Part shown: positions 1 to 38,640 of the stretch, piece by piece | Layout of the letters: every line of letters starts with the position of its first letter | Numbering within the stretch: the stretch's first letter is position 1 | From: Candidatus Poseidonia sp. | GTDB lineage: Archaea > Thermoplasmatota > Poseidoniia > Poseidoniales > Poseidoniaceae | Length of the DNA stretch: 38,640 nucleotides | Direction: 5' to 3' | NCBI GenBank assembly: GCA_030741355.1 | Contig: JASLVM010000005.1 | Span: 1 to 38,640, forward strand | Program-made: the position numbers and the translations under genes | The notes under the pieces: generated by a model | What the model was told of the DNA's origin: nothing | Databases searched by the model: none | What the model saw: only the letters and a program-made list of their open reading frames with translations

Positions 1-340
1 ACGGGCCTGTTTCAATACCATCAAGCGTTTCTTCCAAAGCGGAACCTGCGATGCCACTGATGGCGATGGCAAGAATGCCAATGGCGAAAAAAACAGCAGC
101 GAAAATCATCGGGACTTTGGGTCCTTTTCCTTCATTCCCGATTGTGATTTGCTGCGCTGACATCCCCGGTTGATAGCCGGAAGCGACCATCTCTGGGGTG
201 ATTTGTTGCTGGAGAACGGGGCTCGGGCCATTGACATCAGCGTCCGAGATGTTCGTTGATGCTGCGTCCGCTGCATCCTCGCATCCGTCGTTGACCGCAT
301 CGGCCATGGCCCCCCAAGGGGTGAGGTTACTCCCGTTCAT
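1..340 (-). CDS. Membrane protein, C-terminus cut off by the window edge
   Basis: A reading frame starts at an ATG at 340 and stays open to position 1, so about 113 codons are visible. The N-terminal part is polar, Asp/Asn/Gln-rich and low in complexity. A hydrophobic stretch at about residues 76-98 (VPMIFAAVFF, then AIGILAIAI) reads as one transmembrane helix, followed by an acidic segment that leaves the window. An in-frame TGA lies seven codons upstream of the 340 ATG; a second in-frame ATG at 307 is an alternative start. It is the last visible gene of the boxB operon, 48 nt after the dehydrogenase. No family is recognised. The single helix after a disordered N-terminus suggests a small inner-membrane protein; its function is unknown. 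Confidence 0.6.
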   Translation of the reverse strand, partial: MNGSNLTPWGAMADAVNDGCEDAADAASTNISDADVNGPSPVLQQQITPEMVASGYQPGMSAQQITIGNEGKGPKVPMIFAAVFFAIGILAIAISGIAGSALEETLDGIETGP

Positions 341-388
341 GGTGCCAAATGGAGCCGTTGCTCAATAAATCAATGGGTGGGTCTGCGA

Positions 389-1273
389 CTATTCGAAGTT
401 GGTTTCCTCGGCCTGTCCACTGGACCAATCGTAAATGCCCTTCCCCGTCTTCTTTCCGAGCCGACCCTCGGCCACCAAGCGTTCGAGGAGGGGATGGGGC
501 GCATACGCGTCGTCGTTGAACGAGCGCTGTAGGTTCAACAAAATGTCTCGGCGGACATCCAAGCCCACGAGGTCGGTCAGCGCCAGTGGTCCCATCGGGT
601 GCTTGTAGCCCAAGACCATCGCTGTATCGATATCCTTGGCACTCGCAACACCGTCGGCCAGCATCCGAATGGCTTCGTTGCCCAACACGACGCCCAGACG
701 ACTGGTGGCGAAACCGGGGATGTCCCTCACCAGAATACAGGTTTTCCCCATGGCCTGACCTGCTTCTTGGGCCGCAGCGATGGTGGTTTCTGACGTGTGC
801 TCATGGCGAACAAGTTCCAGCAATTTCATGATGGGAACGGGGTTGAAGAAATGCATACCAATCACCTGGCTCGGCCTCGATGTGGCCGCAGCGATGTCAG
901 CGATGGACAGTGACGACGTGTTGGTGCCGAGGATGGCGTGAGGGGGAGCCAGTTCATCCAATTCGGAAAAAATACGCTGTTTCAGTTCGGGAATTTCAGG
1001 AACGGCCTCGATAACCATGTCGGCCTCCTTAACGGCCGCCGCTAAATCCCCAACAGCCGTCAAGTTCGCCGACCATTCGTCCCGTTGTTCGGGTGTGGTC
1101 TTTCCACGAGCGATACCTTTCTCCCAAAACGCCGCAATACGTTCCATGCCGCGTTCAAGGCCATCGGGAAACGCATCGTACAGGTTGGTTCGCCATCCGG
1201 CTTGAGCGCAAACTTGAGCGATACCCGCTCCCATGGTCCCCGCTCCAATCACAGCTACACGTTCAATGGCCAT
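389..1273 (-). CDS. 3-hydroxyacyl-CoA dehydrogenase (3-hydroxybutyryl-CoA type)
   Basis: This should be an NAD-dependent enzyme that oxidises L-3-hydroxyacyl-CoA to 3-ketoacyl-CoA in the cytoplasm. The 294 residues match the single-domain HBD/PaaH family length. The N-terminal Rossmann fold carries GAGTMG at residues 10-15. TNTSSL at about 118-123 and MHFFNP at 140-145 follow; His141 and Glu153 have the 12-residue spacing of the catalytic His-Glu pair. The C-terminal half is the helical dimerisation domain (DIPGFATSRL, then GPLALTDLVGLD). It lies 22 nt after the transporter gene in the boxB operon. An enoyl-CoA hydratase lies nearby at 7832, so the two could act in sequence. The substrate (straight-chain or ring-derived acyl-CoA) cannot be told from sequence. 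Confidence 0.93.
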   Translation of the reverse strand: MAIERVAVIGAGTMGAGIAQVCAQAGWRTNLYDAFPDGLERGMERIAAFWEKGIARGKTTPEQRDEWSANLTAVGDLAAAVKEADMVIEAVPEIPELKQRIFSELDELAPPHAILGTNTSSLSIADIAAATSRPSQVIGMHFFNPVPIMKLLELVRHEHTSETTIAAAQEAGQAMGKTCILVRDIPGFATSRLGVVLGNEAIRMLADGVASAKDIDTAMVLGYKHPMGPLALTDLVGLDVRRDILLNLQRSFNDDAYAPHPLLERLVAEGRLGKKTGKGIYDWSSGQAEETNFE

Positions 1274-1295
1274 GGTTGGTGGAGCAGCCTCACCT

Positions 1296-2219
1296 TCATG
1301 ATGCTTGTCCGGTGTCTTTCTGTTTTGACTGCGCCAAAATCACGCCGCCAACGATCAATGAGAACGCCACCAGCAGAGAGGGGCCGAGTTGTTCATCGAG
1401 CAAGAGCCACCCTCCAAGAATACCGAAGGGAGGGACGAGGTAGACATAGAACGCTGCTGGTCCTGCTCCAATGGTGCGTATCCCGTTGGCGAACCAGACA
1501 TAGGACAACACGGTGGAAAACACGGCGAGGAACACGATTCCAATCCATGCGTAAAAACCGGGGGTTGACCACCCGGCATGCAGTGACTCAACTCCGGCCC
1601 AAGGGGTAAGAATAGCCAGTCCAACGACCGAGGACCACACGGTGAGGTGCAAGGGAGACAACGGCTCTCTCGCATCTTCGGGAACCTCCGTCATCACCCG
1701 CTTCATGATGATGGTTGAGGCCGCCCATGCCAACGCAGAACCGGCGATGAAGGCGTTTCCAATCCACCGGTCAAGGGTGGGGATGTCCGTGTTGGGGGAC
1801 GCTACGAAGAGCACCGCAACACCTGCGAAAGCCAAGGCCAGGCCCGTGAGCAAGCGCCAAGACATTCGTTCATCCAGGAAGAGAACGGCAAGGAAGGCGG
1901 TGAACAAGGGGTTGAAGGTGATCATCAACGAAGCGTCTCCTGCAGCCGTATAGCCCATCCCGTGCATGAACAGCACTTGGTAGAAAAACGTCGAATAGAG
2001 GCCAATCCATCCCACTTGCTTCCACTGGTGTTTTGAGGGCAAGGTCCACTGGTCAGACCATTTGAGGAAGGCCAAGAAAAGAACCACCACCATCACGTAG
2101 CGAATCCATGCAGCGGTGATCGGTTCAACCTCTGAGGCGACCACTCGACCAGCAGGCCAACCAAGGCCCCAGATGGCCGCCACGAGCACCAGTTTGGCAT
2201 GAACGCTGAAGTTGTTCAT
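1296..2219 (-). CDS. EamA/DMT-superfamily transporter, ten transmembrane helices
   Basis: This is a drug/metabolite-transporter-type permease of 307 residues built from two EamA repeats of about five helices each. The first repeat has the usual AAIWGLGWPAGRV start and ends near FLDERMSWRL. The second starts after a polar stretch (VPEDAREPLS) and ends with LLLDEQLGPS, the matching position in the repeat. Family members export or exchange amino acids, nucleotide-like compounds or small organic acids; the substrate here is unknown. The ATG at 2219 overlaps the stop of the preceding gene by four bases (ATGA), so it is translationally coupled inside the boxB operon. This context suggests transport of a substrate or product of that pathway, which is inference. 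Confidence 0.88.
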   Translation of the reverse strand: MNNFSVHAKLVLVAAIWGLGWPAGRVVASEVEPITAAWIRYVMVVVLFLAFLKWSDQWTLPSKHQWKQVGWIGLYSTFFYQVLFMHGMGYTAAGDASLMITFNPLFTAFLAVLFLDERMSWRLLTGLALAFAGVAVLFVASPNTDIPTLDRWIGNAFIAGSALAWAASTIIMKRVMTEVPEDAREPLSPLHLTVWSSVVGLAILTPWAGVESLHAGWSTPGFYAWIGIVFLAVFSTVLSYVWFANGIRTIGAGPAAFYVYLVPPFGILGGWLLLDEQLGPSLLVAFSLIVGGVILAQSKQKDTGQAS

Positions 2220-2752
2220 TCAAATCGCTCCAAACCCAACTGCAGCATGCGGGTTCGGGGAAGCCCGATTTCCGGTAGTCCTGCTGCTGGGGCGTGGAGC
2301 TTGAGCCCTTCAATTCTGTTGACGTACAATCCATAACTGGCGATGTCATCAGGTCTGTAGGGGGTGTCGAGTCCCATTTTTTGGAGGGTTTGGCATGCTT
2401 TTTCGGAATAGATGGGGAAGAGGTTGGTGGAGAAGTGCATCCATTCTGAAATGCGCTGGGCATCAACACCGTCAAGCGTCATCAGGTGCTCAAGCAAGGA
2501 AACGTCGGGATAATTGGTGGTTCGAAGCACCATCTCAACCTCGTTCACGATGTCCTCAGGCCAAGCGAACGGGGCGCGCTCAGCCCATTGGTCAGCGATG
2601 CTGATGTGTTCAATCGATTGTTCAGCTTGTACAGCATAGAGCGATTCAATGTAGGAACGGTCTTCGTAGGCGTCGGTCACCAGACCGGGCAGGGCTTCGA
2701 AAAAACGTTCACACATCTCGGCGTCCACGCCGTAAAGTGCGACGGGGATCAA
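2216..2752 (-). CDS. Unknown protein following boxB
   Basis: This 178-residue soluble protein belongs to no family I recognise. It is rich in helical, acidic segments (EALPGLVTDAYEDRSYIESL) and has no signal peptide, membrane helix, cysteine cluster or nucleotide-binding loop. The start chosen is a TTG at 2752 preceded at a suitable distance by GAGGTG; no ATG lies near the N-terminus. It begins 16 nt after the boxB stop and overlaps the transporter start by four bases, so it is clearly translated as part of the operon. The position suggests an accessory factor or small subunit for the BoxB-like oxygenase, but nothing in the sequence proves this. Confidence 0.75.
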   Translation of the reverse strand: MIPVALYGVDAEMCERFFEALPGLVTDAYEDRSYIESLYAVQAEQSIEHISIADQWAERAPFAWPEDIVNEVEMVLRTTNYPDVSLLEHLMTLDGVDAQRISEWMHFSTNLFPIYSEKACQTLQKMGLDTPYRPDDIASYGLYVNRIEGLKLHAPAAGLPEIGLPRTRMLQLGLERFE

Positions 2753-2768
2753 TCAATCCACCTCAAAA

Positions 2769-3929
2769 TCAAGCCTTGGCACCAATGCCCGAGGCGATTT
2801 GACGAGCACTCATGGGTTTCTCAGCCACCCACTGCTGGTTGAACAGTTCCTTGAGGTCCTCTTCGTCCTGAGCGGTTGGGAGATGCGCAGCCATGTAGGC
2901 GTTCCATTCGTCATCGGAGCCCTCGAAGAGCGTTCCTTCAACGGTGTATCGCTGGCGCTTGAAGTGGCCAATCTCACGGTGGAAGTTTTCGTGCGGGACG
3001 TACAAATCCGCGGCGCCTTCAGGGAGGTAGCCACACAATTTCTTGACCTCACGAACGATTTCCTCGTGGTAGTGCTGGCGAGCTTCTTCGTTGAGCGTTT
3101 CCTTGGACACTTCGATGTCAGCATCGAGTTTCTTTCGCTCGTCCCAACGTCCTTTGATGCCCCAGACATAAGCCCAGTGAGCGGAGGATGATTCATCGAC
3201 ACCAAACAGGTCGTGAGCGGTTGAAACCCACTTGTTGATGTAGCGCTGGAGCATGTCCAAGGGGATCACGCCGGCTTTGATGATGCGGCGGAGGCCGTTG
3301 GAGCCGGTACCCAAGTGGAAGGACTCTTCCTTCAGCATGGGTCCCATGCTGGCTGCGAGTGGCTTGAAGGCCGAGGTTGAGAGCATGCCCAACTGGAACT
3401 TTCCGTCTCGGTCAACGAACATGGTGTAGCAGAAGAAATCCAGCCAGTGGGGCATGGGTCGGTTGAAGGCGCCCAGCAATCGGTCGCCGTCCTGAGCGTT
3501 GCGCTCGAGGAGTTTTTGTGCCTCACGTCGTCCTTGTTGACCGAAATAGGTCATGAGGAGGTAAGCCATTTGCCAGCCGTGGCGCTGTTCCTCGGCCATG
3601 ATGCGGGCCGCAGCGTAGCGGTCATAATCGGTTGGTGCGGTGGCGAGAAGGTGTCGCTGCTGCTCGACGGAAGCGAACTCGGTGTCGCCTTGAACGGTGA
3701 TCATGCTGACCAAGGCATCACGCATGCTTTGGTGTGGGACTTGAAGAGAACGTTCCCACTTGGTGCGGCCAGCGTAGTCGCCAAACTCAATCACGTCGCC
3801 AGCACGCTCCCAGTCAAACTGAATCGAGAGGTCGAAATCGCCCATCCATTCTCGGTCGTAGCCGACGTTGTCTTGCCAGGCCTTGAAATTTTCAATCCAG
3901 TCATCCCAGGTCTTCGGTAGGTTGTCCAT
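2769..3929 (-). CDS. boxB: BoxB-like benzoyl-CoA 2,3-epoxidase oxygenase component
   Basis: BoxB is the di-iron oxygenase of the aerobic benzoyl-CoA pathway, which epoxidises the ring of benzoyl-CoA with electrons from BoxA. The 386-residue sequence follows the BoxB layout from memory of the family: GDTEFASVEQQRH (81-93), a second helix with MAEEQRHGWQM (111-121), LLGAFNRPMPHWLDFF (151-166), DRDGKFQL (173-180), KEESFHLG (200-207), AGVIPLDMLQRYI, and DLFGVDESSS followed by GIKGRW. Glu89, Glu114, His117, Glu202 and His205 are the expected metal ligands, so it should be active. It is shorter at the N-terminus than bacterial BoxB (about 470). No boxA or boxC is in the window. The TATA box 26-29 nt upstream predicts a leaderless mRNA. 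A ring-hydroxylating role on another acyl-CoA (PaaA-like) remains possible. Confidence 0.85.
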   Translation of the reverse strand: MDNLPKTWDDWIENFKAWQDNVGYDREWMGDFDLSIQFDWERAGDVIEFGDYAGRTKWERSLQVPHQSMRDALVSMITVQGDTEFASVEQQRHLLATAPTDYDRYAAARIMAEEQRHGWQMAYLLMTYFGQQGRREAQKLLERNAQDGDRLLGAFNRPMPHWLDFFCYTMFVDRDGKFQLGMLSTSAFKPLAASMGPMLKEESFHLGTGSNGLRRIIKAGVIPLDMLQRYINKWVSTAHDLFGVDESSSAHWAYVWGIKGRWDERKKLDADIEVSKETLNEEARQHYHEEIVREVKKLCGYLPEGAADLYVPHENFHREIGHFKRQRYTVEGTLFEGSDDEWNAYMAAHLPTAQDEEDLKELFNQQWVAEKPMSARQIASGIGAKA

Positions 3930-3953
3930 GAGGCAAGGTGAACCCCGACCTCC

Positions 3954-3991
3954 TTATACCCTTTACGAACATGTTCGCCCGAACATGTTAG
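3954..3991 (-). promoter_or_regulatory. boxB promoter with tandem palindromic operator
   Basis: Reading the minus strand, GGTATAAGG (TATAA at 3954-3958) is centred 27 nt before the boxB ATG, which fits a leaderless archaeal promoter. Immediately upstream lies the perfect 12-base palindrome CGAACATGTTCG (3966-3977). After two bases a second copy, CGAACATGTTAG (3980-3991), matches 10 of 12 positions. The copies start 14 bp apart. The second overlaps the stop codon of the HTH gene. The placement next to the TATA box is typical of an archaeal operator; the neighbouring HTH regulator is the obvious candidate to bind it. Confidence 0.7.
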
Positions 3992-4611
3992 CCGCTTTGC
4001 CGACGAATCTCCTCGGTGAAGGCGTGGAAGACCGCCGATTCAATGCGTTGGAGTTGGTTGGAGAGGGTGGATTTTGCTACATTGAGTAACCCTGCCAGTT
4101 CGGTCAGGTTGATGCGGCGGGGCACATCCCAGTATCCTTCTCTGGAGGCCACTTCAAACACCTCACGCTGGCGAGGCGTCAGTAGTCGATTCCCTGTGCT
4201 TCGAGTTGAGAGCAATCTGTGGGGGATTTCATCGCTTCTAAAGCGGTTGACGAGTTCCCTCATCGTCTCTCGTGTTCCCTCCACCGTCCATTCAACCCAG
4301 CCGTCTCGAACTTCGAACGGCGTACGCGGCACGACCCCGAGGTCAACAAGCGGCCGCAAGAAACCACCTCCGCCTGCTGAAATATCCACTGAGAATCGAC
4401 CGTCCTCTGGGTCAGTGCATTTGTCGATGCCAACGTGCTCTCGAACCGTTGTATGGATGTCTTCGTTGCTCCAGCACCTCGCCGTCCCCCGACCTTTGCT
4501 GAGCGGCATGTGTTGTTCAATTCTCAACGTAACAGAAGGATGGTCCCTGGTGACATCTCCTGCCCAGTGGCCTTGTGGAAGGCGCACATCAATGCGGAGT
4601 TGCTGGGCCAT
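3988..4611 (-). CDS. Bacterio-opsin-activator (Bat)-type HTH transcriptional regulator
   Basis: This 207-residue protein has a C-terminal HTH_10 domain: LTPRQREVFEVASREGYWDVPR, then INLTELAGLLNVAKSTLSNQLQRIE at about 143-195, the classic Bat-family arrangement. The N-terminal 140 residues form a beta-rich domain of unknown ligand specificity, with a GGGGFLRP segment and a DGWVEWTVEG segment usual in the archaeal Bat-like proteins that lack PAS/GAF sensors. It ends within the second palindrome of the boxB promoter and lies 17 nt after glpX, so it is probably co-transcribed with moaE, moaC and glpX. Its position next to boxB, together with the repeats, suggests that it controls the boxB operon in response to a metabolite; this is inference. 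Confidence 0.88.
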   Translation of the reverse strand: MAQQLRIDVRLPQGHWAGDVTRDHPSVTLRIEQHMPLSKGRGTARCWSNEDIHTTVREHVGIDKCTDPEDGRFSVDISAGGGGFLRPLVDLGVVPRTPFEVRDGWVEWTVEGTRETMRELVNRFRSDEIPHRLLSTRSTGNRLLTPRQREVFEVASREGYWDVPRRINLTELAGLLNVAKSTLSNQLQRIESAVFHAFTEEIRRQSG

Positions 4612-4628
4612 GTTCGTTCCTCATCGCT

Positions 4629-5609
4629 TCAAACCGGGCGGCGTTCCTCAGAGCGAACGACGCTTTTCTTTGAGACGTCGATCAATTCGTTGAAGGTCGT
4701 TGTAAAGCCGCCGTCGATTTTGACGCCGGGGAGATAGCCGTCGCAAACGCCAGCGGCAGCGAACACCGCGTCTTCGCTCTGGCAGAGGTCTCCGGCCTTC
4801 CAGAGGCGAGTCAAGTCATCGTTCACCATCGTTTCAGCCCGTGCTTCCTCTTCGTCAGAACGGAACACGAGTCGACCTTCAAAGACGCCACCTACGCCAA
4901 GGATTGCCGTGGCAGAAATAACCCCTTCTGGCGCTGCTCCAATCCCCATCAACATGTCAAACGGACCGTCGTCCTTGGCCGCCCAAAGAGCACCGGATAC
5001 ATCTCCATCGCCCAACAGGTGCAGTTGAGCACCCGCAGTTCGGATTTCTTTGAAGAGGTCGTTGTGCCGTTCTCGGTCAAGCGCCACGATGCGGACATCG
5101 CCGGCTTCACAATCAAGCACGTGCATGGCTTGTTCGATGTTGTAGGCCACCCCGCCGTCGAGCGAAACATGGTCAGCGAGGGCCGGCCCGGCCGCCAATT
5201 TGTCCATGTAACAATCCGGTGCGTGCAAGAGCGTGCCTCGTGGAGCTGCCGCAAGAACAGCGATCGAATTTGGCTGATTGTCAGCGCAGTTGTTGGTGCA
5301 TTCAAGCGGGTCGACAGCGATGTCGATCTGCGGTGCTCCAGCTACGCCGACCATCGAACCGAGTTCTTCCCCGATGTAGAGCATTGGCGCTTCGTCTCGC
5401 TCACCTTCGCCGATGGCCACACGACCATCGAATGGAACATGGTCAAAGGTTCGTCGCATGGCCTCTACTGCAGCGTCATCAGCGGCGTTTTTGTCGCCTT
5501 TTCCACGCCATGCAGCGCTGGCGATTGCGGCTTGGTCAACCGCCTCGAGGAAATGGTGTGCAAAGTCGGTGGTGATGCCCATGAACGGTTGGACACGCGG
5601 GAACGCCAT
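4629..5609 (-). CDS. glpX: Class II fructose-1,6-bisphosphatase (GlpX type)
   Basis: GlpX hydrolyses fructose-1,6-bisphosphate to fructose-6-phosphate in gluconeogenesis, using metal ions. The 326 residues match the family length. Visible motifs are the N-terminal AAIASAAWRGKGDKNAAD, IGEGERDEAPMLYIGE (67-82), IAVDPLECTN (97-106), the substrate-binding YMDKLA and GIGAAPEGVISATA. The usual DPLEGTN has Cys in place of Gly here, which is unusual but conservative in size. The ATG at 5609 is preferred over a TTG one codon upstream; an internal ATG at 5582 (MGITTD) is also possible. It follows moaC by 12 nt. Together with the class I aldolase at 8719 it provides two consecutive steps of gluconeogenesis. 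Confidence 0.93.
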   Translation of the reverse strand: MAFPRVQPFMGITTDFAHHFLEAVDQAAIASAAWRGKGDKNAADDAAVEAMRRTFDHVPFDGRVAIGEGERDEAPMLYIGEELGSMVGVAGAPQIDIAVDPLECTNNCADNQPNSIAVLAAAPRGTLLHAPDCYMDKLAAGPALADHVSLDGGVAYNIEQAMHVLDCEAGDVRIVALDRERHNDLFKEIRTAGAQLHLLGDGDVSGALWAAKDDGPFDMLMGIGAAPEGVISATAILGVGGVFEGRLVFRSDEEEARAETMVNDDLTRLWKAGDLCQSEDAVFAAAGVCDGYLPGVKIDGGFTTTFNELIDVSKKSVVRSEERRPV

Positions 5610-5621
5610 CAATACAACGGT

Positions 5622-6074
5622 TCACTTTCCCTTGAATTTCTCGACCACTTCGAGGTCGGTAATGCGTGCTGTAGGGTATTGTCCTTGGTTGTCTTTCTCG
5701 AGGGATTTCACCATGTCAAAGACGCAAAGGAGCCCTGCAGCCACCCCCGTTAGCGCTTCCATTTCGATGCCCGTCTTGTAGTGTGCGGCTACGGTGACCG
5801 TACACCACAGGTCTTCACCTTCCCAGCGCCAATGAACGTCGGTTCCCTCGAGCGGTATGGGGTGGCAATGCGGGACGATACGGGGTGTCTCTTTCACGGC
5901 TTGGATGGCAGCGATGGTCGAGGCTTCAATCACATCCCCCTTCTTCACGGCGCCATCCACGATGGCGGCTTTGGTGGCGGCTTGGAGTCGCAGTCGACCT
6001 TGGGCCGTTGCACGACGTTCTACCACGGGTTTGCTGCCGATGTTGACAATGCCTTCAATGGATTTTTCACTCAA
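5622..6074 (-). CDS. moaC: Cyclic pyranopterin monophosphate synthase MoaC
   Basis: MoaC converts the MoaA product into cyclic pyranopterin monophosphate, the first precursor of molybdenum cofactor. The signature regions are present: IVNIGSKPVVERRATAQG, then PHCHPIPLEGTDV and GIEMEALTGVAAGLLCVFDMVK, with KDNQGQYP near the end. The frame extends up to an ATG at 6125 inside moaE, but I chose the TTG at 6074. It overlaps the moaE stop (TTGA), has AAGGAGG seven bases upstream, and gives 150 residues with the usual short lead before the VNIGSKP segment. It sits directly after moaE and before glpX, so moaE-moaC are translationally coupled. Confidence 0.93.
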   Translation of the reverse strand: MSEKSIEGIVNIGSKPVVERRATAQGRLRLQAATKAAIVDGAVKKGDVIEASTIAAIQAVKETPRIVPHCHPIPLEGTDVHWRWEGEDLWCTVTVAAHYKTGIEMEALTGVAAGLLCVFDMVKSLEKDNQGQYPTARITDLEVVEKFKGK

Positions 6075-6496
6075 CCCAATCCCTCCTTCCAGGTCTCCCC
6101 TTCTGAGGTGACCTCTTTCTTCCATATGGGTGCTTGCTTCTTCAACTCATCAATGAGCCATTCGCAGGCTTGGAAGGCTTCTTTGCGGTGCGGACTGCCA
6201 ACATGGATGGCAACGATGGGCTCTTGCGGGCCGACTGAGCCGGTTCGGTGGGCCATCGCCACCGAGCGCACGCCGAACGTTTGCATCGCTTCTTCTGCCA
6301 ATCGAGACAACACCGGTGTCAGTTTATCCTGCCATGCGTCGAATTCCAACCTCAGCACATCGGCCTCGCCTTCGGTTTCTCGCGTAAGGCCGACAAAACT
6401 GACCACTGCGCCGCATCCCTCGGTGTTCATTTTGGAGAGGAGTTCGTTTGGCTCCAGCACATCGGGAGCTTCCTCGACCAAGACCTCGCCCGCCAT
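6071..6496 (-). CDS. moaE: Molybdopterin synthase large subunit MoaE
   Basis: MoaE is the catalytic subunit of molybdopterin synthase, which adds the dithiolene sulfurs carried by thiocarboxylated MoaD. The 141 residues have the family pattern GAVVSFVGLTR (29-39), LEFDAW (50-55), AHRTGSVGPQEPIVAIHVGSPHR (82-104) and DELKKQAPIWKKE (116-128). Lys120 and Lys126 correspond to the catalytic lysines. moaD, moaA and moeA are not in the window. The gene is the first of a minus-strand cluster and diverges from the FAD reductase at 6549 across a 52-nt gap that must hold both promoters; no clear TATA box is visible there. Confidence 0.94.
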   Translation of the reverse strand: MAGEVLVEEAPDVLEPNELLSKMNTEGCGAVVSFVGLTRETEGEADVLRLEFDAWQDKLTPVLSRLAEEAMQTFGVRSVAMAHRTGSVGPQEPIVAIHVGSPHRKEAFQACEWLIDELKKQAPIWKKEVTSEGETWKEGLG

Positions 6497-6548
6497 GTGC
6501 CGAACGAGAGAAGCACATCATTCAAACCTCACGCCTCCATGGCCAACC

Positions 6549-7832
6549 ATGGCCGACGCCGCTCCAATATCCAAACCCATTCACATCATGGGCGCAGGAT
6601 TGTCCGGTTTGGCCGCCGCCATCGTGCTCGCTAAGGCTGGAAAAGAAGTTCATGTCCACGATGTCCGTGCTGATTCTGGGGCGCGTTTTGACGGCGATTT
6701 TCAAGCCCTTGAGAATTGGAGCATGGACGATGACTTTTTTGACCAACTTACGGCTTGGGGTTTGGACGCCACTGCGTTCAAGGCCACCACCTTTGACACG
6801 GTGGATTTGATTCATCCCGACGATACCATCACCCAAGCCCGTACCGAAGGCGTTGCCTACCGTATTGTGGAGCGAGGGACATCCGACCACACCATCGACC
6901 AGGGTTTCAAGCGACTGGCCCTCGAGGCAGGTGCTCAACTCCACTACAAGTCAAGGGTCAAGGAGGAGGATTGCACCATCATCGCTTGTGGGCCAAAAGG
7001 AACTTCTGCGGTGGCCTACGGTGAAATCTTTCGGACCGACCACCCGAATCACATCGCCTTCCAACTGAACGATCGTTTGGCACCCGGGTCCTACTCCTAC
7101 CTCATCATCATCGACGGCGTGGGGCTCATCTGCACCTGTTTGTGGCGGAAGCAGCGAAAATCGGAGCGGTTTCTCAACGAAACCATCGCTTGGTACGAGG
7201 CTCACTACCCCAATTTGAACCGTCAGCCCTTCAAACGGGTGGGAGGTAAAGGGGACTTCACCATCAATCGAAACTACAAGCAGGACGGGCGTTATTATGT
7301 TGGTGAGTCCGGAGGACTTCAGGACTTCATGTGGGGTTTTGGCATGCGCATGGCTGTTTGGTCCGGGGTACTCGCAGCCCGGGACATCCTCGGAGAAGGG
7401 GACTACGAGGTTGAAGTGCGGAAACAACTGATGCCCTACGTCCGAACCAGTGTGGCCAATCGTTGGTTGATGAACCGTGTCGGGGACCGCACCTTCAAAC
7501 GAATGTGCAAAGCGTGGATGAAGGACCAGAAAAAGCGGGGCGACGGATTGATTTGGATTGGAAAATTATTCCGCCCCACCCTGTTCAAACGCCTGCTGTA
7601 TCGTGTCGTCAGTCCGTTCATGCTCGAGAACGACCCCAAAGCCCACGGCCGTGGTGTTCGTAGGATGCCGTTCCGAGCCGCCCTCAAGCGGGACGTTTGG
7701 GAACCGTCTGAAGCAGCGCAGGCCGTTGGGCAACAATGGGATGCCATTCGCCGCGGAGGTGGCCATGTTTCCTTCACCAACGACAAAGAAAGCGATGGCG
7801 CAGGGCAAGAAAACACAGCGATTTCTTCTTAA
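6549..7832 (+). CDS. FAD-dependent oxidoreductase, geranylgeranyl-reductase-like
   Basis: This 427-residue flavoprotein has an N-terminal dinucleotide fold (IMGAGLSGLAAAIVLAK, then VHVHD) and a later YVGESGGLQDFMWGFGMRMA segment. The latter occupies the place of the GDAAG motif that closes over FAD in the geranylgeranyl reductase/PHBH superfamily. Family members reduce isoprenoid double bonds of archaeal lipids or hydroxylate substrates; the exact substrate here is unknown. The C-terminal 120 residues are basic and aromatic (KRMCKAWMKDQKKRGD, LFKRLLYRVVSPFM), suggesting membrane association. The start at 6549 is the first ATG matching the family N-terminus; the longer upstream frame runs antisense through moaC and moaE and is not used. 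The stop overlaps the next gene's ATG (TAATG). Confidence 0.8.
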   Translation: MADAAPISKPIHIMGAGLSGLAAAIVLAKAGKEVHVHDVRADSGARFDGDFQALENWSMDDDFFDQLTAWGLDATAFKATTFDTVDLIHPDDTITQARTEGVAYRIVERGTSDHTIDQGFKRLALEAGAQLHYKSRVKEEDCTIIACGPKGTSAVAYGEIFRTDHPNHIAFQLNDRLAPGSYSYLIIIDGVGLICTCLWRKQRKSERFLNETIAWYEAHYPNLNRQPFKRVGGKGDFTINRNYKQDGRYYVGESGGLQDFMWGFGMRMAVWSGVLAARDILGEGDYEVEVRKQLMPYVRTSVANRWLMNRVGDRTFKRMCKAWMKDQKKRGDGLIWIGKLFRPTLFKRLLYRVVSPFMLENDPKAHGRGVRRMPFRAALKRDVWEPSEAAQAVGQQWDAIRRGGGHVSFTNDKESDGAGQENTAISS

Positions 7833-8722
7833 TGCCAACCCCTGTGGCTTGGGGCATGAGCGACCTCTACGGATTGAAACTTGAACCGATGACCAACCGA
7901 CTCGTCAATTACGGCGTTACCGAGAACGGTATTGCTGTCATTGAACTGACCTCGGATTCCGCAGGTGCGCCACTTGAAGGTGCCAACGACCGCTCTCCCA
8001 ACACGTACACTCACGGCATGATGCGAGACATTGACGAAGCCATCGTCCGTGCTCGCTTTGACGACGATGTAACCTGCATCGTCCTGACCGGAAACGGCGC
8101 ATCTTTCTTCTCTGCAGGCGCTTCCATCCAGATGCTCAACAGCGTCAGTCCCGGATTCAAGTACAACTTCTGCCTTCACGCCAACGAGACGCTCTCTCGC
8201 CTTGAGCAAACGCCCAAACTCGTGGTGTGCGCCATCAACGGCCACGCTGTGGGTGGTGGCTTGGAAATCGCCATGGCCGCTGACATTCGCATCGCTCGAA
8301 AGAACTCGGGCAAGGTGGGGCTTCCTGAAATCAACCTCGGTGTGCTCGCTGGTACGGGTGGAACGGCGCGTTTAACCCGTCTCATCGGGAAGGCCAAAGC
8401 CCTCGAGATGATGGTGACGGGTGAACTCATGTCGTTTGAGGACGCCCATGCTTGCAACCTCATCAACCACATTTGGGAAGGCGACGCCGATGACTTCCGC
8501 CGAGATATTCTCGACTGGTGCAGTCAATTCACCCTGCCCAACAAGGCCGTCAAGGCCGTTGGCAACATCAAGCGTTCTTGCCAGACGGGTCCGGAAATCC
8601 CCTTCGAGTACCACTTGGCTCTCGAGCGTGAACTCCAAGCAGCGCTCTTCAACAGCAGCGACGCCAAGGAAGGCATTGCAGCGTACGTTGAGAAGCGTGT
8701 GGCCAACTTCACTGGCGAGTGA
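7832..8722 (+). CDS. Enoyl-CoA hydratase/isomerase (crotonase family)
   Basis: Crotonase-fold enzymes hydrate or isomerise 2-enoyl-CoA. Key parts are CIVLTGNGASFFSAGASI (first oxyanion-hole strand), AINGHAVGGGLEIAMAADIRIA and GLPEINLGVLAGTGGTARL. Both glutamates expected for hydratase chemistry are present, in GGGLE and in LPE, so it is likely a true hydratase. The C-terminal helices (EYHLALERELQAALF) match the trimerisation region. Starting at 7832 the ATG overlaps the preceding stop (TAATG) and gives 296 residues; ATGs at 7856 and 7889 are alternatives, the last being closest to the core domain start. It probably works with the dehydrogenase at 389 in acyl-CoA oxidation. It overlaps the aldolase start by four bases (GTGA). 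Confidence 0.92.
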   Translation: MPTPVAWGMSDLYGLKLEPMTNRLVNYGVTENGIAVIELTSDSAGAPLEGANDRSPNTYTHGMMRDIDEAIVRARFDDDVTCIVLTGNGASFFSAGASIQMLNSVSPGFKYNFCLHANETLSRLEQTPKLVVCAINGHAVGGGLEIAMAADIRIARKNSGKVGLPEINLGVLAGTGGTARLTRLIGKAKALEMMVTGELMSFEDAHACNLINHIWEGDADDFRRDILDWCSQFTLPNKAVKAVGNIKRSCQTGPEIPFEYHLALERELQAALFNSSDAKEGIAAYVEKRVANFTGE

Positions 8723-9666
8723 CGACCGACGTGATTTCCATGAGCGACATCAATGTCCCAGCCGATGTTCCTGACGAATTGATCGAAACGTACCTTGACA
8801 ATGTGCGAGCGGCAACCGCCGGCACAGGTGCGATGAACCTGTTCGCCTGCGATCAAAAGATCGAACATTTGAACGACGACTTTTACGATGGAGGGAAGAC
8901 CATTCCATTGTCGTCCAACGACCCTGGTCATCTGTTTGAAATTGGAGCTCGAGCTCACGCCGACGGGACCATTGGCGTCCTCGCTGGCCAATGCGGGCTC
9001 ATTGCGCAATACGCACGAGACCACCCGGATGTTCCCTACCTTGTGAAATTGAATTCCAAATCACATTTGGTCAAGACCGCCCAACGAGATCCCATCAGTC
9101 AAGCCCTTTGGGACATGGACGACGTCATGTCGTTGGTTCACAACGGCATCAACGTGGTCGGCATCGGATACACCGTTTACATCGGAAGCGAATACGAGCA
9201 TGAGATGTTGACCGAAGCGGCCCAATTCATCCGGCAAGCTCACGAGTTGGGTATGATTTCCGTGGTCTGGATGTACCCCCGAGGACAGGCCGTGGGCGAT
9301 GAGAAGGACCCACAACTTATCTCCGGAGCAGCCGGTGTTGCCAGTTGCATTGGCGCTGACTTTGCCAAGGTGAATTATCCCAAAGCCTTTGACGGTATGA
9401 CGCAACCTGAGTCGCTGAAGATCGCCGTTGAAGCGGCCGGTCGAACGGGCATCATTTGCTCGGGCGGTGGTTCTCTTCCACCCCGGGATTTCCTGCAACG
9501 CCTCCACGACCAGATGAACATCGCCGGTTGTCGTGGTGCCGCTACAGGCCGCAATATCCATCAGAAGGAAACTGAGGAAGCTGTCCGAATGACAGCAGCC
9601 TGCCATGCCATCATCTGTGAAGGTGCTTCGGTCGACGAAGCGATGGCCATCTTTGAAGGAAATTGA
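8719..9666 (+). CDS. Class I fructose-bisphosphate aldolase, archaeal DeoC/LacD-type family
   Basis: This enzyme should cleave or form fructose-1,6-bisphosphate through a lysine Schiff base. The 315-residue TIM barrel has FACDQKIEHLN near the N-terminus, GIGYTVYIGS, VVWMYPRGQAVGD, the Schiff-base strand ADFAKVNYPKAF, and the phosphate-binding SGGGSLPPRDFL and GAATGRNIHQ. This is the pattern of archaeal and DhnA-type class I aldolases, unrelated to the muscle enzyme. The GTG at 8719 overlaps the hydratase stop (GTGA); an ATG at 8740 (MSDINVP) is an equally good start. With glpX at 4629 the window holds two adjacent gluconeogenic steps. A role on a related ketose phosphate cannot be excluded. 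Confidence 0.9.
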   Translation: MTTDVISMSDINVPADVPDELIETYLDNVRAATAGTGAMNLFACDQKIEHLNDDFYDGGKTIPLSSNDPGHLFEIGARAHADGTIGVLAGQCGLIAQYARDHPDVPYLVKLNSKSHLVKTAQRDPISQALWDMDDVMSLVHNGINVVGIGYTVYIGSEYEHEMLTEAAQFIRQAHELGMISVVWMYPRGQAVGDEKDPQLISGAAGVASCIGADFAKVNYPKAFDGMTQPESLKIAVEAAGRTGIICSGGGSLPPRDFLQRLHDQMNIAGCRGAATGRNIHQKETEEAVRMTAACHAIICEGASVDEAMAIFEGN

Positions 9667-9690
9667 AGACGGGTTCAGCCGGGGCAGGAG

Positions 9691-9720
9691 TTATACGCCT
9701 GCTTTGTTACCTGTTGACTC
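9691..9720 (+). promoter_or_regulatory. Leaderless promoter of the ion-channel gene
   Basis: GTTATACGCC (TTATA at 9691-9695) is centred 28 nt before the channel ATG at 9721, in the 54-nt gap after the aldolase. Archaeal transcription starts about 26 nt after the TATA centre, so the mRNA should begin at or within a few bases of the ATG. No Shine-Dalgarno-like site precedes the start codon, which agrees with leaderless translation. Confidence 0.55.
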
Positions 9721-10509
9721 ATGTCGGAAGCGACACGACAGCGAATTCGCACATTGGTTGAATCTGATCGGTTCAACAACATCGTCTTTATTGCCATTCT
9801 TGCGAGTTCAATCGCCATCGGGTTTGAGACCTATGATTGGGGGCCAAAAGGCGACGGCTTTCTCCAGACCATTGACGGGTTATTTCTCACCGTCTTTGTT
9901 CTGGAAATTTTGTTGAGGATTTACGCCATGGGTGGCGACTTTTTCAAAGACCCGTGGTGCCTTTTTGATTTCGTCGTGGTCGGTATTGCGCTCATTCCAG
10001 CGCGTGATTTCTTTGCCGTCTTCCGCGTCTTCCGTGTCCTGCGTGCGTTCCGGCTCGTTTCTCGAATCCCCGAACTCAAACTGGTGGCTGAATCGCTCAT
10101 CTTTTCGATTCGTGGACTTTCAGCCGTCGCTACGTTGCTCTTTGTGGTCACCTATGTCTTCGCTGTGCTCTCCACCGTGTTGTTCCAATCGGTTTCGCCC
10201 GAATATTTCGGCAGCCTTGGTCGTTCGTTGTTTTCGCTCTTCCAAGTGATGACCCTCGAGTCTTGGTCAAACGGCATCGTGAGGGAATTGATCCAAGAAG
10301 AGGGCTGGTGGGTAGCGGTCTACTTTGTTGTCTTTATCTTCATGACCACCTTCACGTTCCTCAACATGTTCGTGGCGATTTTCACCAACACCGTGGTGGC
10401 CTTGGAAGCTGACTCAGAGGTGGGTGTGAACACGGAACTAAGGCGCCTGCAGGAAAAAATGGACGCCGTGATGCTCAACCTTGGCATCGAGTTCAATGAG
10501 GAAGAGTAA
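9721..10509 (+). CDS. Bacterial NaV-type voltage-gated sodium channel
   Basis: This 262-residue single-domain six-helix channel would form a tetramer. S1 is at 20-37, S2 at 50-70, S3 at 80-93. The S4 voltage sensor at 98-115 has arginines at 102, 105, 108 and 111 in strict three-residue spacing. S5 covers 130-156 and S6 196-226. The selectivity filter FQVMTLESWSNGIVREL (174-190) contains TLESWS, the sodium-selective signature of NavAb/NaChBac, and its flanks are close to NavAb as I remember it. The C-terminus ELRRLQEKMDAVML is a short amphipathic coiled coil, as in bacterial NaVs. It has its own TATA box. Archaeal genomes rarely carry such channels, so transfer from marine bacteria is likely. 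It converges on the next gene with a 4-nt gap. Confidence 0.9.
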   Translation: MSEATRQRIRTLVESDRFNNIVFIAILASSIAIGFETYDWGPKGDGFLQTIDGLFLTVFVLEILLRIYAMGGDFFKDPWCLFDFVVVGIALIPARDFFAVFRVFRVLRAFRLVSRIPELKLVAESLIFSIRGLSAVATLLFVVTYVFAVLSTVLFQSVSPEYFGSLGRSLFSLFQVMTLESWSNGIVRELIQEEGWWVAVYFVVFIFMTTFTFLNMFVAIFTNTVVALEADSEVGVNTELRRLQEKMDAVMLNLGIEFNEEE

Positions 10510-10513
10510 ATCC

Positions 10514-10837
10514 TCAGAGTTTCTCATCGCTGTTGGTCATGAAGTTGCCTTCACTGTCAACGATGATGGGGGTGCCCTCAATCCACTCTGGGCAGTTTTC
10601 GGAAACCCAGGTGCGGGTGGCCCACTCGCAAATGTCGTAGCCGCCCGAAAGGATACCGGAGCGCTTGATGTAGCCGACCTTGACGATGTCCTTGTCCTTG
10701 GACAAGACGTTACCGAGTTGCTGGCTGGTGGTGCCGTGGCGCATCGTGCTGTTGATGTACTCCAGGATCTCTGCAGTATTTCGTGGTCGGTCGCCTAGGA
10801 ATTTCTTGATTTTTTCTCGGATGCGTGTTGTTTTCAT
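10514..10837 (-). CDS. Small winged-helix DNA-binding-type protein
   Basis: This 107-residue protein has a basic N-terminus (MKTTRIREKIKKFLGD) followed by a helix-turn-helix-like core: NTAEILEYINSTMRHGTTSQQLGNVLSKDKDIVKVGYIKR. It would form a winged helix with the recognition helix near SSQQ/TTSQQLGNVL. The C-terminal 40 residues (CEWATRTWVSENCPEW) are aromatic with two cysteines and may dimerise. AGGAGGG sits eight bases before the ATG at 10837, and TTATATCA at 10911-10919 (minus strand) could be its TATA box, leaving a leader of about 50 nt. The family is not one I can name. A role in transcription or DNA organisation is inferred only from the fold. Confidence 0.7.
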   Translation of the reverse strand: MKTTRIREKIKKFLGDRPRNTAEILEYINSTMRHGTTSQQLGNVLSKDKDIVKVGYIKRSGILSGGYDICEWATRTWVSENCPEWIEGTPIIVDSEGNFMTNSDEKL

Positions 10838-11015
10838 GTTTGGTCCCTCCTGTCATTATTTGGTGTGGTGTTCGTTAGAATGTGCCACTGTTCTTTAGGA
10901 GCGAGGCCGCTGATATAATGGTTCCTCCTTCGACTGACGATTTGGTTACGTTTGGTGATAAAATATAGGTGTAATTCCAACACCACGCCCTCTATGAGTA
11001 AGTTATTTTTCACAG

Positions 11016-11034
11016 TTCCACAGGAAATATATAA
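11016..11034 (+). promoter_or_regulatory. TATA box preceded by TTCCACAGGAAA, in an AT-rich spacer
   Basis: The 274-nt gap 10838-11111 between two divergent DNA-binding-type genes is the most AT-rich stretch of the window. TTCCACAGGAAA (11016-11027) abuts AATATATAAC, a TATA box that would start transcription near 11056 and give the gene at 11112 a leader of about 55 nt with AGGTGA before its ATG. The partly palindromic site could be an operator. It also differs at one position from the archaeal mini-ORB core TTCCANTGGAAA bound by Cdc6. No RNA gene is seen in the gap. Confidence 0.4.
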
Positions 11035-11111
11035 CTAAAATTAACTAAGTAATCTTTTTAGAAGAAAAACAACTCGTAGAAAATGCCTCAGGTGGCGAAA
11101 GGTGACCCGTA

Positions 11112-13622
11112 ATGTCTTCTCGTTCGATTCGTTCATCGGCCCATCGACACATACTGGTGTGGCTTCGCCACGGTTCATCAACGGTTTCTGAAATCGCCAC
11201 ACAATTTGGCATGCGAATGCCCCACGCATCGCTTGCATGTCGCCAATTGAGGGAAGCTGGCCTGATCACCAGGGATGAATCAGGCGGCCTTCGGAACGCC
11301 CCGCTTTTCCTCAGCCAGCGAGGCGTTGAACGATTGACGGAAGATGCGGTCAGCAAAATGATGCGGTACGCCGACGTTTTGAGCAGCGCCAAGAAATCGA
11401 TGGTGCTCCATGCTGATGATGCGAATGTGCTCCTTGCTTACACACATTTGCCCGAAACATCGCTCGTTTTCGTCCCCGAACCTGCGGCAGTGGATGGTTC
11501 TGCCTCCAGTGGAAACAAGGGGGGGGTTTGGGTATTGGCCCCGAAACGCAACATTCGTTGGTATCACCTAAGCGATGGGACTCCTGCAGACCCCCCGCTT
11601 TCTCGAGGTAACACCCTTGCTGATTTCGAACCGTCCGTTGAACGGGTAGGGTTGGTTCGAGGTGAAGTGTTCGAAGTGCGGGGGGAAGCCCGCCTTGCAG
11701 AAGCCCAGTTCTTTCCAACCGGTGAAGATGAGCAAGGACCGCCGCCGTCGCGTCTTCAGTTGGGGGAAGTGGTGGTGGGGGCCGTTGCGGGCACCTCCCA
11801 TGCCTATTCGCCCGAACAAGGCTTGCGTTGTCATTTGCATTCGGCGCTGAATCGATCGCTGCTTTTGCAATCATTGGGGCAAGGTGCACTCGAAATCGGA
11901 GATCGGCATGCCATCAAACATCGAAGTCTACCCTACGGTGTACTCAATGAATGGTTGATGTTGAAGCATCCACGAATGAACACGTTGCGCATAGAGGAAT
12001 TGTACAACGGCTTGGTCGCCGTATTGGACGAGGGTACGTCCACCTCTCCCTCGGTGCTCGAGCGTGAGGTTTTGATGGATTTCGGACGAGTGTCGTGGAC
12101 AAACTCGCCTCTGGAGGCGGGGTACTTGGACCTGTACGGGATGACGGGCCGAGGAGCGTCGGCCTTGTTGCGATTCGTCGTCAACACCATCAGTGCCCCG
12201 TTCATTGTGGATTGGCCGTTCGAGGATGTGGAGGCCGAACTGGTCGTGCGTCTTCTGGCTCACCCACTTTGCCGTTCCTTTGTCTCCAGAAGGGGCCTTC
12301 CTCCGTCCCCTGGACTTCGTCGTTCTGTTCTTTTTGATGGTGAAGAGATGGGTTTCATTTCTGCCCGCCAGGGCCGCGTTTCAGCGATTGAGGTGCAGTT
12401 GAACGCCCCGGGCACATCGCCGATCCGGGCAGGAACGGTTCCTTTCTCGTCGCCGTTGAATGCACTTGAATTGATGAATCACCATTCGGTCTCAGCAACC
12501 GATTCGTTCACCGGTGAGGTGGTCGAAGGTGAGGGAGGCAGAGTCCTCACTGAAGCCTTAGGTCTCTATCCTCTAGGCGATGAACAACAAGCCAATATGT
12601 GGGAGCAAGAGCATCCTCTTGCGGCTTGGATTGCTTCTCCGGTCGAACACCGCCCCGCTCGCTGGATGCGTTTGCATAATCGTCTTCCCGAAGGATGGAC
12701 GGATTTGTTAGGGGTTGACGCCCTCTCGCTTGAGCATCTCCCATTGGCGATGCAAGGAGCCAGTCCGGCTTGGCAGCGTTTGGTTTTACGGAGGATTCAG
12801 TCCACCGCCCAAGTTGATGCAGGGGTGTTGGTTCAATGGCGAAACAGCGTGAAAGCCAACGTATCATCCGCTCCTGCCTACGCTACATGCCTTCTGTGCG
12901 CTCTCCACCCGGAGAGTCCGGAGGAAGCCGTCGTCTTCGGTGAAGCCGCGGAGGTTTGGTTCGCTGAGCCGATGTGCGAGCAGGAGGTTTTGGAATCGGT
13001 CTTGCAGGAACGAGCCATGAACGAGGGCGTTCTGGCCGAACTTCGTTCAAGATGGCGCCTGCTGGCAGAAAAACAACCGAAATCCTCGCTGCTCCATGCT
13101 TGGTCAGTGGCTCTTCGCATCGCTCAAAACAGAGAACCTTGGGTTCCTGAAATGCAACGGATGCTGATGGAGCGACTCCCTCCTGCTTGGTGGGCGGTGT
13201 ATGCAGGGCAGTGGCTAACAACACAACTCAGCAGCCACACAGGGCGTACCTGGCTTCAATCGTTTACCTGCTCTTGGGCCGTTCAACTGGCAAGGCCGGA
13301 AGGAGAACCAACCCGTTTTCCCGGACTTGATGCCCTTCATCCAGGTTTTCGTTTGACCACCGAGAGTCTTCTCGGGGCGAATCTGCTTTCCGGCGAGGGC
13401 GAACATCAACCTCTACGGGACCTCTATGAGATGGTTTACGCCCACGAACAAGGTCTTCCAGTGCCTCTGTTGCAAACCCACCCCTTTGCTGGTTGGTTGG
13501 TACGTCCAGTGCATCAATGGCCCCGCTTTGGCTCGGAGGTGCTGCAAGTCGGTGACCCAAAGGTTGGCGAACTCTTGTTTGCCCGAAGCTTCGCTGCGCG
13601 CAATCCCACCGTTGGCCGATGA
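11112..13622 (+). CDS. Large protein with N-terminal winged helix, otherwise unknown
   Basis: The first 75 or so residues form a MarR/ArsR-like winged helix: ILVWLRHGSSTVSEIATQFGM, then PHASLACRQLREAGLITRD and a wing ending at LSQRGVERL. The other roughly 760 residues match no family I recognise. They include a proposed beta-rich part (residues 100-260), and several Leu/Trp-rich helical segments (LPLAMQGASPAWQRLVLRRI, PPAWWAVYAGQWL) without membrane helices or a nucleotide-binding loop. Total length is 836 residues. It stands alone between a divergent small winged-helix gene and a gene-free stretch, with its own TATA box. It may be a ligand-sensing repressor or a DNA-bound scaffold; the HTH is the only supported part of the annotation. 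Confidence 0.8.
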   Translation: MSSRSIRSSAHRHILVWLRHGSSTVSEIATQFGMRMPHASLACRQLREAGLITRDESGGLRNAPLFLSQRGVERLTEDAVSKMMRYADVLSSAKKSMVLHADDANVLLAYTHLPETSLVFVPEPAAVDGSASSGNKGGVWVLAPKRNIRWYHLSDGTPADPPLSRGNTLADFEPSVERVGLVRGEVFEVRGEARLAEAQFFPTGEDEQGPPPSRLQLGEVVVGAVAGTSHAYSPEQGLRCHLHSALNRSLLLQSLGQGALEIGDRHAIKHRSLPYGVLNEWLMLKHPRMNTLRIEELYNGLVAVLDEGTSTSPSVLEREVLMDFGRVSWTNSPLEAGYLDLYGMTGRGASALLRFVVNTISAPFIVDWPFEDVEAELVVRLLAHPLCRSFVSRRGLPPSPGLRRSVLFDGEEMGFISARQGRVSAIEVQLNAPGTSPIRAGTVPFSSPLNALELMNHHSVSATDSFTGEVVEGEGGRVLTEALGLYPLGDEQQANMWEQEHPLAAWIASPVEHRPARWMRLHNRLPEGWTDLLGVDALSLEHLPLAMQGASPAWQRLVLRRIQSTAQVDAGVLVQWRNSVKANVSSAPAYATCLLCALHPESPEEAVVFGEAAEVWFAEPMCEQEVLESVLQERAMNEGVLAELRSRWRLLAEKQPKSSLLHAWSVALRIAQNREPWVPEMQRMLMERLPPAWWAVYAGQWLTTQLSSHTGRTWLQSFTCSWAVQLARPEGEPTRFPGLDALHPGFRLTTESLLGANLLSGEGEHQPLRDLYEMVYAHEQGLPVPLLQTHPFAGWLVRPVHQWPRFGSEVLQVGDPKVGELLFARSFAARNPTVGR

Positions 13623-13643
13623 GTTGATATGGAGTCGGCCGGA

Positions 13644-13940
13644 GGCGGAATTACCGTACCTGCAACATCAGGCTGAGCGACTGTGAAACGAGCAATGACG
13701 TCTGACACCACGTGTACGGCCGCAATCGAAGACTGGGACGACCCTTCGGGGAGTGAATTCCGGTGCAAATGCGGTAAACCATCGGTGGGTTATGGGTCCT
13801 TGTGCGACGTCAGAATGAACGCAAGACAACCACCTTACCGGACAGCACGCCCCGACACCGAGGGTCAGGCCTCGGAGGAAACAGTGAACAAGGCCGTTAG
13901 GTGTCGGGGCACAGTTCTTTGAAGCACGGCTTTCTCTCAA
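13644..13940 (+). ncRNA. Candidate structured RNA in a 361-nt gene-free stretch
   Basis: Positions 13623-13983 hold no convincing gene but many complementary segments. CGGAATTACCGTAC (GCGG 13645-13648, CCGTAC 13654-13659) can pair with GTACGGCCGC (13714-13723) around a 5-nt bulge. TGACGTC (13696-13702) matches GACGTCA (13806-13812). CCC-TTCG-GGG (13742-13751) is a UUCG tetraloop hairpin. GCCCCGACACC (13849-13859) pairs perfectly with GGTGTCGGGGC (13900-13910). TTGATATGG at 13624 could be its TATA box, and T-rich tracts follow at 13915-13945. The size, about 290 nt, is near that of SRP or RNase P RNA; a GTCAGG...GGAGGA...ACAG run inside recalls SRP helix 8, but flanking pairing does not fit. 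Boundaries and identity are uncertain. Confidence 0.35.
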
Positions 13941-13969
13941 TTTTCGGCGATGAACTCAAAGGCCGAAAA
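13941..13969 (+). promoter_or_regulatory. Inverted repeat just before the CoA-synthesis gene
   Basis: TTTTCGGC (13941-13948) and GCCGAAAA (13962-13969) form a perfect 8-bp inverted repeat with a 13-nt spacer, ending 14 nt before the ATG at 13984. It could be an operator, an RNA hairpin regulating the downstream gene, or the terminator end of the candidate RNA. No TATA box is evident between it and the gene. Confidence 0.4.
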
Positions 13970-13983
13970 CCAAACCAACACCC

Positions 13984-15003
13984 ATGGGAGCACCGCCGAG
14001 GTTCCAACTCTGTTTGGTAGGCGGCACGTTTGACCGCCTGCATGCAGGCCACCGTCTGTTGCTTGATGCAGCTTGCCGAGCAGCGGCTCGAGTCGAAGTT
14101 CACCTCACCAACGATGCCATGGCTGACCAAAAATCCGTGAACATGCAATCGTTTGAAACACGGCGTGATGAATTGTTGAACTGGGTGGCTTCCAACGCTC
14201 CAACCCGAGTATCCATTCATGCATTGAGCGATCATCACGGCCCCGCGCCCAGCCATCCAACGGCAGATGCCATTGTCGCAACCCCTGAAACCAAGGCAGA
14301 ATGCGAACGTATCAACGAACGTCGGGCCGAGAACGGTCTTGCTTCGCTCCACATCATTGAAGTCGCTCACTTGACCGATGTTAACGGGCAGATCATCAGT
14401 TCGTCTCGGATACGTAACGGTTTGGTTGACATGGATGGCCATCCTTGGTTCTCAACCGAATGGGAGGGTCGAGTGTTGCGCATGCATCCCCGAGCCGAAC
14501 CTGAACTGAAAACACCGATGGGTGCTCTCTACAAGGGCCCAGAATCGACGCCCGAGGTGGCCATGCTGGCGGCCCTGGAAGACATTGACACTTCGCAAAC
14601 CATCCTCATTGCGGTGGGGGATGTGACGGTCTCAACGCTCCTTTCGCTTGACATCGTCCCCGACATGGGTTTCATCGACGGCCAAACCAAACGAACGGCG
14701 CTGGCTGAGGAGGAACAGGTGGACCTCTCGCCGTTTACCCATCGGATTCGAGCAACCAATCCCGCAGGCGAATTGACGCCTGAACTCAAGGATGCCGTGG
14801 CTCAGGCCGCACATCTTGAGGAACCCGTGGTGGTGGTGGTTGAAGGTGAAGAAGACCTTGCGCCGTTGTACATTCACCTTCACGTTCCGCTGCACGCCGT
14901 TGTCCTCTACGGTCAACCCGGTGTTGGTGTTGTTGCTCAATCGAGCAGCCTCGAGACCAAAACCCGCTGCCGACGCCTCCTGGAATTGTTCGAGGTGGTT
15001 TGA
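13984..15003 (+). CDS. Fused phosphopantetheine adenylyltransferase and GTP-dependent dephospho-CoA kinase
   Basis: The N-terminal half (1-160) is the archaeal adenylyltransferase (COG1019): GGTFDRLHAGH at 13-23 is the nucleotidyltransferase HxGH signature and ISSSRIR at 138-144 the second one. The C-terminal half (about 175-339) is DUF359/COG1909, shown in Thermococcus to be the archaeal GTP-dependent dephospho-CoA kinase. Its motifs are GDVTVSTLL (212-220), FIDGQTKR (230-237), VVVEGEEDLAPL (283-294) and LYGQPGVGVV (308-317). One 339-residue chain would thus catalyse both last steps of CoA synthesis, a parallel to eukaryotic COASY built from an unrelated kinase. The stop is followed directly by the GTG of the glycosyltransferase (TGAGTG). 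Confidence 0.9.
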   Translation: MGAPPRFQLCLVGGTFDRLHAGHRLLLDAACRAAARVEVHLTNDAMADQKSVNMQSFETRRDELLNWVASNAPTRVSIHALSDHHGPAPSHPTADAIVATPETKAECERINERRAENGLASLHIIEVAHLTDVNGQIISSSRIRNGLVDMDGHPWFSTEWEGRVLRMHPRAEPELKTPMGALYKGPESTPEVAMLAALEDIDTSQTILIAVGDVTVSTLLSLDIVPDMGFIDGQTKRTALAEEEQVDLSPFTHRIRATNPAGELTPELKDAVAQAAHLEEPVVVVVEGEEDLAPLYIHLHVPLHAVVLYGQPGVGVVAQSSSLETKTRCRRLLELFEVV

Positions 15004-16113
15004 GTGGACGGGCCAAAGGTCTCTGTTACGGTCTGTGTGCGCAACGGCGTTCAATGGATTGAGGGATGTTTGGAGGCCTTGCTCAACCAAACCTATCCCC
15101 ATATTGAAATCCTCGTCGTCAACGATGGTTCAGACGATGGCGCTGAAGCGGTCCTTTCACCCTTCCACGACCCGGACGGGGACCGAGGGTTCCCGCTAAC
15201 GGTGCACCACCAGCCCCCGTTGGGTTTGTCGGCGGGGCGTCATTGGGCGGTTGAGCATGCTTCAGGTGAGTGGGTGGCCATCACGGACATCGATGTGCGT
15301 CCCGAACAGGATTGGGTCGCCAACATGGTGGCCAACATCCAACCGGTCTCCGAGCAGGAACGGGTGGTTGCCGTCACGGGTCGAACGGTGTTTGAGCAAG
15401 CCAACGATTTGGTGAGTCGCCTTCGTTCGGTTGAAATCGCCGCAAAATACCGTGCTCGCCCTCGCCGAACCAGCCTTGCCAATGGGCCCTGTTCGATGTT
15501 TCATCGAGAGGCGTTGCTGGCCGTCGGCGGATTCGACCCGAGTTGGTATCATGCAGAAGACATGGAGGTCAGTCTTCGCCTGATCGAAGCGGGAGGTACC
15601 ATCGTTTACGCAAGGGACGCTTTGGTCAAGCACGTGCCGGAGACGGGCGCTCGGCATTTCCTGGCCAAACGGCGAAGAGACGCCCGCGCTCACCTCCGAA
15701 TCGTACGACACCATCCTAAACGTCGCCGACAAGGGCCGGGTTTCGATTTTCTTGGCAGTTCCACGATGGTTCTCTGCCTCTTTCCAATTTGGCTCGGCAT
15801 CGTGCTCTCGGGTATTCCGTTCGCATGGGGTCTGCTGGCGGGAGATCTTTCCATCAACAACAACGCGCTCGATGTGTGGGAGGGGCAGGTTCTCCTCGTT
15901 TCGTTCATTTTGCTCCTCATCCACGAGATTTTTCTCTGGCGTGGGCGTCTCGGTGTGGTGAACAGAGAAGTCATGCGAACAACATCAAAGAACAAACTCG
16001 TGGCGATGTTCGGTGTCCGCAGATTGACATTCCGTTGGAGCGTTGCGCTCTGGCAGGGTTTGTTGCTTGGCTGTGTCGATGCCTTGCTTGGACGCAACGG
16101 TCACAAGCGTTGA
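15004..16113 (+). CDS. Family 2 glycosyltransferase with C-terminal membrane helices
   Basis: This is a GT-A-fold inverting transferase that uses a nucleotide sugar. Visible motifs are VSVTVCVRNG, LNQTYPHIEILVVNDGSDDG, the metal-binding AITDIDVRPE (DxD-like), NGPCSMFHREALLAVGGFD and the catalytic-base region YHAEDMEVSLRLIEAG. After about residue 240 two or three hydrophobic helices follow (TMVLCLFPIWLGIVLSGIPF and VLLVSFILLLIHEIFLW), so it is anchored in the cytoplasmic membrane. The GTG start at 15004 follows the preceding stop without a gap, giving tight coupling to CoA synthesis that is probably only organisational. The product, perhaps a glycolipid or surface glycan, is unknown. Confidence 0.88.
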   Translation: MDGPKVSVTVCVRNGVQWIEGCLEALLNQTYPHIEILVVNDGSDDGAEAVLSPFHDPDGDRGFPLTVHHQPPLGLSAGRHWAVEHASGEWVAITDIDVRPEQDWVANMVANIQPVSEQERVVAVTGRTVFEQANDLVSRLRSVEIAAKYRARPRRTSLANGPCSMFHREALLAVGGFDPSWYHAEDMEVSLRLIEAGGTIVYARDALVKHVPETGARHFLAKRRRDARAHLRIVRHHPKRRRQGPGFDFLGSSTMVLCLFPIWLGIVLSGIPFAWGLLAGDLSINNNALDVWEGQVLLVSFILLLIHEIFLWRGRLGVVNREVMRTTSKNKLVAMFGVRRLTFRWSVALWQGLLLGCVDALLGRNGHKR

Positions 16114-16123
16114 GCACGCCTTC

Positions 16124-16672
16124 TCAATCGATTTTGTCATCGCCAGGTGGCACACGACTGGCATGGTTCAAGGCGAATCCAGAGGCCATCAGAGCGATGG
16201 TGACGGAATAGACGCCAACATCAATCCAACCTTGGTGAAGGATGCCGAAGTAGAGGTAGAAGGCGAGTCCCAGCAGGAGGCACCAAGCGGCCAATGTACG
16301 CTGTCCACCGCCGAGGCTTGGGTCGTTGAGAGCGGGCCAGGTGTCGTTGATGAGCAATCCTTTGGCCCAGTCGGCCACGTTGTTGCGCTCGTTCACGATA
16401 CGGGTTCCCAGAGCGATAAGGCCGACACAGGCGGCGATGAAGATGGTGTCTCCGAGTACTTCGAAGTGGAAACCGTCCTTTGCTTCTCCAAAGGCTGCGT
16501 TGGTGGTCTCAAAGGTCAACAAGCCTCCCCATGAAACATGGTAGGTCGGGTGTGCCATGCTGAACATGTTGAGGCCAGCAAGAACCAATCCCCAGATGCC
16601 AAGGAAGACCAAGGCAGAGGCATACGCGGGCACATTGCCTTCCATGGCTTGGCCGGTTTCATCGTCGCTCAT
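16124..16672 (-). CDS. Four-helix membrane protein, unknown function
   Basis: This 182-residue integral membrane protein has helices near YASALVFLGIWGLVLAGLNMF, TIFIAACVGLIALGTRIV, LAAWCLLLGLAFYLYFGILH and VGVYSVTIALMASGFAL. The start at 16672 (MSDDETG) is chosen over an in-frame ATG at 16705. The latter lies inside the TTAAAT box centred 27 nt upstream of 16672, which predicts a leaderless mRNA from 16672. An extracellular or loop segment between helices 1 and 2 is rich in Phe, Thr and Gly. The gene lies downstream of cdc6 and converges with the glycosyltransferase, 10 nt apart. I do not recognise a family. Confidence 0.75.
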   Translation of the reverse strand: MSDDETGQAMEGNVPAYASALVFLGIWGLVLAGLNMFSMAHPTYHVSWGGLLTFETTNAAFGEAKDGFHFEVLGDTIFIAACVGLIALGTRIVNERNNVADWAKGLLINDTWPALNDPSLGGGQRTLAAWCLLLGLAFYLYFGILHQGWIDVGVYSVTIALMASGFALNHASRVPPGDDKID

Positions 16673-16693
16673 GCTCTCGCCGACTGGCGTACT

Positions 16694-16703
16694 GCATTTA
16701 AGC
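16694..16703 (-). promoter_or_regulatory. TATA-like box for the four-helix protein
   Basis: On the minus strand GCTTAAATGC has its TTAAAT (16696-16701) centred about 27 nt before the ATG at 16672. This spacing fits a leaderless archaeal promoter and argues that the upstream in-frame ATG at 16705, which overlaps the box, is not the start. Confidence 0.45.
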
Positions 16704-16740
16704 ACACCGAACAGTGCGAACTGTCAGGTTTGGGGTTCAT

Positions 16741-17982
16741 TCACAGCGAGGTTTGATGGTGGTAATTGGCGTTGAAGACCACGTGCATTTCTTCCTCTGC
16801 TGTCGACATGATTTTTCTCACGTCCACGTTGGTTGGGATGCAGGAATTGATCTCCTTTGACCGACCGTAGCGACCTTTGCTGACCGTGCGGGCGGTGACC
16901 AAACCAAGCATGTCAAGATTGGAGATGAGTCCCGAAATCCTTCGTTGAGTCAACGGGTTTTGACGAATGTGCTGGCAGGCTTGCCGATAGATGTCGTACA
17001 CTTGTCCTGTTTGCACGTTTCGAAGACCGTTTTGCTCGTTGAGTAAAATGGAAGCCAAGACCAATTTTTGTTGACTTGGAAGGGTGGCGATGACCGGCGT
17101 CATTTGGTCGGATTCAATTTGACTCTGGGCGATGCGCACGTGGTTTTGATTGACGGTATCCTCGCCCGATTGTTCTGCTTTCTCGGCTGAAATGCGGAGC
17201 AGGTCAAGTGCACATCGTGCATCACCGTGTTCTTGTGCGGCCAAGGCAGCACACAATTCAATGACGCCCGGTCCGATGGCCTCGGCGTCGAGTCCGTCTT
17301 GGGCGCGTTGGCGAAGGATGTCCTGGAGTTGTTCTGCATCGTAAGGACGGAAGAGCACGTCCAACTGTCCCAATCGGGAGCGGACCCTTGGGTCAAGGAA
17401 GTCGGTAAATTTGAGGTCGTTTGAGATGCCGATGACACAGGCTCGTGCGCTCTTGAGCGAGGAATTCATGTTGGTCAGGTTGTAGAGCAGGTCATCGCCG
17501 GCCTTTCTCACCAAATGGTCAATTTCGTCGAGGACGATGACAAACACGCCGCCCCGTCGATCCATTCGTCGAATGAGCTCGTTGAAGACTCGGTCGGTCG
17601 GCCATCCCGTGAACGGGATTTCATCTTGTTCAAAATCCTCGAGCAGTGAATTTCCGATGTGGCTCAAGACCCTGTATTGGGTGTCGATTTGTCGGCAATT
17701 CACCATGATCGACTCGACTTGGCGACCCATGGTTTCGCCTTTGGCCCGGAGATGGTGGCACACATAGTCGGTGACGGCGGTCTTTCCCGCCCCGGTCACC
17801 CCGTACAACGTCATGTTGCTGGGAATGTGTCCTTTGAGGGCCTCCCAGAGGTTGTAGGAGATTTTCTCAATTTCTTGTTCCCGGTGAGGGAGGCGATGAG
17901 GCCTGAAGTTGTGGCGGAGATGTTCTTTGTTCTTGAAGAGGGTTTTCTGGGAAACGAACTTGTCAAAGATGTTGGTCTCCAC
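16741..17982 (-). CDS. cdc6: Orc1/Cdc6 replication initiator
   Basis: The archaeal Orc1/Cdc6 protein binds origin repeats and helps load the MCM helicase. The 413 residues show an AAA+ domain: Walker A GVTGAGKT (61-68), Walker B FVIVLDEID (147-155), sensor 1 GISND (185-189), DPRVRSRLG (197-205), and sensor 2 HGDARCALDLLR (252-263). A C-terminal winged helix follows (RRISGLISNLDMLGLVTAR). The start is a GTG at 17982, preceded by AAGGAGGTGA eight bases upstream, the strongest Shine-Dalgarno site in the window. Upstream lies a repeat-rich region (17983-18075). The archaeal origin is often next to this gene. It is 413 residues, a normal size for the family. Confidence 0.95.
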   Translation of the reverse strand: METNIFDKFVSQKTLFKNKEHLRHNFRPHRLPHREQEIEKISYNLWEALKGHIPSNMTLYGVTGAGKTAVTDYVCHHLRAKGETMGRQVESIMVNCRQIDTQYRVLSHIGNSLLEDFEQDEIPFTGWPTDRVFNELIRRMDRRGGVFVIVLDEIDHLVRKAGDDLLYNLTNMNSSLKSARACVIGISNDLKFTDFLDPRVRSRLGQLDVLFRPYDAEQLQDILRQRAQDGLDAEAIGPGVIELCAALAAQEHGDARCALDLLRISAEKAEQSGEDTVNQNHVRIAQSQIESDQMTPVIATLPSQQKLVLASILLNEQNGLRNVQTGQVYDIYRQACQHIRQNPLTQRRISGLISNLDMLGLVTARTVSKGRYGRSKEINSCIPTNVDVRKIMSTAEEEMHVVFNANYHHQTSL

Positions 17983-18075
17983 GTAAATTCACCTCCTTAT
18001 TTATACCAAAGACGAGGGAGTCATTTTCGGACTCAACGCCATGTTGCCACTGAGTCCGAGTCCCCCTTATATGCC
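17983..18075 (-). promoter_or_regulatory. cdc6 upstream region with inverted repeat and GAGTC cluster
   Basis: TCGGACTCA (18027-18035) and TGAGTCCGA (18051-18059) form a perfect 9-bp inverted repeat with a 15-nt spacer. GAGTC/GACTC occurs four times within about 50 bp. On the minus strand CATATAAGGGGG (18063-18073) is a TATA box that would start transcription near 18043, in the middle of the inverted repeat, giving a leader of about 60 nt. A second AT-rich box, TATAAATA (18000-18007), lies too close to the GTG to serve a full leader. The repeat is well placed for autoregulation or as an origin-recognition site. CAGTGGCAAC within the loop resembles part of the Pyrococcus ORB, weakly. Confidence 0.5.
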
Positions 18076-18150
18076 TGTCCACGGGAAGAGATGGGAGGGC
18101 TGGATTTTGGGAAAAGTGTACGCCTCACTTTAGGATATAAAGATAGGCCA

Positions 18151-18201
18151 GAAAATGAAAAATGAACACGTTCCAAAATGAAATTCGTCCGGATGCAAAT
18201 A
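18151..18201 (-). terminator. T-rich terminator of the metallo-hydrolase gene
   Basis: On the minus strand, just after the hydrolase stop, the RNA-like strand has repeated T tracts (CATTTTGG, CATTTTTCATTTTC) over about 45 nt. Archaeal RNA polymerase terminates on such runs of T without a hairpin. The same interval separates this gene from the cdc6 promoter region. Confidence 0.45.
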
Positions 18202-18984
18202 TCAGAAATCCCAAGATTTCCCGTTCCACTGGATGAGGTCTCCGTCGTGAAGTTGAACCACATGCGAGGGAAAGGTCGGTTCGGCATCTTCGAGGACTTT
18301 TGGATAAGGGCTCTCGTCGTCGATGTAGGTATGTGTGATGCCCAAGGGGGTGCTGCATCGCTCGGCCAGGGCCGTGATGTCTTTGGGTTTGTGATGGTGG
18401 GTTGAGGGGACCCAGTCCGGGAATCCCATTTCCAACACGGCAAGCTGAGAACGCTCAATCGCCTCGTAGAGCGGATCGCATGGACCGGAATCCCCGCTGT
18501 GAACAAAAGAGGCCCCGTCTTCGTGTTCAAAGCGATAACCGTGGGGCTCAACAGCGTCCTCATGGTGGACTTCAAAACGCTCCCACCGCCATCCGTCGTC
18601 CAGTTGTCCTTCGTCTTCCATTCTCCACGTGATGTGTTCGAGCATGCTGTCCAACGATCCTGGGAACGCCAACTGGCACAGATGCGTGAGTCGCTCCTTG
18701 ACAAACGGTGTGCCGACCACGGTAAGCGGCTGCTGGCCTTCACGGTCAGAGATGTATTTTCGTTCGAGCAAAAGGAAGGGGAAGCCGAAGACGTGGTCGC
18801 CGTGAACGTGGGTGATGAACACGGTTCGCACGCTGGAAACGTCATGGCCGGCACGACGGAGTCCAGCGAGAGCCGTCGGGGGCGCATCGATGATATGGTG
18901 GCCATCAAAGAGGGCGAAGGAGTGGTGTCGCCCGTGCGGAAGGAAGGCGTTGCCCGTTCCCAACATTTCGATGCGGTGGGCCAT
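18202..18984 (-). CDS. Metallo-beta-lactamase-fold hydrolase, RNase Z-like
   Basis: The 260-residue protein has the MBL fold with two-zinc ligands: HVHGDH at 59-64, His140 region (EVHHED), Asp165 in HSGDSGP and His218 in GITHTYIDD. The HVHGDHVFGFPFLL segment and IIDAPPTALAGLRRAG resemble RNase Z and related phosphodiesterases. However, the tRNA-binding exosite arm of RNase Z is not evident and the protein is shorter than true RNase Z (about 300). A role in tRNA 3'-end processing or as another phosphodiesterase is therefore plausible but not settled. It diverges from the flavin reductase at 19116, sharing a 131-nt gap. Confidence 0.85.
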   Translation of the reverse strand: MAHRIEMLGTGNAFLPHGRHHSFALFDGHHIIDAPPTALAGLRRAGHDVSSVRTVFITHVHGDHVFGFPFLLLERKYISDREGQQPLTVVGTPFVKERLTHLCQLAFPGSLDSMLEHITWRMEDEGQLDDGWRWERFEVHHEDAVEPHGYRFEHEDGASFVHSGDSGPCDPLYEAIERSQLAVLEMGFPDWVPSTHHHKPKDITALAERCSTPLGITHTYIDDESPYPKVLEDAEPTFPSHVVQLHDGDLIQWNGKSWDF

Positions 18985-19063
18985 GGTGTCGGGAACGCAC
19001 GGTGCTTCTTCTTCTCATCGGTTGCTTCCGCTGCAGAGGAGGATGTGAAACGATACCAACCAT

Positions 19064-19105
19064 GATATAGCGACCTTGAGTGCGAAAATCATCCCCCGTG
19101 GGATG
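19064..19105 (+). promoter_or_regulatory. Promoter with palindrome at the predicted start site
   Basis: GATATAG (19064-19070) is a TATA box for the reductase at 19116; the predicted start is near 19093. CATCCC (19090-19095) and GGGATG (19100-19105) form a perfect 6-bp inverted repeat with a 4-nt spacer spanning that start. GAGGTG (19105-19110) before the ATG at 19116 is a good ribosome binding site. Confidence 0.4.
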
Positions 19106-19115
19106 AGGTGAGGAG

Positions 19116-20366
19116 ATGACTGGTTGGTCTGCAAAAAACCCCTACATGACACAAATTACTGAGAACTACATTCTCAACGGCGAGGGCTCTCGCAAAGAGA
19201 CGCGACACATCGTCTTCGCGTTGGGAGACTCAGGCATGGATTACAAAGTCGGCGATGCGCTCGGTGTCCTTGCGGAAAACCCACCGCACATCGTTGACGA
19301 ACTGCTCGAAGTCCAAGGTTGGGACCGCGAGGCTACGGTCACCACGCACAACGGAGAGCGTTCGCTCTACGATGCCCTCAAGAAGGACTTTGAAGTCCAC
19401 ATGGCGAACAAAAAATTCGTCCAATCTCTCGCCGAGAAAGTCGTCTCTGCCGGTATGAAAATCTCAATGAGCATCGTTTCTCGAACCCGAAACGAGAACG
19501 CTTGGTCGGCTTCTGACGATGAGCAGATGCCCCCGGCGCTTCGTCCATCGGTTCCATCCGACGACCCAGCGGCTCAAGTCGAAGCCATCACGGCGGACAC
19601 CAAGGCCATTGAGGATTATCTTTGGACTCGCGATTACGTGGACATCATGCGAGAATTTGAGGTGAAGTACACGCCTGAGGAATTCCTTGAACTGGCCGAC
19701 CGCCTCAAGCCCCGTCTCTACTCCATCGCATCTTCCCACGATGCTCACCCGGGCTTTGTGGAATTGACCGTGGGTATCGTCCGCTTCGAATACAACGGAC
19801 GGGCGCGCGGTGGATTGTGCACCCAATTCATGGCCGACGAAATCGATACCTCCGGTGCCCCCATCGGCGTGTTCATGTCACCAACGAAATCCTTCATTCT
19901 CCCCGAAGACAAGGACACGGACATCATCATGGTTGGCCCCGGCACCGGTATTGCGCCGTTCAGGGCCTTCATGGAACAGCGTGTCCATGACGGTGGCTCG
20001 GGCAAGAATTGGTTGTTCTTTGGCGACCAGTCGGCAAAAACAGAATACTACTACAAAGATGAAATTGAGAGTTGGGTTGATGAAGGCCACCTCTGGCGCT
20101 TCACCACCGCTTGGTCTCGAGACCAAGAAGAGAAAATCTACGTTCAACACCGTCTCAAGGAGCACGGTGCGGAAGTTTGGGAATGGTTCGAACGAGGGGC
20201 TTACTTCTACATCTGCGGCGACAAACAGTACATGGCCAAAGACGTTCACCGTGCCTTGATTCAAATCGCCATCGACCACGGTGGCATGTCTGAAGAGGAC
20301 GCTACGCACTTCATCGAGAAGACGATGATGCGCGAAGAAAAGCGCTACCTTCGAGATGTTTACTGA
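19116..20366 (+). CDS. CysJ-type FAD/NADPH reductase without flavodoxin domain
   Basis: This protein transfers electrons from NADPH through FAD to a partner. It resembles the ferredoxin-reductase half of sulfite reductase flavoprotein. Family parts are KNPYMTQITENYILNGEGS, YKVGDALGVLAENPP, RLYSIASS (FAD), GGLCTQFMAD, GPGTGIAPFRAFM (NADPH), WLFFGDQ, and YFYICGDKQYMAKDVHRALI near the C-terminus. The 416 residues lack the N-terminal FMN-binding flavodoxin domain of CysJ, so a separate flavodoxin or ferredoxin, or direct use by a hemoprotein, is expected. No sulfite reductase hemoprotein is nearby. It could serve as reductase for the BoxB oxygenase, though BoxA proteins carry ferredoxin domains absent here. 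It converges on the next gene with stop codons abutting as TGATCA. Confidence 0.88.
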   Translation: MTGWSAKNPYMTQITENYILNGEGSRKETRHIVFALGDSGMDYKVGDALGVLAENPPHIVDELLEVQGWDREATVTTHNGERSLYDALKKDFEVHMANKKFVQSLAEKVVSAGMKISMSIVSRTRNENAWSASDDEQMPPALRPSVPSDDPAAQVEAITADTKAIEDYLWTRDYVDIMREFEVKYTPEEFLELADRLKPRLYSIASSHDAHPGFVELTVGIVRFEYNGRARGGLCTQFMADEIDTSGAPIGVFMSPTKSFILPEDKDTDIIMVGPGTGIAPFRAFMEQRVHDGGSGKNWLFFGDQSAKTEYYYKDEIESWVDEGHLWRFTTAWSRDQEEKIYVQHRLKEHGAEVWEWFERGAYFYICGDKQYMAKDVHRALIQIAIDHGGMSEEDATHFIEKTMMREEKRYLRDVY

Positions 20367-20831
20367 TCATTCCATCGGCAGCGGGACGCTCATCACGGGA
20401 ATCCCGGCTTCGTTGGCCATCGCCTCCATGTGCTTGGTCCACACCGACTGCGGGCCAGGAAACGCCAACATGTGCGTGGCGTGCTTCATCATCCGTTCGC
20501 CCAAATCAGCGACCGCCTCACCTCGTCCGGAATCTTCGGCGGTGTTCGGTCGAGGTGCCCCCCAAGCTTCGGTGAACACGGCGACGGGAATGTTGTGATT
20601 GTCTGCCCACCGTTCGGCAAGGTAGTCAACACCACTCGCTCCGCCAAGAATGATGACATCGGGATAACCGTTGTATTTGCACCACATGTTCATCTCGTCC
20701 TCAAAGAAACTGAAATCGTAAAATTTCGAGTTCCCACACACGATCAAATTGATGATTTTTCCGTCTTTGTTGAGGTCCTTCCCGGCGAGGGCCTCCAACA
20801 CTTGGCTCCCGGTCAACGTCGTTCCGCTCAT
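20367..20831 (-). CDS. SLOG/DUF2493-type Rossmann protein
   Basis: This 154-residue protein has a Rossmann-like SLOG core: IINLIVCGNSKFYDFSFFED, then VIILGGASGVDYLAERWADNHNIPVAVFTEAW and a later GERMMKHATHMLAFPGPQS. The GGASGVD and AERWA segments match the DUF2493 pattern, where proteins are thought to bind nucleotides or nucleotide derivatives. ATG at 20831 (MSGTTLTG) is chosen over one at 20909; the extra 26 residues would be hydrophobic and unlike the family, and a TTGATACC box lies about 25 nt upstream of 20831. It converges on the reductase gene with no gap. The ligand and role are unknown; SLOG proteins occur in nucleotide signalling and DNA metabolism. Confidence 0.72.
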   Translation of the reverse strand: MSGTTLTGSQVLEALAGKDLNKDGKIINLIVCGNSKFYDFSFFEDEMNMWCKYNGYPDVIILGGASGVDYLAERWADNHNIPVAVFTEAWGAPRPNTAEDSGRGEAVADLGERMMKHATHMLAFPGPQSVWTKHMEAMANEAGIPVMSVPLPME

Positions 20832-21138
20832 GTGGGCCCATGGGCGTGTCACGGTATCAAGGTTCGGTAAAAAAAACAGATAAACCGTAGTTTTCCGGAA
20901 AGAAAACACGCCAATCCGTCAAAAAGCAGAGAAGCGTGCGCGGTTTTGCAAGAAAAAAATCTCCGAACCATGCGTCAATTGATGTTTCGTAAACGGGGGT
21001 CAAAGCCTTGGGGAGTTTATCCTCCGGAAGAAGTGCACTCAACGCGGTGATGGCTTGTAGAAATCGGGGTTCACCATCGCGTGAACTTCTCCTCTTCGGA
21101 CCGCTTTCCTCATAGATTGACTCGGCTGACGCAGAACC
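20832..21138. other. 307-nt spacer between divergent genes
   Basis: The stretch holds the minus-strand promoter of the SLOG gene (T-rich near 20868-20876) and the plus-strand promoter of accC (CATAGATT at 21111-21118, centred 25 nt before the ATG at 21139). GTTCAC (21069-21074) and GTGAAC (21081-21086) form a 6-bp inverted repeat with a 6-nt spacer. No RNA gene or coding region is seen; the long frames crossing it are antisense to accC. Confidence 0.5.
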
Positions 21139-22479
21139 ATGGGCTTCAAGCGCGTCCTGATTGCTAACCGCGGCGAAATCGCTCTTCGCATCCTGCGAAC
21201 CCTCCGGGATATGGGCATCGAGGCGGCCATCATCCACGGCCGAGAAGACCGACTCTCGTTGCCCGTCCAAATGGCGGACATTGCTTATCCAAACTACCGT
21301 GCGAACCCGTTGGATTCCTACCTTGACATCGAAGCCGTGGTGCAGGCGGCCAAGGAACTGGAATGCGATGCCGTGCATCCAGGCTATGGTTTCCTTGCCG
21401 AGAACGCTGCCTTTGTTGCTCGTCTTGAGGAGGAAGGCATCACGTTCATTGGGCCTGCCTCGGGTGTGATCACGCTGCTTGGCGACAAAATCGAGGCTCG
21501 CGCTGCGATGGAAGCAGCCGGGCTCCCAACGGCCAAGGGGTCCTCCGAACCCATTGCCAGTGCAGACGTCGCCAGCGCACTCGCCGATGACATCGGTTAT
21601 CCAGTCATCATCAAAGCCGCCGCTGGTGGAGGCGGCATCGGCATGCAAATCGTGCAAAAAGCCGATGAATTCGAGAGCGCACTGAAGTTGTGTCAATCCC
21701 GTGCAAAGTCGGCCTTTGGCGACGAGCGGGTCTTTGTCGAAAAGTACATCCAGGGCGCTCAGCACGTGGAATTCCAAGTCTTGGCTGATGGAAAGAACGC
21801 CATTCACTTCGGTGAGCGCTTTTGCTCGATTCAACGACGCCATCAGAAACTTGTCGAAGAAGGCCCTTGGTTGACCGATGAAAAGCGAGCCGAAATTGGA
21901 GCCCTTGTGTGCCAAGGGGCCGAATCGGTTGGATACAAAGGACTGGCAACTTTTGAGTTTCTGCGTGACGCCAACGGGGATTTCTATTTCCTTGAAGTCA
22001 ACCCTCGTGTTCAGGTGGAACACACGGTGACTGAACTCATCACCGGGCACAACCTTGTCGAACTTGGTATCCGAGTGGCTCAAGGCGAAGCGCTGCCGCT
22101 GAAGCAAGAGGACATCACGTGGCGTGGACACGCCATCCAGTGCCGCCTCAACGCCGAGGATCCCCGGGAATTTGTTCCAAGCCCAGGTCGCTTGTGGGAG
22201 TGCCATTTCCCGAGTGGCTTTGGTATCCGTTGCGATACCCACGCCCACCCTGGCTACGAGATGCCGGGTTGTTTCGATTCCTTACTGGCCAAACTCTTGG
22301 TGTGGGGACGAGACCGTGAGGACGCTGTACGTCGGATGAAAACGGCGCTGGACGAGACCATGATCACCGGTGTAGAGCATTTGATTCCGCTTCATCGTCG
22401 AATCATGGATGAGGAAGACTTCAACAACGGCGATATCACGATTCAGTACATTGACATGCACCAAGAATTGCTTGGTTGA
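21139..22479 (+). CDS. accC: Biotin carboxylase subunit (AccC/PccA type)
   Basis: Biotin carboxylase adds carboxyl phosphate-derived CO2 to biotin on its carrier protein, the first half-reaction of acetyl/propionyl-CoA carboxylase. The 446 residues have the N-terminal LIANRGEIALRILRTLRDMG, HPGYGFLAENA, ATP-grasp with GDK (115-117) and AAAGGGGIGMQ (160-170), ERFCSIQRRHQK, LEVNPRVQVEHTVTE, and RLNAEDP. It ends before any biotin-carrier domain, so it is a stand-alone subunit. The usual GGGGRGM/GGGGKGM is GGGGIGM here, as in some acyl-CoA carboxylases. No carboxyltransferase or biotin carrier gene is in the window. It could carboxylate acetyl-CoA for the ketosynthase at 36859, but this is inference. 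Confidence 0.93.
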   Translation: MGFKRVLIANRGEIALRILRTLRDMGIEAAIIHGREDRLSLPVQMADIAYPNYRANPLDSYLDIEAVVQAAKELECDAVHPGYGFLAENAAFVARLEEEGITFIGPASGVITLLGDKIEARAAMEAAGLPTAKGSSEPIASADVASALADDIGYPVIIKAAAGGGGIGMQIVQKADEFESALKLCQSRAKSAFGDERVFVEKYIQGAQHVEFQVLADGKNAIHFGERFCSIQRRHQKLVEEGPWLTDEKRAEIGALVCQGAESVGYKGLATFEFLRDANGDFYFLEVNPRVQVEHTVTELITGHNLVELGIRVAQGEALPLKQEDITWRGHAIQCRLNAEDPREFVPSPGRLWECHFPSGFGIRCDTHAHPGYEMPGCFDSLLAKLLVWGRDREDAVRRMKTALDETMITGVEHLIPLHRRIMDEEDFNNGDITIQYIDMHQELLG

Positions 22480-22493
22480 GGGGGGTGTTGGAA

Positions 22494-23417
22494 ATGAGCG
22501 TACTTATCGTTGGTAGCATCGCCTATGACTCGGTGGCATCTCCCGCAGGCTCTGTTGAACAAGCCCTTGGTGGTTCAGCCACGTACGGGGGGCTGTCTTG
22601 CCGATTTTTGCAACGTCATTTGACCGGCCACGAAACCGGACTTGTCGGTGTGGTTGGCGAAGATTTTGCTGAAGAAGACCGCCAAATTCTAGCCGATGCG
22701 GGGCTCGACCTTGGAGGCCTCGAAACAGCGGAAGGCGAGACCTTTCGGTGGGAAGGTGCCTATCATGGGTCCATGGCTGAGGCTGAAACAAAAGCAACGT
22801 ACTTGAACGTCTTTGAGCACTTTCAGCCCGTTGTACCAACGGATTGGAACCAACCGAACGTGGTGTTTTGCGCCAACCTCCACCCTGGCCTACAACAGCA
22901 AGTTCTCGAGCAAACACAAGCCACCCGTATGACCATGCTCGATTCGATGAACCTCTGGATCACCATCGCCAAACCGGCCCTCCTTGAGGTCATGCAAGCG
23001 GTGGATTTGATCATCATCAACGACGGTGAAGCACGCATGCTTTCCGAAGATGAGAACCTCGTTCGGGCCATGCACACTTTGGCAGAGGAAACCAACACGA
23101 CCACCCTCATCGTGAAGCGTGGGGAACACGGCGTGTTGGCCCTTCACGAGGGAGCGCTTCTCGCCCTTCCCGCCGTTCCCACGGCGGATGTGGTCGACCC
23201 AACGGGTTGTGGCGATACTTTTGCAGGAGCCCTCGCCGCTCATTTGGCCTCGGGTTCGGGTCAACTCACGCTGGATGAATTACGCACGGGCTTGATGATG
23301 GCCACGGTCATGGCAAGTTTCACCCTCGAAGCGTTTGGAACGTCGGCGCTTCGAAGTTTAGAAGGCTCTTCGTTTGACCAACGAATGGATGCTTATCGCT
23401 CCATGTTGGGTCATTGA
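22494..23417 (+). CDS. PfkB-family carbohydrate kinase
   Basis: PfkB-type kinases phosphorylate sugars or nucleosides. The 307 residues start at an ATG at 22494 preceded by GAGGGGGGTG; an upstream TTG at 22476 overlaps the accC stop and is less likely. The N-terminal GGSATYGG segment (27-33) binds substrate. DPTGCGDTFAGA (235-246) is the ATP-binding and catalytic motif with Asp241 the base; the usual Ala of DPTGAGD is Cys here. LDSMNLWI (149-156) is typical of one sub-branch. The substrate is not predictable. It follows accC by 14 nt and is convergent with the next gene, whose stop abuts its own as TGATCA. Confidence 0.9.
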   Translation: MSVLIVGSIAYDSVASPAGSVEQALGGSATYGGLSCRFLQRHLTGHETGLVGVVGEDFAEEDRQILADAGLDLGGLETAEGETFRWEGAYHGSMAEAETKATYLNVFEHFQPVVPTDWNQPNVVFCANLHPGLQQQVLEQTQATRMTMLDSMNLWITIAKPALLEVMQAVDLIIINDGEARMLSEDENLVRAMHTLAEETNTTTLIVKRGEHGVLALHEGALLALPAVPTADVVDPTGCGDTFAGALAAHLASGSGQLTLDELRTGLMMATVMASFTLEAFGTSALRSLEGSSFDQRMDAYRSMLGH

Positions 23418-24890
23418 TCAATCGTCATCAAGTCGAGGAACATCCACGTCCTCGTTATCTTCGCTGCTCGAGCGGAGGTCGCCAAATGACATGGTTTCAA
23501 AGGCGGTTTCATCCGATTGTCGCAATTGGTCTGCCGTCGCAAGAAGAAGTTCAGTGCGACGTTTGAGGCGGGCGGTTTCCTCGGGAGCCAACACGCCACC
23601 CTGCTCTTCAGAGAGGGAATCATGGACTCGTGCGTTACTTTCGCTGGCTGCGGCAGCGGCTTGGGCACGAAGGCCTCCGGATGTTTCTGTGGTGGCCATT
23701 GGTCGTGAGCGCCCACCGTTGGTGGCTCGATCCAAGATGTCGTTCGAGGTCGTTCGAATTCGATTCCAAATACCGCTCGTCCGATTGTCTCGTGGACGGA
23801 GGTTGCGAGTTCGTCGCGGTCGGAACAAGGAATCCTCAATCGAACGTTGTTCTTTGGGCTTCAAGAGCGTTTCTCGCTGAGCAACAGGCTCCAGCGTTTG
23901 TTCTGGTGTTACAGGTTCGGGTTCAGGCTCAATGACGGCGTCGATGGCGTCCAACCATTCTTCATCGAGCTCCAAGACATCATCGGTTTCCTCCTCGGGC
24001 GTTTCTTGATGCAAGCCGGGGACATGGGCGCCGTTTTGGTTCACAAATGACGGGAAGAACGAGGGCGTGTTTTCCTGGGTGCCTTGGTGCATGGGTGGTG
24101 CTTGCGTCGGGATCAGGACGCGGTGCTGAAGGGGGGCGGGGCGATGGTCCGGAGGGTACTCCACCCCTTGAGGTGGAAGGGCGACGGGTTGGAACCCTGG
24201 GATGAAACCAAACACTGAGGGTTGGACTTGGGGTTCTGGCTCATCGGTCGGCATCCAATCCGGTGTCGGTTGGTGTTGGATGCCGGCCATGCCTTCGGGT
24301 TCGTCGTCCGCAAGGAATTGATTGACGGCTTGAGGGACTTCAAGGACGTTCGGCAGGAGCGGTGCTGGGAGCACCTCAGCATCCCGCCAGCCTCCATCGA
24401 GTTCGGCTTCAATGGCTTTGAGTTTGGCTCGCACCTCGGCCATCGTCTTGTTGTTCGCAAGATGATTGAACATGAAACTCAGTCGGTTCAATGCTCGTTC
24501 ATTTCCATACAGGACGTGGGTATCGCCCGACGAGGTCTGAATGGTCAAGGTTGGTTTCTTTGTCAGCACGCGAGCGGCGATCAGCCCCGAGCCTGTTCCG
24601 ATGAAGGCCATTCTGTAGCTTGGAGGCACCATCACTCGATACCCAATCCAAATCAAGGCCATGCCAAGGAGAATAAGCCAAGTGGGCACCAAATTGCTGG
24701 AGTGGTGTTTCATGGTGGTGATGGCGTTCAATCGCATATCAACGGTCGCATTCCGTTTCCCTTCAATGCTGAGCATGCGCTCATCCAAGGTGATTTTCAC
24801 CCGTTCCGATGGTTCTGCCAACCTGAGGGACAGGAAGGTTTCCTTGTCCGTCTCGCTGGTTGGTACAGTGACCTGTCCAATCTCGCGCAT
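23418..24890 (-). CDS. Membrane-anchored protein with long acidic/proline-rich tail
   Basis: The 490-residue protein has an N-terminal domain (1-70) reading as beta-rich with TLDERMLSIEGKRNATVDMRL, possibly a PH-like fold. Two hydrophobic helices follow (LVPTWLILLGMALIWIGYRV and MAFIGTGSGLIAARVL), then a soluble part with a helix LKAIEAELDG, and a long disordered stretch rich in Pro, Glu and Gln. The C-terminus is charged. The ATG at 24890 is chosen because TTGATAA (24917-24923) is centred 30 nt upstream, while the frame extends to 24974. The gene converges exactly with pfkB. I do not recognise the family; a scaffold or membrane-shaping role would be guesswork. Confidence 0.7.
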   Translation of the reverse strand: MREIGQVTVPTSETDKETFLSLRLAEPSERVKITLDERMLSIEGKRNATVDMRLNAITTMKHHSSNLVPTWLILLGMALIWIGYRVMVPPSYRMAFIGTGSGLIAARVLTKKPTLTIQTSSGDTHVLYGNERALNRLSFMFNHLANNKTMAEVRAKLKAIEAELDGGWRDAEVLPAPLLPNVLEVPQAVNQFLADDEPEGMAGIQHQPTPDWMPTDEPEPQVQPSVFGFIPGFQPVALPPQGVEYPPDHRPAPLQHRVLIPTQAPPMHQGTQENTPSFFPSFVNQNGAHVPGLHQETPEEETDDVLELDEEWLDAIDAVIEPEPEPVTPEQTLEPVAQRETLLKPKEQRSIEDSLFRPRRTRNLRPRDNRTSGIWNRIRTTSNDILDRATNGGRSRPMATTETSGGLRAQAAAAASESNARVHDSLSEEQGGVLAPEETARLKRRTELLLATADQLRQSDETAFETMSFGDLRSSSEDNEDVDVPRLDDD

Positions 24891-24916
24891 CCCATGTCCG
24901 AGCGGGGTGTGAGGGG

Positions 24917-24923
24917 TTATCAA
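24917..24923 (-). promoter_or_regulatory. TATA-like box of the membrane-anchored gene
   Basis: On the minus strand TTGATAA lies centred 30 nt before the ATG at 24890. This fits a leaderless promoter and supports 24890 over an in-frame start 84 bases upstream. TTGATA-type boxes also precede fabI and the gene at 20831, suggesting a variant TATA element in this genome. Confidence 0.4.
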
Positions 24924-24980
24924 ACCACCGCAGAAGGTCCGAGTTGACCGGTGCAAAACCAGCGGTCGATTCAATCGCCG

Positions 24981-26006
24981 TCAAGCGTTGATTGGGGTGA
25001 CCACCGCTGAGCCCATGATGCGAGGTTTGGAATCCAATTGAGCGATGAGCACAGCAGGCGGGTTGTCCTTCCTGATGAAAAGCGGATGCTCCCATTCGAC
25101 CGTCATCTCACTTCCATCAACGCTCTGAATCCGTCCGACAACGAACTGGAGGTCAACGCTGGCGTGAATCACATCACCTGCGGTCAGCACGCGCTTTTGG
25201 AAGGGGGAGGTGGTGAGTTGAACCGTGGACCGGTTGTGTTCATCAAGGGCGAGGGGTGTTGAGATGTTCGCTCGTTTGTCGTCCACCGGTGGATGAACGA
25301 TGATGGTGTTACCCGTCAGGTGTTCTTCCTTTGCGTTGCGCAAGGCGAGGCCTACACGGTCGCCAGCGGTCGCCACTTCGACATCGTCGTCCATCACCTG
25401 CAGGGATTTCGCACTCCCCGTTCCGTTGGCCGGCAGGAGCATGACTTCGTCGTGCACGTTGACGCGTCCCGATTGGACGTAGCCGATAGCGACCAAACCG
25501 ATGCCTTTGACGTTGAAGTATTGGTCGACGGGAAGGACCAACGGGGCGTTGGCGTTTGCTTCCAGCACGCTCTGAATCTCGTCCATGAGTGCGTACATGC
25601 GCTCACGGAGATGGACGCCATCATTGGCTTCAAACGTCCATGAGCCAAGTCCTGCCTGTTTGAAGAGCATCTTCACCTGATCTTCGTCAACCCAGCCGCC
25701 TTCGCCAGGATTGATGACGGCCAAGCCACGCTGAATGCCAGCACTGGCAAAGGCCACCAAGGCTTCGCCTAGCGTGGCGTCAACAGCGGTGATTTCGATG
25801 ATGCCTGCTTGGGACGTGGAGAGGGCGTTGAGAAACGGAGGGAGGCGTTCAGGGAACTTTGCAGGGCGAATAAGGGAGAGAATCCTTGCACCATCGGGCC
25901 CGTTTTCCTTGTGGACATAGGTGTGGACGTCCCTTTGGTCGGCTGCTTTGGCGATGCTTCGGGCAAGTTCATCCGAGGCGATCACGGCGATGTTCAATAC
26001 GACCAT
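24981..26006 (-). CDS. SelB-like translation factor with degenerate GTPase domain (aSelBL type)
   Basis: The protein has the shape of an EF-Tu/SelB relative: a G-domain-like N-terminal half, then domain 2 (NAPLVLPVDQYFNVKGIGLVAIGYVQSG, and VMLLPANG) and domain 3-like barrels with VGLALRNAKEEHL. But the G domain lacks the P-loop: the place of GHVDHGKT reads NIAVIASDELARSIAK, and NKxD is replaced by NPGEGG. This matches the archaeal SelB-like (aSelBL) family, which is known to have lost GTPase residues. It cannot be expected to bind or hydrolyse GTP normally. The 341 residues start at ATG 26006; the frame extends upstream to 26075. It follows the thioesterase gene by 40 nt. Confidence 0.75.
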   Translation of the reverse strand: MVVLNIAVIASDELARSIAKAADQRDVHTYVHKENGPDGARILSLIRPAKFPERLPPFLNALSTSQAGIIEITAVDATLGEALVAFASAGIQRGLAVINPGEGGWVDEDQVKMLFKQAGLGSWTFEANDGVHLRERMYALMDEIQSVLEANANAPLVLPVDQYFNVKGIGLVAIGYVQSGRVNVHDEVMLLPANGTGSAKSLQVMDDDVEVATAGDRVGLALRNAKEEHLTGNTIIVHPPVDDKRANISTPLALDEHNRSTVQLTTSPFQKRVLTAGDVIHASVDLQFVVGRIQSVDGSEMTVEWEHPLFIRKDNPPAVLIAQLDSKPRIMGSAVVTPINA

Positions 26007-26046
26007 GCATCGGCGAGTTGGCAGCGCTTGAAGAATCAATGGGTGT

Positions 26047-26559
26047 TCAAGCGTCCCGCTTGGCCTTCTGAGCAAGCATGTTGTCTCGGATGGCCTTGGC
26101 TTTCTCCCACTCCTCTTTTTCTTCGGCTGATTCGGGTGTGAATTGGGGGATTGGAATGGCTTGCATCATGGAATCGATGGCGACGAAGAAGAAGTAACCC
26201 TCGCAGATGATGCTCTTTTCCCAGGTCGCCTTGCTCATGGTATAGGCCGTCACCTTGGTGCACGCCGTTCGGCTGCTGGTGTAGACGATTTGTCCAGTGA
26301 CCTCCAACAGGTCGCCTTGTCGAGCAGGTGCGATGAAGGTCAGCGTGTCGATGGAAATCGTGACGAATTCGCGATGAGCAAATTTTGCGCAGGCGATACC
26401 GCCGGCCTTGTCCATCAGCGAAAGGAGGCGACCACCAAACAGGGTGTTGTAGGCGTTGGTATCTTGGGGAAACACCTCTTCAATGAGGGCGACGGGCTCG
26501 GTGGAATACGGCTCCATGGACTGTCCAGACGCTCCACCCTCATAACTCATGTTCACCAT
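26047..26559 (-). CDS. Acyl-CoA thioesterase, hotdog fold (YciA/ACOT type)
   Basis: This enzyme should hydrolyse acyl-CoA to free acid and CoA. The 170-residue hotdog domain has NTLFGGRLLSLMDKAGGIAC with the catalytic Asn and Asp of this subfamily, then FVTISIDTLTFIAPARQGDLLEV and SRTACTKVTAYTMSK, as in YciA and brain acyl-CoA hydrolase. The C-terminus is a charged helix. ATGs at 26559, 26550 and 26517 (MEPYS) are possible; the exact start is unclear. A promoter may lie around 26580 (TTTTTACC). It diverges from the surface-protein gene. With the dehydrogenase, hydratase and FabI-ketosynthase genes it adds to the acyl-CoA theme; free-acid release from a synthase would be one possible job. Confidence 0.9.
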   Translation of the reverse strand: MVNMSYEGGASGQSMEPYSTEPVALIEEVFPQDTNAYNTLFGGRLLSLMDKAGGIACAKFAHREFVTISIDTLTFIAPARQGDLLEVTGQIVYTSSRTACTKVTAYTMSKATWEKSIICEGYFFFVAIDSMMQAIPIPQFTPESAEEKEEWEKAKAIRDNMLAQKAKRDA

Positions 26560-26648
26560 GTTCAGGAAAAGGACGGTAAAAAGGGACCGAGTCGGATAAG
26601 CGACGAGATTTTAGGGGGAGAAACCCTCGCCGAGGTGCAGGTGACACC

Positions 26649-29600
26649 ATGTCAAACGAAACACACCGAAAAACGAAGCCAATATTCTTGATGTTGTTGA
26701 TGCTTCTTGCCCCGTTTGCTTCGGCCAACATTACCACTTTCGCTGGCGACGAAGAAACCGTTGATGTTGAGATTCGAGACGGGAATGAATTACAGAATCT
26801 GGTGGACGGTGTCATCGACCTGCCGGATGGCGAGACCGTCACCGGAGCGAGCATGAAGATTCACACCCATGCCGTTGAGCACGGACATCAATCCCGCATC
26901 GACACGGAAACGGACCTTGGCGGTGGAAACTACCGGGTGTGGAATCCTGATTATAACAATCAACTGACGGAGTTTTCCGATAAAGATCTCTTCCAGTACG
27001 AAGAGAACAATCAAGCATCACCCGTTTCCTTGATTTCCGAAGGTTTCTTGACGGATTTTGAAGGAACGCCTGCTGGTTTCACCGATTCCACTGACCCCGG
27101 CAACATGCCGTCCAGTGGCGTGGGTTGGGAACACGGTTCGCTCTCTGCATCCGATACTCCCGCAGGTTGTTCTTCCGGCCAAGATTGCTGGGGCACCAAC
27201 CTCGCTGACACCAACTACACCGATGACAACCCCGACGGAAACACGCCCCCTTCCTACATGCCATTCGTCTTGGGATTGACCAGCGATTCGCTCTTTGTTG
27301 ACCCGTTGCTCAAGAGCAAGACGGCGTTCTTTGATTCGTGGTGGAACCTTGAGACCTCGCCGGGCTCTCAGCCGAATTCGGTTCGCTTCCGAGACTGTGG
27401 CTACCTTCAGATCCGTTCCCAGCCGAATCCCGGTTTCCCTCCCGACAACTCCGGCTTCACTCACATCGCCATCGACCAGCTTTCGAGCAGCGGCCTTTCC
27501 TACGGCACCAACTACGCCCAAGGCGGCGGCTTTGGCAACAACTGGGACGGGAAAATCACGAGCAACTGCGGCGGTCTGCAAAACGGCAGCCAATGGGAAT
27601 GGGGTCTTGCCGGTTCCTCGACCACCGCTCAAAACCCGTCAGGTTGGTCAACGCTTGCTGTTGACTTGACCGATTACATCGACGAGTATGTTCAGATTCG
27701 CTTCGTCATGCATCACACGGGCAGTTCCGCCATGAACATCGACGACAACATGTCGGGCTGGTATGTCGACAATTTCCGTCTTGGAGACCTCCTCCCACAG
27801 ACGGCCAGCATGACGGTTCGTGGAATGACGCCGTCCACCCTCGGTGGCGAGAACCACCCCAACGGGTACGGACTGCTGTCACTTGAATCGGAAACTTCCT
27901 TGACGGCCACGTTGGAGGTTGATGTTCTCGACACAAACAACAACATCATCAACGACAAGGACGGACAACCCATGACCGGTTTGACGGGCGATGTCATCGA
28001 ACTGTGGAACATCGACACCGACAAATACCGTTCTGTCAACCTGAAGTTCAATTTCAATTCCGGACCTGAGCGTCTTTCGACGCCCGTGCTCCACGGTTTC
28101 AGCATCGGCACACGTGTAGGTACAGGTTTCAACTTCTCCTCGTTCGGGCTCGTCCAAATCGATGATGGTATTTGGCAAACCATGGGCGGAGGTGAACCGA
28201 TGTTCTACACGCCAGAGGTCAAACGGGAGGCTTACAGCGGTTCCTTTGAGCGAAGCAAATTCAGTTACCCCATCGTGGCCATGACGCCCATGATTCAAGA
28301 CGACTGCAGCGAATCTCCCACCATCCAGGTCACGCCCACCGGTCAAACCACCAGCATCACGGTGGAGGACGGCGTGCTCACGGTGTTTGACGACCCGATG
28401 TTTGGCTTCAATGCGGTCACCTCCTACCAGGGACCCTGCGATGTTGGCGGCATTTGGTTCGACCTTGAATTCGGTCACCACGCCACCAACCTTCGCATTG
28501 ACGTGGCTGACGATGGCGATGTGGACTACGGCTTCACAGAACCCGCTTTCGACATGTTTGGCCGTCAAACAACCTTTGTCTCAGGCACCGTTGACAACGT
28601 GAACTACGCCACTGACAAAACCACGCTCACCCTTGACGTCAACGGTCAAGCTACGGGTGGTTTCTTCCTCTTGCCAGAGGGTGCTGAAGTCTCAGCCGCT
28701 GATTTCGGTATGGACCAGATTTCAATCCGTTCGAACAGCGACCCCAACGAGGGCTTTGAAATGACGCTGATGGCGGGTTCTCAATCCGTGGTTTTGGGCG
28801 ATATGCCCAACAGCACCACCATCGTTCAAGAGATGCTGACTCAACCCATGGACTTCGTCGGTGCGTTGAACGCTTTGCTCACCAACCCTTCCGTTGCGGG
28901 TACGCATCAGGACGAGTTTGGCCGATACTGGGTGATGTTCCGATTCATGGTCGAATCACCAAACGCCTCCTCAGGAACCACGCTTGACATCGTTGATTTG
29001 GACGTTGTTTACGACTATTCCACCACGCTCAACACCGCCGACGGGTTTGATATCGAACTCAATCAAGGTGTGGCTTTGTGGACCGGCGGCGCAACCGCCA
29101 GCGTGCCCATTGCCGTCTACACGGATTCCGGTGGCGGTGTTTCGTTGAGCGATCTTAGCGTCTCCACGAGCACGGGTTACACCAACACCATCGCCATGAC
29201 CGATAATCCAGTGGGCCTTTACCCGAACGGGGACATCTACGAAGTGGTCACCACCCACGCCGTTGACCCGCTCACGGGAACGTCGCTTTCCGAAGCATGG
29301 CTGACCTTCGAATCAGAGTCTGGCTACATCAAATTCTCTTGGAGCGACTTCATGTCGTTCTCTGAAGCCAGCGACGTGAACGACTACGTTCAACTTGAAT
29401 CCACGTCGTCCGTCGCCGATATCGCCAACGGCAAGGAAATCACATGGCATTTCCGTGTGAACCCAACGTGGGACGACACCGAAGCCGTTCGCATGTACTC
29501 GGGTCTAACGACCACCAACGGGGTCAACGGCCTTCCTGACGCCATTTTGCTCAACCCTGCTGTTGGCAACGCCGTTGAGAACGACGCCGGCATCACCTCG

Positions 29601-32534
29601 TTTGAACTCCAGAACAGCATCGGTGCTCCACAAGCGCTGACCGGTGCGGAATCGGGCCAAGACATCAACCTCATCGGTCAAATTCGCTTGGAAGACTTGA
29701 ACGAAGCACCCGACCCAAGCTCGTACTTCCTCACCCTTGAACTCAAGCACGTCAACACCACGGACGGTAACATCACCGTGGAATGGGAAGAAGTGGCCAA
29801 CCGCTCAGGTGTCATTGGCGGCGACTTCAACTGGAACATTGACCTTGGAAGTGCTGCTGGCAGCGAGACCTATCGATTTGCGGTTCGTGGCTACGAAGGC
29901 GGCGATTTGCTTTGCCCGCCCTCGCAATACAACCCAGACGATACGTGCGCCATTCCATTTGACATCACCATCGATACCTACGAACCCAATCTCCTTGACC
30001 TTCAGGTGTTGAGTCCTGGAACGGATTCCAACGTTGACTCAAACTGGAGAACCCTCCTTGACGACACGTGGGTCGTGCCTCAAACCACGCAACAAATTCG
30101 TATGTCCAGCCAAGATTTGCCAAGTCCCCCAGCGACCTTGGACATGCACCTTTGGGTTGAACACGACCACGATACCAACAGCGACGGCGTCCCCGATGCT
30201 GACGAATACATCACCATCACCCTCAACGGTGACGGTGAGGCCCCAACGGCCAACTATTCCGGCCAGTACAACGACTACGCCAATGAAGGATTGGAAGGCA
30301 AAGTGTCCATTTGGATCGAAGGCTACGACCTTGCAGGCAACCCCATTGACGGTGGTGGCCCTGGGTTTGACAACGACAAGGTCACCTACGTGTCCATGTC
30401 ATCCAAGAGCCCTGTGATTCGAAACTTCTTCATCGAGGACTCCAAGGGGAATTCCTTCCTGAATTCCAACGAACTGCAATGGGACGGCACATGGAACCAA
30501 ACCATGTACGCGGGTAACACCTACCACCTGATTCTTGAGGCCAGCGACGACAACGGTTGGCGAGACGTTGACTTCTTCCAAGTCAACCTTGACAAGACCG
30601 ACGACGACATGACGGTCTGGTATTTCCCACGCAACCAAACCGCGTGGACCAACAGCCCTCACGTTGAAATCGTCTACGACGGCGACGTTGCGCCCTCCAT
30701 GCTCACCATGGACAAGACGGCCCTCATCGACCCGTTTGAATCGGACTTCATCCTCAACATCCCCGTTCGTATCGACTGGGGTATTGTGGGAATGGATGGA
30801 AAGGACATCGAACCCAAACTGCAGATGCAGGATCTCGATAACCCGCTGTACACCATGCTCTCGGGCGTGCCGGGTCGCTACATCCAAATCTGGCGCTACA
30901 GCGACGGCATGCAACTTGATTTCCGAACCGACGAGGTCAACAACCTCATGGTCACCCCGATGTTTGAAGACGTCAGCGCACCGTTCACCAGCGATGTACG
31001 TCAAGGCTTCATCTTCGCAGGCGACACGGTACAGTTCACCGGCCAATTCGCTTTCCGCGAGGGTATCTATGACAGCGTCTACATCAATCCAGAGGTTGAG
31101 TTGACCATGGAAATCGTCCGCCAAAGTGCTGCGGAAGATTTCAACAAAGGATACATTGCAACACCGGGTGAGACCATCACACACACCTTCACCGGTGGTG
31201 TGTTTGACATCAACATCACCGCCCCTGTGTTCACCAACGAGTACACCTACACCTACCAGCTCATCAACTTGCCAAACGGTGCAGAAGATTTCACGGCGGC
31301 GGTGTGCGCAACGTCCACTTCCTACGGTTGTGGAGAGTTCACCTTGAAGGTAGACCGGACGCCTCCTGAGGTTCTCCCGAACACATGGTTGGCTGAGAAG
31401 GGGGCTCTCCCGACGGGTTCAGATGACCGCATCATCAAGAACACCCTGTCAACGGCCAACTATCACTGCGTCGACATTCAGGCTCAAATCAAGGAGCAGG
31501 AAGCCATGTTCCCCGGCGACCTTCAGGTCAACTGGATGTTCTACAGCAACACCATTGACTACACGCCATGGTCAGAATACGCAGAATATTTCGGATTCGA
31601 ACCCTCCTCCGCAACGCTCTCATTGAGCACTTTGAGCGGTGGATACCTCGCCACGGCAACCTGTTTGGACCTCTGGCCGCTCTCCGATGCTGAACCACGT
31701 GTGTTTGATGCAGAAGTGAATGAACAACAACAACCCACGTTGATGTTTTGGATTTCCGGTGCTGACTCCGCTGGTTCAACGGTTCGATTGGGTGGCGGTC
31801 CACAGGATGACGGCTCCATTTTGCCCATCTTCTCAGGACAAGCACAACACAAGTCCGAATACACCTTCATTGAGGAGAAGGCCACCTTCGAGATTCAGGA
31901 CGTGCTGCTCAGCGATGACCCACGGGTTGGCGAGAGCATGAAACTCCGAATCAAGGTCAAGAACACCGGTTCAATGGCTGGCGTCGCCGAACTGGTCATC
32001 AAGTCGGTGACCGATAGCGGAACACCTGTTGTTGAAGACACGGTCTCCACGCCCGAACTTGGTATCCAAGAAGTGAGCGATTGGGTCGAGGTCACCCTTG
32101 CTCCGTTCGCCACCCAAACCACGGGCATGTACTACACCATCAGTCTCAACGGTACCAGCGAAAACATCTACGACGGTTCTCAAGGCCAATGGGCGGACGT
32201 GTTTAACGTCAAGGTTCAGGCCGAGGAAGACTCTGGTAACATGTTGCTCATCGTGGTCATTCTCGTGGTGGTCATCGGTGTTCTGGGTACGCTTGTCCTG
32301 GTCCTCGCTCGCCGAGGCGGTGGCACCTCCATGCTCGACGATGAGTACGAAGACGAGGAGGACGACATGGGTTACGCGGACAGCAAGGTGCTGGCTGAGA
32401 TTCCTGCGGACGTTGACCCCGAAATGGCTCGAGCCATGCAGACCTTCCCGCAATGGACGCAAGAAGAAATCCAAGGTTACTTTGACCAAGGATGGAACAT
32501 CGAATCCCTTCAAGACTGGGTCAACAACCAGTGA
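26649..32534 (+). CDS. Giant membrane-anchored surface protein, 1961 residues
   Basis: The protein begins with a signal peptide (basic KTKP, hydrophobic IFLMLLMLLAPFASA) and ends with one transmembrane helix (MLLIVVILVVVIGVLGTLV at about 1864-1882) and a 75-residue cytoplasmic tail. The ectodomain is rich in Asp, Asn, Thr, Gly and aromatic residues, with beta-sandwich-like segments. One reads SGWYVDNFRLGD (near residue 370), as in MAM/peptidase-type lectin-like domains. DTNSDGVPDADEY (about 1175) is a calcium-binding-type repeat. The cytoplasmic tail is acidic (DDEYEDEEDD) then helical, ending FPQWTQEEIQGYFDQGW. The promoter and start are supported by TTTTAG at 26609 and AGGTGA before the ATG. 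It may bind polymers or cells outside; function unknown. Confidence 0.85.
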   Translation: MSNETHRKTKPIFLMLLMLLAPFASANITTFAGDEETVDVEIRDGNELQNLVDGVIDLPDGETVTGASMKIHTHAVEHGHQSRIDTETDLGGGNYRVWNPDYNNQLTEFSDKDLFQYEENNQASPVSLISEGFLTDFEGTPAGFTDSTDPGNMPSSGVGWEHGSLSASDTPAGCSSGQDCWGTNLADTNYTDDNPDGNTPPSYMPFVLGLTSDSLFVDPLLKSKTAFFDSWWNLETSPGSQPNSVRFRDCGYLQIRSQPNPGFPPDNSGFTHIAIDQLSSSGLSYGTNYAQGGGFGNNWDGKITSNCGGLQNGSQWEWGLAGSSTTAQNPSGWSTLAVDLTDYIDEYVQIRFVMHHTGSSAMNIDDNMSGWYVDNFRLGDLLPQTASMTVRGMTPSTLGGENHPNGYGLLSLESETSLTATLEVDVLDTNNNIINDKDGQPMTGLTGDVIELWNIDTDKYRSVNLKFNFNSGPERLSTPVLHGFSIGTRVGTGFNFSSFGLVQIDDGIWQTMGGGEPMFYTPEVKREAYSGSFERSKFSYPIVAMTPMIQDDCSESPTIQVTPTGQTTSITVEDGVLTVFDDPMFGFNAVTSYQGPCDVGGIWFDLEFGHHATNLRIDVADDGDVDYGFTEPAFDMFGRQTTFVSGTVDNVNYATDKTTLTLDVNGQATGGFFLLPEGAEVSAADFGMDQISIRSNSDPNEGFEMTLMAGSQSVVLGDMPNSTTIVQEMLTQPMDFVGALNALLTNPSVAGTHQDEFGRYWVMFRFMVESPNASSGTTLDIVDLDVVYDYSTTLNTADGFDIELNQGVALWTGGATASVPIAVYTDSGGGVSLSDLSVSTSTGYTNTIAMTDNPVGLYPNGDIYEVVTTHAVDPLTGTSLSEAWLTFESESGYIKFSWSDFMSFSEASDVNDYVQLESTSSVADIANGKEITWHFRVNPTWDDTEAVRMYSGLTTTNGVNGLPDAILLNPAVGNAVENDAGITSFELQNSIGAPQALTGAESGQDINLIGQIRLEDLNEAPDPSSYFLTLELKHVNTTDGNITVEWEEVANRSGVIGGDFNWNIDLGSAAGSETYRFAVRGYEGGDLLCPPSQYNPDDTCAIPFDITIDTYEPNLLDLQVLSPGTDSNVDSNWRTLLDDTWVVPQTTQQIRMSSQDLPSPPATLDMHLWVEHDHDTNSDGVPDADEYITITLNGDGEAPTANYSGQYNDYANEGLEGKVSIWIEGYDLAGNPIDGGGPGFDNDKVTYVSMSSKSPVIRNFFIEDSKGNSFLNSNELQWDGTWNQTMYAGNTYHLILEASDDNGWRDVDFFQVNLDKTDDDMTVWYFPRNQTAWTNSPHVEIVYDGDVAPSMLTMDKTALIDPFESDFILNIPVRIDWGIVGMDGKDIEPKLQMQDLDNPLYTMLSGVPGRYIQIWRYSDGMQLDFRTDEVNNLMVTPMFEDVSAPFTSDVRQGFIFAGDTVQFTGQFAFREGIYDSVYINPEVELTMEIVRQSAAEDFNKGYIATPGETITHTFTGGVFDINITAPVFTNEYTYTYQLINLPNGAEDFTAAVCATSTSYGCGEFTLKVDRTPPEVLPNTWLAEKGALPTGSDDRIIKNTLSTANYHCVDIQAQIKEQEAMFPGDLQVNWMFYSNTIDYTPWSEYAEYFGFEPSSATLSLSTLSGGYLATATCLDLWPLSDAEPRVFDAEVNEQQQPTLMFWISGADSAGSTVRLGGGPQDDGSILPIFSGQAQHKSEYTFIEEKATFEIQDVLLSDDPRVGESMKLRIKVKNTGSMAGVAELVIKSVTDSGTPVVEDTVSTPELGIQEVSDWVEVTLAPFATQTTGMYYTISLNGTSENIYDGSQGQWADVFNVKVQAEEDSGNMLLIVVILVVVIGVLGTLVLVLARRGGGTSMLDDEYEDEEDDMGYADSKVLAEIPADVDPEMARAMQTFPQWTQEEIQGYFDQGWNIESLQDWVNNQ

Positions 32535-32543
32535 GGGGGCCGC

Positions 32544-33347
32544 ATGCCTTCGGAGAGTTGGACCGACGCGGTCTGGGAAGACCCGGACGGCGGGACCGTG
32601 ATCATTCACGGCACCATGCCCACCGTGGTCTATCCCAACGCCATGCGCCCTCGTGCATCTTGGCATGGATTGGCTTTGCTTGAATCGCCTGATGTCGTCG
32701 ACCTCTGGGTTCAGGAAGAGGCCGACGAAGCGGAATCCCAAGGCGTGAACCTGACTCACGCTCTCCTCTCCGGAGGTGCGTTTGGGAAATACGTGGAGGG
32801 GATTTCAACCCTTGAGGGACTTCAAGGAGGTCGTTTTCCAGACCCCGAACCGCGTCGATTGCAACGAAATGCAGACCGACACGACCGACCGGTGTTTTTC
32901 ATTGAACCACTGGCTGATGACGAGGACTGGGGCGACTATCTGACCCAAGAAGCACGTGCAGTGTCTCATTGGAAGAAATTGCTCGGAATGATTCGGGTGG
33001 GGAAGCGATGGAAAAAGAGCGTCAAACATCATCTCTTCAACGCTCAACCCCCACCCAAGGGCCAATCGGTCGATTACGCCACGGCAAGCGTGCTGTCCGC
33101 TGCGTGGTGGGAACTTTCCGAGTGGCTCAGCACACCCGCTTTAGCTGCGCGTCGTGACGCACGATACGCTGCGAGAATCCGAGGTGCTCTAGCCGCTCTA
33201 CGGGCCGTGGAAGGTGCAGAAGCCACGCTTCTGTTGGTGGTCCATTTGCCGCACAGCCCGGCCATGCTCAACGCTTTGAAAGAAGGTCCCGCTCCTGAGG
33301 AGATTTCATCAACATTGACCCACCCCACCAACACAGAGGAGGAGTGA
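32544..33347 (+). CDS. Unknown protein, weak TraB-like resemblance
   Basis: This 267-residue soluble protein begins 9 nt after the giant protein's stop, at an ATG preceded by GAGGGGG (the G run overlaps the stop region). The N-terminus has GTVIIHGTMPTVV, and the C-terminus has ARRDARYAARIRGALAALRAV followed by ATLLLVVHLPHSPAMLNAL. The order of a GT-containing strand early and an Arg-rich helix before a VxHxxHxxxxL strand late recalls TraB/GumN-type proteins, whose conserved Glu/Arg/His residues face one site. The match is distant and the middle (WKKLLGMIRVGKRWKKS) is unlike the family. It is translationally linked to the TBP-like gene, 1 nt downstream. The call is tentative. Confidence 0.6.
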   Translation: MPSESWTDAVWEDPDGGTVIIHGTMPTVVYPNAMRPRASWHGLALLESPDVVDLWVQEEADEAESQGVNLTHALLSGGAFGKYVEGISTLEGLQGGRFPDPEPRRLQRNADRHDRPVFFIEPLADDEDWGDYLTQEARAVSHWKKLLGMIRVGKRWKKSVKHHLFNAQPPPKGQSVDYATASVLSAAWWELSEWLSTPALAARRDARYAARIRGALAALRAVEGAEATLLLVVHLPHSPAMLNALKEGPAPEEISSTLTHPTNTEEE

Positions 33348-33348
33348 C

Positions 33349-33891
33349 ATGGCGACCGGTTCCATTGACGTACGCGTTGAAAATCAACTGGTTCGGTTTA
33401 TCTGCCCTACGCCTCTGAACCACGACGCCGTCGTCGCCGAAGTCGGAGGACAGCGAAACAGCGGCGTGGTCATCAAGGCGATGGAACGGCCACGTGCCAC
33501 GCTGGTCATCGATGAAGAAGGCCGCATTGTCGTCCACGGCACCCACCGCATCGAAGCCGCTCGTGCTGCCGCCAAGGAACTCCTGCTTCGCATGGGCATG
33601 GACGACAGTGGACTTGTCGCAGAAATGGGTCCCGTCGTCGTCTCGTTCCAGTTTGATCGTGCGCTTAACTTGGAAGCCATACCGGCCAGCCTTCCCTCAG
33701 GGACGGCTGAATTCGATGCTCGCCTGGGTTGCACCACGCTGACGGATGTTCGACACAGCCTAACCGTTCAGATTTGGCCCAATGGCAAGTGCATTGTTGC
33801 GGACGCTCGACACCCCAACATGGTCGCCATGGCTGCGGTGTACTGGAACGGCGTTTTCAACGATAGAGGCTTTTTCGTCGACCGAATTTGA
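33349..33891 (+). CDS. TBP-fold protein with lost intercalating phenylalanines
   Basis: The 180-residue protein reads as two TATA-binding-protein repeats. Repeat 1 has IDVRVEN, then SGVVIKAMERPRATLVIDEEG and RIVVHGTHRIEAARAAAKELL, the positions of RIEN, FPGxxxxLxxPKxxLLIFxSGK and VxTGAKSxxxAxxA in TBP. Repeat 2 has VVSFQFDRALNLEAIPASLP, then SLTVQIWPNGKCIVADARHPN. In ordinary TBP four phenylalanines in the FPG and LIF segments kink the TATA box; here repeat 1 has neither and repeat 2 has Leu/Cys and Trp. So it is a TBP paralogue with changed or no DNA bending. The ATG at 33349 follows a GAGGAG site and the TGACATG junction. It lies between the TraB-like and TatD-like genes. Confidence 0.65.
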   Translation: MATGSIDVRVENQLVRFICPTPLNHDAVVAEVGGQRNSGVVIKAMERPRATLVIDEEGRIVVHGTHRIEAARAAAKELLLRMGMDDSGLVAEMGPVVVSFQFDRALNLEAIPASLPSGTAEFDARLGCTTLTDVRHSLTVQIWPNGKCIVADARHPNMVAMAAVYWNGVFNDRGFFVDRI

Positions 33892-33900
33892 GGGAGCCGC

Positions 33901-34767
33901 ATGGTCTATGACGGCCCGATTTTGGACAATCACTTCCACCTCAATCGCAAGGGCTTGTTTCTTGATGCTGCACGTTCGTTTCAACGCGTGGGCGGGACCG
34001 ATTTGGTGCTCGTCCACTGCCCCGACTTTTCTTCACCGCCCGAGACCTTGGAAGGTCATCGCTCGGCCTATGCCGATACGCTGAGCATGGCAAAATCTGT
34101 CCGGGAGGAAGTGGGTCTCGGGGTTCGCGTGGTGCTTGGCCCGCATCCTGCTGCCTTTGCTCATCAATTCGAGCGCTGGGTTTCGCAGGATGGCGAGGCT
34201 GGGAAAGAACGTGCGATTGAAAATTATCGGCATTCCATCCAGGCCGCTCTTGATTTCGTTCACGAGGGCCAGGCGCATGCCATCGGCGAAGTCGGCCGCC
34301 CACATTGGCCCGTTTCGGATGAAATTTGGGACCTTTCAAATGAACTTCTGGATGAGACATTACACCTCGCTGCGCAAGAGGGTCTGCCGCTTCAGTTGCA
34401 CGTTGAAGGAGAGAGCGAGGACACGTATCCAGATTTGGCTCAGCGGGCCTTGCGCCAAGGCATGGATTTGAGAAAATTGATTCGACATTATTCTCCTCCC
34501 GACGTGCGAGAGGATCATACTCATGGATTGACGCCGAGTGTTCTCTGTGGGAAAGGCGCCTTGGAACGCCTGATTGAAACCCACGGGATGGCCAAAAACG
34601 GCTTTTTCCTCGAAACAGATTACATGGACGACCCCCGAAGGCCTGGGGCCGTGCTCGGGCCGAAAACCGTTCCAAAACGAACGCAACAGCTTCTCGCTGC
34701 TGGTGTGGATGAAGAGGTCATGTGGAACACGCACAGTGCACTACCGAACCTCGTCTATGGAGAATAA
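33901..34767 (+). CDS. Archaeal TatD-like metal-dependent hydrolase (COG1831)
   Basis: This 288-residue TIM-barrel hydrolase of the amidohydrolase superfamily carries metal ligands in order: DNHFH (9-13), HAIGEVGRP (Glu in GEVGR), LPLQLHVEG (His), and ETDYMDDPRRPGAVLGPKTVP, the signature tail of the archaeal COG1831 group. The group is distinct from bacterial TatD deoxyribonuclease but shares the fold; DNase or phosphodiesterase activity is inferred from the superfamily only. The ATG at 33901 follows TGAGGGAGCCGC, where the previous stop and ribosome binding site overlap. Its stop region is followed by the second surface-protein gene after 84 nt. Its partner genes give no clear hint of its substrate. 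Confidence 0.82.
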   Translation: MVYDGPILDNHFHLNRKGLFLDAARSFQRVGGTDLVLVHCPDFSSPPETLEGHRSAYADTLSMAKSVREEVGLGVRVVLGPHPAAFAHQFERWVSQDGEAGKERAIENYRHSIQAALDFVHEGQAHAIGEVGRPHWPVSDEIWDLSNELLDETLHLAAQEGLPLQLHVEGESEDTYPDLAQRALRQGMDLRKLIRHYSPPDVREDHTHGLTPSVLCGKGALERLIETHGMAKNGFFLETDYMDDPRRPGAVLGPKTVPKRTQQLLAAGVDEEVMWNTHSALPNLVYGE

Positions 34768-34851
34768 TGTGAACTTGCGTGAACCCATTCTTTTGGGCAA
34801 CAACTCCCCATCACATTCATCAAAGAGAATCCACAGGGAGCGGTGAGGGCC

Positions 34852-35940
34852 ATGCTTCCGACTCGCCGCTTGGGTTTGTTCGTCGTGGCGCTGGTGTTGC
34901 TCAGTTTCGCCCCGTCTGTTCAGGCTCAGGCCCCAACAGCACCCGGTGTTGAGATTGATTGCGAGGAGAAACAACCCGAACTCGATGTCCATCCGCTGAA
35001 CGATCCGGTGGTTGAAATCACCTGCACGGTGAAGAATCCCTCCTCGTTCCAAGAATCCATCAGCGTGGAAAAGGAATGGGATGGCCTTGAAGTGGACATG
35101 ATGCTGGAAGAGGATACGTTTGACCTCGGCCCAGACGAAGAGGAGGATTTCAAAGTCACCTTCACTGGACAAACCCGCCTTCCTGCCGACCTTTCCTATG
35201 ACTTCACGTTGGTGGCCTCGGTGACCAATGTCGGCATGCTCGACTGGCCCGAAGCCCTCTCTTCCAACGCATCGGTGAGCGGAGACCTCAACATCGCCAC
35301 CTTTGGAATGGTCGATTTGGATATCTCAGATAAGAGTACACGGACCATGAGCGAGGGCGATGAGGTGAAGATTTCTTTCCAATTCCAGAACAACGGCAAC
35401 GCCGATGACAAAATCCGTGTTTCCATCACGAACGCTGCAGAACTTGAGGCAGCTGGATTCACGTTCTCCGACGGCACGTTCGTAGCCGAAGATGTGACCG
35501 AGGGTGGCGTATCGACCGTGAGGGAATTGTCCGTCAGGGCTCCCTCGGAAGTGCTGGCAGATGAGCGCCTCCAAATCACGTTCCAAGCGCAGAGCGAGAA
35601 CGATGCTCAGGCCCCTGTCAGCGAGAGTAGCATCTCCATTCAACTCGAAGCAGGCAACACGGCAGGTGGGCTGGGTGGAGGTTTGGAAGAGGTTGACAAA
35701 GACACGCTTGTCATGTACGGAAGCATTGGCGCCGCCGTCCTCTTTGGTCTCATTTTCGTGGTGGCTCTGGCAAAAACCATCCGTCGAAGAGCCAACGCTC
35801 AACCGATGTACGTCCCGCCAGTTGATTTGGATGACGAATCCGAGGAAGATGAAATCGACGAGCTTGACCTTTCCGATCTTGACGACCTTTTCCCCGATGA
35901 TGAGGACGACGATTTGGACGATGTTTTCGCCGACTTGTAG
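34852..35940 (+). CDS. Membrane-anchored secreted protein with acidic cytoplasmic tail
   Basis: This 362-residue protein has a signal peptide (basic PTRRLG, hydrophobic LFVVALVLLSF, ending near VQAQA) and one C-terminal helix (LVMYGSIGAAVLFGLIFVVAL). A tail follows with Arg residues, then an extremely acidic end rich in Asp/Glu (DDESEEDEID and DLFPDDEDDDLDD). The ectodomain holds two or three Ig/NEW3-like beta-sandwich domains (VEITCTVKNPSSFQESISV and VKISFQFQNNGNADDKIRV), a fold used in archaeal cell-surface proteins for binding. The architecture matches the giant protein at 26649 (signal, beta-domains, single helix, acidic tail). The ATG at 34852 is preferred over the GTG at 34843; GGTGAGG precedes it. 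Confidence 0.83.
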   Translation: MLPTRRLGLFVVALVLLSFAPSVQAQAPTAPGVEIDCEEKQPELDVHPLNDPVVEITCTVKNPSSFQESISVEKEWDGLEVDMMLEEDTFDLGPDEEEDFKVTFTGQTRLPADLSYDFTLVASVTNVGMLDWPEALSSNASVSGDLNIATFGMVDLDISDKSTRTMSEGDEVKISFQFQNNGNADDKIRVSITNAAELEAAGFTFSDGTFVAEDVTEGGVSTVRELSVRAPSEVLADERLQITFQAQSENDAQAPVSESSISIQLEAGNTAGGLGGGLEEVDKDTLVMYGSIGAAVLFGLIFVVALAKTIRRRANAQPMYVPPVDLDDESEEDEIDELDLSDLDDLFPDDEDDDLDDVFADL

Positions 35941-35993
35941 CGTCTTCTCGCGGCGCATTCCATACGGTCTTGAACTCGGCCGATGTGACACGA

Positions 35994-36051
35994 TTTGATA
36001 GGCAACACTCAAAGGCTTGGTGTAGCGCACTACACCTAATCCCCAAGGAGG
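35994..36051 (+). promoter_or_regulatory. fabI promoter, palindromic operator and ribosome binding site
   Basis: TTTGATAGG (35994-36002) is a TATA-like box; a start near 36023 is expected. GGTGTAG (36019-36025) and CTACACC (36030-36036) form a perfect 7-bp inverted repeat with a 4-nt spacer, overlapping that start. GGAGG (36047-36051) lies six bases before the fabI ATG at 36058, so the mRNA has a leader of about 35 nt. The palindrome is well placed to block transcription start, for example by a fatty-acid- or CoA-responsive repressor; that ligand is inference. Confidence 0.6.
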
Positions 36052-36057
36052 AATTTC

Positions 36058-36849
36058 ATGCTTGGACTGGAAGGTAAAACGGCCTTTGTGTTTGGTGTTG
36101 CCAGTGAAGACTCCATTGCATGGGCGATTTGCAAACAATTGGCAGCTGCTGGCGTCACGCTGTATTTGGGGTATCAGAAGCGCTTCATGAGCCGTGTGTT
36201 CAAACTCAAAGACGAACTTCCAGCCATCGGCGGTTTCTACCCGCTCGATGTCGCCTCTGACGGCACCACGCAGGAATTTTTCACGGCGTTTGCCGCTGAC
36301 CATCCTGGAAAGAAAGCGGACATTCTGGTCCACGCCATTGGGTTTGCTCCACGCTCTTGCTTTGACCGCCCTATCCTTTTCGTGGAGGACGACGACATCA
36401 ACACCGCCATGACCATTTCAGCGAATTCTCTTCAACGCTGCCTCAAGCACGCTTTGCCCTATCTCAATGCGGGGTCGTCCACCATCACCTTGACCTATGC
36501 TGCCTCCAACAGGTTCGTCCCCAGCTACGGCATCATGTCCATGGCCAAAGCGGCCTTGGAATGCTGGACACGTGAACTGGCGTGCCACCTTGGTCCCGAA
36601 GGCCACCGGGTCAACGCCATCTCCTCGGGCCCCATCCGCACCATCGCCGCCAGCGGGATTCCGGGATTTGACCGAATTCTCGACCACGTTGAAGCCAATG
36701 CGCCTCTTCGAAGAAATGTCAGCCAAGCCGATGTTGCAGGCGCCACCCTTTGGCTTGCCAGCCCCCTTTCGGCTGGCGTCACCGGGCAGTGCGTCTACGT
36801 CGATGCAGGCTATTCCATCACAATGGTGCCGGAGAGCATCATGAACTGA
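36058..36849 (+). CDS. fabI: Enoyl-ACP reductase FabI
   Basis: FabI reduces the trans-2-enoyl group on acyl carrier protein in type II fatty-acid synthesis, with NADH or NADPH. The 263 residues are close to bacterial FabI in length and order: GKTAFVFGVASEDSIAWAI (6-24), LYLGYQKR (35-42), FDRPILFVEDDDIN, LTYAASNRFVP with Tyr147, YGIMSMAKAALE with Tyr157 and Lys164 as the active pair (Y-x6-K), SSGPIRTIAASGIPGF, and VTGQCVYVDAGYSITM. Archaea normally have no such enzyme, so transfer from bacteria is likely. The start is supported by GGAGG six bases upstream. It precedes a type I ketosynthase by 9 nt, so the two form one operon. Confidence 0.94.
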   Translation: MLGLEGKTAFVFGVASEDSIAWAICKQLAAAGVTLYLGYQKRFMSRVFKLKDELPAIGGFYPLDVASDGTTQEFFTAFAADHPGKKADILVHAIGFAPRSCFDRPILFVEDDDINTAMTISANSLQRCLKHALPYLNAGSSTITLTYAASNRFVPSYGIMSMAKAALECWTRELACHLGPEGHRVNAISSGPIRTIAASGIPGFDRILDHVEANAPLRRNVSQADVAGATLWLASPLSAGVTGQCVYVDAGYSITMVPESIMN

Positions 36850-36858
36850 GGTGTGCAC

Positions 36859-38640
36859 ATGACCTTGACCACAGCAGACGGCAAACCCTGTGAGGGAATT
36901 GAGCAGGGTCCTTTCGAGCCCATTGCCGTCATTGGTTTGGGCGCTTTGATGCCCGATGCCCATGACATCGATGCCTTTTGGCAAAACATCCTCGATGCCA
37001 AAGTAAGCATTCGTCCGTTGCCCGATGGCAGGTGGCCCGGCCCTGTTGACCACTTCTGGAAGGAAGGCGGCCCCGGAGAACACACGGAAGGCTACACTTA
37101 CGCAAAAATTGGAGCGCTTGTCTCCGATGCAGAATTTGATTGGCGACGATGGCGCCAACCCCCCGGCACCCTCCCACAAATCGACCCGTGCCAGTTGTGG
37201 GCGGTTTCCGTGTCTGCCGATGCCATCGAGCATGCAGGTTATGGTGGCGAATCCAGTGATATCGATCGCACCAAGACCGGCGTGGTCTTTGCCAACGCGC
37301 TCGGCGGTGAAAACCGCAACCTGTCCAACCTTCGCGTGTGGTCAAACCACACCACGGCTCTGGCCAAAGCACACGGTCTTCCAGAGGCCAATGTGGACGG
37401 CTTTACCGAGGCGGTGTTGGAAGGGGCGCCAAGAGTGGACGAAGACACCATGCCGGGTGAATTGGCCAACGTCGTTTCAGGACGGGTTGCCAACCTGCTT
37501 GATTTGCAAGGGCCGAACCATGCGATGGATGCTGCCTGCGCCTCCTCGATGGCGGCCGTTCTCGATGCCTGCCGGCTGCTTCAAACGCGCCAAGTCGACG
37601 TCATGCTGGCGGGGGCGACGGACCGAACGATGGACCCTGCAACGTTTGCAAAATTCTCTGCTATCGGGGCACTTTCCCCGACGCATTCCTCGCCCTTTGA
37701 TGCTCGAGCCAACGGCTTTGTCATGGGTGAAGGCGCTGGCGTGTTGGTGCTCAAGCGCCTTAGCGATGCCATTCGTGATGACGATGAAATTTACAGCGTC
37801 ATCCGAGGTATTGGCGGCTCATCCGACGGCCGAGGCAAAGGCATCACCGCCCCGAGCCAACGCGGGCAAATCCAAGCCATCGCCCGTGCTTACAACCAAG
37901 CGGGCTACCCTGCATCTTCGGTTGAATTGGTGGAAGCCCACGGAACCTCAACCAAGGTGGGCGACGCCACAGAACTTTCCACCCTTTCCAGGCTATGGAC
38001 GGGAGTTGAAGGCACTGGAAACGTAGCCGTTGGCTCCATAAAATCTCAAATTGGCCACCTCAAAGCAGCAGCAGGTATTGCAGGCATCATGAAATCGGTC
38101 ATGGCCCTCCACCACCGAACCATTCCTCCAAGTGCGAATTTTGAGACGCCAAACCCCACGGTCGACTGGTCCAACATCCCATTTTTCGTACCCACGGCCC
38201 CCATGGAATGGCCTCGGCCTGCCTCAAACCCTCGCCGGGCCGGCGTTTCGGCGTTTGGCTTCGGCGGCACCAATTTCCACATCGCGCTTGAGGGCTACGA
38301 GCCTGATTACCACGCCCCCTTGGCCTCCGAATGGGATGCGCGCTGGTCAGCCTACAGCGGGCAAGCCGCCCAAGAAGCCCCTTCCATCTTCGACCCGACG
38401 CTTCCCGCCACCATGTCGCACGAGTCCATGAAAGCGATTGAAGGCGGGGTCCTCTTGCTTTCGGACGACTCCCTGGAATCCCTCCAAGCCCAACTCGCCA
38501 ACCTCACGTTTGACGGCCCGTTGTTTGATGACGACCCCAAGGGGCGACGTTTGTCCGAAGCTCTCCAAACTGCCAGCCACGCGTTTGAGCCCGCTCAGCC
38601 GATTCGAATGGCGCTGGTAGCGACTTCGTGGGCCGAGTTT
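36859..38640 (+). CDS. Type I beta-ketoacyl synthase, N-terminal part (PfaA/PKS-like), cut by window edge
   Basis: The first 594 codons are visible. The KS domain has IAVIGLGALMPDA, GVVFANALGGEN, MDAACASSMAAV with active Cys227, VEAHGTSTKVGDA with His361, and KSQIGHLKAAAG with His400; the C-H-H spacing (134 and 39) is that of a full condensing enzyme. VSAFGFGGTNFH is the usual C-terminal KS signature. After residue 470 a linker begins (PIRMALVATSWAEF), as seen before the acyltransferase domain in PfaA-type synthases. The protein should be a large multidomain synthase for a fatty acid or polyketide. It follows fabI by 9 nt with GAGGTG nearby. The remaining domains lie beyond the window. Confidence 0.9.
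   Translation, partial: MTLTTADGKPCEGIEQGPFEPIAVIGLGALMPDAHDIDAFWQNILDAKVSIRPLPDGRWPGPVDHFWKEGGPGEHTEGYTYAKIGALVSDAEFDWRRWRQPPGTLPQIDPCQLWAVSVSADAIEHAGYGGESSDIDRTKTGVVFANALGGENRNLSNLRVWSNHTTALAKAHGLPEANVDGFTEAVLEGAPRVDEDTMPGELANVVSGRVANLLDLQGPNHAMDAACASSMAAVLDACRLLQTRQVDVMLAGATDRTMDPATFAKFSAIGALSPTHSSPFDARANGFVMGEGAGVLVLKRLSDAIRDDDEIYSVIRGIGGSSDGRGKGITAPSQRGQIQAIARAYNQAGYPASSVELVEAHGTSTKVGDATELSTLSRLWTGVEGTGNVAVGSIKSQIGHLKAAAGIAGIMKSVMALHHRTIPPSANFETPNPTVDWSNIPFFVPTAPMEWPRPASNPRRAGVSAFGFGGTNFHIALEGYEPDYHAPLASEWDARWSAYSGQAAQEAPSIFDPTLPATMSHESMKAIEGGVLLLSDDSLESLQAQLANLTFDGPLFDDDPKGRRLSEALQTASHAFEPAQPIRMALVATSWAEF

Follow-up and report, generated by a model that had tools for sequence, protein, structure and literature searches.

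The window analysed here, the first 38,640 bases of the 62,331-bp contig C83, closes within a three-gene operon of an uncultured archaeon, probably a marine one, that encodes, in order, a FabI-type reductase, a giant synthase and an Sfp-type PPTase. We read this locus, with a probability of roughly 0.7, as a complete and compact iterative type I fatty-acyl synthase of the Type R class, vertically inherited within its archaeal order, with FabI acting in trans and the PPTase arming ACPs at threonine.

Two families, small genomes and a missing G1P dehydrogenase family (PF13685, over its cut-off in 0/17 genomes, with one weaker match) fit a Marine-Group-II-like (Poseidoniales-type) order. In the passages available of the lipid literature, the lipids of Marine Group II have not been identified by lipid work (PMC6962369), and which lipids these archaea make is posed as an open question (Besseling et al.), with the corresponding part of Rinke et al. 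(PMC6461757) reporting that 0/270 genomes encode the enzyme behind the archaeal-type glycerol-phosphate backbone. The role of the synthase matters because these lipids have escaped identification. A concrete, complete enzyme is now available to express for this question.

Locus and genomic context

Contig C83 belongs to a genome of 1.97 Mb on 127 contigs, with a completeness of 88.73% and a contamination of 0.18%. The features under discussion are the following, in window coordinates unless stated otherwise:

21139..22479, + strand: biotin carboxylase subunit (AccC-like; NCBIfam PRK08591 556.9 bits, cut-off of 597 not reached)
33901..34767, + strand: 288-aa neighbour conserved 5' of the operon, resembling a hydrolase by eye, in 18/20 loci of the order
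36058..36849, + strand: FabI-type (SDR) enoyl-ACP reductase, 263 aa (Pfam/NCBIfam; PDB 1ulu)
36853..38640, + strand: first 596 residues of the synthase, whose full length is 2,966 aa (ORF; Pfam)
36916..38145, + strand: KS1 domain, synthase residues 22-431, Cys-His-His intact (Pfam PF00109/PF02801; motifs; conservation)
contig C83 45769-46527, 3' of the synthase: PPTase gene, 252 aa, Sfp-type (PF01648, 2.7e-9)

The synthase ORF is open at the window end (38640), where a run of 99 N follows (38641-38739) that may be a scaffold gap, and its frame continues unchanged beyond the run until a stop codon whose last base is 45753, for a protein of 2,966 aa in all; KS2, the Thr carriers and the PPTase are all located beyond the window end. 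The join is supported by relatives in which the protein runs through this point unbroken; in the alignment to G077, whose counterpart is one uninterrupted ORF of 2,946 aa, query residues 597 and 630 abut. There are two possible synthase starts, GTG at 36853 and ATG at 36859, of which the latter lies 9 nt past the FabI stop, the spacing given in the earlier note.

The upstream neighbour at 33901..34767 has no NCBIfam match, and we make no claim that it belongs to the pathway. The AccC-like gene is a possible contributor to malonyl-CoA supply. Elsewhere in the window, a fusion gene at 13984-15003 (+) joins a phosphopantetheine adenylyltransferase of archaeal type, which exceeds its cut-off, to a part resembling GTP-dependent dephospho-CoA kinase, which does not, and an Orc1/Cdc6 replication initiator stands at 16741-17982 (-; 501.4 against a model cut-off of 501), near which a replication origin may be situated. 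A BoxB-like gene at 2769-3929 (-; 232.8 bits, cut-off not reached) and a CysJ/BoxA-like flavoprotein gene at 19116-20366 (+; below cut-offs) hint at an epoxidase acting aerobically on acyl-CoA or aromatic-CoA. Beyond the window and near the synthase, contig C83 carries a CDP-archaeol synthase-like gene at 48735-49388 (L006:12736-13389, -; PF01864 5.9e-28), seen in 5/20 loci of the order, and, from 49621 (L006:13622-19000, -), a large protein, named by eye as subtilase-like, whose many Asp-rich repeats resemble thrombospondin type 3.

FabI and PPTase

The FabI ORF matches Pfam PF13561 with an E value of 3.8e-69, and its closest solved relative is the enoyl-ACP reductase 1ulu (E 3.4e-56, 194 bits), with the NCBIfam FabI equivalog models being its best matches in that collection, none of them reaching its cut-off (best 219.8 vs 391). 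The complete FabI with Tyr147, Tyr157 and Lys164 described in the earlier note is exact as given, and these three residues are invariant in 24/24 FabI-like ORFs adjoining synthases, such that homology in the FabI range is accompanied by a Tyr-Tyr-Lys active site. FabI lies directly 5' of the synthase in 20/20 flanked loci of the order, and is present as a single copy in 20/20 synthase-positive genomes vs 0/19 synthase-negative genomes, the negatives all being of family f2 and the genomes of this sample being related and non-independent. This exclusive co-occurrence supports the proposal, raised as a possibility in the earlier note, that FabI would serve the synthase as a trans-acting enoyl reductase. 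Outside the order, FabI-like ORFs of more than 200 bits stand beside a synthase only at L076, L077 and L123. An apparent FabI cluster among the neighbours of the wider family was rejected, being mostly out-of-frame sequence over a carboxyltransferase.

The PPTase follows a similar pattern in the same sample, with PF01648 found in 18/20 positive genomes (17 over cut-off, the match of G043 falling below it) vs 0/19 negative genomes, and with the gene placed 3' of the synthase in 17/20 loci of the order by phmmer. PF01648 went undetected in two genomes of genus g12, one of which (G001) has, at the expected place, a gene homologous to the PPTase that L098, also of g12, carries. An absence of PPTases from loci with Ser-type carriers (L097-L099) was considered and withdrawn, as a PPTase-like gene was located there, with PF01648 matches in both L097 and L098 and a homologue of the L098 protein in L099 (39% identity).

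Anatomy and family of the synthase

Extension of the contig to the right, as the earlier note had advised, reveals AT, ACP, KR and DH domains and hence a multidomain synthase with the order KS1-AT-KS2-ACPx3-KR-DH. Pfam places a KS at residues 22-431, an AT at 669-968, three PP-binding domains, a KR and a PKS_DH_N domain, and finds no thioesterase domain in the protein; a second, diverged KS at about 1180-1700 (KS2) was recognised by sequence, and the region between AT and KS2 reads by eye as holding a degenerate, ACP-like stretch. The assignment of a type I KS with intact Cys-His-His holds for KS1, which carries the motifs ACASS, EAHGTST and KSQIGH, with the Cys kept in 96/97 aligned family members (the single gap, in L082, falling at a frame break) and the His, Lys and His in 97/97. 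A chain-length factor (CLF) in the usual sense has lost its Cys. KS2 is not such a Cys-less CLF, because its Cys, His, Lys and His are kept in 97/97 family rows, those of bacteria included. The AT bears the motifs GHSLGE and HAFH, the latter of which we take to be malonyl-type. The Ser, Tyr and Asn of the KR, and the His and Glu of the DH (Glu replacing the usual Asp), are present in 21/21 loci of the order. Loss of the KR from Ser-type loci had been suspected from a failed motif pattern, and was discarded on alignment, which shows the Ser, Tyr and Asn to be present.

A scan of named genomes yielded at least 509 relatives, of which the best 80 were used; these best 80 come from Spirochaetota, Elusimicrobiota, Chloroflexota, Acidobacteriota, Myxococcota, Actinomycetota, Heimdallarchaeota and others, and show the same KS-AT-KS2-ACP-KR-DH order where contigs permit, with DH or KR below listing score in a few. 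In a KS1+KS2 tree of 97 rows, the order forms one clade (SH-aLRT 100) on a long stem, splitting by family, as expected under vertical inheritance; the tree was built quickly, with no mixture model, and drew long-branch warnings for L070 and L169 among others, and its group labelled bacteria contains L149, a Thermoplasmatota record. The neighbour clusters of 90 relative loci include biotin-dependent carboxylase/carboxyltransferase subunits at 44, PPTases at 40 and acyl-CoA dehydrogenases at 24, which are lower bounds, as contigs end early, and are named from one scanned representative per cluster.

Distribution and acyl machinery of the genomes

The synthase matches 184/292 genomes of the order, comprising 137/145 genomes of the window's family and 47/147 other genomes, a division which assumes that 88 unlisted negative genomes lie outside the window's family; among the 47, G263 has a single weak match, and the best match of G275, at 73% identity, resembles contamination whose source is family f1. 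Among the genera of the listed rows, the synthase occurs in g12, g15, g17, g19 and g22, and g21 shows one weak match, with g13, g14, g16 and g18 appearing only without it. At the level of the phylum, 103/389 genomes match, 17 of these outside the order. The lack of a match in 100/147 genomes outside the window's family, incomplete genomes included, indicates that the lifestyle as such does not require the synthase, and the many family f2 genomes without it count against a strictly essential membrane role.

Within G000, both strong ketoacyl-synthase matches fall in the synthase protein, and three weak matches (25.7-28.6 bits), tried as further ketoacyl synthases, proved to be two thiolases and one weakly thiolase/synthase-III-like protein. 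Carboxyltransferases are present in 17/17 genomes. PlsC-like acyltransferases occur in 39/39 genomes, synthase present or not, and therefore provide no link of the synthase to membrane lipids. In the genomes tested, FabI, synthase and PPTase occur together, and this trio appears to be their sole ACP-based acyl machinery, with the PlsC-like acyltransferases independent of it.

Threonine at the carrier attachment site

Searched with a pattern that left the attachment residue open, the phosphopantetheine site of the ACPs holds Thr at 292 of 301 motif-matching positions across the family and Ser at the other 9, with no third residue; 8 of the 292 Thr are duplicates from three contigs present twice (L072/L109, L074/L133, L080/L147), and the 301 leave out sites without the motif, with L079 and one half of L125 giving none and L074 losing 1/6 ACPs. 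Among ten extra regions, two (G065, and G245 of genus g19) were without the motif. In alignments with PDB structures, the carrier Thr falls on the attachment Ser of known ACPs. Within the order, Ser is found in five genomes of g12 and g19 where the motif was read (G245 giving none), and Thr in all other genomes where it was read. Ser and Thr are mixed within one protein in L165 (Heimdallarchaeum; S,T,S) and in L075 (Thermoplasmatota G318; S,T,T,T).

The restriction of the site to Thr or Ser fits the need for a hydroxyl group. Outside g12 and g19, the sole PPTase detected has, among the carriers found, only Thr ones to serve, making Thr-phosphopantetheine the simplest reading, and the sequences thus suggest natural attachment of phosphopantetheine to Thr in these archaea. 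A broader statement, to which we give an even chance, is that the whole megasynthase family, spanning many bacterial phyla, Heimdallarchaeota and Thermoplasmatota, arms its carriers on Thr and occasionally on Ser, and that in Marine Group II it is the only fatty-acyl synthase of the cell and provides acyl chains for lipids that nobody has identified yet. If Thr does serve naturally as the attachment residue throughout a large carrier family, this would add to the textbook rule and matter for genome-mining tools that look for Ser.

Proposed function and alternative explanations

From gene order, domains, catalytic motifs, conservation, co-occurrence and the PfaD and FabA-family negatives of 12 genomes, all directly observed, we infer a synthase working as follows. 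The PPTase would arm each of the three tandem ACPs on a Thr that replaces the customary Ser, and the AT, with its malonyl-type HAFH motif, would load malonyl units for condensation by KS1, possibly with KS2. The beta-carbon would then be processed by the KR and the His/Glu DH and the enoyl group reduced by FabI in trans, with repeated cycles leading to a long acyl chain, largely saturated or partly reduced. As Pfam finds no thioesterase domain, the chain would presumably be released to an acyltransferase or to CoA. The product is most likely a largely saturated long acyl chain, with possible use in a membrane or storage lipid.

The earlier note had likened the linker after the KS to PfaA-type synthases, and distant kinship does stand, TIGR02813 (PfaA) being the best NCBIfam match of the synthase at 865.5 bits; this score nevertheless remains under the model's cut-off of 1010.1 bits, and the Type R class is closer. 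Together with the tandem ACPs, this kinship might favour a synthase of the PfaA type with an EPA/DHA-like product. We consider a PUFA an unlikely product, however, because PfaD was over its cut-off in 0/12 genomes (two g12 genomes had matches under 18 bits) and a FabA-family dehydratase/isomerase was found in 0/12 genomes tested, and as the archaeal system has one protein rather than PfaA/B/C, and FabI rather than PfaD, a PUFA synthase was rejected as the main reading and strikes us as improbable. It is somewhat less difficult to envisage a specialised polyketide or secondary metabolite, such as a signal or pigment, in place of a lipid chain. The type I PKS homology and the patchy distribution outside the window's family would agree with such a product, several neighbours are without a family match, so tailoring enzymes are possible, and the available parts of two surveys (PMC10304266, PMC9902471) class as secondary metabolism the T1PKS clusters of archaeal genomes and the PKS transcripts of four Thermoplasmatota genomes in one basin. 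Against this, presence in nearly all genomes of the window's family is unusual for a specialised metabolite, and the full reductive set includes a dedicated FabI, so that we regard a specialised product as rather unlikely and favour the fatty-acyl synthase.

Known carrier proteins use Ser, and the Thr-bearing ACPs could accordingly be inert scaffolds, or be charged at another residue, with the synthase using carriers elsewhere. This is distinctly unlikely, with all motif-matching sites holding Thr or Ser, the PPTase being detected only alongside the synthase, and PF00550 carriers being confined to the synthase in 11/12 positive genomes and found in none of 5 negatives; PF00550 overlooks some of the synthase's own ACPs (1/3 found in G043), and other diverged carriers could therefore be missed. 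The exception, G064, has a second carrier-bearing ORF, PKS-like and with Ser sites, on a contig that is eukaryote-like by eye (C24, L184), which is probably contamination. The possibility that the contig end is bacterial contamination or a chimera, which the earlier note had named as fatal to its interpretation, may draw on the N run at the window end and on the bacterial origin of most of the best 80 of at least 509 relatives. It was rejected, and we consider it negligible, given the archaeal-family genes inside the window (Orc1/Cdc6 and CoaD/dephospho-CoA kinase), a similar GC along contig C83 (53.8-58.8%), orthologues throughout the order with the upstream neighbour shared by 18/20 loci, the single clade that splits by family, and the presence of the operon in the one-contig genome G002. 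With a multidomain synthase downstream and a contig end at home in its order, the earlier interpretation of an archaeal FabI-ketosynthase operon is supported.

Comparison with known systems

The FabI of the operon resembles bacterial type II FabI in its full-length homology and Tyr-Tyr-Lys triad, and differs in having a type I megasynthase as its neighbour and in belonging to genomes where no FabA-family dehydratase was detected. With the Pfa synthase PfaABCDE, the archaeal system shares the KS-AT-tandem ACP-KR logic and a PPTase, but is a single protein plus FabI rather than PfaA/B/C plus PfaD; the TIGR02813 cut-off is not reached, PfaD is over its cut-off in 0/12 genomes, and FabA-like DH domains, as in PfaC, were found in 0/12.

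By its sequence, the synthase matches the class termed 'Type R secondary lipid synthase' by Shulse & Allen (2011, PMC3098273), which the passages available of that paper describe as one pfaA homologue, ordered KS-MAT-CLF-ACP(3-6)-KR, with a PPTase gene after it; the class takes its examples there from Acidobacteria, Elusimicrobium minutum and Roseiflexus, and is of unknown product. The likeness comprises a single protein with KS, AT, a second KS/CLF, tandem ACPs and KR, a PPTase gene directly downstream, and relatives with the same order that include an Elusimicrobium minutum record, Solibacteraceae and Chloroflexi. Common descent is evident in KS1 and KS2, which align in 97 rows with shared catalytic residues, the paper's own strains being known by description. 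Unlike the described class, the archaeal system has a dedicated upstream FabI and a C-terminal DH, and the domain called CLF in the paper is here a KS2 that keeps its Cys-His-His; with the Cys of KS2 kept in bacterial rows too, this mismatch concerns the paper's CLF label and not membership of the class. The words 'archaea' and 'threonine' have 0 occurrences in the available text of Shulse & Allen (2011, PMC3098273), passages searched in Marine Group II and Thermoplasmatota genome papers are without 'polyketide', and the portion of open-access PMC literature covered gave no account of the synthase in archaea or of Thr carriers. As far as these sources extend, the class itself was described from bacteria.
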